The position numbers were made by a program, and so were the translations under genes. From Weissella hellenica (lineage in GTDB: Bacteria; Bacillota; Bacilli; Lactobacillales; Lactobacillaceae), in the NCBI RefSeq assembly GCF_005405545.1, contig NZ_BJEG01000005.1, forward strand, positions 1 to 64,000: a stretch of 64,000 nt of DNA. The letters are read 5' to 3'. The notes below the pieces were generated by a model, which saw only the letters and a program-made list of their open reading frames with translations, was not told where the DNA came from and made no database searches. Position 1 is the stretch's first letter. Every line of letters starts with the position of its first letter. Below are positions 1-64,000 of this stretch, piece by piece.

Positions 1-4
1 GGAA

Positions 5-77
5 TGCTCCTATCTTGTTTTATTAATTATGGCACAACTGTTCAGAAATTTATGTACCAAATACTAGGATAGGAGCA
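5..77. repeat. 10-bp inverted repeat at left edge
   Basis: TGCTCCTATC at 5-14 is the exact reverse complement of GATAGGAGCA at 68-77, with 53 AT-rich bases between. The reading frame of the following BNR-repeat gene opens immediately after an in-frame TAG at 65-67, so the repeat sits where the coding sequence starts. This could be the edge of an insertion or a deletion scar, or chance. No transposase is visible and the flank lies outside the window. Confidence 0.3.
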
Positions 78-205
78 ATCAAGCTGAGCCAGCTTTTGAT
101 TTATATTATGCTGGAACCACACAGCTAAAAGCCACACAACAAGGCATTGTTGATATCAGACAAAACAGTAACACGAGCGATTTTGAACAAACATTTCAGT
201 ATAAT

Positions 206-811
206 GTGCCAATTTATACACATGATGAAACTGCACAAGCATTATTTAGATTTTTTGATAGTCATATTAAAGCAAGCGCTACCTTACCGGAACCAGACCC
301 AACAGCTGATTTAAATACAAATGAAGTCCAATCATTCAGAACGAAAAAAATTGGGTATCGTCTGAAAATTGACAATGCTGCGCTAGGAACATACTATTAC
401 AAATTAGCACAAACCAACGATGGTGGCAGAACTTGGACACTCTTAAATAATGATCCATTTCATGGAGAAGGCGGTACTGCGTTAAATGTAAAATTTTTAA
501 CCAAGTCCCTTGGCTTTGTTGCGCTAATGCAAAACTCCGGTACCAGTTCTAAATTATATCGTACAGAAAATGGTGGCCAAACTTTTTCCGAAGTGTCCTA
601 TACCCCTCAAAAAATAGCATTAGATAATCAAGATGATTATGAACCATTTGTTGCACCCGATATGCCCACTAAAACAAAAAATGACTTACTGATGAAAGTT
701 GGTCAAGGGGTTCAAGGTGATTATGAGGGTGGTTTAGCAGAAGCTCTTTACCATTCATCAGATGACGGTAAGACATGGTCATTTGTTAAAATTATTCATC
801 ATACAAATTAA
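206..811 (+). CDS. BNR/Asp-box repeat protein, probably 5'-truncated
   Basis: The family is recognised from three Asp-box (BNR) motifs of the S/T-x-D/N-x-G-x-T-W/F type, near residues 70 (TNDGGRTW), 120 (TENGGQTF) and 184 (SSDDGKTW). These mark beta-propeller blades of sialidase-like or YCF48-like proteins. No sialidase catalytic residues can be assigned. The listed start is a GTG without a clear ribosome binding site. The same frame is open and protein-like back to base 68, where it meets a stop (TAG at 65-67), and no signal peptide is visible. The protein therefore looks like the C-terminal part of a longer secreted protein whose 5' end was lost or displaced. A terminator follows at 841. 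Function and substrate are unknown. Confidence 0.55.
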   Translation: MPIYTHDETAQALFRFFDSHIKASATLPEPDPTADLNTNEVQSFRTKKIGYRLKIDNAALGTYYYKLAQTNDGGRTWTLLNNDPFHGEGGTALNVKFLTKSLGFVALMQNSGTSSKLYRTENGGQTFSEVSYTPQKIALDNQDDYEPFVAPDMPTKTKNDLLMKVGQGVQGDYEGGLAEALYHSSDDGKTWSFVKIIHHTN

Positions 812-840
812 ATGAACAGATTTCGTCTCTTTACTTACTA

Positions 841-868
841 GCGTGAAATTACACATTTCACGCTTTTT
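841..868 (+). terminator. Terminator after BNR-repeat gene
   Basis: Perfect 9-bp stem GCGTGAAAT/ATTTCACGC (841-849 with 855-863) and a 5-nt loop, followed by a run of five T. Confidence 0.85.
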
Positions 869-883
869 ATTTTACCTTTTCTA

Positions 884-921
884 CAAAAAAAGCAACCAAA
901 TCCATGAGGAATTCAGTTACT
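884..921 (-). terminator. Terminator after fumarate-reductase-like gene
   Basis: On the minus strand an imperfect stem (908-921 with 891-903, including G-U pairs) is followed by seven T. It lies about 55 bases past the stop of the flavoprotein gene. Confidence 0.6.
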
Positions 922-975
922 TGATGTTCAATTAAATAATGCTGGTATCAGTACGATTTAACAAATAGCCGTTTA

Positions 976-2370
976 TTAATAATTAAAAATATATTTAGCT
1001 GCCTGGACACCTGCTTGACGCCCAAAAATAATCGTTTCTGCGATGGAATTTCCACCCATTCGATTATCGCCGTGCAAACCACCAGTCACCTCACCAGCTG
1101 CATATAAACCACTAATCTTTTCTCCTGTATCAGATAACACCTCTGTTAAGTTATTTATTTTAATCCCACCCATCGTATAGTGAATAGCCGGCTTAATGTG
1201 AATTGCATAATAAGGTGACAAATTCATTCCGCGATCCATCCCCGTCTTTCGGCCAAACTCTGAATCTTTGCCAGAAATTTGATTAGCGTTCCATTTAACA
1301 ACTGTGGCCGTTAAATTTTCACTATCCAAATGTGCCTTTTTAGCTAATTCTGATAAACTGTTAGCTGCCATCACAAGACCAATTGACTGATAAAAATCGA
1401 TGGCCGGAAAGGCTTGTCGAACACCTTGGTCAAGGATGAGCGTTGCCCCATTTTCATGTAAATTATCAATTGCCATTGTTACTTTATCACGAGTAGTCAT
1501 TTCATTAACAAAACGTTGTCCTGCTTGATTGACTAAAATAGCGCCTTCTCCACGGACTCCTTCACCAATTAAATAAACGTGGTCGGTATCCTGTTGCGTA
1601 GTCGGATGAACTTGGATTTTGTCCATATCAACCAATCCCCCACCTGCTGCAACAGCTAAATTTAAACCATCGCCCGTAGCACCCTGATGATTAGTTGTTT
1701 TTAATGGCAATAACTCGGGTGCATAATTTTTTAGCATGCTTTTATTTTGTGAAAAGCCCCCGGATGCAATTAAAATAGTTTTTGTTTTAATCGTTTTTTC
1801 ACCAATCTTATTATTATAAATTTTGAGACCAGTTACTATGCCATCCTTTTTTACAATTTGCATTGCCTTTGTTTCTGAAAATAGTGGAATATGTTTATCC
1901 AGTAATTGCTTTTGTAATTCTTTAACCATATAGCTACCCACTGCCGATTTATTATTTGGTCGGTGTGCACGTTTTTGTGACATGCCACCAGTAGACGTTA
2001 AATCGGTTAGCAAAATATTATGTTTTTCTAGCCAATTAATAGCAGATTCAGAATGTGTGACAAAATACTTTAACAACTCTTTATTATTTGTTTTGCCACC
2101 ACCTTGCCAAATATCTTCATAAAATGATGCTTGATTATCAATCACTTGATGAGATAACTGCGTCATCGTTTCTGTAGCGTTCATACCTGTCGAGGCACGA
2201 TTTGAATTACCTCCCAATGTAGCTAGTTTTTCAAAGATAGCTACTTTAAGTCCTAATTCTTGTGCCTGAATTGCCGCTGTCATACCTGCAGCACCAGAAC
2301 CAATCACAATCAAATCATAGTTTTCTTTTAATTCATCGATATTCGATACAGGAAAAACAAATCTTGCCAT
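976..2370 (-). CDS. FAD-dependent fumarate reductase / urocanate reductase-like flavoprotein
   Basis: The 464-residue protein begins with the Rossmann FAD motif IVIGSGAAGMTAA (about residues 21-33). It then has the GGNSNRASTGMNA segment, the substrate-site stretch HPTTQ with a downstream GEGVRGEGAILVN, and the C-terminal FAD motif GLYAAGEVTGGLHGDNRMGG typical of flavocytochrome c/FrdA-type oxidoreductases. It lacks the FMN-binding and heme domains of larger relatives, so its electron donor is not evident. By family it would reduce fumarate or a similar unsaturated acid in the cytosol, serving as an electron sink. A strong AAAGGTGG ribosome binding site precedes the ATG. It is a single-gene unit; the substrate is uncertain. 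Confidence 0.85.
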   Translation of the reverse strand: MARFVFPVSNIDELKENYDLIVIGSGAAGMTAAIQAQELGLKVAIFEKLATLGGNSNRASTGMNATETMTQLSHQVIDNQASFYEDIWQGGGKTNNKELLKYFVTHSESAINWLEKHNILLTDLTSTGGMSQKRAHRPNNKSAVGSYMVKELQKQLLDKHIPLFSETKAMQIVKKDGIVTGLKIYNNKIGEKTIKTKTILIASGGFSQNKSMLKNYAPELLPLKTTNHQGATGDGLNLAVAAGGGLVDMDKIQVHPTTQQDTDHVYLIGEGVRGEGAILVNQAGQRFVNEMTTRDKVTMAIDNLHENGATLILDQGVRQAFPAIDFYQSIGLVMAANSLSELAKKAHLDSENLTATVVKWNANQISGKDSEFGRKTGMDRGMNLSPYYAIHIKPAIHYTMGGIKINNLTEVLSDTGEKISGLYAAGEVTGGLHGDNRMGGNSIAETIIFGRQAGVQAAKYIFNY

Positions 2371-2469
2371 CTTTTTACCACCTTTTTAGGATTTAATGAT
2401 ATGTTTCACAAATAATATCATATTTTCTTAACTATTAACCTAATAGTTTAAAATAATCATTTTAAAAAC

Positions 2470-2501
2470 AAAAAATACGCAAAATCTGTTCAATTTTGCG
2501 T
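2470..2501 (-). terminator. Terminator after HNH nuclease gene
   Basis: Perfect 9-bp stem (2477-2485 with 2493-2501). On the minus strand it is followed by an A-plus-T run rich in T. It lies 11 bases past the nuclease stop codon. Confidence 0.8.
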
Positions 2502-2512
2502 ACCATTTTAAA

Positions 2513-3268
2513 TTAATCAAAATTTGTATAAGGTATTAATACTTTTCTTCGTAGTTCGTCTAAAGTAATAATATTAGTTTTTTCTCGATGAATCATTCTA
2601 TGACAATTAGAACAAAGTGGTACTAAATCATTTGTTGGATCAATAGCAACTTCTTTATTTTGTAAAAAAAGAGGCTTTCTATGATGAATTTCAATAAATT
2701 TATGACCTAATTCACCATACATCCGTTCAAAATTAAACCCACATGCCATGCAATTATATCCATAATAGTTTAAACATGCTTGCCTATTTTTAGAATTGCG
2801 TTCATATCTGGCCGTATAAAACTGAATTTTTTTACCCTCAATTAATTTAACACTAGTCAATTCACTAGTATCATTAGATATTACATCTATTGCTTTCGCT
2901 ATAGCATCGTCCAAGTATCTCAAGGATTGTATATTTCCCTTTAACCCAAGATTATGTAGGTCCTCGAGTGAAACATTAACATTGGCATTCTTCACTAATT
3001 TTAAAGTAAACCACGGCCCTTGGCTTGAAAAATCGAAACCAGTAACGCTATATTTAGCGTCATTAATATGATAGTTATAAACGTCGCGCTCTATAACCGT
3101 TGTTTTTAGGATTATTTTTTGTGTGGGTTTTGACTCGTATATATATATAGTATCGCCTATTTTCACACTTTTATTGTTATGCTGCACCCAGTGAACCGTA
3201 TCCAGGTCGTTAAATGCATTTGTAGCATCATATTTATTTTTATTAGACGGTATTATGAATGAACTCAT
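2513..3268 (-). CDS. EVE-like domain HNH endonuclease (candidate type IV restriction enzyme)
   Basis: The N-terminal ~90 residues (FIIPSNKNKYDATNAF, then VKIGDTIYIY) resemble an EVE/PUA-like domain, a fold that reads modified bases. The C-terminal part (about 165-230) is an HNH/McrA-type nuclease with a zinc-binding CxxC at 173/176, the EIHHRKPL motif (His195-196), ND at 213-214 and a second CxxC-H at 219-223. EVE-HNH fusions known in other bacteria cut DNA containing modified cytosine, so defence against modified phage DNA is the inferred role. No methyltransferase or partner subunit is adjacent, as expected for a stand-alone type IV enzyme. The N-terminal domain call rests on pattern recognition only. 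Confidence 0.75.
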   Translation of the reverse strand: MSSFIIPSNKNKYDATNAFNDLDTVHWVQHNNKSVKIGDTIYIYESKPTQKIILKTTVIERDVYNYHINDAKYSVTGFDFSSQGPWFTLKLVKNANVNVSLEDLHNLGLKGNIQSLRYLDDAIAKAIDVISNDTSELTSVKLIEGKKIQFYTARYERNSKNRQACLNYYGYNCMACGFNFERMYGELGHKFIEIHHRKPLFLQNKEVAIDPTNDLVPLCSNCHRMIHREKTNIITLDELRRKVLIPYTNFD

Positions 3269-3569
3269 TTATACATACACTTTCTTTTTTATAACATTAA
3301 AACTTAAAGTAAAAAAGTTGCCACTCACAAAGTAAAAATTGGGCCAATTGTAATGATACATCCTTCAAAGATTGACCTCAATATTTTTATTACGATTTTC
3401 AGTACTTAAATAAATCCAAACTTTGATTGTCGCCATTTTATATTTATTTTTTGTATAAATTAAAACAAACTAATTAAAATCTAATAAAATCAACAAAAAC
3501 ATTGATTTATAGCCTTCTAAAAGTTAAAATTTAACATATTAACTATATTAAAGGAAGCCAGGTAATGAT
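3269..3569. other. AT-rich intergenic region
   Basis: This gap lies between the divergent HNH nuclease and ABC exporter genes. It is very AT-rich and must hold both promoters, but I see no convincing -35/-10 pair, hairpin, operator or small gene in it. Confidence 0.5.
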
Positions 3570-4325
3570 ATGAATAAGGTCAAAGCTTTATATAAAGTCT
3601 ATATAGTAAGCAGCCTCAATAATAAAGTTGTTTTTATGTACAATTTATTACTCCCAATTGTCTATCTGTTAGCGACAAACTTAAAATATTTTTTCCAACC
3701 GGTTCAGACCACTAACCAAGAATTAATCAATACAGCAAGTTACTTTTGGGCGTATATAATCATCGTCACGCTACTAAACATGGTTACTTTTGAAATGCTT
3801 TCAGAGCGTGAATCTGGCTACTTTAAAGAATTATTTTTCATCGTTGGATCAAAGTGGCATATTTTATTAGCAGATTTATTAGCACAAGTCACTATTTTAG
3901 TGTTAGAAATAACCTTGTTCAATATAGTTTTTTTAGTTATTTTTAGAACAATCAACTTTGGGATTCTTTTAGGTGGTCTGTTGGCCACTCTATTGTTAAC
4001 CATCCCCGTAACATGTAGCAGTTGCATATTTTTAATACTGAAAGTAAAAGCGCAAACTGCCCCCATTATTGAAACAATAACTTTATTTGGTATGTTTACA
4101 CTATTAGGTATCAAGAATGAAAATACTTTAATTAAAATTGTTAATTTGCTAAATCCTGTTGAATACTTAGCTCAAAATTCAAATAATATTAGTTTACTAA
4201 TGCTAGGAAACATACCTTCCGGAACATATGTTATACAATTTATAACGATTACGACGTTTTATATTTTAATTGGTGTCTGGGGATTATCAAAGTTTACTAT
4301 TTCACCCATAGAAAATCGCGCTTAA
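3570..4325 (+). CDS. ABC-2 type exporter permease subunit
   Basis: This 251-residue polytopic membrane protein has about six hydrophobic segments (near 18-42, 53-75, 95-122, 127-150, 160-180 and 222-243), the layout of ABC-2 permeases. The cytoplasmic loop after helix 2 contains EMLSERESGYFKEL, in the position where these families contact the ATPase. The start is the ATG following AAAGGAAGCCAGG; an ATG five bases upstream runs straight into a stop. The gene is followed after 19 bases by its ATPase. Together they would form a small exporter (drug, peptide or immunity type); the substrate cannot be told from the sequence. Confidence 0.8.
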   Translation: MNKVKALYKVYIVSSLNNKVVFMYNLLLPIVYLLATNLKYFFQPVQTTNQELINTASYFWAYIIIVTLLNMVTFEMLSERESGYFKELFFIVGSKWHILLADLLAQVTILVLEITLFNIVFLVIFRTINFGILLGGLLATLLLTIPVTCSSCIFLILKVKAQTAPIIETITLFGMFTLLGIKNENTLIKIVNLLNPVEYLAQNSNNISLLMLGNIPSGTYVIQFITITTFYILIGVWGLSKFTISPIENRA

Positions 4326-4344
4326 ATTAGGGAGGTGTTAACAA

Positions 4345-5031
4345 ATGCAAGTAAAGAAACTTTCTATTACTTATGGTAAAAATCAGGTTTTATCTAATTT
4401 AGACTGTAAGTTTGAAACTGACAAACTAAACGTTATTTTAGGACCCAATGGAACCGGGAAAACTACCCTATTAGACACAATAGCCGGATTAAACAAACAT
4501 GATGAACAAGCTTTGTCTGGCTTTCCAACGCAAAAACAATTAGCCTATAAGGCACAGCAACTTCATTTTTTCCCTTCTCTAACAGTTAAACAAACCATTC
4601 AGTTATATGCAGAAATTGAAAATCATCCTAAAAATTTTAATAAAACTAGCACGATGAATACGATTTATAATCAGGTTATCAAGGGTATTATAGATAAAAA
4701 AATTGGTAAATTATCTGGTGGTGAAAAACAAGTTGTCTTAACTTACTGTAACTGTTTATTAGATAGAGAGCTCTACCTATTTGATGAACCGTTAAGCGGT
4801 GTCGACATAAACAACGCTAACTTAATTATTAAAATGATTGCTGCGTTAGTTACTGAAAAACATAAGCAAGTCATCTTAACCTCACATGATATTGAATTAT
4901 TTGAAAGCTTTCCAATAAACATCGTTGTGCTAAATCATCAAAAGTGTATGTTTTCAGGAACTGATCATGAATTATTAAACGCAACCAATAAAGCACAGAT
5001 TAATGATGCCTTACGCATAATTCTTAAATAG
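4345..5031 (+). CDS. ABC transporter ATP-binding protein
   Basis: The 228-residue ATPase domain shows Walker A GPNGTGKTT (about residues 33-41), the signature LSGGEKQ (about 123-129), Walker B LYLFDEP with catalytic Glu, a D-loop (SGVD) and the switch His in TSHD. A Q-loop glutamine is present in YKAQQLHF. It partners the ABC-2 permease just upstream, with which it forms a two-gene operon (RBS GGGAGGTG). No regulator or third component is attached. A bidirectional terminator follows. Confidence 0.88.
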   Translation: MQVKKLSITYGKNQVLSNLDCKFETDKLNVILGPNGTGKTTLLDTIAGLNKHDEQALSGFPTQKQLAYKAQQLHFFPSLTVKQTIQLYAEIENHPKNFNKTSTMNTIYNQVIKGIIDKKIGKLSGGEKQVVLTYCNCLLDRELYLFDEPLSGVDINNANLIIKMIAALVTEKHKQVILTSHDIELFESFPINIVVLNHQKCMFSGTDHELLNATNKAQINDALRIILK

Positions 5032-5054
5032 AACTATCTCAAAAAGTATACACA

Positions 5055-5113
5055 AAAAACATCATAACCTACTGTAAGAACTCTTAACTATCAGTAGATT
5101 ATGATGTTTTTTT
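5055..5113. terminator. Bidirectional terminator between convergent genes
   Basis: A stem of about 16 bp with one mismatch (5059-5074 with 5092-5107) is flanked by an A run on the left and a T run on the right. It can serve the ABC operon on the plus strand and the secreted-protein gene on the minus strand. Confidence 0.8.
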
Positions 5114-5208
5114 GACAATACTACTCTTATCAATGTGTTCAAATTTGCTTCTTATTTGAATGGCCACCAGAATATTAAATTCAAACAATTAATTATTCAG
5201 GATCATTT

Positions 5209-6282
5209 TTAATTAAAGCTACCGCTAAAAGCCTTCTGCAAAGATTCAAATGAGTAGGCTGACTCAGATGTGTCAACCGTCCACTTTTTACCATCTTTAA
5301 TTAATTTAATATCTTGTCCATCAGCTTCACGCATAGGCATCTTCTCTAATACTTCTGGAAACTTTTGCACAAGTGACTCTTTAACAGCTCGATTTACTTC
5401 ACTATATGACATTTCACCATTAGCATTTTGTGTCTCATCTACATGACGTTGCGTTTCCGATATAACCGATGATAATTCAGATAGCTTTACCAAAGTTGGT
5501 GTTACTGTAATTTCAGCAGTTGTTGGTGTTGCTGATTTAATTACATATTTAACAGATCCTTTTTTATTGTTCATATCTTGAATCTGCTTAACCATATTTG
5601 CTGCTGCTTCATCTGCGATTGTATTATTAAACGCCCTTGTTTCAAGGAAATCTCGTGCAACATTACGATATGAAACTTGCTCATCTTCTAATTTATTAGT
5701 CAATACTTTGTCATACGAACTATTATCTTGCTTGTTTAAGAAAACATTGTCAACATAACTTGTCACAGCCTTTTGAGAATCTTGCGTATGATCTTGGTAC
5801 TTTTTAGTGTTAATCTTCACCTTAGTTGTTACCATCTTGTTTGTACCAGATGCCATCGGTGCCACTTCTAAGGTATATTTTTTATCTTTAGTAACTGGGA
5901 AAACAACGTAACCACTAGTCGAATCACGTTTCGCTAGTTTTTCATATCCCATAGTTGAAAAATCATCCCCACTACCATAAATTTGCACTGATTTAATGCG
6001 ACTACCACTTTTATCTTTTAATTTAATATCGCTGGTCATTAAGCTAATCTTGGGACCATTGTTTTTGATGTGTAAATCTAAAGCTAAATAAGCTTTATTA
6101 CTAGCTAACGCCTTTTTATTGTCAGGAACAATATATTCACCACTCTTAACTTTAACTGCGACCCCATTTGAAGGTGCTGAAGCTTTAGCAGCGACAGTAT
6201 TTACACTGCCACCAAAGCCCGCTAGCGTACTCACTGTCATAAAACCTGCAATAGCAATGCCCAATTTGTTATGCATTTTCAT
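5209..6282 (-). CDS. Secreted DUF5105-type protein without a lipobox cysteine
   Basis: The 357-residue protein starts with a signal peptide (MKMHNK charged region, hydrophobic core to about residue 24, likely cleavage after TVAA near residue 31). Residues ~38-150 form a beta-rich DUF4352-like part. Residues ~155-355 match the DUF5105 pattern (helical repeats ending in LIKDGKKWTVDTS) as I recognise it. Relatives are usually lipoproteins. Here the segment STLAGFGG looks like a lipobox with Phe in place of Cys, so the protein is probably released or held by other means. It is a single gene with RBS GGGG upstream of the ATG. The function of this family is not known. Confidence 0.65.
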   Translation of the reverse strand: MKMHNKLGIAIAGFMTVSTLAGFGGSVNTVAAKASAPSNGVAVKVKSGEYIVPDNKKALASNKAYLALDLHIKNNGPKISLMTSDIKLKDKSGSRIKSVQIYGSGDDFSTMGYEKLAKRDSTSGYVVFPVTKDKKYTLEVAPMASGTNKMVTTKVKINTKKYQDHTQDSQKAVTSYVDNVFLNKQDNSSYDKVLTNKLEDEQVSYRNVARDFLETRAFNNTIADEAAANMVKQIQDMNNKKGSVKYVIKSATPTTAEITVTPTLVKLSELSSVISETQRHVDETQNANGEMSYSEVNRAVKESLVQKFPEVLEKMPMREADGQDIKLIKDGKKWTVDTSESAYSFESLQKAFSGSFN

Positions 6283-6527
6283 AATAAATACCCCGTTTTA
6301 TTAATCTGCATTTAAACATAATTCCCCATATCTATATGTTTAAGCCAACTTAGTAATATTATATTTGGAAAGCATCATCAATGAATAAACATCATTTATG
6401 ATGAGAGATATCCTAACTAAATTATAACAAAAATATGACAAAGCTTGTTGTTGAAGCAACTAATTGATATATTTCATTAAAATATAAAGTAATATAGATC
6501 GATAATATATCATAAGAGCCACCAAAA

Positions 6528-7298
6528 TCATCCCATATAGAGACCGCCATCCACAACAATGCATTGGCCCGTTATGTTACTAGATAATTCTGATGCTAAA
6601 AATAGTGCTGTACCGCTCACATCTTTTGGTGTGGTTAAGCGCCTGGTTGGGGTTTTAGCAATTAATGAATCTCTAACATCTCGCTTTGTAAACTCACTAG
6701 AACTGGTTGGGTAAGTTAGCCCCGGTGCTATCGCATTAACGTAGATACCATATGCGCCTAATTCACTTGCCATGGTACGATTTAACCCAATTACGGCTGA
6801 CTTACCAACAATATAATCATGATAAGGAATTGTTGGTATATGAACTAAATCACTGGTTAAATTAATAACATGACTACTGTTGTTGGCTTTTAAATATGGT
6901 AAAACTGCTTGCATCACATTGACAATGCCTTTGACACTACCATCTATTTGGTCAAGATAGTCTCTCCACGTCACATCTTGCAAAAGTTTCCTATTTTTGG
7001 GATCAAATTCATAGTGACTAAATGCATTATTAACAACATTGTCAATTGTTCCAAAATTTTCAATAATTGTGGCAATCATATCCTTAACGGCTACATCATC
7101 ACGAACATCGCAAGCCATGGCAATTGCTTGACCCCCATTTGCTTTAATTAAGGATACAAGTTCATCTGCACTATTGCGCCGATTTAAATAGTTAACAATA
7201 ACGAATGCACCATTTTCAGCATAAGTTTTTGCAATTGCTGCACCAATTCCCCGTCCACTACCCGTAACTAAGGCTACTTTATTTTCTAATAACATCAT
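6528..7298 (-). CDS. Short-chain dehydrogenase/reductase, last gene of TPP-controlled operon
   Basis: This is a classical FabG-like SDR of 256 residues. It has cofactor motif VTGSGRGIGAA (about 11-21), the NNA motif (100-102 region), catalytic Ser149, Tyr162 and Lys166 (YIVGK), and the C-terminal GQCIVVDGGLYMG. It should use NAD(P)H to interconvert a carbonyl and an alcohol. It begins 11 bases after luxC-like ends, with RBS AAGGAG, as the last gene of the NCS2-luxE-luxC-SDR operon. Its likely task there is to reduce the aldehyde made by the LuxC-type enzyme to an alcohol (inference). It can also be read as a fatty-acid 3-oxoacyl reductase by family resemblance, but the context does not support that. 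Confidence 0.85.
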   Translation of the reverse strand: MMLLENKVALVTGSGRGIGAAIAKTYAENGAFVIVNYLNRRNSADELVSLIKANGGQAIAMACDVRDDVAVKDMIATIIENFGTIDNVVNNAFSHYEFDPKNRKLLQDVTWRDYLDQIDGSVKGIVNVMQAVLPYLKANNSSHVINLTSDLVHIPTIPYHDYIVGKSAVIGLNRTMASELGAYGIYVNAIAPGLTYPTSSSEFTKRDVRDSLIAKTPTRRLTTPKDVSGTALFLASELSSNITGQCIVVDGGLYMG

Positions 7299-7309
7299 TT
7301 ACTCCTTAT

Positions 7310-8776
7310 TTATTCAATGTCAGGATCAAATTGTTCACTATATCGTTCAGCAGATGCTTCAATATCCGTAACATGCACCAAATCTAGTAGGTTAAAACCA
7401 CCATCATGATGCCAACCTGGCACAACGTGATTCATTTCCCCTAACGCACTAATGCGATTAACGCCCAAAGATCCTAAAACATCAGACATTTCAAATAAAC
7501 GATTTGGTGCTACGGCAATACCGGCAGATTGTAAATAAGGACGATATGGTTCCAATGTTTGTCCGATATCATTTAAATTATTAACAGCAAAAATATTGAT
7601 TGCTCTATTTAAAGGTGAAACCATAAAATCAACTTTATCTCGATATATAATTGTCCAATCTGTATTTTTTTGACTGACCATAGCTATCGTCGTTGAATCA
7701 CTAATACTTTCTATATCGGCTTGCTGTCTCATTTTATTAATACTGGTCTGCTCAGCTTCAATTAGTTGTGCCCTTGGATATCTGATTTGATAATTTTGTA
7801 ACTCACTTGCTAATAAATTTGCAAACTCTTTAGGGGTCACTGCGCCACCTTTTTCTATAAAAATAGATTGCGGCGCCAAACAATTTTGTTGATCATATAT
7901 TGAGATATCTTCAGCAACTGCCTTAATTAAAGTTGTATATCGATCAGTTGATATGGCTTCCTGACCAATTAATGCTAATCCAATTTTATAGCCATAACTC
8001 AATACCTTTTTAGTAGGTCCTGATTTTTCCTTAATACTTTTAACAGCACTTTGACCACCACAAACAATTACCGTATCCGCTAATTCAATAGCCTTATTTT
8101 CTAACTCAGTACCACTTTGCCATGGTAGAATTGCAATCGCATCTGCGAATTTAGCATCCACTTCTGCTAAGGATTTGACAAACAATGATGGCATAATAGC
8201 TTCTGCAAAAGATAACTTTCCAAGCGTAGCCGATTTAACAAATGCTGCCATCAGTAAATTCCATATTTGAATGCCGGGTACATTACCAGAAAAAATTTGA
8301 AATATTAAATCAGGACCATAAAATTTAGAAAAACCACCACTATGATTAGGTTGAAAATCATCTAAAATATTACCAAACATCCCTACTTCAGACTGTATAA
8401 ACCGCCGTAAGTCTTTTTTTCTAAATAATCGAATAAATTGTCTTAATTCTAACGAAATCTGTAAGGCATCATAACCAGTGATTATTGGTAATGTTTTTTC
8501 AGCCAAGATACGTAACTCGTATTCTGAGTTAGTCCATTTCTGTGCAGCTTTATCAATAATGCTTATTATTTCCTCAACTGTTAATTGGCTTAAATACGAT
8601 TTTTGATTAATTCTTAAATTTTCTGCCGTTTCATCTAATAATTTTGTCGTGACATCAGGATAAGACATGTGAATACGCTGATTTCCCTTGCAGATAACTT
8701 TTTCTTCTAATTCTGCAATATTCACTTGTGATGGCAGGTGAAATATATTAATTGTAATTTCACTGGTTGCTGTCAT
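7310..8776 (-). CDS. luxC: LuxC-type acyl-CoA/acyl-protein reductase
   Basis: The 488-residue protein fits the LuxC family in length and motifs, including the dinucleotide region TVIVCGGQSAVKSI and the active-site cysteine in DQQNCLAPQ (Cys299). LuxC enzymes reduce an activated acyl group to an aldehyde with NADPH. There is no luxAB here, so bioluminescence is excluded. The gene overlaps luxE by 4 bases (ATGA), which implies translational coupling and matches the LuxE-LuxC complex known from Vibrio and Photobacterium. Control by two TPP riboswitches points to a thiamine-related carboxylate rather than a fatty acid (inference). Confidence 0.85.
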   Translation of the reverse strand: MTATSEITINIFHLPSQVNIAELEEKVICKGNQRIHMSYPDVTTKLLDETAENLRINQKSYLSQLTVEEIISIIDKAAQKWTNSEYELRILAEKTLPIITGYDALQISLELRQFIRLFRKKDLRRFIQSEVGMFGNILDDFQPNHSGGFSKFYGPDLIFQIFSGNVPGIQIWNLLMAAFVKSATLGKLSFAEAIMPSLFVKSLAEVDAKFADAIAILPWQSGTELENKAIELADTVIVCGGQSAVKSIKEKSGPTKKVLSYGYKIGLALIGQEAISTDRYTTLIKAVAEDISIYDQQNCLAPQSIFIEKGGAVTPKEFANLLASELQNYQIRYPRAQLIEAEQTSINKMRQQADIESISDSTTIAMVSQKNTDWTIIYRDKVDFMVSPLNRAINIFAVNNLNDIGQTLEPYRPYLQSAGIAVAPNRLFEMSDVLGSLGVNRISALGEMNHVVPGWHHDGGFNLLDLVHVTDIEASAERYSEQFDPDIE

Positions 8777-9891
8777 TTTATCTCTCTTCTATTTAATAAC
8801 TCATCCATTGCAATTGAACACCCTTTTGCTTCCGAACCTTTAATGCGTCCTAATAAGGTGAACCCTGTCGTATCTTGTACAGCCATGTCTTCAGTTAAAA
8901 TAGCCAGGCAAGAATCCCAATTCGCTAAGTCATAATAAGCTATAAGACCTCTTTCCCCTATTTTAACTGGCATTAAGGTTTCCGGATTTAATATTTGAAT
9001 GTTAACCCAATGCGGTGTTTTTTTAGTGTAATAAATTTGTTGTTCTTGATACGCATCCAAAATATTCCGATCATAACATTGTGAACTAATTTCTGTCATA
9101 CCATACATATTAATAATTTGTTGGCGTTTGACGCCGAAAAGAGTCATTAAATTAGTATATAAATCTATCATGCTTACGGCTTCAGACTTACCTTTAAAGC
9201 CACCTGTATCAAAAATAATGCTATCATTTGATAGGCTAAATGTTTTATGCAATTGTTTTAGGTGGTTTAATAAATGTACGTAAGAAAACGATGCACCCAG
9301 TAATAAAATTGGTTCATTATTTGAATTAGCTTGTTCTAATGCTGTAATTAAATGATCATAATCCATTTGATTATTTCTAAAAAAAACGTGACTATTTTGA
9401 GTGCCAAAATTTTTGATAGCTGTTGAAACGTATCGTGATAAAGATGAATTTGGATTTTCTAGTTGATCTGGAAAGAGTGCAAATATTGTTATTTTATCCT
9501 GGTTTGGTAGAACATATTTTTTGAATCCGCTAATCATAGACTGTTCCCATACCAGTAGATTAGACAAATAATGATGACTTTTTTGTGTTGGATTTGTTGT
9601 ACCACTAGATAAAAAGACATCCGCTGCTTCACTTGGATTTGTTGTCGTTAGCTGCAAATATTTGTATGCCTGAATAGGAATTAATGGAAAATATTGCCAT
9701 TGATTAATCGTTAATGGCGTTTTCCTTTTTAATTTTGCATATTCTCGGTATGGTTGATTATATTTAAATTGATAATTAAATATCGTCATCGCTAATTCAT
9801 TAAATTTCTGATTTTTTTCGTTCTCCGTCATTTCCGTTTGTGTAATGAATGCCAAAATTTTTTGTTGTAATGCTTCTTTTATATCAGCCAT
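8773..9891 (-). CDS. luxE: LuxE-type acyl-protein synthetase
   Basis: The LuxE/PaaK-like adenylate-forming enzyme has phosphate-binding loop FLSSGTTNPTQKSHHY, the adenylate motif NMYGMTEISSQ, and the C-terminal KGCSIA motif. The cysteine of KGCSIA (Cys358) corresponds to the acyl-accepting residue of LuxE. The chosen start is the ATG at 9891 (372 residues). It has TCAGGAG six bases ahead, while an upstream in-frame ATG at 9906 would place that ribosome binding site inside the gene. The start overlaps the permease stop by 8 bases. The family activates a carboxylic acid with ATP and passes the acyl group to LuxC. The natural acid is not known here. Confidence 0.85.
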   Translation of the reverse strand: MADIKEALQQKILAFITQTEMTENEKNQKFNELAMTIFNYQFKYNQPYREYAKLKRKTPLTINQWQYFPLIPIQAYKYLQLTTTNPSEAADVFLSSGTTNPTQKSHHYLSNLLVWEQSMISGFKKYVLPNQDKITIFALFPDQLENPNSSLSRYVSTAIKNFGTQNSHVFFRNNQMDYDHLITALEQANSNNEPILLLGASFSYVHLLNHLKQLHKTFSLSNDSIIFDTGGFKGKSEAVSMIDLYTNLMTLFGVKRQQIINMYGMTEISSQCYDRNILDAYQEQQIYYTKKTPHWVNIQILNPETLMPVKIGERGLIAYYDLANWDSCLAILTEDMAVQDTTGFTLLGRIKGSEAKGCSIAMDELLNRREIK

Positions 9892-11167
9892 GATTTCTCC
9901 TGACATTATTAATTAAATTCGGTATGTTGATTAATAAAATTTGTAACACTAACGCTGAAATTGCCCCGATTAAAATCATATTAGACAATAACTCACCCAC
10001 AAGGCCATGCCAACCACTTGAATAATTAGGTAACGCTACCCCAAGTGCAATAGATATCCCAATTATCATTTGATTTGCTTCAGTCGCTGCTGCTTTTTTC
10101 ATAATATTAAATCCAGTCATAATCAATGACGTTGCTGCAGGTAGGAATATACCACCAATTACAGGGCTTGGTGTCATTGCTAAAAACGCACCAAACTTAG
10201 GCATAAATCCCAGTATGATAAATAAGCAAGCAGCAATAATAATTGGTACTTTAGATTTATTACCAGTTAGTTTCATAATTCCGACGTTTTGCGCAAACCC
10301 TGATGTTGGAAAACCACCAAATAAAGAAGATAGAATTGATCCAGCAGATTCACCAATTAAACCATTTTGAATACGCTTAGGTGTAATATCTTCATTTATT
10401 ACTTCCCCAACTGCCTGGTAAACCCCTAAAGATTCAACCACAGCAACGATATATGCAACTAAAAATGTTAGAAATATGACGCCATTAAATTTAAGTTCTC
10501 CATATGGTAGCAAACTAGGTAATCCAAACCATGCTTTCGTCGACAATGCACTGTAATCAACAACGTGCAGTGAAAAAGCTAATACATCACCAACAATCAG
10601 GGCAATTAAAAATGAAAATCGTTTCCAAACCCCCTTACCAAATAGTGACAAAATAACCACAATTGTTGTTGTTGTAATCGCTAATAGCAATGTATTAGGT
10701 GAAGAAAATCCTTTATCTCCCGGATAACCACCTAAAAATTCAGATAAAGTAAAACTTGATAAAGAAATACCGACTAGAAAAATTAAAGTACCCGTAATTG
10801 CTGGTGTTAAAATTTTAATTAATTTATTAATTAACCCTGTGATTGATAGTCCAAATACAATCAGGGCGCTTAACAAAATTGACCCACTGGCAGCGGTTAA
10901 TTGCCCTGTCTTTCCTGCACTAATCATTAACGCATCAAATGATGCAGACGGTCCCTGAATAATTGGTAATTTTACTAAACGTGTTACTTGCGTTAGAGTA
11001 ACTAGACCTGAAACAATAAAAATTGTGTTAACTAAATTGGTTGATAAACTAAGTGAAAGCCCAGCAGCCGTGGCAACATAAATTGGGTCTAGCCAAACAT
11101 TTGATACAAATACGTGTTGTAATCCAGCTAGGCCATGATCAATAACGCGCTTATTTTTAAGATTCAT
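9884..11167 (-). CDS. NCS2-family nucleobase/pyrimidine-type permease under TPP control
   Basis: This 427-residue membrane protein has the NCS2 (xanthine/uracil permease) pattern: 12-14 hydrophobic segments, the IIQGPSASFDALM segment early on, and the GGFPTSGFAQNVG and FLPAATSLIMTGFNI stretches typical of the family. It is the first gene after the tandem TPP riboswitches and is translationally linked to luxE. NCS2 members carry purines, pyrimidines or related rings. The regulation suggests that a pyrimidine or thiazole precursor or breakdown product of thiamine is the cargo (inference). RBS AGGAAT precedes the ATG. Uracil or xanthine transport is the alternative by homology. Confidence 0.85.
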   Translation of the reverse strand: MNLKNKRVIDHGLAGLQHVFVSNVWLDPIYVATAAGLSLSLSTNLVNTIFIVSGLVTLTQVTRLVKLPIIQGPSASFDALMISAGKTGQLTAASGSILLSALIVFGLSITGLINKLIKILTPAITGTLIFLVGISLSSFTLSEFLGGYPGDKGFSSPNTLLLAITTTTIVVILSLFGKGVWKRFSFLIALIVGDVLAFSLHVVDYSALSTKAWFGLPSLLPYGELKFNGVIFLTFLVAYIVAVVESLGVYQAVGEVINEDITPKRIQNGLIGESAGSILSSLFGGFPTSGFAQNVGIMKLTGNKSKVPIIIAACLFIILGFMPKFGAFLAMTPSPVIGGIFLPAATSLIMTGFNIMKKAAATEANQMIIGISIALGVALPNYSSGWHGLVGELLSNMILIGAISALVLQILLINIPNLINNVRRNHG

Positions 11168-11190
11168 CTTATTCCTATTCCTTATCCAAA

Positions 11191-11228
11191 TAAAAAAGCA
11201 TTCTCTTTATCGACGTAAAAAGAATGCT
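11191..11228 (-). terminator. Terminator controlled by the downstream TPP aptamer
   Basis: On the minus strand, stem AGCATTCT/AGAATGCT (11221-11228 with 11197-11204) is followed by a T run. It lies between the second TPP aptamer and the NCS2 start codon, so it is the likely expression platform of a TPP OFF switch. Confidence 0.85.
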
Positions 11229-11250
11229 GTAAAGTAAAATTTAATTACTA

Positions 11251-11326
11251 AACCGTCACTTTCCTACGCTAGTTTAAACTAGATCAGGTTCAGAGGGTAC
11301 TTCTCAGTCAATCGACGCCCCTAGTG
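11251..11326 (-). ncRNA. TPP riboswitch (THI box), downstream copy of a tandem pair
   Basis: Read on the minus strand it holds the THI-box signatures GGGGCGTC, CTGAGA, the ACCCTCTGAACCTGAT block and GCGTAGGAAAG. The last block differs from the usual CGTAGGGAAG by a G-to-A change, which may weaken ligand binding. It is followed by its own terminator (11191-11228). When TPP is bound, transcription of the NCS2-luxE-luxC-SDR operon should stop here. Confidence 0.92.
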
Positions 11327-11419
11327 CCTATTTAATTAATTTTAATATTATCCCATATTACTGATGCCTCCATACATTAAATATGCTGCCAATTAAGCGA
11401 GAGTAAAAATAGGTAAAAA

Positions 11420-11453
11420 CAAAAAATGCCCTCTGACTTTGCAGAGAAGCATT
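11420..11453 (-). terminator. Terminator controlled by the upstream TPP aptamer
   Basis: On the minus strand a stem AATGC-tt-CTCTG paired with CAGAG-g-GCATT is followed by TTTTTTG. It lies just past the first-transcribed TPP aptamer and before the second one, so each aptamer has its own stop signal. Confidence 0.8.
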
Positions 11454-11468
11454 AGTAAACAATCACTA

Positions 11469-11541
11469 TAATACTTCCCTACGTTAGTACAAACTAAATC
11501 AGGTTCAAAGGGTGCTTCTCAGTCAATCGACGCCCCTAGTT
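11469..11541 (-). ncRNA. TPP riboswitch (THI box), upstream copy of a tandem pair
   Basis: On the minus strand it contains CTGAGA, ACCCTTTGAACCTGAT and ACGTAGGGAAG, in consensus order and spacing. Its first 26 bases are identical to those of the second copy about 215 bases downstream, which suggests duplication. A terminator follows directly. Tandem TPP switches are known from a few Bacillus thiamine genes and give a steeper response. Confidence 0.93.
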
Positions 11542-11590
11542 TCAGTTAGTGTATCACACTTTTAAATTTAATTGGGAACAATTTTTATTA

Positions 11591-12139
11591 TCAGTTATTT
11601 TCCCAGTCACTTTTTAGTAATGTCCAAATATACCCATCATGGTAGCCATCCTCTAATCGTTCATTTGCACGAATTAAACCATCTAAATGGAATCCTGCTC
11701 TTTCTGCAACCTTATTACTGCGTGTATTTTCAACTGCTGCATGAATTTCGATTTTATTAACTTCATACTCAGTAAATCCTAATTCACACATGCCTATCAC
11801 TGCTCGTTACATAATCCCTTTACCAACAAATTTAGTAGCCAACCAATAACCAATTTCCGTACTATTATCTAATTTGAGAAACCTATTAAAGCTAATGGCA
11901 CCAGCAGGTTGCTCGTTAAAAAGGATAATTGTCGTAACTGAATCGCCTTTACCAAAATTCTCTAAATTCCTTACTAATGCACGTTCTTCATCCGCTACAT
12001 TTTTCATATCTACTGACCACATCAACCATTGTGATAACTCTTTACGGCTGGCATCAATTAAATCATAAATTGCTTTAGCATCAATTTTTGGTCTTGGTAG
12101 TGCTAAACTTACCTCTTCATCAATTTTATATTGAAACAT
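11591..12139 (-). pseudogene. GNAT acetyltransferase with an in-frame nonsense codon
   Basis: The two halves read in the same frame on the minus strand: residues 1-110 end with FVGKGIM, then TAA (11807-11809), then RAVIGMCELGF and the rest to SDWENN. Joined, they form a complete RimJ/RimL-type N-acetyltransferase of about 182 residues. It has the acetyl-CoA loop around GKGIM and the family ending KIEIHAAVENTRSNKVAERAGF. The stop replaces a sense codon in the acetyl-CoA binding loop, so the gene is most likely inactive. A strong AGGAGG ribosome binding site remains. It lies 24 bases downstream of the frameshifted LD-carboxypeptidase, so a formerly joint operon has decayed. A sequencing error is possible. 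Confidence 0.85.
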
Positions 12140-12163
12140 CCTGCAACCTCCTGCAAGTAAAAA

Positions 12164-13146
12164 CTATTTTTCATAAACTGTTATCTGTAACGTCTTGCTA
12201 TCAATTGCAACTTCGCCACCTAACGGAAATGTAAAAATCGGCTGCGTATGCCCAAAATCCACATCGTAAATGACTGGTATCTGTTTAAGGATTGGATATT
12301 TATCTAATATGTATAATAGTAAATTATGTGTCATACCACACTCTTTAGGAAATCTACCAATTACCAACCCTTTTACATCTGGATTAACTTGTAAAAACTG
12401 CGCTAATAATCGATCAAATTCATAAGCATCACCCTCTTCAGCTTCTTCTAAAAAACCAATCGGTTGTACAATTTTCCTAAAATAAGGCGTACCAAATAAT
12501 AAATGATACGTTTGAATATTGCCACCAATTATAGTTCCTGTGGCGTGACCCTCATTATATACTTGCCATTTATTAGGTAAAAAATTCCTTGGAATTGATG
12601 TGTCATACATGGATCGCTTGTATAGACATCATTTTCCTCTAAATCATAACGCGCACCTTCTTGTCGGTCCGACACTGATTTCAACCATTGACTAGTTTGA
12701 AAGTCCTGTAGGGCATCCATTTTAAACGAAGAATACGCTGGTGAATAATACGTCACCAACCCTGTTTTAGCAAAAATAGCTGTATGTAGACTAGTTGTAT
12801 CAGAATAACCAAAGAAAAATTTGGGATTATTTTTGATTAAGGACCAGTCAATGTATGGGAGCAATTCATTGGCATTGAACCCACCGATAGTCGTCATAAC
12901 TGCTTTAACTTGCTTATCACGAAAAGCATCATGTAAATCAGCTACTCTTGCTGCAATTGAGGCTGAAAATAGTTGATCATTTTCATAAATATGGTCACCA
13001 AAAGTCACTTTAAAGCCTAACCGTTCTAATCGCTCTTTGGCAATCAAATTAGCTTGCATGCCACCAACTTTTTCTAAACTTGAGCTTGGCGAAATAACAC
13101 GAATTTCATCACCAGATTGTAATTTTTGCGGATAAATTTTTTTCAT
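12164..13146 (-). pseudogene. LD-carboxypeptidase (LdcA/MccF family, S66), frameshifted
   Basis: The N-terminal part (13146 down to about 12611) carries the S66 start MKKIYPQKLQSGDEIRVISPSS and the nucleophile serine in FFFGYSDTTSLH. The C-terminal part continues in another frame from YDTSIPRNFLPN through GGNIQTYHLLFGTPYF and DVDFGHTQPIF, which holds the catalytic His. The switch occurs around 12608-12612 and is explained by one missing base (GAT CCA TGG TAT reduced to GAT CCA TGT AT). The intact enzyme would trim cross-linked muropeptides or cleave microcin-type compounds in the cytosol. Both halves are otherwise well conserved, so the mutation is recent or is an assembly error. Confidence 0.85.
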
Positions 13147-13275
13147 TTTGTATACCCTTTCTGCGATTCTCTGACACCTTACTTGCTACACTCTATCAAA
13201 AATAAAAATATTCACATTTTTTAATTTATCATTTTACAATATTGATATTATAGCGTTTTATTATGAGAAAATCTA

Positions 13276-13305
13276 TTGAAATTAAAATGAAATCTAGTAT
13301 ATAAT
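13276..13305 (+). promoter_or_regulatory. Promoter of GNAT gene
   Basis: -35 TTGAAA (13276-13281) and -10 TATAAT (13300-13305) with an 18-base spacer, 43 bases ahead of the start codon. Confidence 0.6.
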
Positions 13306-13348
13306 TAGACTAAAATATCGACTAACGTTCAAAATACTAGGAGTAACG

Positions 13349-13891
13349 ATGCAAATCGAATTAAAACAATTAAGTGTACAGGATTTATTACCATTCTGGG
13401 AATTAGCTTTTAGTAATCCTGATGCTGAATGGACCAAATGGAATGGTCCTTACTTTCATGACACACTTCCTACCAAAAAAGATTTTATTGATTTAAAACA
13501 ATTCAACCCTTATTTAGAAAATCCAATGCGTAAAATAATTTGGCTTAATAATGAAATGGTCGGTCTCGTCTCCGCCTACTATGAAGATGTACCACTAAAC
13601 CAATGGTTGGATGTCGGTATCACCGTTTATAAACAAACTAACTGGCGCCATGGTATCGGCAAAGCAGCATTAGATCAATGGATCACAGAACTCTTTGAAA
13701 CAACTAATTTACCACACGTTGGTTTAACTACCTGGTCAGGAAATCTTCGTATGATTGCTCTCGCTGAAAGTTTACAATTGAAAAAAGAAGCCGAAGTTCG
13801 TCAAGTTCGCTTTTGGCAGAACAAATACTGGGACTCAGTTAAATATGGGGTTTTACGTGATGAATGGGTAAATAAAGCCAATCAAAAATAG
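13349..13891 (+). CDS. GNAT family N-acetyltransferase
   Basis: This 180-residue protein has the RimJ/RimL-like GNAT layout: strand IIWLNNEMVGLVSAYY (about 66-81), WLDVGITVYKQTNWRHGIGKAALDQWI (about 91-117) containing the acetyl-CoA loop RxxGxG/A as RHGIGK, and HVGLTTWSGNLRMIALAESLQLKKEAEVR near the C-terminus. It transfers an acetyl group from acetyl-CoA to an amine; the acceptor is unknown. It has its own promoter, RBS AGGAG and a terminator, so it is a single-gene unit. Confidence 0.82.
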   Translation: MQIELKQLSVQDLLPFWELAFSNPDAEWTKWNGPYFHDTLPTKKDFIDLKQFNPYLENPMRKIIWLNNEMVGLVSAYYEDVPLNQWLDVGITVYKQTNWRHGIGKAALDQWITELFETTNLPHVGLTTWSGNLRMIALAESLQLKKEAEVRQVRFWQNKYWDSVKYGVLRDEWVNKANQK

Positions 13892-13936
13892 TCGTCAATC
13901 TAATCATTTAAATGATAGATTGACGACTATTTTTTT
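13889..13936. terminator. Terminator between GNAT and FNT channel genes
   Basis: A long stem starts TAGTCGTCAATCT (from 13889) and pairs with AGATTGACGACTA, then seven T follow. It can act for the GNAT gene, and possibly the convergent FNT gene. Confidence 0.85.
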
Positions 13937-13953
13937 AATAACAAATCAATATT

Positions 13954-14835
13954 TTAATCAACGTAATCCGTCTTGGTCTTATTCATCCAAGCATAGGTCA
14001 TTCCGATGATTAAAGAACCACCAACATAATTACCAATTAAGGCAAAAAATAAGTTGTGTAGCACACTACCCAATGTCATACCAGCAATCGTACCGTTTGA
14101 AGCAAAGAAGGCTAGTGAAAAGGCTGGGAAATTAGCAATAACGTGTTCGTAACCTAAGAAAGCGAAGATAAAGATAACGAAGATAATGGCCATCACCTTA
14201 CCCGCATCATCCTTCATGCGCAGGTTAATGAAGAAGGCCGTATTAACAACAATGTTAGCAAAAATGGCTTCGACAAAAATTTGAATTGACGATTTACTTA
14301 GTTTACCAGCGATACCGTCAAATAAATAATTACTTGCCGGTAGATCTTGGAATGCCCCCGTCAGTGAAATGAGGTAAGCAAAGAAAATTCCCCCAATTAA
14401 ATTGAACAATAGTGTCGTTCCTAGAACCTTAGCCGCCGTTGAGAAATGAATCTTTTTACGGTAAACCCCCACTGTCACAAACAGCATATTGGACGTTCCT
14501 AATTCAGCTCCCATAAAAATGATCATCACCAATGACCAACTAAACATGAAAGCAAAAGTGAATTTACCAGAGCCTGGCAATAATTTTTCAGCTTGTAGTG
14601 CTGTCCCGAATGCGGCCGCCGTTCCTAAAGTTAAGAATAAGGTTGCCAGCATTGCGCGAGCAGCATAACGTGCATAACTACTTTGGAACAAAGTAACTTT
14701 ATTCATCAAAGCAGCATCTATTTTTCTAAATAGTGGTGATTTTTCAGCTACGGTTTCATCTACTGAATCTATCGGCTTTGCTATATCAAAATCTGGTAAC
14801 TGGACCGGTTTTGAAGTTGACACATGTGCATCCAT
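13954..14835 (-). CDS. Formate/nitrite transporter (FNT) family channel
   Basis: The 293-residue membrane protein has six hydrophobic segments after a ~50-residue cytosolic N-terminal extension. FNT-type signatures include LGTAAAFGTALQAEKLL in helix 1, ELGTSNMLFVTVGVYRKKI (helix 2-3 loop) and GNYVGGSLIIGMTYAW at the end. FNT channels pass small monocarboxylates with protons. It lies 31 bases downstream of lactate oxidase on the same strand, with RBS AAGGAG, and no formate lyase gene is near. Lactate (or pyruvate/acetate) movement is therefore a sensible alternative to formate (inference from context). Confidence 0.85.
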   Translation of the reverse strand: MDAHVSTSKPVQLPDFDIAKPIDSVDETVAEKSPLFRKIDAALMNKVTLFQSSYARYAARAMLATLFLTLGTAAAFGTALQAEKLLPGSGKFTFAFMFSWSLVMIIFMGAELGTSNMLFVTVGVYRKKIHFSTAAKVLGTTLLFNLIGGIFFAYLISLTGAFQDLPASNYLFDGIAGKLSKSSIQIFVEAIFANIVVNTAFFINLRMKDDAGKVMAIIFVIFIFAFLGYEHVIANFPAFSLAFFASNGTIAGMTLGSVLHNLFFALIGNYVGGSLIIGMTYAWMNKTKTDYVD

Positions 14836-14866
14836 CAGTACATGCTCCTTTTATCTATGTGATTAT

Positions 14867-15961
14867 TTACCAGGCATCGCGCAATGTAAAATTGCGAACA
14901 TCATCAATGGTTTGGGTACCAGCAAGTTGCATAACTAATGCTAACTCATCCTTAAAGAAGTTAAATACTTGCTCAACACCCGTTGCCCCACCAAGTGATA
15001 AGCCATAGATAGCTGGGCGCCCAATTGCCACTAAATCAGCCCCCGTTGCTAATGCCTTAAAAACATGTTGGCCACGACGGACACCACTATCAAAGACAAC
15101 AGGTGCTCGTCCACTAACGGCATCAACAACTGTTTCTAATATCTCAAAGGCTGCAGGACCACCGTCTAATTGACGACCACCATGATTAGTGACCCAAATA
15201 CCACGCGCACCAGCGTCTAATGAACGATAAACATCTTCAGCACTTTGGACTCCCTTAACGTAAACTGGAATATCTGTATGACTTGCAATATATTCAACAT
15301 CACGTGGTGACAATTTTTGCTTAGCCGACTTATACACAGCATCCATACTCTGGCCCACTCCAGATTGATATGCTGCGACGATGGGCATTGGCAACGGAAA
15401 TGTGAAGTGATTACGCTTATCAGCTTCACGATTACCATCCAAAGTAGCATCGGCTGTTAAGACAATTGCCTTTGAACCATTACGTTCAGCTGTTGCAATA
15501 ATTTGATCATTAATGCCGTTATCTTTACTCATGTAAAATTGGAACCATTGATTAGCATCTTGTCCGCCAGCTTCACGAATATCTTCTAACGTTGTCGATG
15601 CAAACGAAGATGCTGTAAAGATAGAGCCGAAATTTGAAACTCCTTTTGCCGAATATTTTTCTCCCTCAACGTGTGCTAATCCATGTGCAGCAACCGGTGC
15701 CATAATAATTGGCGCTGTTAGATGTATATCTTGAAAATCAACCGCCGTATCAGGATGTTCAACATCACGCAAAACACCAGGTACAATGACCTTTTTATCA
15801 AAAGACGTAATATTCCGCTTATAGGTGATTAAATCACCCGCACCACTTTGAATGTAACCATACCCCCCACGTGGAATGGTCTCTTTAGCTGCCTCTTCTA
15901 AATCGTTAGTATTAACAAAGTCTACTCTTCCTTCGCGTTCACTAGCAATGTACTCACTCAT
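14867..15961 (-). CDS. lctO: L-lactate oxidase (FMN alpha-hydroxy-acid oxidase)
   Basis: The 364-residue TIM-barrel flavoenzyme has the family active site WVTNHGGRQLDGGPA (catalytic His260, Arg263) and IIMAPVAAHGLAH at the FMN site. It also has QWFQFYMSKD and the phosphate-binding end VFDSGVRRGQHVFKALATGADLVAIGRP. It oxidises L-lactate with O2 to pyruvate and hydrogen peroxide in the cytosol. It heads a two-gene unit with the FNT channel. A perfect cre site sits between its promoter and start codon, so glucose repression through CcpA is expected. The pyruvate it yields can feed the pdh complex encoded elsewhere in this window. Confidence 0.9.
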   Translation of the reverse strand: MSEYIASEREGRVDFVNTNDLEEAAKETIPRGGYGYIQSGAGDLITYKRNITSFDKKVIVPGVLRDVEHPDTAVDFQDIHLTAPIIMAPVAAHGLAHVEGEKYSAKGVSNFGSIFTASSFASTTLEDIREAGGQDANQWFQFYMSKDNGINDQIIATAERNGSKAIVLTADATLDGNREADKRNHFTFPLPMPIVAAYQSGVGQSMDAVYKSAKQKLSPRDVEYIASHTDIPVYVKGVQSAEDVYRSLDAGARGIWVTNHGGRQLDGGPAAFEILETVVDAVSGRAPVVFDSGVRRGQHVFKALATGADLVAIGRPAIYGLSLGGATGVEQVFNFFKDELALVMQLAGTQTIDDVRNFTLRDAW

Positions 15962-15995
15962 AAATATATCCCCTTTAAAATTTAAAATATCAAAA

Positions 15996-16009
15996 TGTAA
16001 CCGCTTACA
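15996..16009 (-). promoter_or_regulatory. cre site (CcpA operator) of lctO
   Basis: TGTAACCGCTTACA fits the cre consensus TGWAANCGNTNWCA at every position. It lies about 20 bases downstream of the predicted transcription start, where bound CcpA would block elongation. Confidence 0.85.
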
Positions 16010-16026
16010 TTTTTCCTACGAGATAT

Positions 16027-16055
16027 ATAATACGGGATTAGCTTCCGAAATTCAA
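16027..16055 (-). promoter_or_regulatory. Promoter of lctO
   Basis: On the minus strand, -35 TTGAAT (16050-16055) and -10 TATTAT (16027-16032) have a 17-base spacer. The rest of the 346-base gap up to the Nudix gene (16060-16230) shows nothing else I can name. Confidence 0.65.
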
Positions 16056-16234
16056 GAATAATTTTAAAAAAGTTCACATATTTATCGAAATTATTGCATT
16101 ATTTTGTTCACATTTAAAGAATATTACCGCGGTAGTTCTAATGAACAGCCTCTCATAATCCAATTTATACATAAATTGATAACGTACATGCCAAATATTT
16201 TAACTTAGCTATTTCTTCCGTAAATATTAAAGCA

Positions 16235-16287
16235 AAAGGTCATCAAATTGAACCTTGAAATTTAATTCAATTTGATGACCTTTTTTA
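16235..16287 (-). terminator. Terminator after Nudix gene
   Basis: An inverted repeat of about 18 bp (AAGGTCATCAAATTGAA and its complement) has T runs on both strands. It lies 21 bases past the Nudix stop. Confidence 0.85.
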
Positions 16288-16307
16288 AATTATTCTTGAT
16301 AAAATTT

Positions 16308-16820
16308 CTAATTTGTAAAAGCACGCTCATTTTCTGGCAAAACGTGCCAATTTTCTAAACTAGTATCGTGAGTGTCAAATACACCAGACTGAATATAGTC
16401 TTTTGCTTTCAGAACAAGTGGGGACGCATTATTAGTAGTTAATTCATCAAAATCAACTAACAAGGAACCTAACGAATCTTGCCCTTCAAACTGCTTAACA
16501 GAATTCATTACTTGTCCAGCAAATTCTTGAATTTCATAGAAAACGGTAATATGTTGATTCATCTTATAATCCAAGTAATGCCAAGGATATTTAAAACTAG
16601 TAACACCTAATTGTTTCATCTTAGAAACTTTCAAACCGGTTTCTTCTTTAATTTCACGATTGATAGCATCTTTTAAAAACTCACCGTCTTCTAAACTGCC
16701 GCCAGGCAAATCAAAGCGATTAATATATGGTACACCATTTTTCTTAATTACCACTAACTTATTATTAGTAATAATAATGCCATAGACACCAAATGCACGA
16801 TGTACATTATTATGTTCCAT
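16308..16820 (-). CDS. Nudix hydrolase
   Basis: The 170-residue protein has a full Nudix box, G-x5-E-x7-REIKEETGL (GSLEDGEFLKDAINREIKEETGL pattern, about residues 40-62), which binds the metal used to cleave nucleoside-diphosphate-linked compounds. The N-terminal strand AFGVYGIIITNNKLVVIKK and the short length fit MutT-like house-cleaning or sugar-nucleotide hydrolases. The substrate cannot be told. It follows the SGNH esterase gene by 15 bases, with RBS GGAGG, suggesting joint transcription. Confidence 0.85.
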   Translation of the reverse strand: MEHNNVHRAFGVYGIIITNNKLVVIKKNGVPYINRFDLPGGSLEDGEFLKDAINREIKEETGLKVSKMKQLGVTSFKYPWHYLDYKMNQHITVFYEIQEFAGQVMNSVKQFEGQDSLGSLLVDFDELTTNNASPLVLKAKDYIQSGVFDTHDTSLENWHVLPENERAFTN

Positions 16821-16835
16821 ATTTGCCCTCCATTG

Positions 16836-17877
16836 CTATCTCTTTAATAACACGCCTGTTTTATCAGCATACCACTGGTTACCCAAATATTTAATATTTC
16901 GATTTGTAACCAATGCTTTTGTTTTGGGATCAAAATAATAACTGCGCCCATTTATTTCATGATAATCAGATTGTAGAACATTGTTAACCGCATATTGCCA
17001 CTGATTAGACTCATTCTTTTGCCAACCATTTGAACTAAACAATTGTTTACTATCATGTTCACCGGAAAGCATTATGTAATTACTAGTCATCCAATGACTA
17101 ATAACTTTAGCCATTTGCCGATATGTTGTCTGATTTGGATGGACTAATTTATCCCCTAAGTCAGATGGATAATTGGCGACACCAAAATCAGTAACATTAA
17201 TCACTGGGATACCAAAACTAAAATAAACATCCGTTAATGCACGTTTTAATTGATCAATTGCATAATTACTTTGCTTAATTGGCATATATGACGTCACGGG
17301 CAAAATGCCGAAAATTTTAATTGTTGGATTTGCATTGCGCAGCCGTTGAATATTAGCTTGTAGCTTCTGCTGTACATACCCTAAATTATTACGACTGTAA
17401 TCTAAATCGTTTATGCCAATTTCCAAAACAATAATATCTGTGTTTTTTATAGTATTACCCTTTAATATGCGTGAAACATTATTAGATAGGTCAAATATCG
17501 GCGTACCATTATCATTGCCAGCTATTTGTGAACCAGCTGACGAAAAAGAATTATTTAGTGTTTTCGGATTCAATAATCGCTTTAATACGGTCGGATAATT
17601 ATCTTTTAGCACTTGTGTACCATCCCAGCCAACAGATAATGAATCACCAATTATTAAAATCCGTTTATTACCATAATAGATTTCATTCGACAGTATTCTA
17701 GTTTCATCTTTGCTTGCAGCAAGCACCTTAATTTGCCTGGTAACTGGCGAAAGTATACCAGGCAAATTAAGGTGCTTTTGTGACCAATCCATTAGCATAT
17801 ACCAAATTTTTAGGAAACGATAGTATAAGCAGTACCGCGACCAAGAACATACTAAATTTAATATACTTACTAGACAT
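16836..17877 (-). pseudogene. SGNH/GDSL esterase with cell-wall-binding tail, separated from its signal peptide by a frameshift
   Basis: The catalytic part shows SGNH blocks I (IIGDSLSVGWDG), III (GINDLDYS) and V (DKLVHPN, Asp and His). The last ~60 residues (YHEINGRSYYFDPKTKALVT) resemble glucan/choline-binding repeats. The frame is open from 17798, but its start there has no signal sequence. Upstream, an ATG at 17877 with RBS TAGGAGAG encodes a perfect signal peptide (MSSKYIKFSMFLVAVLLILSF) that runs into TAA at 17767-17769, one frame off. The break falls exactly in a perfect 22-bp inverted repeat. A secreted esterase was evidently the original product. As it stands, only a leaderless form could be made, unless frameshifting rescues it. 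Confidence 0.75.
17721..17777. repeat. Perfect 22-bp inverted repeat inside the esterase gene
   Basis: Arms 17721-17742 and 17756-17777 are exact reverse complements around a 13-base loop. The signal-peptide frame ends within one arm and the esterase frame continues across it. This is the signature of quasipalindrome correction by template switching. No T run follows, so it is not a standard terminator. Confidence 0.9.
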
Positions 17878-17985
17878 TTCCGACTCTCCTAAAATCAACG
17901 TTTAGTGCTATTTGACGCGCCTCGTTTTAGTATTACGAAACCAATCTTTTATAAGGGTAGCACTTATATGTTTCAAAATATAGAA

Positions 17986-19248
17986 TTATTTAACAATTAA
18001 TTTTTTCAAATTTTGGTACACACTAAATTTAAATTTATTCACCGGTATATCAAAAGTACCAATCAATTGCTGTGCGACACCTTCAAATTGTGTCTTAAAC
18101 TTTAAAACACCATCGGTGCCGTCAAATTTACCGTCAATGCCTAAGAAATTATATGTTTTAACCCCTAATTTTTGCGAAATTTGTAACATATAATCTTGAA
18201 TTTGGTAAGGTGCATAAAACTCACTATATTCTTCATATGATCCCGAAAATAAATAATCCGTCTCTTGCGGCATAATGATGGACATAGCCGCAGCAACTGG
18301 AATCACATCTTTTCCTGCATGAATACGCATTTGCTTACCATGTTCAATACGTACTTTATGATTTTCCTTTTGTTTAAATAATTCACTAAGTTGCTTTTCA
18401 ATACGCGTTTTATTAGCAGCTGTCTCAAGCTTCTGTTGTAACTTATTAATATCATGGCTTGTCTTTTCCAGTTTATCAGTCGCAACTTGAATATACTTCG
18501 AGAAGCATACTTCTGCTACCACAAACTTAATGCGATTCTGAAATTTATCATACGCTGTTTCAAAATAAGCTAAATCTTTGCTTAAGAAATGCCGACGTTC
18601 AGCCGTGTCATCAATAATTTGTTTAAACATCGGTAATTCTTCTCTAGACAATTCACGCACATTAACTTGATAAAGCTTATTCTTCTTTAAATACTGCTTG
18701 GCCATCTTATGATAGCTTTTTGATATTTCAGGGTACGTCTGACCATCAATCTTTTTAACATATTGCCAAATCGTCACCCCAGTATCTTGCATCCCATACT
18801 TAAATGGTTCATGTGTGAACCCTAAACTACACATCGTATCAAGAATTTGCTTTTTAGGTTCACAAATTGGTTCCCCATCATTATCGAATTCTTGATAAAT
18901 CGCATTCGGTGACACACTTAAATACAATCCTTTATTATGTTTAGCATACTGCACTAGACCATTAAAAAAGTATTGCAAGGCATCCCTATCAGCCCAATCC
19001 TTTACAATTGGTCCGTAATCTAATGAGTACTTATAACCTAATTTGGTGGGGTCCCAGTTAACGACCCCACCAACAAGAATTTCATTTGTATCGTTCACGA
19101 CACCAAATACTTTTGCTTTACGACCCCTACTTAACAACAATTCAAATTGATAACTACTTTGACCAAAGTTCCCTACTTCATTAGTTTCCACAAACTTTTC
19201 CCACTGATCCAGTTGACTATCTAATGTTATAAACCTCATAATGCCCAC
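17986..19248 (-). CDS. FemX/MurM-type aminoacyltransferase for peptidoglycan bridges
   Basis: The 420-residue protein has the FemABX architecture. Two GNAT-like lobes carry SYHKMAKQYLKKN (about 178-190) and NFLGIDGKFDGTDGVLKFKTQFEG near the end, a signature of the family. They are interrupted by a coiled-coil arm (about 255-305, rich in K/E heptads) as in FemA. It adds amino acids from aminoacyl-tRNA to the lysine side chain of the lipid-linked peptidoglycan precursor, forming the interpeptide bridge at the inner membrane face. The start may be GTG at 19248 or ATG at 19239; AGGAAA suits the GTG better by spacing. Confidence 0.88.
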   Translation of the reverse strand: MGIMRFITLDSQLDQWEKFVETNEVGNFGQSSYQFELLLSRGRKAKVFGVVNDTNEILVGGVVNWDPTKLGYKYSLDYGPIVKDWADRDALQYFFNGLVQYAKHNKGLYLSVSPNAIYQEFDNDGEPICEPKKQILDTMCSLGFTHEPFKYGMQDTGVTIWQYVKKIDGQTYPEISKSYHKMAKQYLKKNKLYQVNVRELSREELPMFKQIIDDTAERRHFLSKDLAYFETAYDKFQNRIKFVVAEVCFSKYIQVATDKLEKTSHDINKLQQKLETAANKTRIEKQLSELFKQKENHKVRIEHGKQMRIHAGKDVIPVAAAMSIIMPQETDYLFSGSYEEYSEFYAPYQIQDYMLQISQKLGVKTYNFLGIDGKFDGTDGVLKFKTQFEGVAQQLIGTFDIPVNKFKFSVYQNLKKLIVK

Positions 19249-19374
19249 AATTTCCTATTTCTATTTTTGATTATTACAAATACATGTACGTATATGACAT
19301 TTATTATACGCTTATTTTAAAAATAGATAACGTTTTCTTAATTAAAACTAAAATATTCCATATTTTTTGCAGAA

Positions 19375-19675
19375 GCACTTTAAATAAATTGCTTACCAAG
19401 AATTGTTAAATCTAAATAACTTACTTCAAGTGTATGCTGATACGCTTCTCACGCATAAAACAGTTCAAAACTAAACCAACCAATTATTGTGTCGTCACTA
19501 GTTATATCCATATAGGGTATTTATCAATTGAAGCATTTTCAAACCAAGCTTCACGTTCAGACACAGATATTTGCCTAATATCTGCGGTAACATTTTTCAG
19601 TTTAATAGATTGATTATATATTTCGACTATTTTAATCAAATTTTGTCTGACAGCATATCTAAATTTAATTTGCAT
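19375..19675 (-). pseudogene. Decayed GNAT acetyltransferase (phosphinothricin acetyltransferase-like)
   Basis: From ATG 19675 (RBS AAGGAG) 57 residues read MQIKFRYAVRQNLIKIVEIYNQ and end KYPIWI, followed by a stop at 19502-19504. This is the start of a PAT/YncA-type acetyltransferase. The homology continues in another frame as ITSDDTIIGWFSFELFYA, a second stop, then EAYQHTLEVSYLDL. There are thus at least one frameshift and one nonsense codon, and the 3' end fades out near 19375. The rest of this 516-base gap (19249-19374 and 19676-19764) shows nothing more. Confidence 0.75.
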
Positions 19676-19764
19676 ATACACTCCTTTTTTGTAATATAAT
19701 AAATTAATTAAAATTCTCGTTAATTCTATTATTATAACCCGTAAAAGAAAGTGAGAAAATATTC

Positions 19765-20300
19765 ATGCGAATCAATATTTTACAACATACCCCTAACGAA
19801 GGACCGGGAAGTATTAGAACTTGGGCTGAAAAATTTGGACATCAAATTTATGTCTATCATCCCTATCAATTTTTGGTGCCTGCTTTGGTGCCCAACAAAT
19901 TGCTAAAACTATGGGATATGTAATCACAAAGTCACCAGCAAAAGAAGTTGGTTGGGCGCCAGTTTATCGACAGACGACAACCATTCCTGATATACCTGAC
20001 AAACTTTTGGCACTACATTGGCATGAAGAGATGTTTGAAATACCACAGGAAGCTGAACTATTATTTTCTAGTGATGCTGTGAAAAATCAAGGATTTGTAA
20101 TGAATCATCGCGTAGTTGGATTACAATTCCATTTCGAACCACAAGATAATGATGTCCGTGAAATTGTCACCAATGATGCATCTTATATTGCAGGCACTAT
20201 CTTTAAGCAGACTGCAACAGATATTTTAAAAACGCCAGTACCAAAAGAAAATCAAGAAGCGATGTTCCAAATTTTAAATTATATTAGCGCTGACAAATAA
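19765..20300 (+). pseudogene. Class I glutamine amidotransferase (GMP synthase-like), internal deletion
   Basis: ATG 19765 opens MRINILQHTPNEGPGSIRTW and runs to YHPYQF, then hits a stop in the wrong frame. The other frame resumes with GACFGAQQIAK (nucleophile Cys loop) and continues through KSPAKEVGWAPVYRQ, LALHWHEEMFEIP and GLQFHFEP to the end. In family members about 40-50 residues (the LGGPMSPND region) lie between these parts; here they are deleted with a frame change. The remaining ORF from 19911 covers only the C-terminal two thirds without the cysteine loop, so no active enzyme is expected. Confidence 0.85.
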
Positions 20301-20365
20301 TTATACATAAAACAGCCTCTGTAGATTAGTATTTTGCTAACCCGCAGAGGCTGTTTTATGTATAA
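20301..20365. terminator. Long hairpin after the GATase pseudogene
   Basis: Perfect 21-bp arms (20301-20321 with 20345-20365) have a partly pairing loop and are followed by a T-rich stretch. It starts directly after the stop codon. It acts as a terminator for the plus strand and perhaps once did so for the reverse-strand aldo/keto reductase. Confidence 0.75.
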
Positions 20366-20387
20366 CTTTTATTTATTAACCCAATTA

Positions 20388-20517
20388 TTACCAAAATAAT
20401 TTTGTTGCTAAAATAACTTGGTTTCTAAATGGTGCAATTGCCTTACCCATGAGAAAAGCTCAATGCCTCCATTCCAACAGGTGAAACTGACAAACTACCA
20501 ATTTTACGATTTTTCAA
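20388..20517 (-). pseudogene. Aldo/keto reductase remnant
   Basis: Behind a strong GAGGAGG site, TTG 20517 opens LKNRKIGSLSVSPVGMEALSFSHG, the N-terminus of the aldo/keto reductase family, then a stop. The next frame reads GKAIAPFRNQVILATKLFW, the strand-2/3 region of the same family. The middle piece and the whole remaining ~250 residues are missing. It is a short fossil of a deleted gene. Confidence 0.7.
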
Positions 20518-20553
20518 CGTAAAACCTCCTCGAAATGGGTGATTTCATTAGGT

Positions 20554-21456
20554 TTATTCTATGTTGATTTGCGTTGCCATCTTATTAATTTGCTTTATTC
20601 TGGCTGGTTTTTGATTAACATAATACAATAATTTATCATTTTTAACGTACTGCGACATCTCTTGATTGTTTGAATGAATAATAAAGCTTCGATAATCAAC
20701 ACCATTTTCATCAAGTTTAAAGTAATTAGGTGGTAATTGTTTTTCATCATCCGTTATATTTTTACCTGACCAAACAAGTTTACGACCATCTGGCAATGCG
20801 TTTACTTGCCAACCACTAGATTTATCCGCCAACTCTTGCCATCGTTCAATCGGCAAGTTACTAATACCATAATAAATAATTGTTGCGTATAACAATTTTT
20901 TGTTTGACTGCAATGTTGTCATATCTAATTTTTTGACAATCTCCACATGTTGCTTTGCTTTTTTCACATTAAAATTATTTAACGAAAACAAACGTTGCTT
21001 CTTATGATGCGTAAACTCTGCTTTATTAACTAATTTGACGTTGCTAAAATTAGTTGCTTGATCAACCTGATAATAACTTGTGTAGCCTCGATACTTAATT
21101 TTTGTTGCATCATATTCAGGCACAATCAATGTTTTACCTTGTAATTGTCCTTTTGCTTTAATGATAAGTGATGATTTCTCATCAATACCAACCTCACGCA
21201 ATTTAATATAATATTGTTGCTTATTATTCTGCTTAGCGTAAATACTAAAGCTTGAATTTTCTTTAGTAGGCACCTTAATATATTTTTTTATTTCGTCTGG
21301 CCGATTATTTTCCCGTTTAATGGTTTTAAAAAACGCATCAGTTATTTTGTCATACATGTGTTGCTGTTTATCATGATAAATAGCCAAACCAATGCCCAAA
21401 ATACCAATAATTAATACCATACTGACACTAATGATTGTATATTTATGTTTCACCAC
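20554..21456 (-). CDS. Membrane-anchored protein of unknown function
   Basis: I do not recognise this 300-residue protein. It has a short cytosolic start, one membrane segment (about residues 7-27, YTIISVSMVLIIGILGIGLAIY) and a long, lysine-rich (basic) extracellular part with mixed alpha/beta character. There is no cysteine, no lipobox and no known catalytic motif. It is transcribed on the minus strand downstream of the LOG-family gene, separated by 25 bases. A role at the cell surface is all that can be inferred. Confidence 0.6.
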   Translation of the reverse strand: MVKHKYTIISVSMVLIIGILGIGLAIYHDKQQHMYDKITDAFFKTIKRENNRPDEIKKYIKVPTKENSSFSIYAKQNNKQQYYIKLREVGIDEKSSLIIKAKGQLQGKTLIVPEYDATKIKYRGYTSYYQVDQATNFSNVKLVNKAEFTHHKKQRLFSLNNFNVKKAKQHVEIVKKLDMTTLQSNKKLLYATIIYYGISNLPIERWQELADKSSGWQVNALPDGRKLVWSGKNITDDEKQLPPNYFKLDENGVDYRSFIIHSNNQEMSQYVKNDKLLYYVNQKPARIKQINKMATQINIE

Positions 21457-21481
21457 GCCTCCCTAAAAGATGATGATTTTT

Positions 21482-22048
21482 TTAATTATAAGTTCGAATC
21501 ATAGGTGGTATATATGTTGCCATAAAGTTAAATATTTCATCTAAAGAATCAGAAAAAAGCAACTTTTCTCGATCTGCCACCGTTAGGAATTCCTTCTCAG
21601 TCATTGTATCAAACATTTTTTCTAAGGATTCATAATAGTTATTCACATTATAAAAAATACATGGATTAGCATTATTACCTAAACGTGCCCACGAAAAGGC
21701 CTCAATAATTTCTTCTAAGGTTCCTGGGCCTCCAGGTAAAGCAATACAAGCATCTGACAAAGACAACATTTTTTCTTTTCTGGTTGACATGTTGTCAACA
21801 ACCTGCAAATCAGTCAACTTATCAAAGGCTGCTTCGCGTTCAACCAGCTGTTTTGTCATAACACCGTGAACCTTACCACCGCTAATTAAGACTTCATTCG
21901 CTAACGTTCCCATTAGTCCAACGCCGCCACCACCATAAACTAGTTCTAAGTCACGTTTAACTAGAGCATGGGCTAATTCTTTTGTTGCTTGTTGGTAACT
22001 ACCATCATTTCCTGTCGACGCACCACAATAAACTGCAACTTTCTTCAT
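21482..22048 (-). CDS. LOG-family (TIGR00730) Rossmann-fold nucleotide hydrolase
   Basis: Reading from the ATG at 22048 (RBS AGGAG) gives 188 residues. An upstream in-frame ATG would add ten poorly supported residues. The signature PGGPGTLEE (near residue 103) and the earlier YGGGGVGLMG motif are those of the LOG/YvdD family. These enzymes release ribose 5-phosphate from nucleoside monophosphates (cytokinin-activating in plants and some bacteria). In lactic acid bacteria the role is probably nucleotide salvage or house-cleaning. Confidence 0.87.
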   Translation of the reverse strand: MKKVAVYCGASTGNDGSYQQATKELAHALVKRDLELVYGGGGVGLMGTLANEVLISGGKVHGVMTKQLVEREAAFDKLTDLQVVDNMSTRKEKMLSLSDACIALPGGPGTLEEIIEAFSWARLGNNANPCIFYNVNNYYESLEKMFDTMTEKEFLTVADREKLLFSDSLDEIFNFMATYIPPMIRTYN

Positions 22049-22155
22049 TAAGTAAATTCTCCTATTCTTTCTCATAATCATTTAATTGCTAAAACATAGC
22101 CTCCTGTATTGGCTTTAATGCACAATCCAGAAGGCTAATCGATAACTATATTGGT

Positions 22156-22539
22156 TTACGCTACAATTTCACAGAATTCAACAATTACACCATCCGGTCC
22201 TTGAACATTAAAAAAATTAATGCCATTGTTCCAAAATGGTAAATGTTGTACTTCGTTATCTATTAAATTAAAACCTTCTTTTTTGGCTTCAATTATTGCA
22301 GCATCTGCATCTGTCACATCCAATGAAATATGATTGATTGCACCTGGTTTACCTACGATTTCATCCCCCGTCCAAGCTTCAATCACCAAATTTTGACGCT
22401 TCATAAAGATAACATTTCCCACTGGAAAATCACCAATTTTTTCAAAGCCCAATTGCGTCCAAAATGCCTCCGCTTCGGCTAATGATGAAGCTGGAATACC
22501 AACATGTTGTAACCCTGAAAAGTAGTCAGTTAATGCCAT
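22156..22539 (-). CDS. VOC-family (glyoxalase/bleomycin resistance fold) protein
   Basis: The chosen start is the ATG at 22539 (127 residues) after GGGGG; a TTG five codons earlier overlaps that site. The sequence shows the paired beta-alpha-beta-beta-beta modules of the vicinal oxygen chelate fold, with LQHVGIPASSLAEAEAFWTQLGF at the start and GPDGVIVEFCE at the end. Potential metal ligands are His (LQHVG), Glu (LVIEAW), His (AINHISLDV) and Glu (VEFCE). The reaction cannot be specified; many relatives act on small toxic or dioxygenated compounds. Confidence 0.82.
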   Translation of the reverse strand: MALTDYFSGLQHVGIPASSLAEAEAFWTQLGFEKIGDFPVGNVIFMKRQNLVIEAWTGDEIVGKPGAINHISLDVTDADAAIIEAKKEGFNLIDNEVQHLPFWNNGINFFNVQGPDGVIVEFCEIVA

Positions 22540-22625
22540 TCTGTTTTCCCCCAAAAAATCTATTTATTTAAATTCAATAAGTACCATTGTAAACGGTTAC
22601 TTTAATAATGACAATTTTTAAATAC

Positions 22626-22661
22626 AAAAAAACTTAATCATTAAACTAATAATGATTAAGT
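22626..22661 (-). terminator. Terminator after SemiSWEET gene
   Basis: Stem ACTTAATCATT/AATGATTAAGT has a T run on the minus strand, about 20 bases past the stop codon of the SemiSWEET-like gene. Confidence 0.8.
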
Positions 22662-22683
22662 GTCTTATTGCCTATATTTAAAT

Positions 22684-23001
22684 TTAATGAACGTATATTG
22701 TTAAAATAGTGACAATACCAAAAAATATGCCGGGCACATTTGATATAACCAACGGCCAATCACGATATTGTTTTAACCAACCGTATCCAGTCCATAATAT
22801 AGCATCTAACATCATTGTTAATGGCTGACTAAGTGGAACTGGATTACCGGCTAGATTACTTTTGATTTCAGCAATATAGGAGACGTACATTAACACACAC
22901 ATAATCGTTGCTAATTCACTTATAATCCTAACTACCTTATCCCTCTTATTTGAATCAATAAAGCGCCGTCTATCACTAGATTTATCGGTTTCGCTGTTCA
23001 T
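22684..23001 (-). CDS. SemiSWEET-type small sugar transporter
   Basis: The 105-residue protein has a charged N-terminal tail and three membrane helices (about 27-45, 57-76 and 83-103). It contains the PQ-loop-like stretch NPVPLSQPLTMMLDAILWTGYGWLK and ISNVPGIFFGIVT near the end, which match SemiSWEET proteins of lactobacilli as I recognise them. SemiSWEETs are half-transporters that dimerise and let sugars diffuse across the membrane. The canonical PQ dipeptide after helix 1 is replaced (YIAEI). The gene stands alone. Confidence 0.75.
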   Translation of the reverse strand: MNSETDKSSDRRRFIDSNKRDKVVRIISELATIMCVLMYVSYIAEIKSNLAGNPVPLSQPLTMMLDAILWTGYGWLKQYRDWPLVISNVPGIFFGIVTILTIYVH

Positions 23002-23132
23002 TTTCCCGTTTATTTCCTCCTACAGATAAAATAATACTCGCTTATTATGATAGACGTATTAAATTATTATGCAAGGAATGTTTTTAAAAAATTGCAATTT
23101 CCGCAATTTATATGGGTTTTAATTGTTTGATA

Positions 23133-23162
23133 AACAAAAAACGAGTTCAAAATGAACTCGCT
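23133..23162 (-). terminator. Terminator of the trehalose operon
   Basis: Stem CGAGTTCA/TGAACTCG (23142-23161) is followed by a T run on the minus strand, about 17 bases past the pgmB stop codon. Confidence 0.85.
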
Positions 23163-23178
23163 TGTCCTAATCTATTGA

Positions 23179-23847
23179 TTACCAAGCTGCCTCAATTGCT
23201 GCTAAGGTAACGTCGGCTGTACTACCAAAATTAATGTTAGCTGCCTTTAAAACATCTTTATCGCCAATACCAACACTTGTTTCACCAGCACCATTAATAC
23301 TCTGAATACCAGCTGCTGAATCTTCAATACCAATTACTTCTGATGGTTGTAGCCCTAGAACATCAGCTGCGGCTGCAAAAATTGCTGGGTCAGGTTTACC
23401 AGCAGTTACTGATGCGGGATCAACAACTGCTTTGAAATAATCCGTTAACCCAAGACGTTCAATAATAAATGGCGCATTCTTTGATGCTGATGCAACACTC
23501 ATTTGATAGCCGGCCGCTTTTAGTTCAGTCAAAAACTTTTGCATACCAGGTAAAATATCATCTGGCGTTAAGGTTGAAATTAACTCTCGATAGTGTGTGT
23601 GTTTTTTAGTTGCCAAGTTTTCACGGGCTGTTTGATCATACTTATCTGCAACACCACCAGCATCCATGATTAAGGCTAAACTACCCATTCGATCAATACC
23701 TTTTAAACTTTCTTCAAGTTCAGGTGTCCAGGTTGTGCCCACCTCATCAGCAATTTGATGCCAAGCAACCGTGTGGAATTTTGCGGTATCAGCCAAAACA
23801 CCATCCATATCAAATGCAAAACCTTTAATTGTTGTAAAATTAGTCAT
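23179..23847 (-). CDS. pgmB: Beta-phosphoglucomutase
   Basis: The 222-residue HAD enzyme begins with the nucleophile motif FAFDMDGVLADTA (Asp at 13, acid/base Asp at 15 by the DxD rule). It shows the cap signature LKGIDRMGSL, motif II SVASASKNA, Lys in AGKPDP and motif IV EDSAAGIQ. It converts beta-glucose 1-phosphate to glucose 6-phosphate. The gene directly follows the GH65 phosphorylase, whose product is beta-glucose 1-phosphate, and ends the trehalose operon. Confidence 0.93.
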   Translation of the reverse strand: MTNFTTIKGFAFDMDGVLADTAKFHTVAWHQIADEVGTTWTPELEESLKGIDRMGSLALIMDAGGVADKYDQTARENLATKKHTHYRELISTLTPDDILPGMQKFLTELKAAGYQMSVASASKNAPFIIERLGLTDYFKAVVDPASVTAGKPDPAIFAAAADVLGLQPSEVIGIEDSAAGIQSINGAGETSVGIGDKDVLKAANINFGSTADVTLAAIEAAW

Positions 23848-23853
23848 TTATTG

Positions 23854-26160
23854 CTAAACCTCCTCAATTACCTTAGCTTCGTTTGCAACCAAGGGAACAC
23901 CTTGGTTATATACCGTTACGTCAATATCATGATCCGCTGACACGGTTACCTTACCTGGCACAATATCAATTGCTATTAAAGTTCCTTGGAAACGCTGCTT
24001 AAATGATAAATGACGCCAACTAGCTGGTAAACTAGGATTAATAACAACGGCACCGTCACGTAGGTTAACACCACCAAATTCATTTTGAATAACCGCTAAT
24101 GTTTCACCCATTACACCGATGTGAATACCTTCTGCTGTTGTACCACCCTGAATATCATAGTAATCTGACCCAATTGCTGTCGTTAAGAATTCTAATGCTT
24201 CTTGCTTATTATCAAGCGTTATATCAATCCCTGCAAAAACAGGTCGTGAGGTTGTTGAACCGTGAACAGTTCTAGCAAGATAGTAATCCTTATTCACTTG
24301 CAACCAATTTTCTGGTACCGAATAGCCTAATTGTTCAATTAACTGCAACATATGTTGATGACCTAGATTATAAATCGTCATTAACAAATCTGTCTGCTTA
24401 GCAACCTGATAATCATCGGGTGACAATCCTTCCGCTTTCATCAAACGATCAATTCGATGAATATCGGTATACTTAGAGCGATAAGCATCAAAATCAACTG
24501 GCTTCAAATCAAAGTAACCTGCATATTGTGCAATAACACCATCATCATTAATCTCCAAAGCTAGCTTATTTGCAACGTCTTTCGCTTTCGCTAATAATGA
24601 TTGATCAATATCTGGTAGTTGTTGATTAGCACCTAATTCTTGTAACCAGTTCAAAGCCCAAGTTAACATTAAGTTAGTATAAGCGTTATCTTTAATGCCA
24701 CCAGTCTCTGCATTAGGATAGGCCTCATGGAATTCATCAGGTCCCATCACCCCTGCGATATGATAGCGATTATCTTCTTCTAACTGTGCTTTATTCAACC
24801 AGAATTTTGAAGTTTCAACAACAACATCTAAACCACCTTCACGTAAGATGCTGTCATCACCAGTCATTTGCACGTAAACCCAAAGATTATAAACGACGGC
24901 TAATGATACGTGGCGTTGCAATCGAGAATTATCAGCATCCCATTCATTATTCACCGTATTTAAGTGAATAATCTGTGCTTGCTCATCCCCAGTCATACCA
25001 GATTGCCAAGGATACATCGCACCAACTTCACCCTCTGATTGTGCATTTAACTGCGCCCCATGCAAGCGTGTTAGTCGATACTTCAAGATATCCTTAGCTG
25101 CCGCTGGCTCATTAGCAGCTAAATAAGGGACAACGGAAATTTCATCCCAGAAAATATGACCTCGATAGCCCTCACCTGTTAATCCTCGCGAACCAACAGA
25201 AGCATCCAAATATTGATTAGCATTGTGTTGTGCCGATTGATGCATATGGAAAATGTTCATACGAATCATACGTTGCAAATCTGCATCATCGCTATCTAAC
25301 ACGATGTCGTTATCTTGCCATACATTTTGCCAATACTTTTTTACATCTGCTTTAATATCAGCAAATTTATCCGTCAATTGTTGTGACACAACTTCGACCG
25401 GATTCTCTTCTTCATAACTAGTTGCAACACCAATAATACGATCAATATTTATGACACTAGTTGGTGTTAATTTAAATTGCGCTTGTGTCACAATTTGATT
25501 ATCTGCCTGTGTTGATACAAAATCCGCATCATCACTAGTTGTTTTTGCACCGACTGCTAAAATAATTTTTGATTGTTTTGTCTGTGCAGTTAACACACCG
25601 TCCGTCATATCAATAACATCGAACTCACGCGATTCAAAATCACGGTAACGCTTAACATTTTTATTTTCAATAGTACCGTCAATAACGGCTTGCACTGTCA
25701 CATCAGCATTAAAATCTCCTGAAATTGAAATATTAAGTGCTAATTGATGCATCTTATATGGATTAACAACTTTTTGAGTTTCTAAAATCAAATCACCTTT
25801 AGCAGTTGGTAACGTGAATTTTTCTGACAACAGACCAGTGTCAAAGTGTAAGATTGATTCACGTGCTGTTGGTTCAAATGAGACCAATTCATCATCGACA
25901 AATAAATTAATCAATTGCGGATTAGGCAAATTAACAAGATCCTCATTAACCACATCACGCCCTGCTACCGGCGTTGTTGTTTGATTAAATATTCCAGCGA
26001 CATATAAACCTGGATAATGATCGTCACTATAAGATGTCATTACTGGCGCACCACGCCAACCAAGATAACCATTTCCTAAAGTTAATAATGATTCTTCGCC
26101 GTATGACCTAACACCATCTGTTAAATTATCATAAACTAATTGCCAATTATTTTGACTCAT
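23854..26160 (-). CDS. GH65 trehalose-6-phosphate phosphorylase (or maltose-type phosphorylase)
   Basis: The 768-residue protein has the GH65 layout: N-terminal beta-sandwich (1-~260), (alpha/alpha)6 barrel with GHIFWDEISVVPYL, the general acid Glu476 in GVMGPDEFHE, the phosphate site GGTTAEGIHIG, and a C-terminal beta-sheet. The GPDEFHE form is the one I associate with trehalose/kojibiose-type members rather than the PNEYEN-like maltose phosphorylases. It sits between a PTS and pgmB. The product entering the cell is therefore a phosphorylated disaccharide, as in the Lactococcus lactis trehalose pathway. It would split it with phosphate to beta-glucose 1-phosphate and glucose 6-phosphate. Maltose phosphorylase is the alternative. 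Confidence 0.82.
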   Translation of the reverse strand: MSQNNWQLVYDNLTDGVRSYGEESLLTLGNGYLGWRGAPVMTSYSDDHYPGLYVAGIFNQTTTPVAGRDVVNEDLVNLPNPQLINLFVDDELVSFEPTARESILHFDTGLLSEKFTLPTAKGDLILETQKVVNPYKMHQLALNISISGDFNADVTVQAVIDGTIENKNVKRYRDFESREFDVIDMTDGVLTAQTKQSKIILAVGAKTTSDDADFVSTQADNQIVTQAQFKLTPTSVINIDRIIGVATSYEEENPVEVVSQQLTDKFADIKADVKKYWQNVWQDNDIVLDSDDADLQRMIRMNIFHMHQSAQHNANQYLDASVGSRGLTGEGYRGHIFWDEISVVPYLAANEPAAAKDILKYRLTRLHGAQLNAQSEGEVGAMYPWQSGMTGDEQAQIIHLNTVNNEWDADNSRLQRHVSLAVVYNLWVYVQMTGDDSILREGGLDVVVETSKFWLNKAQLEEDNRYHIAGVMGPDEFHEAYPNAETGGIKDNAYTNLMLTWALNWLQELGANQQLPDIDQSLLAKAKDVANKLALEINDDGVIAQYAGYFDLKPVDFDAYRSKYTDIHRIDRLMKAEGLSPDDYQVAKQTDLLMTIYNLGHQHMLQLIEQLGYSVPENWLQVNKDYYLARTVHGSTTSRPVFAGIDITLDNKQEALEFLTTAIGSDYYDIQGGTTAEGIHIGVMGETLAVIQNEFGGVNLRDGAVVINPSLPASWRHLSFKQRFQGTLIAIDIVPGKVTVSADHDIDVTVYNQGVPLVANEAKVIEEV

Positions 26161-26184
26161 CTATAACTCCTTTATTTGAATTAA

Positions 26185-27699
26185 TTATTGAACTGCGTCC
26201 TTGAACACATTCTTTTGTTCAGCTTCCTTCGCTGCTTGTACATCAGAATCCTTGAATCCCCAGAAGTAAACAGCAACGAATGAGACAACCGTTGTTACAA
26301 CACCTGCAATAACGAAATACCAAATATTGTTAGGGTCTGTCTTTGAAAAGAATGACGGGAAGCCAATCCATGAACCTGTAAATCCAAACATATCAACCTT
26401 AAACAATCCAGCAATCAAACCACCGACAGCACCACCAATATTTGCCATCCAGAACACACGACCGTACTTCAAATTAATACCATACATAGCTGGTTCAGTA
26501 ACACCAGCAAATCCAGATAGTGCACCAGCTAATGCCAAACTCTTAATATTTGTAATCTTTGACTTAGCCCAAACTGCCAAAGCCCCCGCACCTTGTGCAA
26601 TCATTGTGAAGTTAATCAAACCATTCAATACTGAGTGACCTGTTTGTGCAATATCATTAGAAATAAGCGGCACAACCATCCAATGTAGACCGAAGATAAC
26701 TAGCACTTGATAAAGACCACCAATCAACAAACCAGCAATGGCTTGGTTTAATGTTACAATCCAATTAATAAATACTGCCAATCCTGATGAAATCAAAGTA
26801 ATAACTGGTCCCACAACGACCAAGACAACCATTGAAACAATGAATAATGTAAATAATGGTTGGAAAATTGAACGAAGACTTAGTGGCAAAACCTTTTTAA
26901 ACCAGTTTCCGACTGGTCTAGCCAACCAAGCAGCAAAGATAATTGGGAAAATTGAATATGTGTAAGATGGAATGTGAATTGGTAGCCCCAAGAAAGTTGC
27001 ATTCATCGTTACACCCAAAAATTCAGTGAAATTCTTTGAAGTCTGAGCTCCTAAATCAACCATCGTTGGATGCACTAACACACCTGCAATTGCTGCCACA
27101 ATAATTGGATCCGACTTCAACTGCTTAGCAGCAGTATAACCAACTAAAATCGGCAAGAAGTAGAAGGTTGAATCACCCATTGTATTAATAATTTGGTATG
27201 TGGTTGATGATTCATCAATCCAACCCAAATTAAAGGTAAATAACGTCAAAAATCCTTTTAAGATACCAGAAGCGGCCAATAAACCAATGACCGGCATCAT
27301 TGAACCAGTAATGGTACCAATTAGTAACTGGAAGCCATACTTAATTGTGCCAAAAAATCCTTTAGGTTTATTAGAACCGCCTGTGGCACCACCGGTTGCT
27401 TCAACCGCTGCTTCAGTTGCTTCTGCATCAACAACATCATCACCCAATTGGTCGATAACTTTGTCGTACACATCTTCAACAGCCTGGCCAATAACAACTT
27501 GGTATTGACCCAATTGTGAGTTGTAAACTGCACCTGCAACCCCATCTAAATCTGAAATTGCTGCTGAATCCGCTTTCTTCTCATCTTTTAAATAAAAACG
27601 TAAACGTGTGATACAGTGAATCACTTTATCAACATTCTCTTTACCACCAACGTTTGTGATAATATCCTTTGCTAATGCATCATAATCTTGTTTTGCCAT
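26185..27699 (-). CDS. treB: PTS glucose/sucrose-superfamily EIIBC component, probably for trehalose
   Basis: The 504-residue protein starts with an EIIB domain (phosphorylatable Cys29 in VIHCITRLRFYLKD). After a linker it has an EIIC domain of about ten membrane helices (from ~110), including GFAGVTEPAMYGINLKYG, the substrate-site signature of this family. It takes up and phosphorylates a disaccharide; the neighbours (TreR-type regulator, GH65 phosphorylase, pgmB) point to trehalose. The EIIA domain is a separate gene directly upstream. The order on the minus strand is treR, EIIA, EIIBC, phosphorylase, pgmB, with short gaps, as one operon. Confidence 0.85.
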   Translation of the reverse strand: MAKQDYDALAKDIITNVGGKENVDKVIHCITRLRFYLKDEKKADSAAISDLDGVAGAVYNSQLGQYQVVIGQAVEDVYDKVIDQLGDDVVDAEATEAAVEATGGATGGSNKPKGFFGTIKYGFQLLIGTITGSMMPVIGLLAASGILKGFLTLFTFNLGWIDESSTTYQIINTMGDSTFYFLPILVGYTAAKQLKSDPIIVAAIAGVLVHPTMVDLGAQTSKNFTEFLGVTMNATFLGLPIHIPSYTYSIFPIIFAAWLARPVGNWFKKVLPLSLRSIFQPLFTLFIVSMVVLVVVGPVITLISSGLAVFINWIVTLNQAIAGLLIGGLYQVLVIFGLHWMVVPLISNDIAQTGHSVLNGLINFTMIAQGAGALAVWAKSKITNIKSLALAGALSGFAGVTEPAMYGINLKYGRVFWMANIGGAVGGLIAGLFKVDMFGFTGSWIGFPSFFSKTDPNNIWYFVIAGVVTTVVSFVAVYFWGFKDSDVQAAKEAEQKNVFKDAVQ

Positions 27700-27716
27700 G
27701 AGTATTTCCTCCTCAA

Positions 27717-28205
27717 TTAATTGATGGCAATTGCTTGACCAACTTGTTCACCCGCCGTAACTGAACCAACATTTGTCGTCAAGTTATCTAGCTTATCTGC
27801 TGAGTTAGTAATTAATACCATTGTCGTCTTAGGTAACTGGGCCGTTTCAATACTCTGCCAATCAACTACTGACAAGGTATCACCACCTGAAACAATGTCC
27901 CCCACTTTTACTTGTGGTGCAAATGGTGCACCATTTAATGACACCGTATCAATACCGATATGAACTAAAATTTCTAGTCCATCAACACGCTTAATACCAA
28001 CTGCGTGTCCTTGCTGTAATGTCACCTCACCAGCTACTGGCGATAGAACGTCACCTCCGTTTGGTTCGACTGCAAATCCATCGCCCATCATCTTACCGGC
28101 GAAAACAGGATCAGAAACATTTTCTAAATTAATTAGTTCACCTGTTACCGGTGCGTATAAATTCGTGTCATTTTCAGCAACTTTTTTCTTTCCAAATCCA
28201 AACAT
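27717..28205 (-). CDS. PTS EIIA component (glucose type) of the trehalose operon
   Basis: The 162-residue EIIA-Glc-like protein has the phosphate-accepting His82 in ILVHIGIDTVSL, the second active-site His67 in GHAVGIK, and the beginning APVTGELINLENVSDPVF typical of the fold. It passes phosphate from HPr to the EIIB domain encoded 17 bases downstream. A free EIIA of this type in lactic acid bacteria can also serve other IIBC proteins that lack their own EIIA domain. Confidence 0.9.
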   Translation of the reverse strand: MFGFGKKKVAENDTNLYAPVTGELINLENVSDPVFAGKMMGDGFAVEPNGGDVLSPVAGEVTLQQGHAVGIKRVDGLEILVHIGIDTVSLNGAPFAPQVKVGDIVSGGDTLSVVDWQSIETAQLPKTTMVLITNSADKLDNLTTNVGSVTAGEQVGQAIAIN

Positions 28206-28222
28206 GAATAATCTCCATCTCG

Positions 28223-28930
28223 TTAAATCTTACGTCGTCTTGCAAACTCAACACTTGTAAAGCGGTCAGCACGATGGCGTGATTCCGTATATGACAAAAT
28301 ACGATTATCAGCTAATCGCGTTTCACTACGAATAACAACCATGGCCATTTTTTCATCAACGTGTAAAAGCTGACGATCACGTGCATTACTTTTCTCAACA
28401 GTCATTCGCTTAATCGCATAGTCGATTTGTAATCCTAGTTGATTTTCAAAATAATCAAACAATGACTTCTGCGCTGCTTCATGTGGTACCGTTGCGACCG
28501 TTTCTTGATTGACGTAATCATAATCTAAAACAGTTGCTTCACCGTCTACTCGTCGACGTCTTTCTACTAAACTTGCCAACATTGAAGAATCAGACAAAGT
28601 TAATTTTTCAGGAACCGCAACATTTGGCTCAATACTAATGACATCATTGCTGGCATTTAAATTAGCTTGTGATACCATTTCACGATAACTTTCAAGCGTC
28701 GAAACGGGAAACACAAAATGTTTACGATCCAAAACAACAGATCCCTTACCGGGTAACCTTTGTACATAACCATCACTTGCTAGAGCTTTCACTGCTTTCC
28801 TAACAGTTTCACGTGATACTTGATAACGAAGCACCAGCTTACCGTCGCTTGGCAGCAAATCACCTGGCAAATAAACTTGATTATGCAAATCCTTCAATAA
28901 ATCTTGATAGATTCTTTGATATTTCTCCAT
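28223..28930 (-). CDS. treR: GntR-family (HutC/TreR type) repressor of the trehalose operon
   Basis: The 235-residue regulator has a winged-helix N-terminus (LPSDGKLVLRYQVSRETVRKAVKALASDGYVQRLPGKGSVV, about 24-64) and a UTRA ligand domain (about 90-232, with RRRRVDGEATVLDYDYV and MAMVVIRSETRLADNRILSYTESRHR). TreR members respond to trehalose 6-phosphate. It is the first gene of the operon it would control. A promoter with cre site and a repeat-rich upstream region lies in front of it. The ligand is inferred from context. Confidence 0.87.
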   Translation of the reverse strand: MEKYQRIYQDLLKDLHNQVYLPGDLLPSDGKLVLRYQVSRETVRKAVKALASDGYVQRLPGKGSVVLDRKHFVFPVSTLESYREMVSQANLNASNDVISIEPNVAVPEKLTLSDSSMLASLVERRRRVDGEATVLDYDYVNQETVATVPHEAAQKSLFDYFENQLGLQIDYAIKRMTVEKSNARDRQLLHVDEKMAMVVIRSETRLADNRILSYTESRHRADRFTSVEFARRRKI

Positions 28931-28954
28931 TTGCTTCCCCCTTTCAACATATTC

Positions 28955-28983
28955 ATTCTATCTAACTATGAAATCGTTTTCAA
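28955..28983 (-). promoter_or_regulatory. Promoter of the trehalose operon with overlapping cre
   Basis: On the minus strand, -35 TTGAAA (28978-28983), spacer 17, -10 TAGAAT (28955-28960). The cre TGAAATCGTTTTCA (28969-28982, perfect match to TGWAANCGNTNWCA) covers the -35 box, so CcpA should block RNA polymerase directly. Confidence 0.75.
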
Positions 28984-28999
28984 CGTTGACATATCAACG
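28984..28999. promoter_or_regulatory. 16-bp dyad, candidate TreR operator
   Basis: CGTTGACATATCAACG (6-bp arms, 4-base centre) abuts the -35 box of the treR promoter on its upstream side. Its position suits an autorepressor operator, but the TreR site in this organism is unknown. Confidence 0.45.
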
Positions 29000-29013
29000 A
29001 TTTTAAAACTGGA

Positions 29014-29131
29014 CTAGTCAGGTTGCGCAAAGCCTTGATTTACGTTGATTTTCCGGGCTAGTCAGGTTTTTTCATCGATTGTATTCGCTTCCACAATAAA
29101 TTAACATAATTTGCTAATTACATCTGACTAG
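29014..29131. repeat. CTAGTCAGGTT repeats upstream of the trehalose operon
   Basis: The 11-mer CTAGTCAGGTT occurs at 29014-29024 and 29058-29068 as a direct repeat 44 bases apart, about four helical turns. An inverted core CTGACTAG is at 29124-29131. This spacing suggests regulator binding on one face of the DNA. The identity of the regulator is unknown. Confidence 0.5.
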
Positions 29132-29170
29132 CTTTTTAGAAATGCAATAAAATTATGCTAAAGCATAAAC

Positions 29171-29211
29171 AAAAAGTGTCGAAACAAAGCTTTTCGTCTT
29201 TGTTTCGACAC
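29171..29211 (-). terminator. Terminator after scrR
   Basis: Perfect 14-bp stem (29176-29189 with 29198-29211) with a T run on the minus strand, about 28 bases past the scrR stop codon. Confidence 0.9.
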
Positions 29212-29239
29212 CCTTAATTAACTTAACTATTTAAAATTT

Positions 29240-30223
29240 TTAAATTGTTGTCCCACGATACAACGAGATTGGTAAAACAAAATCTTCCTCATCAATCAGT
29301 TGCTCATCATTATCGATTCTATGCATTAACATCTTGACTAACATCATGACAATATCATCTAACGGTTGCACAATTGTCGTTAAATCTGGGAAATACGTTC
29401 TTATGAAATCTGTCCCATCGTAACCAATAACTTTTAGCGACTCGGGCACCTTTATTTTAAGCATTGCTGCGACCTGTAATACTAAAATAGCTGTTAAATC
29501 GTCTGCACATACAATACCGTCGGCTTGTCCTTTTTCTAATAAACGCCGAATAGAAGCTTGTTTAATCATTGGTGTTTCATCAAAATAGATTGGATGTACA
29601 TGACTACCTAGTCCTAACGCCTCTATTTGTTGGCGATATCCTTGTAAACGTTTATCAGTTGGATTTCCCTTTTGGTTAGGGTTTCCCATAAAGTAAATAT
29701 GACGCGCACCAGCATCGTACAAGGTTTGTGTCGCTAAAACACCACCTTGTAGATTATCACTACTAATTGTTGGTATTTTGTCAGCATAACGCCTATCAAA
29801 AGAAATAATTGGTAAATTAGTATTTTGATATTCATCAATACCTAGATTATGGGCACCTGTAATAATACCATCAACTTGATTAGCTAATAGCATTCTCAAA
29901 TAATCGCGTTCCTTTTTAACATCATCCGCTGAATTACAAAGAATAACTTTATAACCTTGAAGAAATAAACTTTTTTCAAGCTTTTCAATTAACTCTGAAA
30001 AAAACGGATTTGTGATACCAGGGAAAATCAAACCAATAATACGTGTCTTCTTCCCTTTTAATGATCGTGCCAATGAATTTGGTTGATAGTGTAACTTTTC
30101 CATCGCGTCAAAGACATTCTGTTTCGTTTGTGCACTTAAATAACCATGATTATTAATCACTCGTGAGACAGTGGTTGGTGATACACCCGCTTCTTTAGCA
30201 ACATCTGATAATTTTGGTTTCAC
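29240..30223 (-). CDS. scrR: LacI-family repressor of sucrose genes
   Basis: The 327-residue protein has the LacI helix-turn-helix KLSDVAKEAGVSPTTVSRVINN (residues 3-24) and hinge YQPNSLARSLKGKKT. Its periplasmic-binding-protein-like domain has FFSELIEKLEKSLFLQGYKVILCNS and DGIVCADDLTAIL. It follows scrB on the same strand (60 bases) and lies near two identical TGTCAATCGTTTGACA operators, so it should repress scrB-scrR and scrA until a sucrose-derived inducer binds. Confidence 0.9.
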   Translation of the reverse strand: MKPKLSDVAKEAGVSPTTVSRVINNHGYLSAQTKQNVFDAMEKLHYQPNSLARSLKGKKTRIIGLIFPGITNPFFSELIEKLEKSLFLQGYKVILCNSADDVKKERDYLRMLLANQVDGIITGAHNLGIDEYQNTNLPIISFDRRYADKIPTISSDNLQGGVLATQTLYDAGARHIYFMGNPNQKGNPTDKRLQGYRQQIEALGLGSHVHPIYFDETPMIKQASIRRLLEKGQADGIVCADDLTAILVLQVAAMLKIKVPESLKVIGYDGTDFIRTYFPDLTTIVQPLDDIVMMLVKMLMHRIDNDEQLIDEEDFVLPISLYRGTTI

Positions 30224-30283
30224 AATAGCACATCCTTTTTGAACAAATAACTTTTATTTATTCATTGTACCAAAAAATAACCA

Positions 30284-31756
30284 TTACATATCGTTAAGAG
30301 CAAAATATTGGCCTGTATAATTCATTAGTTTTTCATCTGAAAATGCAATTTTTGTATGCGACTCATCCGCAAAATAGCGTAAAGTCAAAACCTTTTGACC
30401 ATCATTAACAAAAATTTCACACACAGAATGATCAACAAAAATATCCAGCATTAAAGGCGCATTAGGGTCTAATCTAATTTGACGCTGCTCACCAAATTCA
30501 ACACCAAATTTTTCACCGACGTTTGACCGATCAACAGTTAATTTGCCATCTATTGTATTAAATTTTAATTGTAATGCATGTTCTGTGGTGCCATCACTTG
30601 CCAAAAGTAAATCACCAGTTTGATTTGCCCCTAACGTTAGCTGTAGCTCATATTGTTGACCAGCTTTTTCAATCAATATGCGCTGCTTTTGAGGTAATTT
30701 TTGTTCATAATCCCGTAATTTTGACATTGCAGCAACGGGTTGTTGATAAAGTTGACCGTCAATAATTTTTAACTGTTTGACCATACTTAAACAATGAGCC
30801 CAGTTTTCTTTATCCGTTGGATATGCAATTTCTGGCAACCCAATCCAACTAATTAGGTACGCATTCCCATCCGGCGCATTAAATGCTTGACTGGCATAGA
30901 CATCAAATCCTTCATCCAACTGCACCATCTCACCATTTTCTGCTTCAAAATAATTCTGTTCAAAATCAAAATGATCAGCAATTGCGTAAACGTTCGGATA
31001 AATGTTAGTCGTTTTTAATTCATCTTGTGGTAACCCTTGCGGACAAAAAATTAATACTTTTTTGCCATCAACATCAACTAAATTGGGACATTCAACCATG
31101 AAGCCCAAGTCATGTAAATTGTGTTTAACATATCCTAAATCATGCCAATTTTTTAAATCATTTGACTGAAAAAGTGCTATTTCACCCTTTAGTGTTTTCT
31201 TATCCTGTGCGCCAATTAACGCATAATACTCGTGATTAATTTTTAATAATTGTGGGTCGCGAAAATGATCAGTAACATAAGTTGGTTGCTTAATTAATGG
31301 TTCCGTTAATTTTGTTATGTGATTATCTTTGTCCATCCATGCACCGTTTTGAAAACTTTCTCGTTGCCAATCTTGTGTACGAACATTTCCGGTATACATT
31401 AAGAATAATTGATTATCGATTACCTGGGCTGAACCCGAGTAGGCACCATGTGAATCGTAACGACCGCCAGCTGGTAATGCTATGCTTAAATTCTGCCAAT
31501 GCACCAAATCATTAGATACACAATGCACCCATGACTTTAACCCATGAACTGGTCCAAAGGGAAACGCCTGATAAAACACATGCCATTGACCATCAAAAAA
31601 TGAAAATCCATTTGGATCATTTAATAAACCAGATTTAGGACTAATATGAAATTTTGGTTTGTATTGTGACGTAGCGGCTTGTTTTTCCAAACTATCAATT
31701 AAAGTCGTTGAATAGCTTGAATAATGCCGATAACGTTGCTCTCTCGTCCATGCCAT
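30284..31756 (-). CDS. scrB: Sucrose-6-phosphate hydrolase (GH32)
   Basis: The 490-residue GH32 enzyme has the nucleophile block GLLNDPNGFSF (Asp47), the transition-state block FRDPQLLK and the acid/base block VECPNLV (Glu). The five-blade propeller is followed by a beta-sandwich with MLDIFVDHSVCEIFVNDG. It hydrolyses sucrose 6-phosphate to glucose 6-phosphate and fructose in the cytosol. It is divergent from scrA and shares the control region. The RBS AAGGAGAG precedes the ATG. Confidence 0.94.
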   Translation of the reverse strand: MAWTREQRYRHYSSYSTTLIDSLEKQAATSQYKPKFHISPKSGLLNDPNGFSFFDGQWHVFYQAFPFGPVHGLKSWVHCVSNDLVHWQNLSIALPAGGRYDSHGAYSGSAQVIDNQLFLMYTGNVRTQDWQRESFQNGAWMDKDNHITKLTEPLIKQPTYVTDHFRDPQLLKINHEYYALIGAQDKKTLKGEIALFQSNDLKNWHDLGYVKHNLHDLGFMVECPNLVDVDGKKVLIFCPQGLPQDELKTTNIYPNVYAIADHFDFEQNYFEAENGEMVQLDEGFDVYASQAFNAPDGNAYLISWIGLPEIAYPTDKENWAHCLSMVKQLKIIDGQLYQQPVAAMSKLRDYEQKLPQKQRILIEKAGQQYELQLTLGANQTGDLLLASDGTTEHALQLKFNTIDGKLTVDRSNVGEKFGVEFGEQRQIRLDPNAPLMLDIFVDHSVCEIFVNDGQKVLTLRYFADESHTKIAFSDEKLMNYTGQYFALNDM

Positions 31757-31812
31757 AATAAGGCTCTCCTTTTCGTGACAGTGAGTTATTTATAGTAAAA
31801 TCTTTCACTTAT

Positions 31813-31851
31813 AAAATAAGTTAAATAAAATAAAATGTCAATCGTTTGACA
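31813..31851 (-). promoter_or_regulatory. scrB promoter with ScrR operator
   Basis: Operator TGTCAATCGTTTGACA at 31836-31851 contains the minus-strand -35 TTGACA (31836-31841). A -10 TATTTT lies at 31813-31818 after a 17-base spacer. Bound ScrR would occlude the promoter. Confidence 0.75.
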
Positions 31852-31901
31852 CAATTAGTATCCATTAAAATATAGGGTTAAATAAATTTTATTAAATTTA
31901 A

Positions 31902-31939
31902 TGTCAATCGTTTGACATACATAAAAAATGCGGTATCCT
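31902..31939 (+). promoter_or_regulatory. scrA promoter with ScrR operator
   Basis: A second identical operator TGTCAATCGTTTGACA (31902-31917) carries the plus-strand -35 TTGACA (31912-31917), with a likely -10 TATCCT (31934-31939, spacer 16). The two operators are 66 bases apart centre to centre, so looping or independent binding is possible. Confidence 0.75.
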
Positions 31940-31956
31940 TAGTATGTAGCAATGAG

Positions 31957-31970
31957 AGAAAACGCTTTCA
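31957..31970 (+). promoter_or_regulatory. cre-like site in the scrA leader
   Basis: AGAAAACGCTTTCA matches the cre consensus at 13 of 14 positions (first base A). It lies between the scrA promoter and its ribosome binding site, a common place for CcpA repression. Confidence 0.7.
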
Positions 31971-31992
31971 AACATCCAAAAGGAGTAGAAAA

Positions 31993-33909
31993 ATGGATCA
32001 TAAAAAAGTTGCTAATGAAATTGTTGATGCCGTTGGTAAAGACAATTTTGCTGCCGCTGCACACTGTGCAACACGTTTACGTTTAGTTATTAAAGACGAG
32101 GGAAAAATTAAACAAGACGCATTAGATAATAATGATGATGTTAAAGGAACATTTAAAACAAATGGTCAATATCAAATCATTATAGGTCCTGGTGACGTTA
32201 ACAATGTTTACGATGAACTAATCAAGATTGCTAACGTATCTCCCGTTTCAACTGAAGAATTAAAAGATTTGGCTCAAGATAACAAAAAGTTTAATCCTAT
32301 TATGGCCTTTATTAAGCTATTATCTGATATCTTTGTACCAATCATTCCAGCTCTTGTTGCTGGTGGTCTATTAATGGCTTTGAATAATTTCTTAACTTCT
32401 GAGGGATTGTTTGGACCAAAAGCCTTAGTTGAGACACTACCTGCTATTAAAGGCCTATCAGCTATGATTCAGTTGATGTCCGCTGCCCCATTCATTTTCA
32501 TGCCAATATTGGTTGGAATTTCTGCAGCTAAACGTTTTGGTGCTAACCAATACTTAGGTGCTGCTCTAGCAATGATCATGGTATCCCCTGATTTAATTGC
32601 AAATCATAATTGGGATATTTTTGGTTTAGCAGTCTCACAAAATAATTATTATTATCAAGTTATTCCAGTATTAGCTGCTGTTTATATTTTGTCAGTTATT
32701 GAAAAATTCTTACATAAAAAGTTACCATCAGCTGTTGATTTTACTTTTACACCACTGATTTCATTAATGGTAACAGGCTTTTTAACTTTCGTAGTTGTCG
32801 GTCCTGTCATGCGTCTACTTTCAGACGGTATTACTGATGGGATTGTATTCATCTATGGCGCACTTGGTTTTGTCGGTACCGGTATCTTTGGTTTACTATA
32901 TTCACCAATTGTCTTAACTGGGTTACATCAAAGTTTCCCTGCTATTGAAACACAATTAATTAGTGCCTTTACTCAAAACCATACTGGTTACGGTGATTTT
33001 ATCTTCGTTGTTGCCTCAATGGCTAACGTTGCTCAAGGTGCTGCAACATTTGGTATTTTCGCACTAACAAAGAATAAAAAGATGAAGGGTTTGTCTTCTT
33101 CTGCAACAGTATCTGCCCTACTAGGGATTACAGAGCCCGCACTATTCGGTGTTAATTTAAAGTATAAGTTCCCATTCTTCTGTGCCTTAATTGGTTCAGG
33201 TGTCGCTGCCGCACTAGCTGGTTTTATGCACGTCATTGCTGTTTCACTAGGATCAGCTGGTTTCTTAGGTTTCCTATCAATTAATGCAACATCAATTCCA
33301 GCTTATTTGCTATGTGAGGTTGTTTCTTTTGCAGTCGCATTCTCATTGACTTACTTATATGGCAAGAAGAATAGTGCTAAAATGGCTGCTATCGATGGCG
33401 GTGGTGCCCCTGTTGCAAACGATGATGTCACATCAGCTCCAGTTATTACTGACACTGACGAAATTGTGATGGCCCCTGTTTCAGGTGTCGCTACTGATCT
33501 TAATGAAGTTAATGATGATGTCTTTTCTTCTAAATTAATGGGCGAAGGTGGTGCAATTGTACCCACTGACAACAATATTTATGCACCAATTGCAGGTACA
33601 TTAACTGTCGTTTATGAAACAAAACATGCTTATGGTATTAAGGGGGACGATGGGATTGAAGTTCTAATCCACTTAGGAATCGATACCGTTAATTTAAAGG
33701 GCGAATTTTTTGAAACGAACGTAACACAAGGTCAACATGTCAACGTTGGCGATCAATTAGGTAGTTTTGATATCAACAGGGTTGCAGCAGCTGCCTATGA
33801 CACAACGGTTATTACAGCCGTAACAAATACAGCCAACTTCAACAACGTTGCACGTCTAGGTAACGGTGACATTCAACATGGTGATCAGTTCGTTATTGTG
33901 ACACCTTAA
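31993..33909 (+). CDS. scrA: Sucrose-specific PTS EIIBCA
   Basis: The start is the ATG at 31993 with RBS AAAGGAG; the frame is open further upstream, but that runs across the promoter and operator. The 638-residue protein has an EIIB domain (Cys25 in [13 protein letters not shown]), an EIIC domain (~105-450, with [18 protein letters not shown]) and a C-terminal EIIA (from ~495) with active His in [12 protein letters not shown]. It imports sucrose and phosphorylates it to sucrose 6-phosphate for ScrB. Its own EIIA domain makes it independent of the trehalose EIIA. Confidence 0.93.
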
Positions 33910-33925
33910 AAAATTTGGATATAAC

Positions 33926-33963
33926 AAAAAGATCAATGATTTGTTAATCATTGATCTTTTTTT
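33926..33963. terminator. Bidirectional terminator between scrA and mannitol dehydrogenase
   Basis: An AAAAAGATCAATGATT/AATCATTGATCTTTTT stem has A and T runs on both sides, between convergent genes. Confidence 0.88.
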
Positions 33964-33984
33964 AACTACATTAATTTAAAAAGT

Positions 33985-35001
33985 TTAGGCTTCTTCACCG
34001 TTCACTTTGACAACGGCTTTTGAAACAACGCCCAACTTACCATTCACAAAATCATCGACTGTTTTATAGTCAAGTTCATGTGACATTAATGGTTCAACAT
34101 TTAATTTACCTGATGAAAGCAATGCTAGTGAGTCTTCAAAACTATTTGGATTAATAAATGATCCTTGAATAGTTAATTGCTTTTGGAAAATATCATAAGT
34201 ATTCATCTCAAACTTAGCGTCTGGTCCACCAACACCAAACATTAATACTTGCGCGCCACGTTCAGCGGCTGCAATAGCCTCTTCTTGCGTTTGTGGCATA
34301 CCAACTGCTTCAACGACAACATCATATTCTTCTGCTGGTACAATATCACCCTTACTAGTATTAAAGACATTCTTAGCACCAAATTGTTCTTTATTCATAG
34401 TCAATTTCTCGTCAACGATACCGGCTAGATCAACTTGATGAATACCGTAAGCTTGCAATAATTGTACAAATAATTCACCCATAAAACCGTCGCCAATTAC
34501 CAAAGCCTTTTGATAAGGAGATACCTTCAATAACTTAATACCATGGACAGCACATGAAATTGGTTCAACAACTGAAGCCGATTTCAACGATACATTATCT
34601 GGAATTTGATAAACAACTGATGCTGGTGCAGTGAAATAATCAGCGAAGCCTCCATCACGCGTTACGCCAACGGCTGACAAATTCTCACATAATTCTGGAC
34701 GTCCAGTGCGGCAAAACTTGCATTGACCACAATAAATATTAGGGTCAACAGTGACACGATCACCGACTTTTACATTTGTTACAGCATCCCCCACTTCAGC
34801 CACAACACCTGAATTTTCATGTCCCAATATAATTGGTGGTACTGCATCTGTTGAACCCGGTAGTCCAGCATATAGGGCGTGATCTGTACCACAAATACCG
34901 GCAAATGCGGTATGAATCAAGACCTCATCAGGTAAAACGTTTGGTCGGTCAATATCTTTAACCTCTAATTTTTTAATATCTGTCAAAACAAGAGCTTCCA
35001 T
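33985..35001 (-). CDS. mdh: Mannitol 2-dehydrogenase (zinc-dependent MDR family)
   Basis: The 338-residue protein has catalytic zinc ligands Cys37 (GICGTDH), His-Glu in GHENSGVV, and structural zinc cysteines in CGQCKFCRTGRPELC. The Rossmann motif VIGDGFMGELF (GxGxxG variant) follows. It closely resembles the Leuconostoc mannitol dehydrogenase from beginning (MEALVLT) to end (KAVVKV-GEEA) as I remember it. It reduces fructose to mannitol with NAD(P)H, the classic electron sink of heterofermenters. It lies next to the sucrose genes, where ScrB frees fructose. A near-perfect cre site is upstream. D-arabitol dehydrogenase is the alternative. Confidence 0.82.
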   Translation of the reverse strand: MEALVLTDIKKLEVKDIDRPNVLPDEVLIHTAFAGICGTDHALYAGLPGSTDAVPPIILGHENSGVVAEVGDAVTNVKVGDRVTVDPNIYCGQCKFCRTGRPELCENLSAVGVTRDGGFADYFTAPASVVYQIPDNVSLKSASVVEPISCAVHGIKLLKVSPYQKALVIGDGFMGELFVQLLQAYGIHQVDLAGIVDEKLTMNKEQFGAKNVFNTSKGDIVPAEEYDVVVEAVGMPQTQEEAIAAAERGAQVLMFGVGGPDAKFEMNTYDIFQKQLTIQGSFINPNSFEDSLALLSSGKLNVEPLMSHELDYKTVDDFVNGKLGVVSKAVVKVNGEEA

Positions 35002-35040
35002 AATAAATTCTCCTTTGTATATAAGTATCCCTCACTATAT

Positions 35041-35054
35041 TGTAAACGCTTACT
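35041..35054 (-). promoter_or_regulatory. cre-like site upstream of mannitol dehydrogenase
   Basis: TGTAAACGCTTACT matches the cre consensus except for the last base. It lies 40 bases upstream of the start codon in the presumed promoter region. Confidence 0.65.
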
Positions 35055-35093
35055 CAAATAATAACAAACCTTTTTATCGAAAATTTTTTGAAC

Positions 35094-35122
35094 AAAAAAA
35101 GACTGGCAGATGTCTGCCAGTC
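35094..35122 (-). terminator. Terminator after map
   Basis: A 10-bp stem GACTGGCAGA/TCTGCCAGTC with 2-base centre and a run of seven T on the minus strand, right after the map stop codon. Confidence 0.9.
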
Positions 35123-35133
35123 TATTAAAAATA

Positions 35134-35937
35134 TTAATCTTGCCACAAATATTTAGCATCCATCACTGGATCTTGTGAAGTCAAAATTTTTGGCCCGTCG
35201 TTCGTTATTGCTAACGTATGCTCGTACTGTACCGATAAACTACCATCACCAGAAACATAGTATTCCCAGCCAGTTTCAGGAACAATTTCCGTTTTAATCT
35301 CCCAATCACCGCCAGCATTTACCATTGGTTCAATCGTAATAACCATACCAGCCTTTAGACGTAGTCCCTTGTGTGGCACTCCATAATGAAAGACATTAGG
35401 CTCTTCGTGCATTGTCGGTCCAATGCCATGACCGATCAAATCACGAACATCACCCATATGATTTTCATTTTCAACATAATCTTGAATAGCAAAACCAATA
35501 TCACCTAAACGATTACCAACTTGGGCTTGATCTATTCCTAAATACAATGCCTTAAGTGTAACATCCATTAAATGGTCAATCTCTGGTGTACTTTCACCAA
35601 CAACATATGTCCAAGCTGAATCACTCTCATAACCATGCCAGTTAACACAAAAGTCAACTGTTACAATGTCATGATTTTTTAGCTTCAAACCCTTACGTGG
35701 GGTTGCATGAGCAACTTCATTATTGATACTAATGCATGTTGCATATTTATAACCCTCAAATCCTTTTTCTGAAGGTGTTGCATCATGATCCAAAATATAC
35801 TGGTTGACAATTTCTTCAATCTCCCAAGTATCCATACCAACATGAATCTTATCGCGCAATGCTAAGTGTGCACCAGCCAGAATAGCACCTGATTTTGCCA
35901 TACCTGAAATTTCTCGCTTAGATTTTAAAGTAATCAT
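35134..35937 (-). CDS. map: Methionine aminopeptidase type I
   Basis: The 267-residue pita-bread fold has metal ligands Asp in VTVDFCV, Asp in YESDSAWTY, His in GHGIGPTMHEEPN, Glu in TIEPMV and Glu in QYEHTL. It removes the initiator methionine from new proteins after deformylation. The slightly long form (about 15 residues more than the minimal enzyme) is common in Lactobacillales. The RBS AAAGGAG precedes ATG; an NAD(P)-binding epimerase-like gene lies 18 bases upstream on the same strand. Confidence 0.93.
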   Translation of the reverse strand: MITLKSKREISGMAKSGAILAGAHLALRDKIHVGMDTWEIEEIVNQYILDHDATPSEKGFEGYKYATCISINNEVAHATPRKGLKLKNHDIVTVDFCVNWHGYESDSAWTYVVGESTPEIDHLMDVTLKALYLGIDQAQVGNRLGDIGFAIQDYVENENHMGDVRDLIGHGIGPTMHEEPNVFHYGVPHKGLRLKAGMVITIEPMVNAGGDWEIKTEIVPETGWEYYVSGDGSLSVQYEHTLAITNDGPKILTSQDPVMDAKYLWQD

Positions 35938-35955
35938 TTACTCTCCTTTATCAGC

Positions 35956-36591
35956 CTACTTGATTTTTTGTGTTAACTCACTCGGCTTATTTTGTATTAT
36001 TTTTAATAATTCCAAATTAAATACCCGCCGTTTAATAGGTCGGTACTTTTTTAGAAAATGCATGTGCAATATATTAATTGCAAAGCTGAGTAAAATTCCC
36101 GGAACATAATTAAACAATCGCTGCCGATCATAAACCATTCCCGGATAAACCACAACAAATTGATTATCTAACTTTTTAGTACCATAATCAATCACTTCTT
36201 TTTTGGCTGCTAGATAATTACGTAAAAACCATGGTGCTGCATTTGCACCAATAAAGATAAATTTAACGGATTTTTCAACTGTCGCAACTTCATCAATCAC
36301 TTGTTTGGCCGGTTGCACGCTATTTTTATAGTAATTTGTATTTTTCCGCTTACTAGGCAAGAAAATGCCCACGCAATCTATTACAACATCTGATGATGAG
36401 ATTACTTGTTGCCACTCACCAGACTTATTAAAATCAACTGCCATATAGGTAACAGGTCTAACCAAATGCTCTTTGTTTTTATCCCCAGAACGGGACATAC
36501 TGATTAAATCATAACTAGAACTGTTTTTTATAATTGTTGCTAAAATACCCTGTCCAAGGTAACCGGTACCACCCATCACTGTTATCTTCAT
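35956..36591 (-). CDS. NAD(P)-binding epimerase-like (NDUFA9/atypical SDR) protein
   Basis: Read from ATG 36591 (211 residues; GGAAG ahead), an upstream TTG is less likely. The start ITVMGGTGYLGQGIL is the GxxGxxG nucleotide site of atypical SDRs, followed by DVVIDCVGIFLPS and VKFIFIGANAAPWFLRNY. The catalytic Tyr-x3-Lys is not evident. Such proteins act as isomerases, reductases or cofactor-sensing proteins. It reads toward map and may share its transcript. The start overlaps the tail of a GGDEF gene remnant. Confidence 0.75.
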   Translation of the reverse strand: MKITVMGGTGYLGQGILATIIKNSSSYDLISMSRSGDKNKEHLVRPVTYMAVDFNKSGEWQQVISSSDVVIDCVGIFLPSKRKNTNYYKNSVQPAKQVIDEVATVEKSVKFIFIGANAAPWFLRNYLAAKKEVIDYGTKKLDNQFVVVYPGMVYDRQRLFNYVPGILLSFAINILHMHFLKKYRPIKRRVFNLELLKIIQNKPSELTQKIK

Positions 36592-36596
36592 AATTT

Positions 36597-36803
36597 TTAC
36601 TTCCAATCAACATTTTTTGAGCTAATATTAGTGCCTTCATAGTTTATCAAATTTTTACCACTTTTTTTAGCTTGATATAAATACATATCTGCACGCTTAT
36701 ACAAGGCTAATTCCTCAGTATCATCCACATCATGTTGGGTAACACCAATTGATAAAGTTACTTTGATCGATTCATCATTTGCATTTGTAATTTTTGCCGT
36801 TCA
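36597..36803 (-). pseudogene. C-terminal remnant of a GGDEF-domain (diguanylate cyclase) protein
   Basis: On the minus strand, frame ANDESIKVTLSIGVTQ, then LALYKRADMYLYQAKKSGKN, reads the end of a GGDEF domain: the SIG strand and the A-D-x-A-L-Y-x-A-K-x-x-G-R-N helix. It ends in ISSKNVDWK and a stop at 36597-36599. Upstream an in-frame TGA (36801-36803) cuts it, and the GGDEF active-site loop itself is gone. The downstream epimerase-like gene begins within a few bases of the stop, so they once formed an operon. Confidence 0.75.
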
Positions 36804-37126
36804 ATATCGTAAATTGTGATACCAATTATTCATTAATACTAACACTTTTTAGCTAACCAGAGTAATAATTTAAATGTATTTTACGTCATTTACTATATTA
36901 AGATTTTTCGTCTCATATTTTAAAAATTATTACAATAACGACAGTTAAAGAGGTTATACAGTAAAAATTTACTGTATTGCTTCTTTCATATAATTTATTT
37001 GATTAAAAATACCTTTTCTCACACATATCATGTGTACAAATAAAAATGCCATATATTTTAATTTTAATCAAAATACATGATAACTTTATATGAGTCTACT
37101 TTTTACGCTTATTTAATTTTTAATAA
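36804..37126. other. AT-rich intergenic region, no gene seen
   Basis: This stretch is upstream of the GGDEF remnant and downstream of the OppA gene. I find no open frame with homology, no clear hairpin with a T run and no RNA gene. It may hold further unrecognisable remains of the deleted GGDEF protein. Confidence 0.5.
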
Positions 37127-38755
37127 TTAATGCTTAACTGCATACTTGAAATTGAATGGTGCCCCTGTTGGATTAGCAATCACACCATTAACCTTAGGGT
37201 TCAACAATGATGCCGTTGAACGATAGTATAGCGGTGCCACACCGGCTTCCTTTTCTAATATTTGTTCAGCCTTCTTAAAGTCGTCATATTGGGCCTTCTT
37301 GTTATTAGCATTTTTACCTTCAGCATTTTCTAACGTCGCATCATAGTCTGCATTTTGCCACTTACCATAATTATATGATGCATCCGACTTATACAAATCT
37401 AAGAATGACGAAGCATCTGGATAATCAGCTAACCAACCAAAGTTCAACATTTGGAAATCACCATCTGTACTCAACTTCAAACGTTGCTTCTTTGGCACTG
37501 TTTTAATTGAAACATCCATGCCCTTTAAGTTTTGTTCTAATTGTTCTTGTAAGAATTGCGCCACGCGCTTTGATGTATCATCATCATCAGTTAATAACTG
37601 TACAGATAAATCAGACTTACCCTCTTCTTTCAATCCTTCTTTGAATAAGTTTGCAGCCTTTTTCTTATCAAACTTGATTGCACCCTTTACTTCAGCATCG
37701 GCTGCAAAATCCTTGTTATTATTTGGATTCTTTACTAAGCCCTTGGGTGTATAAGTTGTTGCCGGAATAGCTGAACCCGTAACAATTTTATCAGATAATG
37801 TTTTCCGATTAATTGCATAAGAAATCGCTTGACGAATCTTTGTATTTTTAAATTCCGGTACTTTTTCTTGATTCATTTGCAAAGCTTGTGTTGCACCAGT
37901 TTTAATTTCTTTGTATCCTGATTTATTTTTTGAGGCTTTCACTTGATCAGGAGAAAGTGGCGTGAAATCTAATTTCTTACCTTGATACAAATTATAACCA
38001 GTGTTTTGATCCTTAATAGTTTGAACAGCAATCTTCTTTGTTTTAACTTTTTTTGCATCAAAGTACTTATCGTTCTTCACGTATGAGTACTTATTGTTTG
38101 ATCCGGACCATCCTTTTAACTTATAAGGACCTGCTGATAAATAAGTTTTGGCAGAGGTTCCATATTTATTGCCCTGTTCTTTCACAAATTTTTCATTCTG
38201 TGGGAAGAAAACTGGCATTGTAATTTCTTGTAAGAAATATGAAGAAGGTGACTCTAACGTTACATTTAATGTATGATCATCAACTGCTTCAATTCCCAAA
38301 TCTGTTGGTTGTTTATCACCATCTTGAATCGCTGGTGCATTTTTTACACTATCCATCAAGTAAGCGTATTCTGACGCAGTTTTAGGATCAATTGAACGTT
38401 GCCACCCATACACAAAATCTTTAGCTGTTAATGCATCCCCATTTTCCCACTTCAAACCTGAACGTAAATGGAAAGTATAAGTTAACCCATCTGACGATTT
38501 TTCATAACTTTTAGCTGCTTCATTTTCTAATTTATTGCCTTTACCAAATTGAACCAATGGTAGCCCTGTTGCACCAATCGCATCAGCTGATACAGTATCC
38601 GTTGATTTTGCTGGATCCATGGTTGGTAATGCTGCCACCTCCGACCAATTAATTGTCTTACTAGTTGCTGCTGAGGCAGAAATTGCAGGTAACGCAACAC
38701 TACCAATCATTGTAACTGATGCCGCTAATACCGTAATTTTTCCAATATTTCTCAT
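37127..38755 (-). CDS. oppA: Oligopeptide-binding protein (OppA family), lipobox absent
   Basis: Read from ATG 38755 (542 residues, GAAGGTG ahead), a GTG nine bases upstream would spoil that site. It has a signal peptide ending near ISASAATS, then the SBP_bac_5 fold: ALPTMDPAKSTDT, LRSGLKWENGDALTAKDFVYGWQRSIDP, SAGPYKLKGW and FGWLADYPDASSFLDLY. It captures oligopeptides outside the cell for an Opp permease. The usual lipobox cysteine is missing; a signal peptidase I site is present instead. No oppBCDF genes are adjacent, so it must work with a distant transporter or act alone. Confidence 0.87.
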   Translation of the reverse strand: MRNIGKITVLAASVTMIGSVALPAISASAATSKTINWSEVAALPTMDPAKSTDTVSADAIGATGLPLVQFGKGNKLENEAAKSYEKSSDGLTYTFHLRSGLKWENGDALTAKDFVYGWQRSIDPKTASEYAYLMDSVKNAPAIQDGDKQPTDLGIEAVDDHTLNVTLESPSSYFLQEITMPVFFPQNEKFVKEQGNKYGTSAKTYLSAGPYKLKGWSGSNNKYSYVKNDKYFDAKKVKTKKIAVQTIKDQNTGYNLYQGKKLDFTPLSPDQVKASKNKSGYKEIKTGATQALQMNQEKVPEFKNTKIRQAISYAINRKTLSDKIVTGSAIPATTYTPKGLVKNPNNNKDFAADAEVKGAIKFDKKKAANLFKEGLKEEGKSDLSVQLLTDDDDTSKRVAQFLQEQLEQNLKGMDVSIKTVPKKQRLKLSTDGDFQMLNFGWLADYPDASSFLDLYKSDASYNYGKWQNADYDATLENAEGKNANNKKAQYDDFKKAEQILEKEAGVAPLYYRSTASLLNPKVNGVIANPTGAPFNFKYAVKH

Positions 38756-38853
38756 AATTGTCACCTTCTACATCCTATCCGTTAATTGTTTCATTATATT
38801 ACCATATATCGCTCATTTAGTCTAATCGTTTTTTAATTTTAATTTCATAAAAC

Positions 38854-38881
38854 AAAAAGGCCAAAGCGTGTACTTTGACCT
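38854..38881 (-). terminator. Terminator after alpha/beta hydrolase gene
   Basis: Stem AGGTCAAAG/CTTTGGCCT (one G-U/mismatch) with a T run on the minus strand, about 45 bases past the hydrolase stop codon. Confidence 0.75.
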
Positions 38882-38926
38882 ATTTTATGGTATTAAGTTA
38901 TAAAACAAATGTTATAACAGTATTTA

Positions 38927-39724
38927 TTACTGATTTTTTGCAATAAACTCAATAACAATACGATTAAATTCATTGTAAAATTCTAAGTGTGGGATGTGAC
39001 CCGAACCCTCAAAAATGTGAACAGCTGAATTTTTAACTTGTTGTAAATCACGACCAGCTTGCGCATGACCTACTGGATATAAAGGTGACTCTGAACCAGC
39101 TAAAAACAAATGTGGTATACGTTCATTTGCAACAACATCTCGCCAGTCCTGAACAATCCCATCAACCATTAATGGCCGATTTTTTTTAAAATTAAACGGC
39201 ACGTAACCCGCTGAAACTTGTTGTTTCAATTCTTTATCGATGGTTTGGCGAACTAACTTCGTTTTGGGAAAATCATCAGCAATCTGACTAATCTCTTTAA
39301 ACGAAGAATCTGCAACGCCATACTGCCAACCATCTTCATTTAACATTTTAGGCGTCTGATCTTCAGTTACCAAAGCTTTAACATGCTGATCACCAAATAA
39401 AGAAATATACTGACTAGCAACCATTGCTCCCATTGAGTGACCAACTAAGCTAAAATCTTCAACATGTAGATATACCAACAGATTGTGTAAATCCATCGCT
39501 AACCGTGAAATGCGTAAACCTTTGTCCGTTTGCTCACTTTGACCATGATTACGATATTCAAAACGTAAAATACGAAAACCAGCTTGTTTAAAATCATCAA
39601 CTTGTGCCGTCCAGGTCGTAATCATACTTGTATACCCACCTAACAGTACAACTACCGGTTGATCGTAATTACCATCAAATTGGTAATGTAATCGCACACC
39701 GTCATTTGTTTTAAAGAAAGACAT
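38927..39724 (-). CDS. Alpha/beta hydrolase
   Basis: The 265-residue protein has the oxyanion region VVLLGGYTSMITTW, the nucleophile elbow LVGHSMGAMVAS (Ser about 95), and the catalytic His in GSGHIPHLE near the C-terminus; an acid in LFLAGSESPLYP follows strand 7. It belongs with 3-oxoadipate enol-lactonase/esterase-like serine hydrolases. It lies 34 bases downstream of pdhD on the same strand and may be read from the pdh transcript, but nothing indicates a role in lipoate or pyruvate metabolism. Confidence 0.85.
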   Translation of the reverse strand: MSFFKTNDGVRLHYQFDGNYDQPVVVLLGGYTSMITTWTAQVDDFKQAGFRILRFEYRNHGQSEQTDKGLRISRLAMDLHNLLVYLHVEDFSLVGHSMGAMVASQYISLFGDQHVKALVTEDQTPKMLNEDGWQYGVADSSFKEISQIADDFPKTKLVRQTIDKELKQQVSAGYVPFNFKKNRPLMVDGIVQDWRDVVANERIPHLFLAGSESPLYPVGHAQAGRDLQQVKNSAVHIFEGSGHIPHLEFYNEFNRIVIEFIAKNQ

Positions 39725-39758
39725 TGCTTACCCACCTCAATTTAGTTATTTCTATCTA

Positions 39759-41165
39759 TTATACATGAATACCCAAACCATCCGCTACTTCGGCCGCATC
39801 CATAATTGCTTCACCCAAAGTTGGATGTGGATGGATAGTCAAAGAAATATCTTCTGAAGTTAAGCCATTCTCAATTGCCAATGAAAGCTCAGAAATCAAA
39901 TCTGAAGCTGATGGACCTACAATTTGAGCACCTAACATAGCACTACTCTCTTTATCCGTAATCAAGCGAATAAAACCAACACCTGCATCCATCGCCAAGG
40001 CACGTCCATTAGCTGCAAATGGGAACTTGCTAATCTTAGCATTCAAGCCCTTTTCTTTAACAGAATCTGGCGTTTCCCCTGTAGTAGCAAGTTCATACTG
40101 TGTATACGCAACAGCTGGTAACGAGTAGTGCAAATCACGTGCATTCGCAGCGCCACTAATAGCTGCTGCTGCCACCTTACCTTCAAAACTTGCTTTGTGA
40201 GCCAAGGCTGGACCGGCAACAATGTCACCAATTGCGTAAATGTGCGATACACTCGTCTTCATTTGATCATTTACTTCAATCAAACCATGATCACCAACTT
40301 TAATATCAGTGTTATTTAATCCAAGTGTATCAGAATTAGCTTTACGTCCAACTGATACCAAAAGATAATCACCAGTAACCGTCTGTTCCTTACCATCAAC
40401 CTCATAAGTCAATGTGACTTCTTTATCTGTTTGAGTCGCACCTTTAGCCATTGCTGACGTGATGATTTCACCACCGTGTTGCTTGAAGTCATTCAACACT
40501 GGTTTTGTCATTTCTTTATCAAAACCATTCAATGTGTGATCAAGACCTTCAACAATTGTGACCTTTGATCCTAAGTTGGCATATGCACCACCTAATTCAG
40601 AACCAATAACACCACCACCGACAACAATTAGACGCTCAGGTACTTCTGGCAAGCTCAAGACACCAGTCGAATCAACAATACGACCACCAAACTTCAAGCT
40701 TGGAATCTCAACAGGTCGCGAACCAGCGGCCACAATTGCGTTTTCAAAACGCAACAATTGGTGACCATCTTCTTGCACAACGTTTAAAGTCTCATTATCA
40801 GTAAATGTTGCTTCACCTTTAATTACTTGCACATGGTGCTTCTTCAAAAGCATCGCAACACCGCCCGTAAGTTGCTCAACAACCTTGTGTTGCTTCCAAT
40901 CTTGTGCCTTTGCCCAATCTAATTTACCAGTTAGCGATAGACCAAACGGATTTTCTTCTTGTGATTCACGATAATGATGACCGACATTAATCAATGCCTT
41001 TGATGGGATACATCCAATGTTCAAACATACACCACCAATATTATCACGCTCAATAATGGTAACATCTTGGCCTAATTCAGCTGCTCGAATTGCGGCAACA
41101 TAACCACCAGGGCCTGAACCAATAATTACTGTACCAACATCTGTTGCTTCTGCACCAACAACCAT
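39759..41165 (-). CDS. pdhD: Dihydrolipoyl dehydrogenase (E3) of pyruvate dehydrogenase
   Basis: The 468-residue flavoprotein has FAD motif VIIGSGPGGYVAAIRAAELG (12-31), redox disulfide Cys47/Cys52 (GGVCLNIGCIPSK), NAD motif VVGGGVIGSELGG and the C-terminal His-Glu pair in IHPHPTLGEA. It reoxidises dihydrolipoamide on E2 and yields NADH. It is the last pdh gene, 2 bases after pdhC. Confidence 0.95.
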   Translation of the reverse strand: MVVGAEATDVGTVIIGSGPGGYVAAIRAAELGQDVTIIERDNIGGVCLNIGCIPSKALINVGHHYRESQEENPFGLSLTGKLDWAKAQDWKQHKVVEQLTGGVAMLLKKHHVQVIKGEATFTDNETLNVVQEDGHQLLRFENAIVAAGSRPVEIPSLKFGGRIVDSTGVLSLPEVPERLIVVGGGVIGSELGGAYANLGSKVTIVEGLDHTLNGFDKEMTKPVLNDFKQHGGEIITSAMAKGATQTDKEVTLTYEVDGKEQTVTGDYLLVSVGRKANSDTLGLNNTDIKVGDHGLIEVNDQMKTSVSHIYAIGDIVAGPALAHKASFEGKVAAAAISGAANARDLHYSLPAVAYTQYELATTGETPDSVKEKGLNAKISKFPFAANGRALAMDAGVGFIRLITDKESSAMLGAQIVGPSASDLISELSLAIENGLTSEDISLTIHPHPTLGEAIMDAAEVADGLGIHV

Positions 41166-41167
41166 TT

Positions 41168-42460
41168 TTATACCTCCATCAACATGAAGCTAGGATCAGC
41201 CAACAATTTCTTAAAGTAGTTCATTGATTGTTGACCCAACATACCGTCAATCAAACGGTGATCATAGCTTAGTGATAACTTCATATTCTGTCCAACAGCC
41301 AATTCGCCATTTTCATCAACGATTGGTTCCTTAAGAATTGATCCAAGACCTAGGATAGCTGATTCCTTACCATTAATAATTGGCGTGAACCATGTTCCAC
41401 GAGCTGAACCTAAGTTAGAGATAGTAATTGTTGCACCTTGCATTTGTGCTGGCTTGATTGTACCTTCACGAACGGCAGTTGCTAAGTCTGCAATTTCAGT
41501 TGCAATCGCCATAATTGACTTGCTCTCGGCATGTGCAATAACTGGTACATACAAACCTGATGGTGCGTTAACGGCAACACCAACATTTACAGTATCATGA
41601 TAAATAACTTCATTGCTATCCATATCAATTGATGCATTAAGCTCTGGGAACTTCTTACCCATTGCTGCCAATGCCTTAACTGCATATGCTAAGTATGTTA
41701 ACTTAACACCCTGTTCCTTAGCAGATTCCTTGAATTGTGAACGGTGTGCAACCAACTTTGAAACTTCAATACTATCAAAGTTTGTAACTGTTGGAATCGT
41801 GACGTTTTGGACTGACATCGCCTTAGCGATTGCCTTACGGACACCACTCATTGGTTGACGACCAGACTTCATCTCAGCTGGTTCTACCTTTGGCGCTGGA
41901 GCAGCTGGTGCGACTGGTGCTTCAGGCTTTGGTGCAACTGGTGCTGGTTCTTCAACACCCAATTGTGAACCAGTAAAGCCAACAACATCGTTCATTGTAA
42001 TATGACCATGGCGACCAGTAGCAGGTACTTGGTTCAAATCAATTTGATTTTCAAATGCGTAATGACGTACCGATGGCATTGCCAAAATTTGTCCGTTAGT
42101 TGCCACAACATTACCTGCAGATGCTGGTTCTACCGGAGCCTCTGGCGCCGGCGCTGGTTCAGCTGGCTTTTCTTCTTCCTTAGCAGCAGGTGCTGACTCG
42201 CCACCAGCTGTACTACCAGAACCATCCCCATCAAACTCAATCAAAGGATCGCCAACCTCAACAGTTGTATCTGGTTCAACAAACAACTTAGTTACTTTCC
42301 CAGCATAGGGTGACAAAATCTCTTGTACTAACTTATCATTTTGTACCTCAGCAACGGAATCATCAACAGCTACTGTATCACCAACTTTGACTAACCAATT
42401 AGTAATATCACCTTCGGCCATTCCTTCACCAATATCCGGCATCTTAAAAATCTCAGTCAT
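41168..42460 (-). CDS. pdhC: Dihydrolipoyl acetyltransferase (E2) of pyruvate dehydrogenase
   Basis: The 430-residue protein has one lipoyl domain (lipoyl Lys43 in QNDKLVQE), an Ala/Pro/Glu-rich linker, a peripheral subunit-binding domain ([19 protein letters not shown], about 128-165), a second Pro/Ala linker and the catalytic domain (from ~200) ending with [11 protein letters not shown] (His, Asp). It moves the acetyl group to CoA and forms the core of the complex. It overlaps pdhB by 8 bases. Gram-positive E2 often has one or two lipoyl domains; this has one. Confidence 0.95.
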
Positions 42461-43433
42461 AGTTTACAACCTCCTTGGCCTTAGCAACAACATCATCGGC
42501 CTTAACCATCCAATCATTTTCAGCTTGCGCAAACGGATAAACTGTATCCGGTGCTGCGACACGACCAATCGGTGCCTTCAAACTTAGAATAAAACGTTCT
42601 GAAATTTCAGACATAACTGTTGACGCAACACCAGCCATACGTTGTGCTTCTTGCACAACCACAACACGACCAGTCTTTTTAACTGATTCACCAATTGTTT
42701 CAATATCAATTGGTGAAACCGTACGTAAGTCGATTACTTCAGTCTCAATACCGTCTTTAGCCAATTCATCAGCAGCCTTTAATGACAAAGGTACCGCACC
42801 ACCATAAGAAATAATGGTTACGTCCGATCCTTCTCGAACAATAGCTGCTTTATCTAATGGTGTTGTGTAATAGCCATCAGCAACTTCACCCTTCATAGAA
42901 CGGTAAAGATGCAAGTTTTCCAAGAAAACAACGGGATCGTTTGATTCAATTGAGCTTAATAGCAATCCCTTTGCATCAGCAGGGTTGGCAGGCATAACAA
43001 CACGTAGGCCAGGAACTTGTGCAACAAGCCCTTCCAAATTGTCGGCATGCATTTCTGGTGTCTTGGTTCCACCACCATAAGGTGAACGAACGACTATCGG
43101 CATATTACGTGTCCCATTAAAACGATAACGAGCACGTGACATCTGGCCAGCAATTGAATCCATCACCTCAAATAAGAACCCAAAGAATTGAATTTCCATA
43201 ATTGGACGGTATCCTGTTGTTGCTAATCCAATTGCTAATCCACCAATTCCTGATTCTGCTAATGGTGTATTGAAGACACGATCTTCACTATACTTTGCTT
43301 GCAATCCATCGGTTGCACGGAACACACCACCATTTTCACCAACATCTTCACCAAAAATTAGGGTGTCTTCATCTTTTTCTAAAGCTAAATCTAAGGCATC
43401 CTGAATTGCTGCAATATATGTTTTATTAGCCAT
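42453..43433 (-). CDS. pdhB: Pyruvate dehydrogenase E1 beta subunit
   Basis: The 326-residue protein has [36 protein letters not shown] at the N-terminus (Glu needed for thiamine diphosphate activation), [32 protein letters not shown] in the middle and the C-terminal transketolase domain. With PdhA it forms the thiamine-diphosphate-dependent E1 that decarboxylates pyruvate. It starts 2 bases after pdhA. Confidence 0.95.
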
Positions 43434-43435
43434 AA

Positions 43436-44572
43436 TTACTTACCCTCGCTCTCGAAGTGCTCAATTTGTTCTTGCATAGCTTGTCCTGGAACTTCCAATG
43501 TGTTCTTTAAGAAGTCAGAAATCTTTTGCTTTTCAATATTATCGGCAATCTTAATTTGCTCATCAATATAACTATCTACTTCAGCAATGTAATCTTCTTC
43601 TTGCTTCTCGTCCCAAACATTCTTGTCTGTCATGAACTTACGCATCCGAATCAGTGGTTCCTTCTTCCACCATTCAGCAATGTCTTCCTTAGTACGGTAA
43701 CGTAATGGATCATCACCAGCTGTTGAATGTGGTTCCAAACGATTAGTTAACGTCTCAATTAAGACCGGTCCATTACCTGCAATAGCCCATGCACGTGCTT
43801 CTTTAGAAGCTAAGTACATTGCCAAAGGATCATTACCATCAACAACTAGACTTGGGATTCCGGAACCCCAACCCTTAGCAGCCAAATGTGGTGCAGCTGT
43901 TTGTAATTCACGTGGCGTCGAAATGGCATAACCATTATTTTGAACAAAGAAAACAGCATTTGCCTTATAGGCTGAAGCAAAGTTAACACCCTCGTAGAAA
44001 TCTCCTTGTGATGTTCCACCGTCTCCCGTATAAGCATAAGCGACAGCATCTTGCTTACGCTTCTTTAGTCCTAGAGCAACCCCTGCTGCTTCAACATATT
44101 GCGCACCAATAATAATTTGTGGCATCCATGAATTAACTGGTTCACCCTCTTCAGTCGTAAACTCATTACCCTTAGCATGGCCACGTGACCAAAGAATGGC
44201 CTTCCAAACTGGCCAACCTTTGTCAACAATTTCAGGAATATCACGGTATCCTGGGAACAACCAATCTTCCTTACCAAAGGCGTAAGCTGATGCCATTTGT
44301 GAAGCTTCTTGACCTGCAGTTGGTGCAAAGAAACCAAAACGTCCTTGCTTTGCTAATTTTGTTGAGCGAATATCTAGCTGACGACTAAACAACATCCGCT
44401 TCATAATTTCAACTAAATCTTCATCTGTTAATTCTGAACGCTTATAAGCTGCCTTATCCAATAATTTACCATCATTATCTAATAACTTTAATGTTGGGAA
44501 AAAATCATCTTGTGCTTGTAACTGTCCATCAAAATCTAAAACCTTCTTATTTGCATCTGCGATACTTGCCAT
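43436..44572 (-). CDS. pdhA: Pyruvate dehydrogenase E1 alpha subunit
   Basis: The 378-residue protein carries the thiamine diphosphate motif [20 protein letters not shown]...NN (about 195-225) and the phosphorylation-loop-like [16 protein letters not shown]. It binds the cofactor with PdhB and catalyses the first, rate-limiting step of pyruvate oxidation. It follows lplA by 15 bases; the two are probably cotranscribed. Confidence 0.95.
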
Positions 44573-44587
44573 GCGTGTAGCCCCTTT

Positions 44588-45586
44588 CTACTTATCACCG
44601 TCTCCAGTAAACAATACCGCTAACTCATTGTTAGTAATACCACCAAAATATTGACCATCTTTATTAGCATCTAAAACTTTCAAGATTGTATCTTGTGAGA
44701 AAGTTTGTCCAATAAATTCGTCCTTCATTTCACGCCAATCACGTACGCCCAAGAAATCCCCCGTAAAATCAATATCTTGAATTTTACCTTCCTTAACGTT
44801 TGCTTTAACGTCGACGCTACCCCCAGCATATTTTGCATGATTTACAAAATCAAAATCAGGACTATTACCGTAATTCCACTCCCACGTTGCAAACCTTTCG
44901 TTACGCCAACGTTTAATATCAGCGATCTGATCATCAGTTAGAATCATTTCCCCATCCTTACCTTGATTAGATAAGTAATAACGAAGTGCATCCATAAATC
45001 CTTCTAAAGTTTGGTTTTCTGGTGCATAATTTTTAATATTACCAACACGTGCGCGCACCGACTTGGCTGCTTTAGAAATAAACTTTTCATCAGCAACATT
45101 CAATGAACGAACCATTGCATCAACGTCAGTGTCCCACATCAACGTACCATGGTGCATTAAGTACCCACCAGCATACCGTTGGGCATTTCCTGACACCTTT
45201 TTACCATCCACTTCCAGGTCATTTCGACCTGTAATTTTAGCATCAATACCAATTGATTGTAGTGCATTATACATAGGCTCTACAAATTGCTTGAAGTTTA
45301 CCTGACTACTACTTTCAACTGGTACGAAAAAAGTGAAACAAATGTTTCCTAAATCATGATATACAGCACCACCACCAGACATACGGCGGACAACCTGTAT
45401 GTCCTCTTTATCCACATATTCCTGGTTCACTTCACCGAACGTATTTTGATTTTGTCCGACAATGACAGCCTTTTTATTCTGCCATAACGTAAAAACTGGT
45501 TCATTTGGCTTTAGGTTATAGAGTAACCAACTATCCATCGCAATATTCTGGTAGGCATCAGTGCCTAAATAGTTAATGTATCTCAC
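44588..45586 (-). CDS. lplA: Lipoate-protein ligase
   Basis: Read from GTG 45586 (332 residues, GGGGG ahead); an upstream TTG would contain that site. The LplA fold shows RRMSGGGAVYHDLGNICFTF (lipoyl-AMP binding), GRNDLEVDGKKVSGNAQ (Lys of the active site) and HHGTLMWDTD, plus a C-terminal accessory domain (from ~245). It attaches scavenged lipoate to E2 (PdhC). Its place at the head of the pdh operon couples cofactor loading to enzyme synthesis. Confidence 0.92.
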   Translation of the reverse strand: MRYINYLGTDAYQNIAMDSWLLYNLKPNEPVFTLWQNKKAVIVGQNQNTFGEVNQEYVDKEDIQVVRRMSGGGAVYHDLGNICFTFFVPVESSSQVNFKQFVEPMYNALQSIGIDAKITGRNDLEVDGKKVSGNAQRYAGGYLMHHGTLMWDTDVDAMVRSLNVADEKFISKAAKSVRARVGNIKNYAPENQTLEGFMDALRYYLSNQGKDGEMILTDDQIADIKRWRNERFATWEWNYGNSPDFDFVNHAKYAGGSVDVKANVKEGKIQDIDFTGDFLGVRDWREMKDEFIGQTFSQDTILKVLDANKDGQYFGGITNNELAVLFTGDGDK

Positions 45587-45608
45587 GATTGTTCCCCCTT
45601 TTCTCAAA

Positions 45609-45622
45609 AGAAAGCGCTTACA
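45609..45622 (-). promoter_or_regulatory. cre-like site before lplA-pdhABCD
   Basis: AGAAAGCGCTTACA matches the cre consensus at 13 of 14 positions. It lies 23 bases upstream of the lplA start codon, so CcpA control of the whole operon is likely. Confidence 0.7.
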
Positions 45623-45749
45623 CGTTTTCTTTACGATTATTATAACACTTATATTTAAACAAGGAAAAAATCAGTGAGACATTAATTATTATATATTGCG
45701 TGATACGTTATCATTATTTAATTCTATAAATTAAATATTTTAAAATAAA

Positions 45750-45793
45750 AAAAGCGATACAAAAACATATTTTCTTATTTTTTGTATCGCTTC
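45750..45793 (-). terminator. Terminator of the ftsW-sepM operon
   Basis: A 14-bp stem (45752-45765 with 45779-45792) with A/T runs on both sides, about 41 bases past the sepM stop codon. Confidence 0.85.
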
Positions 45794-45833
45794 TTTTATT
45801 TATTTTTTTATGTTGCGCATATGAAACTATTTT

Positions 45834-46877
45834 TTAATTATCACGTAGGTATGTCAATGCATCATTAAATGTTTTAACTGGCACAATTTTCATATTTGGG
45901 GCATACTTCTTTGCTGTCTTAACAGCTTGTTGATAATTAGTCTGTCCGTCAAGCTCATATTTTAAATTTTGTTTTGTCGGTTTAATATATGGGGCAAAGA
46001 AAATTTTAGCACCGGCTTCATGTGCAACAATAACTTTCTTATCAATACCCCCAATTTCACCAACATGCCCCGCTTTATCAATTGTTCCGGTACCTGCTAT
46101 TTTACGACCGTTTGCTAAATTTTCATTTGCCAAGCTATCATACATTTCTAATGCAAACATCAAGCCACCTGAAGGGCCCCCAATTTCGCCCATGTCTGCA
46201 CTGATTTTACGTGGTGATGAGACTGCAACGGAATCTGTCAAACCAATTCCCATACCGGGTAATTTTTTAGTACCTTCAAGCGCAGCTGATTTACCTGTAG
46301 CTTGTTTAACTTGCTTTTTATGTTTATATGTAATCGTTAATTTAGTGCCGACTTTACGGGCACGAATATACTTTTGAAATCCTTGTGCAGAGTCGAATTT
46401 TTTTTGATCAACAGCAGTAACCGTATCGCCGACCTTCAAATATTTCTTGAAATTTGAAGTATCTTGTACTGACATAACATAAATACCGTTAAACGTCCGT
46501 TTATAAGGTACTTGAGCTGCTTTGTAGGCATTTACTTTAGCCTCATTAACAGCCGAATCCATATAAATACGATTAATTTCTTTACTCTCTGTAGCACTAG
46601 AACCACCATTAGCTTCACGGCTTGTCATCAACGACGTCGTTGGATTTAATGCTGCAATTATTGCGCCTATACCATTAACTTGCGATAAATAAACTGCCGT
46701 AATCATATATTGGCCATCAACTTTTGGCTTCTTACCATCGACTTTAATGTACGATTTCAAATCATCCGCCTCACCAGGTGTCTCCGAATACAAAGGCAAC
46801 GGCACAAATAAGGCAACTAGAATGACGACTAGACTAACGACACCAATTATCTTTAAACGTTTCTTTGTTTTTGTCAT
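45834..46877 (-). CDS. sepM: SepM/YlbL-type PDZ-Lon membrane protease
   Basis: The 347-residue protein has an N-terminal membrane anchor (about 8-28), a PDZ domain (about 120-195, GIYVMSVQDTSNFKKYLKVGDTVTAVD) and a Lon-type catalytic domain with Ser in GGPSGGLMFALE and Lys in DKKVIVAHEAG. It is an extracellular peptidase of the SepM family, known in Streptococcus for trimming competence peptide. Its native substrate here is unknown. It starts 2 bases after coaD. Confidence 0.88.
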   Translation of the reverse strand: MTKTKKRLKIIGVVSLVVILVALFVPLPLYSETPGEADDLKSYIKVDGKKPKVDGQYMITAVYLSQVNGIGAIIAALNPTTSLMTSREANGGSSATESKEINRIYMDSAVNEAKVNAYKAAQVPYKRTFNGIYVMSVQDTSNFKKYLKVGDTVTAVDQKKFDSAQGFQKYIRARKVGTKLTITYKHKKQVKQATGKSAALEGTKKLPGMGIGLTDSVAVSSPRKISADMGEIGGPSGGLMFALEMYDSLANENLANGRKIAGTGTIDKAGHVGEIGGIDKKVIVAHEAGAKIFFAPYIKPTKQNLKYELDGQTNYQQAVKTAKKYAPNMKIVPVKTFNDALTYLRDN

Positions 46878-46879
46878 AA

Positions 46880-47356
46880 TTATTTACCTAACTTTTTATC
46901 GAACGTCCTTTTCACGTTCTGTGGAACATATGCGGAAATATCAGTTCCAGTACTAGCAATCTCTTTTAACAGTGAACTCGAGATAAACTGATGTTCTGGC
47001 TTTGCTAATAAAAAGATCGTTTCAACTGATGCCAAATCCATATTCATTTGCATGATATCACGCTCATACAAGTAGTCTTTTTCATTACGTAACCCACGTA
47101 CTAAAACATCAGCATCAACATTATGCATAAAAGATACTGTTAAACCATGCATTTTCACAACACTAGCATTGGGTAGATCATGCGTGGCGTCTTTAATTAG
47201 GTTAATTTTTTCATCAGCATCAAATAAATAATTTTTACTCAAATTTGTGCCAACACCAATAATGACTTCATCAAACAATTTTGAAGCCCGCTCTACAATA
47301 TCCAAATGACCCTTTGTTAATGGATCAAAACTTCCTGGAAATAATGCTTTAACCAT
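46880..47356 (-). CDS. coaD: Phosphopantetheine adenylyltransferase
   Basis: Read from ATG 47356 (158 residues) with RBS AGGAG; the longer frame runs into rsmD. Motifs: ALFPGSFDPLTKGHLDIVERA (T/HxGH nucleotidyl transferase), RGLRNEKDYLYERDIMQMN and ISSSLLKEIA. It adds AMP to 4'-phosphopantetheine in coenzyme A synthesis. The order rsmD-coaD-sepM is conserved in Firmicutes. Confidence 0.95.
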   Translation of the reverse strand: MVKALFPGSFDPLTKGHLDIVERASKLFDEVIIGVGTNLSKNYLFDADEKINLIKDATHDLPNASVVKMHGLTVSFMHNVDADVLVRGLRNEKDYLYERDIMQMNMDLASVETIFLLAKPEHQFISSSLLKEIASTGTDISAYVPQNVKRTFDKKLGK

Positions 47357-47360
47357 CGCT

Positions 47361-47915
47361 TTACTCCTTTGTATAACGATAAACAGTAATAACCGTAATA
47401 CCATAGTCTTTTTGCCTAATTAATTCAAATCCTGGTAAAACTTCTGGTAAATCAGCAAACTGGTCCGTTTCTGCAATTACTAAAGCATCTTCATTGATTA
47501 AATTTGCTGCTTGTAACCCTTCCAAATCCTTTAAAATGGTTTGTTTAGCATACGGCGGATCGAAGTATAAAATATCAAATGGTAAGCCACCTTTTAAGCG
47601 TTGAATTGCAGTCTCAGCTGTACTTTTAATGACTTTAAATTGTTCTGCATGTTTGGTAACTGCAATATTTTCTTTAATTGTTTTGATGGCTGCATACTGA
47701 CGATCAACAAGTACTGCTTCTGAAATTCCCCGTGAGGCGCCTTCGATACTTAGTCCACCAGATCCTGCATATAAATCTAGGGAACGACCACCATCAAAAT
47801 AAGGGCCTATTATATTAAACAAGGCTTCTTTTACTTTATCCGTTGTTGGTCGGGTAGCATTACCCGGCACGGCCTTCAACGGACGACCACCAAAATCACC
47901 ACTTACAATTCGCAT
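47361..47915 (-). CDS. rsmD: 16S rRNA (guanine966-N2)-methyltransferase
   Basis: The 184-residue SAM methyltransferase begins MRIVSGDFGGRPLKAVPG and contains LDLYAGSGGLSIEGASRG (SAM site) and DILYFDPPYAKQ (DPPY catalytic motif). It methylates G966 of 16S rRNA in the 30S subunit. The start overlaps the ylbG stop by one base. Confidence 0.94.
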   Translation of the reverse strand: MRIVSGDFGGRPLKAVPGNATRPTTDKVKEALFNIIGPYFDGGRSLDLYAGSGGLSIEGASRGISEAVLVDRQYAAIKTIKENIAVTKHAEQFKVIKSTAETAIQRLKGGLPFDILYFDPPYAKQTILKDLEGLQAANLINEDALVIAETDQFADLPEVLPGFELIRQKDYGITVITVYRYTKE

Positions 47916-48226
47916 TATAATTCCTCTTCGTCTATTGGCTCGTCTGTTAATTCATTCGGATCAACGGTTAGTTCAAATGAATCTTCCTCACTACCTACTG
48001 TTGTATCAACTTCTGGCCAGTGAGAAATACTAACTGAATCAACAAATCCTAACCTTTCAATTAGTTTTGTTTTCGTTTCAATATCTTCTTCGTCCATATA
48101 AATTACTGCATATTTCATTTTTTCTGAAATATAATTAACTACCCCAAAACGCCGTAATTGACGCGCTTGCCGTACATTTTTTAAATAAACAATCACACTT
48201 CGTCTTGCCTGCATCACAAATGTCAT
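47915..48226 (-). CDS. ylbG: YlbG family protein (DUF2129)
   Basis: The 103-residue protein has the DUF2129 core RRSVIVYLKNVRQARQLRRFGVVNYISEKMKYAVIYMD, then an acidic tail (EEDSFELTVDPNELTDEPIDEEEL). The family sits next to rsmD-coaD in Bacillales and Lactobacillales; its function is not known. It starts 3 bases after ftsW. Confidence 0.88.
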   Translation of the reverse strand: MTFVMQARRSVIVYLKNVRQARQLRRFGVVNYISEKMKYAVIYMDEEDIETKTKLIERLGFVDSVSISHWPEVDTTVGSEEDSFELTVDPNELTDEPIDEEEL

Positions 48227-48229
48227 TAG

Positions 48230-49447
48230 TTATTCCTTTCTAATTGTATAATTCATTGTCTCTGATTTAATTTGACCGACTATATTTAGTGCCACACCAA
48301 AAGTTATACCCCATGATAGTAGCGACGAACCTCCGTATGAAATCATAGGGAAAGTCACACCAGTAATTGGCAAGGCACCCACGACACCGCCTAAATTAAT
48401 TAAAATTTGAACGACAATGTATGTTGCAATACCATACAACACAAGTCTTTGGTTCATATGACGCGCACGAATTCCCATCACAATTAAACGCCAAATAATC
48501 ATGGCAAATACAATCAAAACAAGCCAGATGGTAATTGCACCTAATTCTTCACCCACAATGGCCATAATGAAGTCTGTATTGGGTTCTGGCAAATAACCTG
48601 TCTTTTGAATACTATTTCCTAAACCACGCCCAAATAAACCGCCATTACTAATGGCATAATAAGAATTAATTAATTGATGGCCTGCATCACCAGCTAACCA
48701 GGGATTAACATATGCATCAAATCGAGCCAATTGATACTGGAAAAATGGTAATTTCCCCAAAACTGGTAATAGAAATGGAATTGCTATATATAAACAAACC
48801 ACTACTGACAAAAAGGTTAACAATGCTTTTTTTCTAACACCTGCCATTGTCATGACAATCGCCAATATCAGAATTAAAATAATTGCGCCCCCCATATCAG
48901 GCATTAATGTTGTTAGGATTATTCCGATAACCGGAATCATAACGTCTCGTAATTTTATATTCGGAAACCAGGCCTTATTTTTAGGTATTTTTCTAGCAAA
49001 ACGATGAGCAATATACAAAATCATACTAATTTTAAAGTATTCAACAGGCTGAATTCCAAAAGATCCAATATAAATCCATCCTTTCGCACCAGAAGTAACT
49101 GGTCCTACTAGTAATGTAATACCCATTGTTATCAGAATAACAATATTTACAGCAAGAACTGCGCGATTAATAAATTTTGATTCCCATTTAATTTTAAAAA
49201 TAAAAATAATCAATATTGCAGTTAAACTTAAAACGCCAAACAGAGCTTGCTTTTTTAAAAAGCTACTAGCAGATCCAGTAGCCATATTAGTACTTGCTGT
49301 GTATACCATAGCATCACCAAAAATCATGACTGCAACAATAGGGATAAGCAACCATAAATCTAAATAGCGAAACCTATTTTTTATTCGATTAATCAGGCTA
49401 ATTTTATTTGCCCCATTTTTAGGCGCCTGTTCTTTTTTTGCTTCCAT
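48230..49447 (-). CDS. ftsW: FtsW-type lipid II polymerase / cell division protein
   Basis: The 405-residue SEDS-family protein has about ten membrane helices, GAKGWIYIGSFGIQPVEYFKISMILYIA, the large loop YAISNGGLFGRGLGNSIQKTGYLPEPNTDFIMAIVGEELG and PITGVTFPMISYGGSSLLSWG. SEDS proteins polymerise glycan strands from lipid II with a class B PBP. Neighbourhood with ylbG and rsmD matches Lactobacillales ftsW rather than rodA, but the two are hard to tell apart by sequence alone. Confidence 0.88.
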   Translation of the reverse strand: MEAKKEQAPKNGANKISLINRIKNRFRYLDLWLLIPIVAVMIFGDAMVYTASTNMATGSASSFLKKQALFGVLSLTAILIIFIFKIKWESKFINRAVLAVNIVILITMGITLLVGPVTSGAKGWIYIGSFGIQPVEYFKISMILYIAHRFARKIPKNKAWFPNIKLRDVMIPVIGIILTTLMPDMGGAIILILILAIVMTMAGVRKKALLTFLSVVVCLYIAIPFLLPVLGKLPFFQYQLARFDAYVNPWLAGDAGHQLINSYYAISNGGLFGRGLGNSIQKTGYLPEPNTDFIMAIVGEELGAITIWLVLIVFAMIIWRLIVMGIRARHMNQRLVLYGIATYIVVQILINLGGVVGALPITGVTFPMISYGGSSLLSWGITFGVALNIVGQIKSETMNYTIRKE

Positions 49448-49552
49448 ATCAATAAGCTCCTCTTTTATAAATAGCTTTTTCTATTTTATCACATCTACTC
49501 CCATACCCAACCTAATGCATTAACGGATATTAATATTTTGGCATTATAATAA

Positions 49553-49592
49553 AGAAAAAAGTTGCTGTCCACGATTAACATGGGCAACAACT
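49553..49592 (-). terminator. Terminator after typA
   Basis: Stem AAGTTGTTGCCCA paired with TGGACAGCAACTT (with a bulge/mismatch) and a T run on the minus strand, about 20 bases past the typA stop codon. Confidence 0.8.
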
Positions 49593-49611
49593 TCTTAATT
49601 TTTAATTTGAA

Positions 49612-51456
49612 TTAGCCTTGTTGTGACATCTTACGACGCTTAGCAGCCTTTTCACGTTCACTTGTAACCAAAATTTGCTTACGGATACGAACGTTTTCTG
49701 GTGTTACCTCAGCGTATTCATCATCATCCAAGAATTCTAATGATTCTTCAAGCGTCATATCACGTGGCGTCTTGATAGAAGCAGTTTGGTCCTTATTTGA
49801 TGAACGCACGTTAGTTTGGTTTTTAGCCTTTGTAACATTGACAGAAATGTCATTGTCACGACTATTCATACCAACAACCATACCTTCATAAATATCGTCA
49901 CCAGGATGGATGAACATCGTTCCACGATCTTCAACACCCATGATAGCATACGTTGTTGATTGACCTTGGTTGATTGAAACAAGCGTTCCATTACGACGAC
50001 CAGGGTTCCAGTTCTTAACAACTGGTCCATATGACTCGAATGTGTGGTTATAAATACCATATCCACGAGTCAATGACATAAATTCAGTTGAATAACCAAT
50101 CAAACCACGTGATGGTACTAAGAAGTCCATACGAGTTGTTCCAGTCCCAGTTGGTTCCATGTTAAGCATTTCACCCTTACGTAGGTTCAATGACTCGATA
50201 ACAGAACCTGAGTACTCATCAGGTGTATCAACTTGCACAGCTTCAAATGGTTCTGATTGTACGCCATCAATATCCTTGATAATAACTTGTGGACGTGAAA
50301 CTTGTAATTCAAAACCTTCACGACGTAAGTTTTCAATCAAAATTGACAAGTGCAACTCACCACGACCAGAAACTAACCATGCACCAGCTTCACCAGTTTC
50401 TGCAACACGTAATGAAACGTCAGTATGCAACTCACGAGTCAAACGGTCTTCAATTTGACGAGCTGTAACAAATTTACCTTCGCGTCCAGCAAATGGTGAA
50501 TCATTTGTACGGAAAGTCATTTGCAATGTAGGTTCGTCAATGTGTAGTAATGGCAATGCTTCAGGATGTGCTGGATCTACAACTGTTTCACCAACTGAAA
50601 TGTCATCCATTCCTGAAATAGCAATCAAATCACCAGCTTGTGCTTCATCAATTTCGATTCGATCCAAACCAATGTAACCAAACAATTTTGTAACACGGAA
50701 GTTAGGTGTTGAACCATCTGCCTTCATAACCGCAACTGAGTCACCAACTTTAATCGTACCATTGAAGACACGACCAATTCCAATACGACCAACGAAATCA
50801 TTGTAGTCCAAAAGTGACACTTGGAATTGCAATGGTTCTGCTGATGTATCTTCTGGTGCAGGAATAGTCTTAAAGACAGTTTCAAAAATTGGTGTCATCG
50901 TGTGATCTTGTGTAGCAACATCAGGATCATATGATGATGTTCCATTCATAGCTGAAGCGTATACAACAGGGAAGTCCAATTGTTCTTCATCAGCACCCAA
51001 TTCAATAAACAAGTCCAAAACTTCATCAACCACTTCTGATGGACGAGCACCAGGACGGTCAACTTTGTTAACAACTACGATTGGTGTTAGGTTTTGCTCA
51101 AAAGCCTTCTTCAACACGAAACGTGTTTGGGGCATTGTACCCTCAAAGGCATCAACAACAAGCAAAACACCATCAACCATACCCATGATACGCTCAACTT
51201 CACCACCGAAGTCCGCGTGACCAGGAGTGTCCATGATATTGATTTGTTTGTCACCAACCTTAACGGCTGTGTTCTTTGATAGAATAGTAATACCACGCTC
51301 TTTTTCAAGATCGTTAGTATCCATTGCTCGGTCACCTAATTCTGTACGTAAATCTAGCGTATCAGATTGCTTCAACAATTCATTAACCAACGTTGTCTTT
51401 CCGTGATCGACGTGGGCAATAATTGCAATATTTCGGATATTTTCGCGTTTTGCCAA
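49612..51456 (-). CDS. typA: Translational GTPase TypA/BipA
   Basis: The 614-residue protein carries G1 [11 protein letters not shown]3 DTPGHADF and G4 NKVDRPGA, followed by domains II, III, V-like and the C-terminal domain ([25 protein letters not shown]). It binds the ribosome in an EF-G-like way and is needed under stress and cold, when it helps 50S assembly. It is the last gene of the def-UPF0223-suhB-typA series. Confidence 0.95.
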
Positions 51457-51529
51457 AATTTTCTTCTCCTTGACGAATACGTCACTTTTTTCTTAAACAG
51501 TGTAACAAACATAAATTATAACAACAACA

Positions 51530-52315
51530 CTAACCTTTTTTTTGCAAAAGTGCCATAATGTCTGCGTATGCTTTATCTGTCGCTACAAGTACTGAACCTG
51601 ATACTAACATATTCATAGGTTGTTCGTCAATTGTTCCAACACGTAATCCCAAAGATTTTGCTAAAGTAATACCTGCTGCAAAATCCCATGGTCGCATTCG
51701 ACTTAAGTAAGCAACTGCTTTTCCTGTTAAAACATGTAAATATGAGATACCAGCTGATCCATAAACCCGATAACCCATTGCAGCTTTGGCTAATTGGGGA
51801 AATCCTGGTTCTTCGTACAACAATCGGGCTCCTGATAAAATCACTAAACCTTCATCCAAACCAATATCAGCAGATAATTCTAATTTTTCACCATTATGGA
51901 AAACACCATACTCAGGGCCACCATGGATAATATCATGTTGTTGCACATCCATGATCCAAGCCATCACGGGTTCACCATCCTCGTAAACAGCGACCATAGT
52001 TGCAAATTCAGATTGTTGCTTAACAAAATTCATGGTGCCATCAATCGGATCAACAAACCAAATTCGACCTTTCATTGACTTGACTGCATCCCCAAGACCT
52101 TCTTCACCTAAAATTTGTGCTTCTGGATCAAAATTACGAATATGTTGAACATAATACTGTTCAACTTCACGATCTACATTCGTTACCAAGTCTCGATGGC
52201 TAGATTTGGTGTCTACCTGCATGCGTTGCCGTACACGTTGTTCAACTAAATGATGGACCTGATCCAACCATTTCAATACTGTCGTATCTAACTTCTGTAA
52301 TTGTATTTGATCCAT
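51530..52315 (-). CDS. suhB: Inositol monophosphatase family protein
   Basis: The 261-residue protein has metal-binding motifs GEEGLG (Glu), VDPIDGTMNFV and WDFAAG of the IMPase family. It removes phosphate from inositol phosphates or similar small phosphates; in bacteria some members also assist rRNA synthesis or act on 3'-phosphoadenosine phosphate. It follows the UPF0223 gene by 3 bases. Confidence 0.88.
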   Translation of the reverse strand: MDQIQLQKLDTTVLKWLDQVHHLVEQRVRQRMQVDTKSSHRDLVTNVDREVEQYYVQHIRNFDPEAQILGEEGLGDAVKSMKGRIWFVDPIDGTMNFVKQQSEFATMVAVYEDGEPVMAWIMDVQQHDIIHGGPEYGVFHNGEKLELSADIGLDEGLVILSGARLLYEEPGFPQLAKAAMGYRVYGSAGISYLHVLTGKAVAYLSRMRPWDFAAGITLAKSLGLRVGTIDEQPMNMLVSGSVLVATDKAYADIMALLQKKG

Positions 52316-52318
52316 ATG

Positions 52319-52606
52319 CTAGTTCTCCATTTTGATACGCTGACTAGTTGTTTGATGAGCAAATTTAATTGTCTTGTAAAGACTGTAGCCAGAATCCTTC
52401 TCAAATTCTCGGCCTATTTGTTTTTCTTCACTTTTACTTGGTACAACAGTTTTGAACGCCACATACGCATCTAATAAATCCTGTCGGTCGATACCAATTT
52501 CGTATGCATTTGCAATTGCCGAATAAAATTTACTAGTCACAATAATATCTGCCTTATTCCACCCTGGTAATATTGGATAGGCAAAATTTTTATCTGATTG
52601 TATCAT
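52319..52606 (-). CDS. UPF0223 family protein (YktA)
   Basis: The 95-residue protein matches UPF0223: SYPILPGW-like start (FAYPILPGWNKADIIVTSKFYSAI), YEIGIDRQDLLDAYVAFKTVVPSKSEEKQIGREFEKDSGYSLY. The family is widespread in Firmicutes and unexplained. Here it is in line with def and an inositol phosphatase, 6 bases after def. Confidence 0.88.
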   Translation of the reverse strand: MIQSDKNFAYPILPGWNKADIIVTSKFYSAIANAYEIGIDRQDLLDAYVAFKTVVPSKSEEKQIGREFEKDSGYSLYKTIKFAHQTTSQRIKMEN

Positions 52607-52612
52607 AATGAA

Positions 52613-53200
52613 TTACCCCAAATAACGTGTATTATCCGTTTGGTTCCATGGATCTTTTTTATTAATGTGATCATAATACAAACCACCATGTAGATGGTCA
52701 ATTTCATGTTGAAAAACAATTGCCGGATACCCTGATAAACGTAATTCTTGTTGTTCACCTTGCTCATTTTGAAATTTGACCGTGATTTTATAAGCACGAT
52801 TAACATAACCAGGTAAATCATCATCTACAGATAAGCAACCTTCTCCCATAGATAAAGCCCCTTGTTTTACCGATTGACGTGTAATAACTGGGTTATAAAT
52901 GGTCCCCTTAAAATAATATTCATCATCATTTTCAGGTTTTTCTTGTAATTCTTCCACATCATCTGAAGGAATTAAGATAGATGCAAATTGTTGTGATACA
53001 CCAACTTGTGGTGCAGCCAAACCAACACCAGGGCGTAAGCCGTATTTTTCATTCTCTTCTTCATTTTGGCTGACAACTAAATATTCCATCATATTTTTTG
53101 ATACTTCTTTTACTTCATCAGATAAAGGAAACTCAACTTTAGTTGCTCGTTCACGCAATACTTTGTTACCATCACGCACAATTTCATTCATCAAATACAT
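52613..53200 (-). CDS. def: Peptide deformylase
   Basis: The 195-residue type II deformylase has motif 1 GVGLAAPQVG, motif 2 EGCLSVD (Cys metal ligand) and motif 3 QHEIDHLHG (two His and catalytic Glu). The insertion between motifs 1 and 2 is typical of Gram-positive PDF2. It takes the formyl group off new proteins before Map acts. RBS AGGAG lies 9 bases ahead of ATG. Confidence 0.94.
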   Translation of the reverse strand: MYLMNEIVRDGNKVLRERATKVEFPLSDEVKEVSKNMMEYLVVSQNEEENEKYGLRPGVGLAAPQVGVSQQFASILIPSDDVEELQEKPENDDEYYFKGTIYNPVITRQSVKQGALSMGEGCLSVDDDLPGYVNRAYKITVKFQNEQGEQQELRLSGYPAIVFQHEIDHLHGGLYYDHINKKDPWNQTDNTRYLG

Positions 53201-53244
53201 CTTTAAAATCTCCTGTTTTATATTTATATTTAGTATACCAAACT

Positions 53245-53727
53245 CTATACCGGTTGATTTAATTTCCTTAAGTCTCTAATATAGGCTGCTGTTTCTTGAT
53301 TTGTTATATGAGCAATGTCAATATGTAATTCTGGTACACGGGCATCATACCAAACATCAGTGACTAACAAGGCCATTTCGTCAGCTGCTGCACTTTTTAA
53401 ATTGTTTTTTTCAGCATACTCTCTTAGTGCATTATTAACTGCTTGTCGCACCACAATCACTTCTTGCAAATCAGAAACTGGTAATAAAAATTCAAATGCC
53501 ATCACTTCATGTCCCCAAATATTTGCAACTAAAGTTGAAGATATTTGTTTATCTGGCACCAAATATAGGGCGTCATTAAGATCTTTCAGTGCATAAGTGA
53601 GTGCATGGTTAACGACTTGTTGTGAAGTAATGATCTGGCGCTCTGTCAAGCGGCGGCCATAGCGGCGATAAATCGTTACAGCAATTGTAATACATATAAT
53701 AATCAATACTAACCACAGAAACCACAT
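53245..53727 (-). CDS. Single-pass membrane protein of unknown function
   Basis: Read from ATG 53727 (160 residues, GGAGG 5 bases ahead); an upstream GTG would contain that site. A membrane segment (MWFLWLVLIIICITIAVTI) at the N-terminus is followed by a basic stretch and a ~130-residue cytosolic domain that I do not recognise. Relatives are annotated only as hypothetical. It is the first gene of the def operon as far as spacing shows (44 bases). Confidence 0.65.
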   Translation of the reverse strand: MWFLWLVLIIICITIAVTIYRRYGRRLTERQIITSQQVVNHALTYALKDLNDALYLVPDKQISSTLVANIWGHEVMAFEFLLPVSDLQEVIVVRQAVNNALREYAEKNNLKSAAADEMALLVTDVWYDARVPELHIDIAHITNQETAAYIRDLRKLNQPV

Positions 53728-54034
53728 AACATCCTCCACTATTTAAAATTGTAAAAATTCACTATATCTAGTGTACCTGAATTTAGGCGAAAAAACGATT
53801 ATACAGACCAATATTCGGTAATTATTTTAAGAAAATAATGCCAATAAACTAATTTTTAGAGCCAACCATTATACTAATCACTCATTTGTCTTATCAAACT
53901 AACAACAAATTTACGACCCTACATTCAAGTAATAGACCATCAACTTAACAGTTAAGTAGCAGATAATATGATTTTCTGCTAAACTTACTCTATAAGAAGA
54001 TTCGGAATAAAACATAAGGAGCTACTTTATTACT

Positions 54035-54247
54035 ATGATTTTTAAAGTTTACTATCAACCTAATTCATTTCAAAGCCCAGAGCGTGAAAACACACAATCT
54101 ATCTATTTAGATGCAATTGATTTACCTTCAGCACGTTTGGCTGTTGAAAAAAATACTGAATTTAATGTTGAACACATTGAACAACTATCAGAAAAGGCCC
54201 TTGCTTACGAGCAACAAAGCCCAAATTTTAAGCTAACGGAGTTTTAA
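54035..54247 (+). CDS. rpoY: RNA polymerase epsilon subunit
   Basis: The 70-residue protein has the RpoY/YkzG (DUF1447) pattern: MIFKVYYQ start, RENTQSIYLDA, FNVEHIEQLSEKALAYEQ and a C-terminal KLTEF. It binds RNA polymerase near the delta/beta' jaw. It lies 3 bases ahead of rnjA, a conserved pair in Firmicutes, with RBS AAGGAG. A defined promoter could not be assigned in the ~295-base AT-rich upstream gap. Confidence 0.93.
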   Translation: MIFKVYYQPNSFQSPERENTQSIYLDAIDLPSARLAVEKNTEFNVEHIEQLSEKALAYEQQSPNFKLTEF

Positions 54248-54250
54248 TTT

Positions 54251-55930
54251 ATGACGACTGATTTTACTATTCGGCCTGATGAAACAGCAGTTTATGCTTT
54301 GGGTGGTTTGGGAGAAATCGGGAAAAACACGTATGGTATTGAATATGGTGATGAAATCATTGTCGTTGATGCTGGTGTCAAATTTCCAGAAGATGAACTT
54401 TTAGGAATTGACTATGTCATTCCTGATTACTCTTACCTAAAAGCAAACAAAGATAAAATCAAGGCCCTTGTTATTACACACGGACACGAAGACCACATTG
54501 GTGCAATTCATTTCTTTCTAAATGCTGTCAACGTGCCGGTCTATGCTGGTCCACTTGCAATTGCTCTAATCAAAAACAAATTGGATGAGCATGGACTTCT
54601 AAATAGTACGGAACTTCATGAAATCAATGAAGATACCATTCTACAATTCGATAAGATGAGTGTTGAGTTTTTCCGTACAACTCACTCTATTCCTGACACT
54701 TACGGTGTTGCAGTTCATACTCCTTCAGGTACTATCGTAGAAACAGGTGATTTTAAATTTGATCTGACGCCTACGACTAAGCAGCCACCTAACCTTCAAA
54801 AAATGGCACGGATTGGTTCAGACGGTGTATTGTTATTAATGTCTGATTCAACTAATGCTGAACGCCCAGAATTTTCAAAGTCTGAACGTTGGGTTGGTAA
54901 AACCATTGACAAACTCTTTAATGAAATTGACGGTCGAATTATATTTGCAACTTTTGCTTCGAATATGTCTCGTATTCAAATGGCTACTGAGGCAGCTATC
55001 GCACATGGTCGTAAAATCGCTGTATTTGGTCGTTCAATGGAAGGTGCTGTCAACAACGGGCGTGCTTTAGGTTACTTAAATATTCCTGATGATATGTTAG
55101 TAGATGCACACGAAGTGAATCGCCTACCACCAGAAAAAGTTTTGATTATGTCAACAGGTTCTCAAGGTGAGCCTATGGCTGCCTTAGCACGTATCGCAAA
55201 CGGAACTCATCGACAAATCTCTATTCAACCTAATGACACTGTCATTTTTTCAAGTTCACCTATTCCAGGTAATACACAATCTGTTAACCGAGTTATCAAC
55301 GAACTTGAAGAAGCAGGTGCTAATGTTATTCACGGTAAAATCAATAACATCCACGCTTCTGGTCACGGTGGTCAAGAAGAACAAAAGCTAATGCTATCAT
55401 TAATGCAACCAAAGTTCTTTATGCCTATTCACGGTGAATACCGTATGCTTAAAGTACATGAAGGCTTAGGTCATGATATTGGTGTACCAGAGGAAAATAC
55501 GTTCGTCCTAGATAATGGTGACGTTTTAGCAGTTTCCTCTGATGAAGCACATGTCGTTGGTCAAATACCTGCACAAGATACTTATGTTGATGGTAATGGT
55601 ATTGGCGATGTTGGTACCGCTGTTTTACGTGATCGTCAAATGTTGTCAGAAGACGGTTTAGTCGTTGTTGTTGCAACAATTGATCTCAAGAACAAAGAAA
55701 TTACTGCTGGACCAGACATTCTTTCACGTGGTTTCATTTACATGCGTGAATCTGAAGAATTAATCAATGAAGGTCGTAAAGTGATATTCCATGCCATCTT
55801 ATCATCAATGCATGAAACATCAGCAAATGATCACACCATTCGTAATGCCGTTGTTTCTCAACTACAACGTTTCTTGTTTGAACAAACAAAGCGACGTCCG
55901 TTGATTTTGCCAATGTTTATTATGATTTAA
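54251..55930 (+). CDS. rnjA: Ribonuclease J1
   Basis: The 559-residue metallo-beta-lactamase/beta-CASP nuclease has the zinc motif THGHEDHIGA, DHxGD-like ETGDFKFDLTP, SDSTNAERPE, beta-CASP motifs and the C-terminal domain with SRGFIYMRES and TKRRPLILPM. It acts as 5'-3' exonuclease and endonuclease in mRNA decay and rRNA maturation. It is coupled to rpoY and followed by a strong terminator. Confidence 0.95.
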   Translation: MTTDFTIRPDETAVYALGGLGEIGKNTYGIEYGDEIIVVDAGVKFPEDELLGIDYVIPDYSYLKANKDKIKALVITHGHEDHIGAIHFFLNAVNVPVYAGPLAIALIKNKLDEHGLLNSTELHEINEDTILQFDKMSVEFFRTTHSIPDTYGVAVHTPSGTIVETGDFKFDLTPTTKQPPNLQKMARIGSDGVLLLMSDSTNAERPEFSKSERWVGKTIDKLFNEIDGRIIFATFASNMSRIQMATEAAIAHGRKIAVFGRSMEGAVNNGRALGYLNIPDDMLVDAHEVNRLPPEKVLIMSTGSQGEPMAALARIANGTHRQISIQPNDTVIFSSSPIPGNTQSVNRVINELEEAGANVIHGKINNIHASGHGGQEEQKLMLSLMQPKFFMPIHGEYRMLKVHEGLGHDIGVPEENTFVLDNGDVLAVSSDEAHVVGQIPAQDTYVDGNGIGDVGTAVLRDRQMLSEDGLVVVVATIDLKNKEITAGPDILSRGFIYMRESEELINEGRKVIFHAILSSMHETSANDHTIRNAVVSQLQRFLFEQTKRRPLILPMFIMI

Positions 55931-55954
55931 CGTATAAGTTTACAAGTTAAAAAT

Positions 55955-56011
55955 AAAAAAGCCGCTTAATTTGATTACACGTAATATGTAATCAAGCTAA
56001 GTGGCTTTTTA
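55955..56011. terminator. Terminator after rnjA
   Basis: A long stem AAAGCCGCTTAATTTGATTAC / GTAATCAAGCTAAGTGGCTTT (two mismatches) is followed by T5. It may also work for the minus strand. Confidence 0.85.
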
Positions 56012-56173
56012 TAATCCTTTAAAATATCCTGCATATCGTCGATTTATTTTGAATAATAAATCGCATAATTAAGTGATCATTCAATTAAATATTTTTGCTA
56101 TATTCCCCTGTTAACTCAGCCACTACCAGTAACTAAATTCACTAAAAATATATCCCTTATTTATGAATAAGCG

Positions 56174-56704
56174 TTAACTATTAGTTTTATCCCAATATTT
56201 CTTTTTGTAAGCATCTCTATCTTGTTTTTCATCGGCGTAAACATCCGCATGCTTACGATAAAATTGCTGGTGCTCCTCTTCAGCATCCCAAAAGGTTACT
56301 GCTTTTTCAATTTTAGTCACAATGGGATCGTCACCAAAGATACCTGATGCAATTAATTGTTGTTTTGATGCTTCAGCAATTGCTAATTGTTCATCAGAGT
56401 CAACAAAAATAACTGGTCTGTAATTATCACCGCGATCTTGAAATTGCCCCATAGCGTCTGTTGGATCAGCAGTTTGCCAATATAAATTAACTAAAGCCTT
56501 ATAGTCGACCACGCTGTCATCAAACCATACTTTAACGGCTTCCGTATGACCCGTTTTGTGTGCCTTAACTTCAGCATATGTCGGATTATCCTTAAAACCA
56601 CCTGTATAACCTGAACGTACTTTTATAATACCCGGTAATGTTTCAAATGGTTCTACCATGCACCAAAAGCAGCCGCCTGCAAATATTGCTGTTTTTTCTG
56701 TCAT
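56174..56704 (-). CDS. msrA: Peptide-methionine (S)-S-oxide reductase
   Basis: The 176-residue protein has the active-site motif [11 protein letters not shown] (Cys12), RSGYTGG and YHQ-like [15 protein letters not shown]. It repairs oxidised methionine in proteins with thioredoxin. The gene sits 13 bases behind an orphan MetQ-type gene, both downstream of a methionine T-box, so its expression rises on methionine shortage. It ends with a helical YKKKYWDK tail. Confidence 0.93.
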
Positions 56705-56717
56705 AATAATCTATCTC

Positions 56718-57551
56718 CTACTTTAATTTAATATCCCAAGCTGCTTTTTCTGCTGAACCATATAAGTCATGCATATGTTTCTTTGTTTGTTCAGTCTGAT
56801 ATGTTTTAACAACTTGTTTGTAAAGTTTTTTATTTTGCTTATCCTTACGGGCGACAATAATATTAATGTATCCTTTATTCGCCTTGTTAACAGGTTCCGT
56901 ATAGAGCGCTTTATCGATATCTAATTTAGCGTCTAGGGCATAATTAGTGTTAACAACCCCCGCATCAACCCCCTTTAGAGCTGACGCCGTTTGTTCAGAA
57001 TTAACTTCTTTAATTTTAAAATTTTTCTTGTTTTGTGTTATGTCGGCAACACCAGGAACCTTTTTGGAATGATCATATTTAATTAATTTAGCATCTTGTA
57101 AAACATCCAATGCTCTTTTTTCATTTGAACCATCATTCGGCACAATAATAGTTGCCCCCTTAGGTAAGTCCTTCAAACTTTTATGTTTCTCAGAATACAT
57201 ACGTATAGGTGTCACATACGTTTTACCAATCGATACTAATTTATTCCCTAAATGTTTATTTTGCTCATTAAAATAATCAGTTGTTTGCATCGCATTTAAG
57301 TCAATTGAGTTATCGACTAATGCTTGATTTGGCTTAACATAATCAGTAAATAATTTTAACTTAATATTAATATTATACTTTTTTGCTGCATCTTTTTTAA
57401 CGTATTCCCATAATTGACGATCAGAGTCACCGACTAAACCAACCGTTACAGTTTTAGGTTTACTATCTGCAGATATAATTTGTGTACTAATCGTTGTCCC
57501 AATTACAGTAGCACCCATTACGCCAATCGTACTTATCAAAAATCTATTCAT
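56718..57551 (-). CDS. metQ: MetQ-type methionine-binding protein, lipobox absent
   Basis: Read from ATG 57551 (277 residues); the frame is open further upstream but crosses the T-box terminator. A signal peptide (MNRFLISTIGVMGATVIGTT) is followed by KTVTVGLVGDSDRQLWEYV, KLFTDYVKPNQALVDNSIDLNAMQTTDYFNEQN (the NlpA/MetQ pattern D-x-N-x-x-Q) and ADITQNKKNFKIKEVNSEQTA. It binds methionine for import. No cysteine is present for lipid anchoring and no metN/metP genes are adjacent; the transporter must lie elsewhere. Confidence 0.85.
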   Translation of the reverse strand: MNRFLISTIGVMGATVIGTTISTQIISADSKPKTVTVGLVGDSDRQLWEYVKKDAAKKYNINIKLKLFTDYVKPNQALVDNSIDLNAMQTTDYFNEQNKHLGNKLVSIGKTYVTPIRMYSEKHKSLKDLPKGATIIVPNDGSNEKRALDVLQDAKLIKYDHSKKVPGVADITQNKKNFKIKEVNSEQTASALKGVDAGVVNTNYALDAKLDIDKALYTEPVNKANKGYINIIVARKDKQNKKLYKQVVKTYQTEQTKKHMHDLYGSAEKAAWDIKLK

Positions 57552-57574
57552 TAAAACACCATCTTTCTTAAAAT

Positions 57575-57856
57575 AAAAAAAGCCGCTTCTAGGATTTAAC
57601 CTAGAAACGACTAATCGTGTTACCATTCTATTTTTTTCAATTAATTACTCAAAAGAAACTCTAAACGTGCAAACAGGGAGCGATATGATGCTTTATTTAT
57701 ACGTGTGCCTAATAACGAAGACCAACCCGTGTATTATTCATAGTCTTGCCATTCATAATACCCAATCACAGGCCATTTTCTATGTCAGCTTCATACTACA
57801 TTGCACCAAATTGTAGCTCTCTAAATTTCAATCTAACATGTACTTTCCTGATCACT
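57575..57856 (-). ncRNA. T-box riboswitch, methionine type
   Basis: On the minus strand the leader shows stem I landmarks: GGAAAGTA at its base, AGAGAGC with TTGGTGCAA in the distal loops, and a specifier region with ATG (57774-57776) after GAAA. It then has the T-box-like ATGGTAACACG (near 57614-57626) and a terminator stem TTTCTAGG/CCTAGAAG followed by T7 (57575-57608). Uncharged Met-tRNA would stabilise the antiterminator and switch on metQ-msrA. The AUG specifier is inferred from position. Confidence 0.85.
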
Positions 57857-57921
57857 TTGTTTAAAATCTATAGTACTCATATTAGATGATTCTTATTTTT
57901 AAGTCAATAGTTTAATAATCG

Positions 57922-59268
57922 TTATTTCATATTTTCATTAACAGCCTTCAGAGCAACTGCACCAACGAAATTGATTGGTTGCGTAAAGTTTGGTTGGAAA
58001 AAGAAATCAGCCATTGCTAAATCATCGATTGTCATTTTATTCTGAATTGCCACTGACACCACATTAGCTGCCTGTGACGTGTCATGCTTTGACATAAACG
58101 CAGCACCAACAATGCGACGAGTTTCCTTTTCCCAAGTTATTGTTGATAATACTGATGTGGTTGATAACATAAAATCAGGTCGATAATCTTCTTCATACGT
58201 TGTTTCAACAACATCAATCTCACGAGATTGTGCCCCTATTTTATTCATACCAGTTGCTGACATGGCGTAACCATATAACTCAACTGCTGAAGTTGCTTGT
58301 GTCCCATTATAAGCTAAGTTATGACCATTAATATTACGACCAATCAACATACCTTGACGAATTGCATTCGTTGCTAACGGAATGTAATCGTGCTGTTGTG
58401 TTGGATTATAAAAAATGGTTGAGGCATCTCCTGCTGCAAACACACCTGGTACACTAGTTTTCATATATTCATTCGTTACTATCGCACCGTTTGATAGCAT
58501 TTCAACTTGATCAGTAAATAGATCAGTATTAGGCAAGAAACCAATCCCTAGTACAGCTATATCGGCCTCATAACTGCCTTTATTTGTCTTAACACGAATG
58601 CCACCGTCAGGTAAATCTTCAAACCCAGTAACTCTTTGTGACAAGGCCAGCTTAACATCATTTTCAACAAATGCGTCAGTTATGCGATCAGTAAACACTG
58701 GACTAAAATTATTCGGCAATACGCGCTCAGCTTCATCAATCAAAGTCACCTCTTTGCCTGTAACTGAGAATTGTTCAGCTATTTCAGCGCCAATATAACC
58801 GGCACCAATCACAATTGCTCGTGAAATATCATCTGCTACTGCTTTAATACGTTTTGCATCTTCCCAAGATTTAATCATATAGATATTTTCACTATCGATA
58901 CCTGGAATATCCGGAATCAATGGCTTTGAACCTGTGGCGATCACAATTTTATCAAAACTTTCAGTCGCCATCTCTGATGTTACAATATTTTTAGCTCGTA
59001 CGGTTTTATTAACTAAATTAGCTTCAACAACTTCATGTTGCATTTTCATTGTAATGCCTTGTTTAGTCATTGATTCTGGGGTTTCATAAAACATTCGCTG
59101 CTCATCCGATACATGATTACCTAACCATAGCGCTATACCACATGATAAAAACGAGACAGTCGTTTCTTTTTCATAAACTATTATTTCGGCGTCTGGATTT
59201 TGTTGCTTAATTTGTGTAGCTGATAAAGTTCCTGCATGTGTACTACCGATTACTGCGATTTTAACCAT
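57922..59268 (-). CDS. nox: NADH oxidase (water-forming, CoA-disulfide-reductase family)
   Basis: Read from ATG 59268 (448 residues, GAGG ahead); 13 upstream residues are unsupported. It has FAD motif KIAVIGSTHAGTLSA, redox Cys43 in SFLSCGIALWLG, the NAD motif VIGAGYIGAEIAEQ and the second FAD motif GVFAAGDAST. It oxidises NADH with O2, forming water through a single cysteine sulfenic acid, and regenerates NAD+ under aeration. It is a single-gene unit. NADH peroxidase or CoA-disulfide reductase activity is less likely. Confidence 0.88.
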   Translation of the reverse strand: MVKIAVIGSTHAGTLSATQIKQQNPDAEIIVYEKETTVSFLSCGIALWLGNHVSDEQRMFYETPESMTKQGITMKMQHEVVEANLVNKTVRAKNIVTSEMATESFDKIVIATGSKPLIPDIPGIDSENIYMIKSWEDAKRIKAVADDISRAIVIGAGYIGAEIAEQFSVTGKEVTLIDEAERVLPNNFSPVFTDRITDAFVENDVKLALSQRVTGFEDLPDGGIRVKTNKGSYEADIAVLGIGFLPNTDLFTDQVEMLSNGAIVTNEYMKTSVPGVFAAGDASTIFYNPTQQHDYIPLATNAIRQGMLIGRNINGHNLAYNGTQATSAVELYGYAMSATGMNKIGAQSREIDVVETTYEEDYRPDFMLSTTSVLSTITWEKETRRIVGAAFMSKHDTSQAANVVSVAIQNKMTIDDLAMADFFFQPNFTQPINFVGAVALKAVNENMK

Positions 59269-59307
59269 TTTAGTTTTCCTCGTATACTTTCTAGTCGTAG
59301 ATACCAT

Positions 59308-59455
59308 TTTAATAAATGTATTAAACTATTATTCACAATGTTTTAAAAATTAAATACCCCATTTATTAACCCTTTTAAATAAAAAAACAATTTAATATAC
59401 TTATATTGTATAATATTTCACAATAATGTCAACCAAAATTCACAATTATAAAATA
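59308..59455. other. AT-rich promoter region of nox
   Basis: The gap upstream of nox is very AT-rich and holds no gene or hairpin of note. It must contain the nox promoter, but no single -35/-10 pair stands out. The opuA terminator follows at 59456. Confidence 0.5.
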
Positions 59456-59495
59456 AAAAAGTCATAGAGACTGTTATCAATCTCTATGACTTTAA
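59456..59495 (-). terminator. Terminator of the opuA operon
   Basis: Stem GTCATAGAGA/TCTCTATGAC (59461-59470 with 59481-59490), followed on the minus strand by a T run. It lies just past the 56-residue ORF, so that ORF is inside the opuA transcript. Confidence 0.88.
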
Positions 59496-59502
59496 AACCT
59501 CA

Positions 59503-59673
59503 TTAATTGTGCCGCCATGCTCTCACAATCATTACTGATCCAGTCATAGCACCTAACGCCATGATAATTTGAGCGAATAACGACTTGTCTGCCATCACGG
59601 TGACACTAATTGTAATTACAATTAGGAGCACAATGATATATATACAAGCATCTTCAATTTGTTCGGTTAACAT
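59503..59673 (-). CDS. Small two-helix membrane protein at the end of the opuA operon
   Basis: The 56-residue ORF starts with ATG (59673) behind AAGGAAAG. The sequence has two hydrophobic segments: CIYIIVLLIVITISVTVM (10-27) and LFAQIIMALGAMTGSVMIV (32-50), with a basic C-terminus RAWRHN. It lies 17 bases after the opuABC stop codon and before the operon terminator, so it is cotranscribed. I do not recognise a family. A small partner or modulator of the glycine betaine transporter is possible (inference). Confidence 0.7.
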   Translation of the reverse strand: MLTEQIEDACIYIIVLLIVITISVTVMADKSLFAQIIMALGAMTGSVMIVRAWRHN

Positions 59674-59690
59674 TATATTATATACTTTCC

Positions 59691-61424
59691 TTACTTGAAC
59701 CAGGCATCAACCTTTGATTGATTATCCTTAATCCAATCATTTGCTGCTTCGGTAGCTGACTTACCATTTTGAATATCCAGCATAACCTTACCCATATCAT
59801 CCTTGGTCCACTTAAAATTCTTAAGAACCTTGTATGCATCAGGCTTGTCTTCTTTCAATCCCTTACGAGCCATCGTATTAAGTGTTTCAGCATCACCAAA
59901 TGTCTTTTTTGGATCTGCCAAATACTTTAAGTCATACTTTTGGAACATCCAGTGTGGCTCCCAGCCAGTAACAACAATATCTTGTTTTGCTTTAATCGCC
60001 TTACCTAAAGCAACAGCCATTGCACCAGATGATGATGGGGTCACTTGCCAACCCTTACCATCCAAACCGTAGTCCTTCATAGCTTTTTCGGCTGAGCTAG
60101 TTACACCAGCACCAGGTTCAATAGCAGTAACCTTCTTACCAGCTTGGTCTTGCAAATCAGCAATAGAATTTACATCCATATACTTTGGTACAACCAAACC
60201 AGTTTTGGCACCCTTCAAATTAGAACCCACGAGATCAATATCAGACTTATACTTATTATACTGTGCCTTATGAGTTAGTGGTAACCAAGCAGATACAGAA
60301 GCATCAGCTTGTCCATTAGCAATTGATTGCCACATAATTGAATTGTCCAACGGTGTCAATTCAACATCGTAACCATGTTGTTTCATGGCTTGTGCTAATA
60401 CGTTACTTGATGCAACTTCAGAATCCCATTGGACATAAACCAACTTAATTGATTCTTTTTGTGAATTTGCTGAAGTTACTGAGTTAACCACACCACCACC
60501 AATCATAGCTACGGCAACAACAATAGCTGTCCAACCCTTCCAATGATGCTTTGGCTTTGCAGTTTCTGATTTTTCAGCTGGTGTTCGGTTAAGTTGTTGT
60601 GTAAAACGATCAATAATAATGGCCAAAATAACCAAAGCAAGACCGTTAACGAAACCTTTACCAATATCGGCATTTTGCACAGCAGATAGAACACCACGAC
60701 CTAATCCAGGAGCACCAATCATTGAGGCAATAACAACCATTGACAATGATAACATCAAGGTTTGATTAATACCTGAAAAGATAGTTCCCTTAGCCAAAGG
60801 CAATTCAACCTTAAACAATTTTTGTTTTCCAGTTGAACCAAATGAATCAGCTGCTTCAACTAAGTCATTAGGCACTTGACGAATACCTAAGTTTGACATA
60901 CGCACTGTTGGTGGTAACGAGAAGATAACAGAGGCGAACACACCTGGAACCACACCAATACCAAAGAAGGCAACGGCTGGAATCAAATAAACAAAGGCTG
61001 GCATTGTTTGCATGAAATCTAGAATCGGTTGAATAATTTTATTAACTGTTTCATTTTTCGCCATCCAAATTCCTAGTGGAACTCCGATAATAACTGAAAT
61101 CAAACTAGAAATAATAACTAACGTAAATGTATTCATCAAATCAGACCATAAGTTCTGATTTTCAACAATTATTAAACCAACGAATGTAAATAGTGGGATT
61201 CCCCACTTCTTACCAAACATTAAAATTGAAAAGACCGTCATACCAATAATGAATAACCAAACCGGGATTGTCATCAATCCACTAGTCATGGTATTCATAA
61301 CAGTATTTCCAGCACTTTGTAATGCATCAAATAATCCACCTAGGTGGTCGGTTAACCAATCAACACCACTATCTACCCATGGTCCTAATGGTAATTTAGG
61401 AAACAAATCTGCTAAGACCAACAT
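59691..61424 (-). CDS. opuABC: Glycine betaine ABC transporter permease fused to binding protein
   Basis: The 577-residue fusion has an N-terminal permease part (about 1-290) with membrane helices and the ABC contact motif EAADSFGSTGKQKLFKVELPLA. After another helix (about 298-315) it has an extracellular OpuAC-type binding domain (from ~325), with LVYVQWDSEVASSNVLAQAM and VTGWEPHWMFQKYDLKYL (Trp/Tyr box for betaine). It takes up glycine betaine under osmotic stress. It is encoded directly after the ATPase gene (1 base apart). Confidence 0.92.
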   Translation of the reverse strand: MLVLADLFPKLPLGPWVDSGVDWLTDHLGGLFDALQSAGNTVMNTMTSGLMTIPVWLFIIGMTVFSILMFGKKWGIPLFTFVGLIIVENQNLWSDLMNTFTLVIISSLISVIIGVPLGIWMAKNETVNKIIQPILDFMQTMPAFVYLIPAVAFFGIGVVPGVFASVIFSLPPTVRMSNLGIRQVPNDLVEAADSFGSTGKQKLFKVELPLAKGTIFSGINQTLMLSLSMVVIASMIGAPGLGRGVLSAVQNADIGKGFVNGLALVILAIIIDRFTQQLNRTPAEKSETAKPKHHWKGWTAIVVAVAMIGGGVVNSVTSANSQKESIKLVYVQWDSEVASSNVLAQAMKQHGYDVELTPLDNSIMWQSIANGQADASVSAWLPLTHKAQYNKYKSDIDLVGSNLKGAKTGLVVPKYMDVNSIADLQDQAGKKVTAIEPGAGVTSSAEKAMKDYGLDGKGWQVTPSSSGAMAVALGKAIKAKQDIVVTGWEPHWMFQKYDLKYLADPKKTFGDAETLNTMARKGLKEDKPDAYKVLKNFKWTKDDMGKVMLDIQNGKSATEAANDWIKDNQSKVDAWFK

Positions 61425-61425
61425 C

Positions 61426-62691
61426 TTATACCTCCTCCTTTGACTCTAATTGAGCTGTTTCGGATTCAGCTTGATCTGCGACAACGTTTTTAGCAACTGA
61501 TTCTTCATCACTGATTTCACCATTTTCAGCTAGCGCTTGAAGAACACGACCACGAATTAATGTTCCGCGTAAACGGCCATCCTCATCAACCACAGCTAGT
61601 GGTGTTGGTGAATCATAAATTAATGGCATAATATCCATCACCAACATATCCGGTGAAACAGTTGGTATATCTGTTGCCACATCAATTAATGATAGACCTT
61701 CAGTTCGAGCTCGAATAGCATCCTCACTGGTAATGAAACCTCTGAATTGACGCTTACGATCGACTGCAATTAGTCCAGACACTTCTTCAGTACGCATCTT
61801 CTTCAAAGCAACGTTAGGACCATCCACTTCGATGTTTGTAAAGAATGGTGGAATCATAATGTTTTCAGCAGTCAACACCTTTGAACGATCAACATCTTCA
61901 ACGAAGGCGCGAACGTAATCATTGGCTGGTTGTGTCACAATTTCTTCACCAGTTCCAACTTGAACAACTTCCCCATCCTTCATAATAGCGATACGATCAC
62001 CAATACGTAGGGCTTCATTCAAATCGTGAGAAATAAAAATAATTGTCTTTTTATACTGTTCTTGCAAATCCAATAATTCATCTTGCATATCACGACGAAT
62101 TAATGGATCAAGCGCTGAGAACGCCTCATCCATTAGCAAAATTTCAGGATCATTTGCTAATGCACGAGCAAGACCAACACGTTGCTGCATACCACCAGAT
62201 AACTGGTTAGGATATTGATCCTTAAATGCTAATAGATTGGCATTATCTAATGCTTTTTCTGCCTTTTCACGACGTTCTGACTTAGCAACTCCTTGTACTT
62301 CCAACCCATACTCAGTATTTTGCAAAATCGTACGATGAGGGAAAAGTCCGAAACTTTGAAATACCATGCTCATCTTCTTACGACGAACTTCAAGTAACTT
62401 TTCCTTATTCAATTTAGATATATCATCATCATCAATATAGATTTGACCTGAAGTAGGCTCAATCAATCGATTTAACAACCGAATTAAAGTTGACTTACCA
62501 GAACCAGAAAGTCCCATGATAACGAATATTTCACCCTCTTCAACGGCTAAGTTAGCATCGTATACACCAACTGTTGCACCCGTTTTCTTTAAGATATCAG
62601 TTTTTGATTCGTGTTGCTCAACCATTTGTAAAGCTGGCTTGACACGTTTTCCGAAAATCTTAGTCAGGTGTTCAATTTTTACCTTTGACAT
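61426..62691 (-). CDS. opuAA: Glycine betaine ABC transporter ATP-binding protein with CBS domains
   Basis: The 421-residue protein has Walker [10 protein letters not shown], signature LSGGMQQR, Walker [14 protein letters not shown]-loop FISHDLNEA and two C-terminal CBS domains (about 275-390). In Lactococcus OpuA these domains sense ionic strength and bind c-di-AMP. It is the first gene of the operon, with RBS AGGAGG, and its promoter carries a BusR-type operator. Confidence 0.94.
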
Positions 62692-62735
62692 ACATTTTCT
62701 CCTCCTACTTGTTCGAAAGTTCTTATGCTTTCGCT

Positions 62736-62772
62736 AAGTGACAATTCTATTGTAAACATAAAGTTGTCACTT
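62736..62772. promoter_or_regulatory. Inverted repeat operator, candidate BusR site
   Basis: AAGTGACAA (62736-62744) and TTGTCACTT (62764-62772) form a perfect inverted repeat of 9-bp arms 19 bases apart. It matches the AGTGACA...TGTCACT type described for BusR. It sits over the opuAA promoter, so BusR binding would block transcription. Confidence 0.8.
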
Positions 62773-62779
62773 TGGTCAA
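62749..62779 (-). promoter_or_regulatory. Promoter of opuAA
   Basis: On the minus strand, -35 TTGACC (62774-62779) and -10 TACAAT (62749-62754). The 19-base spacer is longer than ideal. Both arms of the BusR-type repeat flank or overlap these boxes. Confidence 0.5.
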
Positions 62780-62937
62780 ATAAAAACTACTATACCAATA
62801 ATTGTTAAACAGTATAAAAGTCAAATAAAAAGCGCATTTTAATACAGTACCAATTTATTTTAAAAATACTTTAAAACGCACATATGCACTAATCTGTGGT
62901 ATTCTTAAAAGTATATGGCTGATTTTAGGAGGACGTT

Positions 62938-63555
62938 ATGACAGCAATTAAACAACCCCGATATCGTATCATTGCACTAAGGATTGCCAAACAAATTAGC
63001 AGTGGTCAGTTGCAAGTGGGCACCAAAATTCATGCTCGTTCAACACTGGCCACTAATTTTGGTGTTTCATCAGAAACAGCACGCCGGGCTATCAGCATCT
63101 TAGAAGACCTAGACATTGTAGAAACACGTCATGGTAGTGGTGCTATCATTATTTCACGTGAAAAAGCACAAGAATTTGTTAATTCTGAAAGTGATACGCA
63201 AGATTTACAGAATATGCAAACAGCATTAACCAACCAAATCGCAGAACAACAAGTTGGCCTAGTCAAACTCACACAATCGCTAAACACGTTTATTGAGCAA
63301 ACACAGTACTATAAGCAGCACAATCCTTTTACCCCTTATGAATTAAAACTAGTTAATGATTCACCTATTTTTGATCAAACTATTAGTGAGCTCAACTTTT
63401 GGCATAGAACTGGTACGACCTTAGTTGGTATTCTTCATGAAAATCATTTAACCCTTTCACCCGGACCATATGCAAAAATTTATCAGAATGATACGCTATA
63501 TTTTGTTGGTAATGAACTCAGTTTCCAAAATGTTTACAATTTATTTTATGAATAA
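62938..63555 (+). CDS. busR: BusR-type GntR/RCK_C repressor of betaine uptake
   Basis: The 205-residue protein has an N-terminal winged helix (RYRIIALRIAKQISSGQLQVGTKIHARSTLATNFGVSSETARRAISIL, 8-55), a coiled-coil linker (about 88-125) and a C-terminal TrkA_C/RCK_C domain (about 130-205, with PGPYAKIYQNDTLYFVGNE). This three-part layout is that of BusR, a c-di-AMP-dependent repressor of opuA/busA. It is divergent from opuAA, with an inverted-repeat operator between. RBS AGGAGG. Confidence 0.9.
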   Translation: MTAIKQPRYRIIALRIAKQISSGQLQVGTKIHARSTLATNFGVSSETARRAISILEDLDIVETRHGSGAIIISREKAQEFVNSESDTQDLQNMQTALTNQIAEQQVGLVKLTQSLNTFIEQTQYYKQHNPFTPYELKLVNDSPIFDQTISELNFWHRTGTTLVGILHENHLTLSPGPYAKIYQNDTLYFVGNELSFQNVYNLFYE

Positions 63556-63639
63556 TTGTTTAATTATATCAAACAAGTCCTTCCAGTATTTATTTTATCA
63601 TATGATCATCATTAAATTCTGTTTTAAGACTTTAAAACA

Positions 63640-63691
63640 AAAAAATTGCTGAACAATAACCCAATTAGGTAATTGTTCAGCAATTTTTTTA
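63640..63691 (-). terminator. Terminator after ppaC
   Basis: A 14-bp stem AATTGCTGAACAAT/ATTGTTCAGCAATT with T runs on both strands. It abuts the ppaC stop codon on the minus strand. Confidence 0.88.
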
Positions 63692-64000
63692 TCCTTCAAA
63701 TACCGTTGTCAACGGTGGTACAACTTGCTTCTTACGTGACACAACACCAGGCAATGAGGCGCGACCATCAACCAATGTAACATCAAACGCTGTAGCAATC
63801 TTATCTTGATTATCACCCAATACCAAAATATCTGAGTTTGAATCTAAAATATTTGTTACAACGAAGACAAATGTATCATAGTTTTCACTTGATAATTCAT
63901 CTGCTATGGCAGCCACAATGTCATCACGTCGAGCAAATACATCATTAACATCCACTGTATTTACTTGACCAATACGCAATGTTTGACCACCCAATTCAAA
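63689..64000 (-). CDS. ppaC: Manganese-dependent inorganic pyrophosphatase, C-terminal part (cut by window edge)
   Basis: The frame is open to the right edge and ends at 63689. The visible ~103 residues form the DHHA2 domain of family II pyrophosphatase: RIGQVNTVDVNDVF, VFVVTNILDSNSDILVLGD and the C-terminal PGVVSRKKQVVPPLT (the S-R-K-K-Q motif that binds the leaving phosphate). The metal-binding N-terminal domain lies beyond the window. The enzyme hydrolyses pyrophosphate in the cytosol. Confidence 0.92.
   Translation of the reverse strand, partial: FELGGQTLRIGQVNTVDVNDVFARRDDIVAAIADELSSENYDTFVFVVTNILDSNSDILVLGDNQDKIATAFDVTLVDGRASLPGVVSRKKQVVPPLTTVFEG

Follow-up and report, generated by a model that had tools for sequence, protein, structure and literature searches.

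Why do genes of the LuxE and LuxC families, which are named for fatty-acid reduction and thought of as light-organ enzymes, stand behind TPP riboswitches in Weissella hellenica? In the window, that is, the whole analysed stretch of 64,000 nucleotides, an NCS2 permease-LuxE-LuxC-SDR operon and its leader span positions 6528-11547 on the minus strand. The individual features are as follows:

11459-11547, minus strand: TPP riboswitch aptamer 1 (Rfam RF00059, 71.1 bits, gathering 54.3)
11429-11448, minus strand: terminator-like hairpin of riboswitch 1 (hairpin scan; alternative fold)
11244-11332, minus strand: TPP riboswitch aptamer 2 (RF00059, 70.7 bits, gathering 54.3)
11197-11228, minus strand: terminator-like hairpin of riboswitch 2 (hairpin scan: 13 pairs, T run)
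9884-11167, minus strand: NCS2 permease, 427 aa, proposed importer (PF00860, Xan_ur_permease, 248 bits)
8773-9906, minus strand: LuxE-type acyl-protein synthetase, 377 aa (PF04443, LuxE, 97 bits; 7xc6_E, 5e-22)
7310-8776, minus strand: LuxC-type acyl-thioester reductase, 488 aa (PF05893, LuxC, 354 bits; 7xc6_A, 1.3e-20)
6528-7298, minus strand: SDR of the TPP-linked family, 256 aa (PF13561, adh_short_C2, 185 bits; PF00106; alignment; family tree and contexts)

The permease and LuxE ORFs overlap by 23 bp and the LuxE and LuxC ORFs by 4 bp, while 11 bp separate LuxC from the SDR gene. A sequence-only reading of this DNA had described four close-packed genes behind two TPP riboswitches, and this layout is borne out by the ORFs, the Pfam matches and the Rfam matches above gathering. 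According to the ORF list, the window's own operon contains no thiamin gene.

As far as can be judged from sequence, TPP control of the operon is supported. Seven TPP riboswitch matches are found in the 1.81 Mb genome, and the chance that one of them falls in the 600 bp before any one operon, in the right orientation, is p ~0.0012. In the minimum-energy fold of leader 1, the 5' arm of the terminator pairs with the 3' part of the aptamer (z -2.9); the alternative pairing is less clear in leader 2 (z -1.7). The hairpin scan has a background, with 5 terminator-like hairpins in 5.7 kb versus 2.7 (sd 1.7) in shuffled sequences.

The arrangement recurs. In total, 33 loci of the LuxEC type were collected from Lactobacillaceae, other Bacilli, Azospirillum, Pantoea and Pseudomonas, and 32 of them have a TPP riboswitch; L099 has the same enzymes without one. 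The riboswitch is also absent at three outgroup LuxC loci (L069, L112, L113). LuxE-LuxC-SDR forms the constant core of the loci and the importer varies. Weak matches to a different LuxC (G213, G410, G741) and the duplicate records L027/L028 (of L008/L009) were left out before counting. Two incomplete loci were counted, namely L068 at a contig end and L136, in which LuxE and LuxC are each split in two pieces. Of the plasmid records that match LuxC at 1e-30, 9 of 27 were inspected, as were 9 of 25 SDR records without LuxEC. No relative was found in viral contigs, and phages gave a single weak match (24%).

The two acyl-handling enzymes belong to the families of the bioluminescence fatty-acid reductase LuxC-LuxE (PDB 7xc6) and keep its catalytic cysteines. 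Cys299 of LuxC, singled out by the sequence-only reading, is indeed invariant (12/12 aligned) and aligns with the DQQxC motif of 7xc6 LuxC. For LuxE, the conserved cysteine stands (11/11 aligned; the LuxE of L009, split over two frames, was excluded from alignment A2) and corresponds to the KGCS Cys of 7xc6 LuxE, but its proposed number, 358, holds only when counted from the Met at residue 6; from the first ATG it is Cys363. In other respects the operon differs from bioluminescence LuxCDE: it lies under TPP riboswitches and pairs the two enzymes with an SDR and an importer. In the LuxC tree, 30 LuxC sequences form one clade separate from lux-operon LuxC, with moderate support (89/95) and long outgroup branches. 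The long-chain equivalog scores are far below the cut-offs for both LuxC (112.5 bits, cut-off 750) and LuxE (95.7 bits, cut-off 550). No further lux gene, luxD and luxAB included, was recognised by eye among ORFs of at least 90 aa in window 3000-16000, in line with the earlier remark that luxAB is absent nearby. In the open-licence literature searched, no description of LuxC/LuxE under TPP control was found; within that scope, the combination is undescribed, as had been supposed.

The last gene of the operon encodes an SDR of the Rossmann-fold family with the classical triad. The proposed residues Ser149, Tyr162 and Lys166 were confirmed in an alignment of 12 sequences, Tyr162 and Lys166 being invariant and Ser149 nearly so. 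The best curated model is 3-oxoacyl-ACP reductase, with a score below the cut-off (266 vs 292 bits). Relatives of this SDR are also found under TPP riboswitches without LuxEC. They occur in thiM-thiE-thiD-SDR operons (L129, L130, L133), with abutting genes in a TPP-SDR-thiM arrangement (L122, genome G485), and together with a monooxygenase of the NtaA/DmoA family (L132, L137, L138, L139). Because the family is under TPP riboswitches without LuxEC as well, the conversion of aldehyde to alcohol by this SDR is probably a step shared within thiamin salvage, one that LuxEC would feed from an acid. Enzymes of the NtaA/DmoA family cleave C-N or C-S bonds and thereby give an aldehyde. It is tentatively proposed that the SDR family is a hub of thiamin-fragment repair, with the aldehyde coming from an acid (LuxE-LuxC), from a C-N or C-S adduct of the pyrimidine (NtaA/DmoA monooxygenase) or from the surroundings. 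Two undescribed routes of HMP salvage, one reductive and one oxidative-dealkylating, would follow. The monooxygenase downstream of the Exiguobacterium SDR is split over two frames. Findings that count against the salvage reading include the riboswitch-free enzymes of L099, two Caballeronia loci that have the SDR without a TPP riboswitch, and a monooxygenase relative in Streptomyces that lacks both riboswitch and SDR.

The operon as a whole is best read as a system, repressed by TPP, that imports an acid derived from thiamin and salvages it by reduction; we put the probability of this general reading at roughly 0.73 and infer its chemistry, flux direction and substrate from the genes. At low TPP, transcription would pass the two riboswitch terminators in series, and the NCS2 permease would take up a small heteroaromatic acid. 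LuxE would adenylate the carboxylate with ATP and then hold the acyl group as a thioester on Cys363. Cys299 of LuxC would accept the acyl group, reduction with NAD(P)H would release the aldehyde, and the SDR would convert it to an alcohol that is returned to TPP synthesis. The most likely acid, at close to an even chance, is 4-amino-2-methylpyrimidine-5-carboxylate, which would give HMP for ThiD and ThiE. This compound is a rat urinary thiamin metabolite according to a 1964 title cited by PMC7780320. Apart from that citation, nothing useful on salvage of the pyrimidine acid or of thiazole acetic acid was found in the literature searched.

The importer families fit a pyrimidine. NCS2 is a nucleobase family whose carriers handle small bases. 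The permease is 57-76% identical to those of 11 other Lactobacillaceae operons, and its nearest curated model is the xanthine permease PbuX (TIGR03173), although the score lies below the cut-off (316.7 vs 414.15 bits). The Q-N pair in TM10, shared with PbuX, is present in 14 of 15 permeases inspected. Directly after the E-x-x-G motif of TM8, the 12 aligned permeases have Val, whereas UraA has His. A 40% identical relative adjoins 8-oxoguanine deaminase. Elsewhere, LuxE-LuxC-SDR is accompanied by an ABC system whose binding protein is related to THI5/ThiY, or no importer is seen. Among solved structures, the ABC binding proteins match THI5 and ThiY, the closest being 4nmy, which we take to be a thiamin-bound binding protein. 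They score below the SsuA-family cut-off and their match to ThiY is distant, which does not suffice for an assignment as ThiY.

The thiamin genes inside LuxEC operons point to the other half of the vitamin. thiW is found at L029 and L030 (Leuconostoc-type genomes) and L040 (Niallia), thiM at L030 and L064 (G570; LuxEC-SDR-thiM), and L061 (G549) has the order tenI-thiO-thiS-thiG-thiF-LuxE. With a reference-gene set that did not include thiC, thiD and tenA were not found inside LuxEC operons. As all of these co-operonic genes are thiazole genes, a thiazole acid stays a live rival: 4-methylthiazole-5-acetate, i.e. oxidised HET, would be imported, reduced to HET and phosphorylated by ThiM. The LuxEC-SDR-thiM and TPP-SDR-thiM (L122) arrangements point to HET, and ThiM is encoded in 21 of 24 operon genomes (missing in 2, weak match only in 1). 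Within Lactobacillaceae, all 12 operon genomes have ThiM, compared with 245/397 for the whole set (Fisher p 0.0027). Against this, G506 and G549, each scored 100% complete, carry the operon and ThiC without ThiM. Seven of the 12 operon genomes from Lactobacillaceae, the window's own among them, encode a strong ThiG (at least 321 bits); 11 of 12 exceed the Pfam cut-off, the rest being partial matches of 23-33 bits that were not counted. Importers of the NCS2 and THI5/ThiY-like kinds are known to handle rings of the pyrimidine type, and NtaA/DmoA chemistry would not easily give thiazole acetaldehyde. Genome G485 has two SDRs, one with LuxEC and one with ThiM, in different subclades, which suggests different substrates. 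The thiazole acid is considered unlikely. Gene neighbours favour it; the absence of ThiM from two complete LuxEC genomes, the importer families and an NtaA/DmoA chemistry that suits Pyr-CH2-X favour the pyrimidine acid. The sequence-only reading had named both acids, and the balance leans towards the pyrimidine one.

The distribution of ThiC counts against the salvage reading. Of the 24 operon genomes, 12 encode ThiC; it is absent from 11 of 12 in Lactobacillaceae and present in 11 of 12 in other Bacilli. Among operon genomes of the Bacilli sample it is enriched (9/11 vs 196/398, p 0.03), and the operon therefore does not stand in for lost HMP synthesis. The earlier expectation that the operon tracks loss of thiC/thiG failed on these ThiC counts and on the strong ThiG matches. 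Other parts of the salvage proposal, namely TPP control, the gene logic from acid via aldehyde to alcohol, and the link to thiamin salvage, are supported.

Production of a fatty or other aldehyde or alcohol with no relation to thiamin fragments, from an operon under TPP control for another reason, is quite improbable. Such a role would fit the long-chain models matched by LuxE and LuxC, far below their cut-offs, and the 3-oxoacyl-ACP reductase match of the SDR. It does not fit a riboswitch kept from lactobacilli to Azospirillum and Pantoea, co-operonic thiamin genes, NCS2 or THI5-like importers and SDR relatives in thiMED operons. Reduction of intact thiamin acetic acid to thiamin, followed by phosphorylation, would need none of ThiM, ThiD, ThiC and ThiG, in keeping with their patchy occurrence (ThiM, ThiC, ThiG) and with 4nmy as closest structure, yet it is highly improbable, as thiamin acetate is about twice the size of the small bases carried by NCS2 and the repeated precursor genes (thiM, thiW, thiO-S-G-F) would be left unexplained.

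The thiamin salvage routes known so far start from alcohols, amines and formyl-amines. In the pyrimidine pathway of ThiXYZ, YlmB and TenA, FAMP/AmMP is converted to HMP. Like it, the LuxEC route would take up a breakdown product of thiamin and convert it under TPP control, and the ABC version uses an NMT1/THI5 binding protein; in contrast, it would reduce an acid with other enzymes instead of hydrolysing an amide or amine. Thiazole salvage by ThiW-ThiM is likewise TPP-controlled and shares thiW and thiM with some LuxEC operons, whereas the LuxEC operon adds a three-enzyme reduction and occurs in the two complete genomes without ThiM. If acid salvage is correct, oxidised vitamin fragments would be nutrients and not dead ends, and LuxE/LuxC would gain a role in vitamin metabolism. 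In food lactobacilli, Azospirillum and Pantoea, such genes currently bear the annotations acyl-CoA reductase and fatty acid-CoA ligase, and they also lie on small plasmids in L. plantarum and L. brevis; acid salvage would explain both the genes behind these annotations and their carriage on plasmids.

The sequence-only reading had placed an NCS2 permease-LuxE-LuxC-SDR operon behind two TPP riboswitches, and the positions of the four genes and both riboswitches were borne out by open reading frames, Rfam and Pfam. The operon occupies window positions 6528-11547 on the minus strand; its gene junctions are overlaps of 23 bp and 4 bp, then a gap of 11 bp. Each of the two aptamers is followed 3' by a terminator-like hairpin. 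The aptamer of the first leader can pair through its 3' side with the 5' arm of the terminator, the predicted pairing being as expected of a transcriptional OFF switch; such pairing is less clear in the second leader. Further upstream (window 11590-13146), a GNAT-type and an LD-carboxypeptidase-type gene were recognized by eye, each apparently split over frames.

The W. hellenica genome (1.81 Mb) contains seven TPP matches, six of them above the cut-off, ahead of the following genes:

L010:3978-8365 (locus on contig 1), tandem TPP riboswitches: thiS-thiF-thiG-M20 hydrolase-dicarboxylate symporter
TPP riboswitch: thiD-tenA-Thiamine_BP
TPP riboswitch: thiW-thiM-thiE
TPP match below the cut-off: ABC_cobalt-family permease (PF09819), read as YkoE-like, then ABC genes
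Remaining TPP matches: NCS2 permease-LuxE-LuxC-SDR

Among the open reading frames listed at L010:3978-8365, neither thiO nor thiH was seen.

A profile of three LuxC proteins was searched against 397 genomes sampled from Lactobacillaceae. It matched 13, twelve at full length and one (genome G213) as a 20-bit fragment; the other 27 Weissella genomes gave no match. All 12 full-length loci share the permease-LuxE-LuxC-SDR order with one or two TPP riboswitches ahead, the LuxE of L. holzapfelii being split over two reading frames (L009:8001-9126) by either error or decay. Among 398 sampled Bacilli genomes, 13 matched, 11 of them strongly, counting W. hellenica itself and G482, where LuxC is cut by the contig end. 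Two hundred genomes of one further family yielded four matches (two new), and four genomes of another family only the two already known. LuxC was also found in 27 plasmid records at 1e-30 (13 Pantoea, nine Azospirillum and one each from L. plantarum, L. brevis, Niallia, Priestia and Pseudomonas), nine of which were examined. The operons on the 10.3-kb L. plantarum and 21-kb L. brevis plasmids (L038, L039) have all four protein accessions in common, pointing to mobility. On a Pseudomonas silvicola plasmid (L136:5532-8992), LuxE and LuxC are each two-piece matches behind a TPP riboswitch, again through error or decay.

From all sources, 33 distinct LuxE-LuxC (LuxEC) loci were collected. A TPP riboswitch is present at 32 of them when Rfam matches, sub-gathering matches and R1, an aptamer model built here, are pooled; R1 was trained on 21 of these aptamers, so its matches to those 21 are guaranteed by construction. 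The Rfam gathering threshold was reached in 28 of 32 loci scanned, with sub-gathering matches at L043 (49.0 bits), L064 (42.2) and L068 (52.7); the L136 riboswitch was detected with R1. At L099 none was found by Rfam in positions 5000-7000 or by R1 in the entire locus, nor was any found at three outgroup LuxC loci. Two aptamers in tandem precede the operons of the window, L008, L009, L029, L030, L031 and the Niallia locus L040; at L061 the riboswitch heads a longer operon, about 3.9 kb ahead of LuxE. The TPP-LuxEC association is real and widely conserved. At L067:10457-10759, divergent TPP riboswitches face LuxE-LuxC-SDR on one side and an ABC_cobalt-family gene (PF09819), read as YkoE-like, on the other.

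The constant part of the loci, annotated by tblastn, is LuxE-LuxC-SDR (L068 is cut off ahead of the SDR). This core is accompanied by an NCS2 importer in Lactobacillaceae, Niallia, L059 and L060, and by an ABC ATPase-permease-NMT1/THI5 binding protein importer set in Priestia, two Azospirillum, L061-L064, L066 and L098; two Pantoea loci, L065, L067, L099 and L136 have none among the tblastn reference genes. In the LuxC tree, 30 operon proteins form one clade (support 89/95) apart from long outgroup branches, and the group with ABC or no importer is nested within it (96/94). In Paracoccus (L135:5593-8353), an NCS2 relative at 40% identity adjoins an 8-oxoguanine deaminase, with no TPP riboswitch by R1. 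Several LuxEC operons carry thiamin genes:

L029: thiW (tblastn)
L030: thiW-thiM (tblastn; HK gene passes the Pfam cut-off)
L040: thiW ahead of NCS2 (ThiW passes the NCBIfam cut-off)
L064: thiM 3' of the SDR (ThiM passes the NCBIfam cut-off)
L061: tenI-like-thiO-thiS-like-thiG-thiF ahead of LuxE (TMP-TENI, DAO, ThiG and ThiF pass Pfam; thiS by eye)

Judged by gene content, the LuxEC operon is probably a new thiamin-salvage module. No description of a TPP-controlled LuxC/LuxE operon was found in titles and abstract openings of the open-licence PMC literature, and the operon is absent from the retrieved passages of PMC6478431, PMC7793946, PMC12815266 and PMC4475313.

The SDR belongs to a tree clade of 34 rows (support 96/98); members of this clade, and SDRs identified by similarity, also stand behind TPP riboswitches without LuxEC:

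L129:5613-8780, L130:5667-8786, L133:5600-8753: TPP-thiM-thiE-thiD-SDR, plasmids of Rhizobiales and Rhodobacterales (Neorhizobium, Gemmobacter, Rhizobium)
G485: TPP-SDR-thiM
L132:7884-10120 (Rhodococcus), L137:5812-8199 (Mesobacillus), L139:5818-8051 (Pseudochrobactrum): TPP-SDR-NtaA/DmoA-family FMN monooxygenase
L138:5760-7877 (Exiguobacterium): the same, monooxygenase in two frames

The first three monooxygenases score 476-529 bits for TIGR03860 (cut-off 279.7); of the four linked SDRs, Rhodococcus is in the tree and the others were identified by similarity. Nine of 25 plasmid records with the SDR but not LuxEC were examined, seven having a TPP riboswitch; two Caballeronia SDR loci have none. 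Both the SDR and a TPP riboswitch are missing from the locus of a Streptomyces relative (51%) of the monooxygenase. Such monooxygenases occur in 430 records, with loci examined for a minority. From these arrangements, the SDR would act in thiamin metabolism by reducing an aldehyde to its alcohol, with LuxEC and the monooxygenase as two putative sources of that aldehyde. The TPP-SDR-monooxygenase operons may represent a second, undescribed salvage route.

As substrate of the LuxEC operon, 4-amino-2-methylpyrimidine-5-carboxylate, leading to HMP, is given a probability of a little under one half. The importer families speak for the pyrimidine, the substrates of their known members being pyrimidine or purine rings or the pyrimidines of thiamin; the first distinct matches of the binding-protein profile were 4nmy (1.8e-19), 3qsl, THI5 (3e-11), ThiY (1.2e-9) and 2x7p. 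NtaA/DmoA enzymes perform oxidative C-N/C-S cleavage, which would yield a pyrimidine aldehyde from Pyr-CH2-X and points the same way. The thiazole counterpart, 4-methylthiazole-5-acetate leading to HET, is the less probable rival. It would fit the thiamin genes found within LuxEC operons, all of them thiazole genes, and the SDR-thiM pairs; HET use requires ThiM, which has no match in two operon genomes with completeness scores of 100%, G506 and G549; this favours the pyrimidine acid. With the pyrimidine acid as substrate, the co-operonic thiazole genes would supply the other half of thiamin.

ThiM is present in nine of 12 non-lactobacillar operon genomes (G482 has a 21-bit match only) and in all 12 from Lactobacillaceae, compared with 245/397 overall (p 0.0027), an enrichment compatible with both acids. 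Neither ThiC (12/24 operon genomes; 196/398 in the class sample) nor ThiG (at least 321 bits; 7/12 Lactobacillaceae operon genomes) discriminates between them. In the retrieved passages of PMC10881298, the vitamers are HMP, AmMP, FAMP, HET and cHET (a thiazole-2-carboxylate), the salvage genes are tenA and thiM, and the side-chain acids proposed here are not named; those of PMC5627462 describe ThiW as specific for 'THZ', spelled out as thiazole carboxylate. Elsewhere in the window, a T-box leader (95.7 bits) lies at 57600-57864 on the minus strand.
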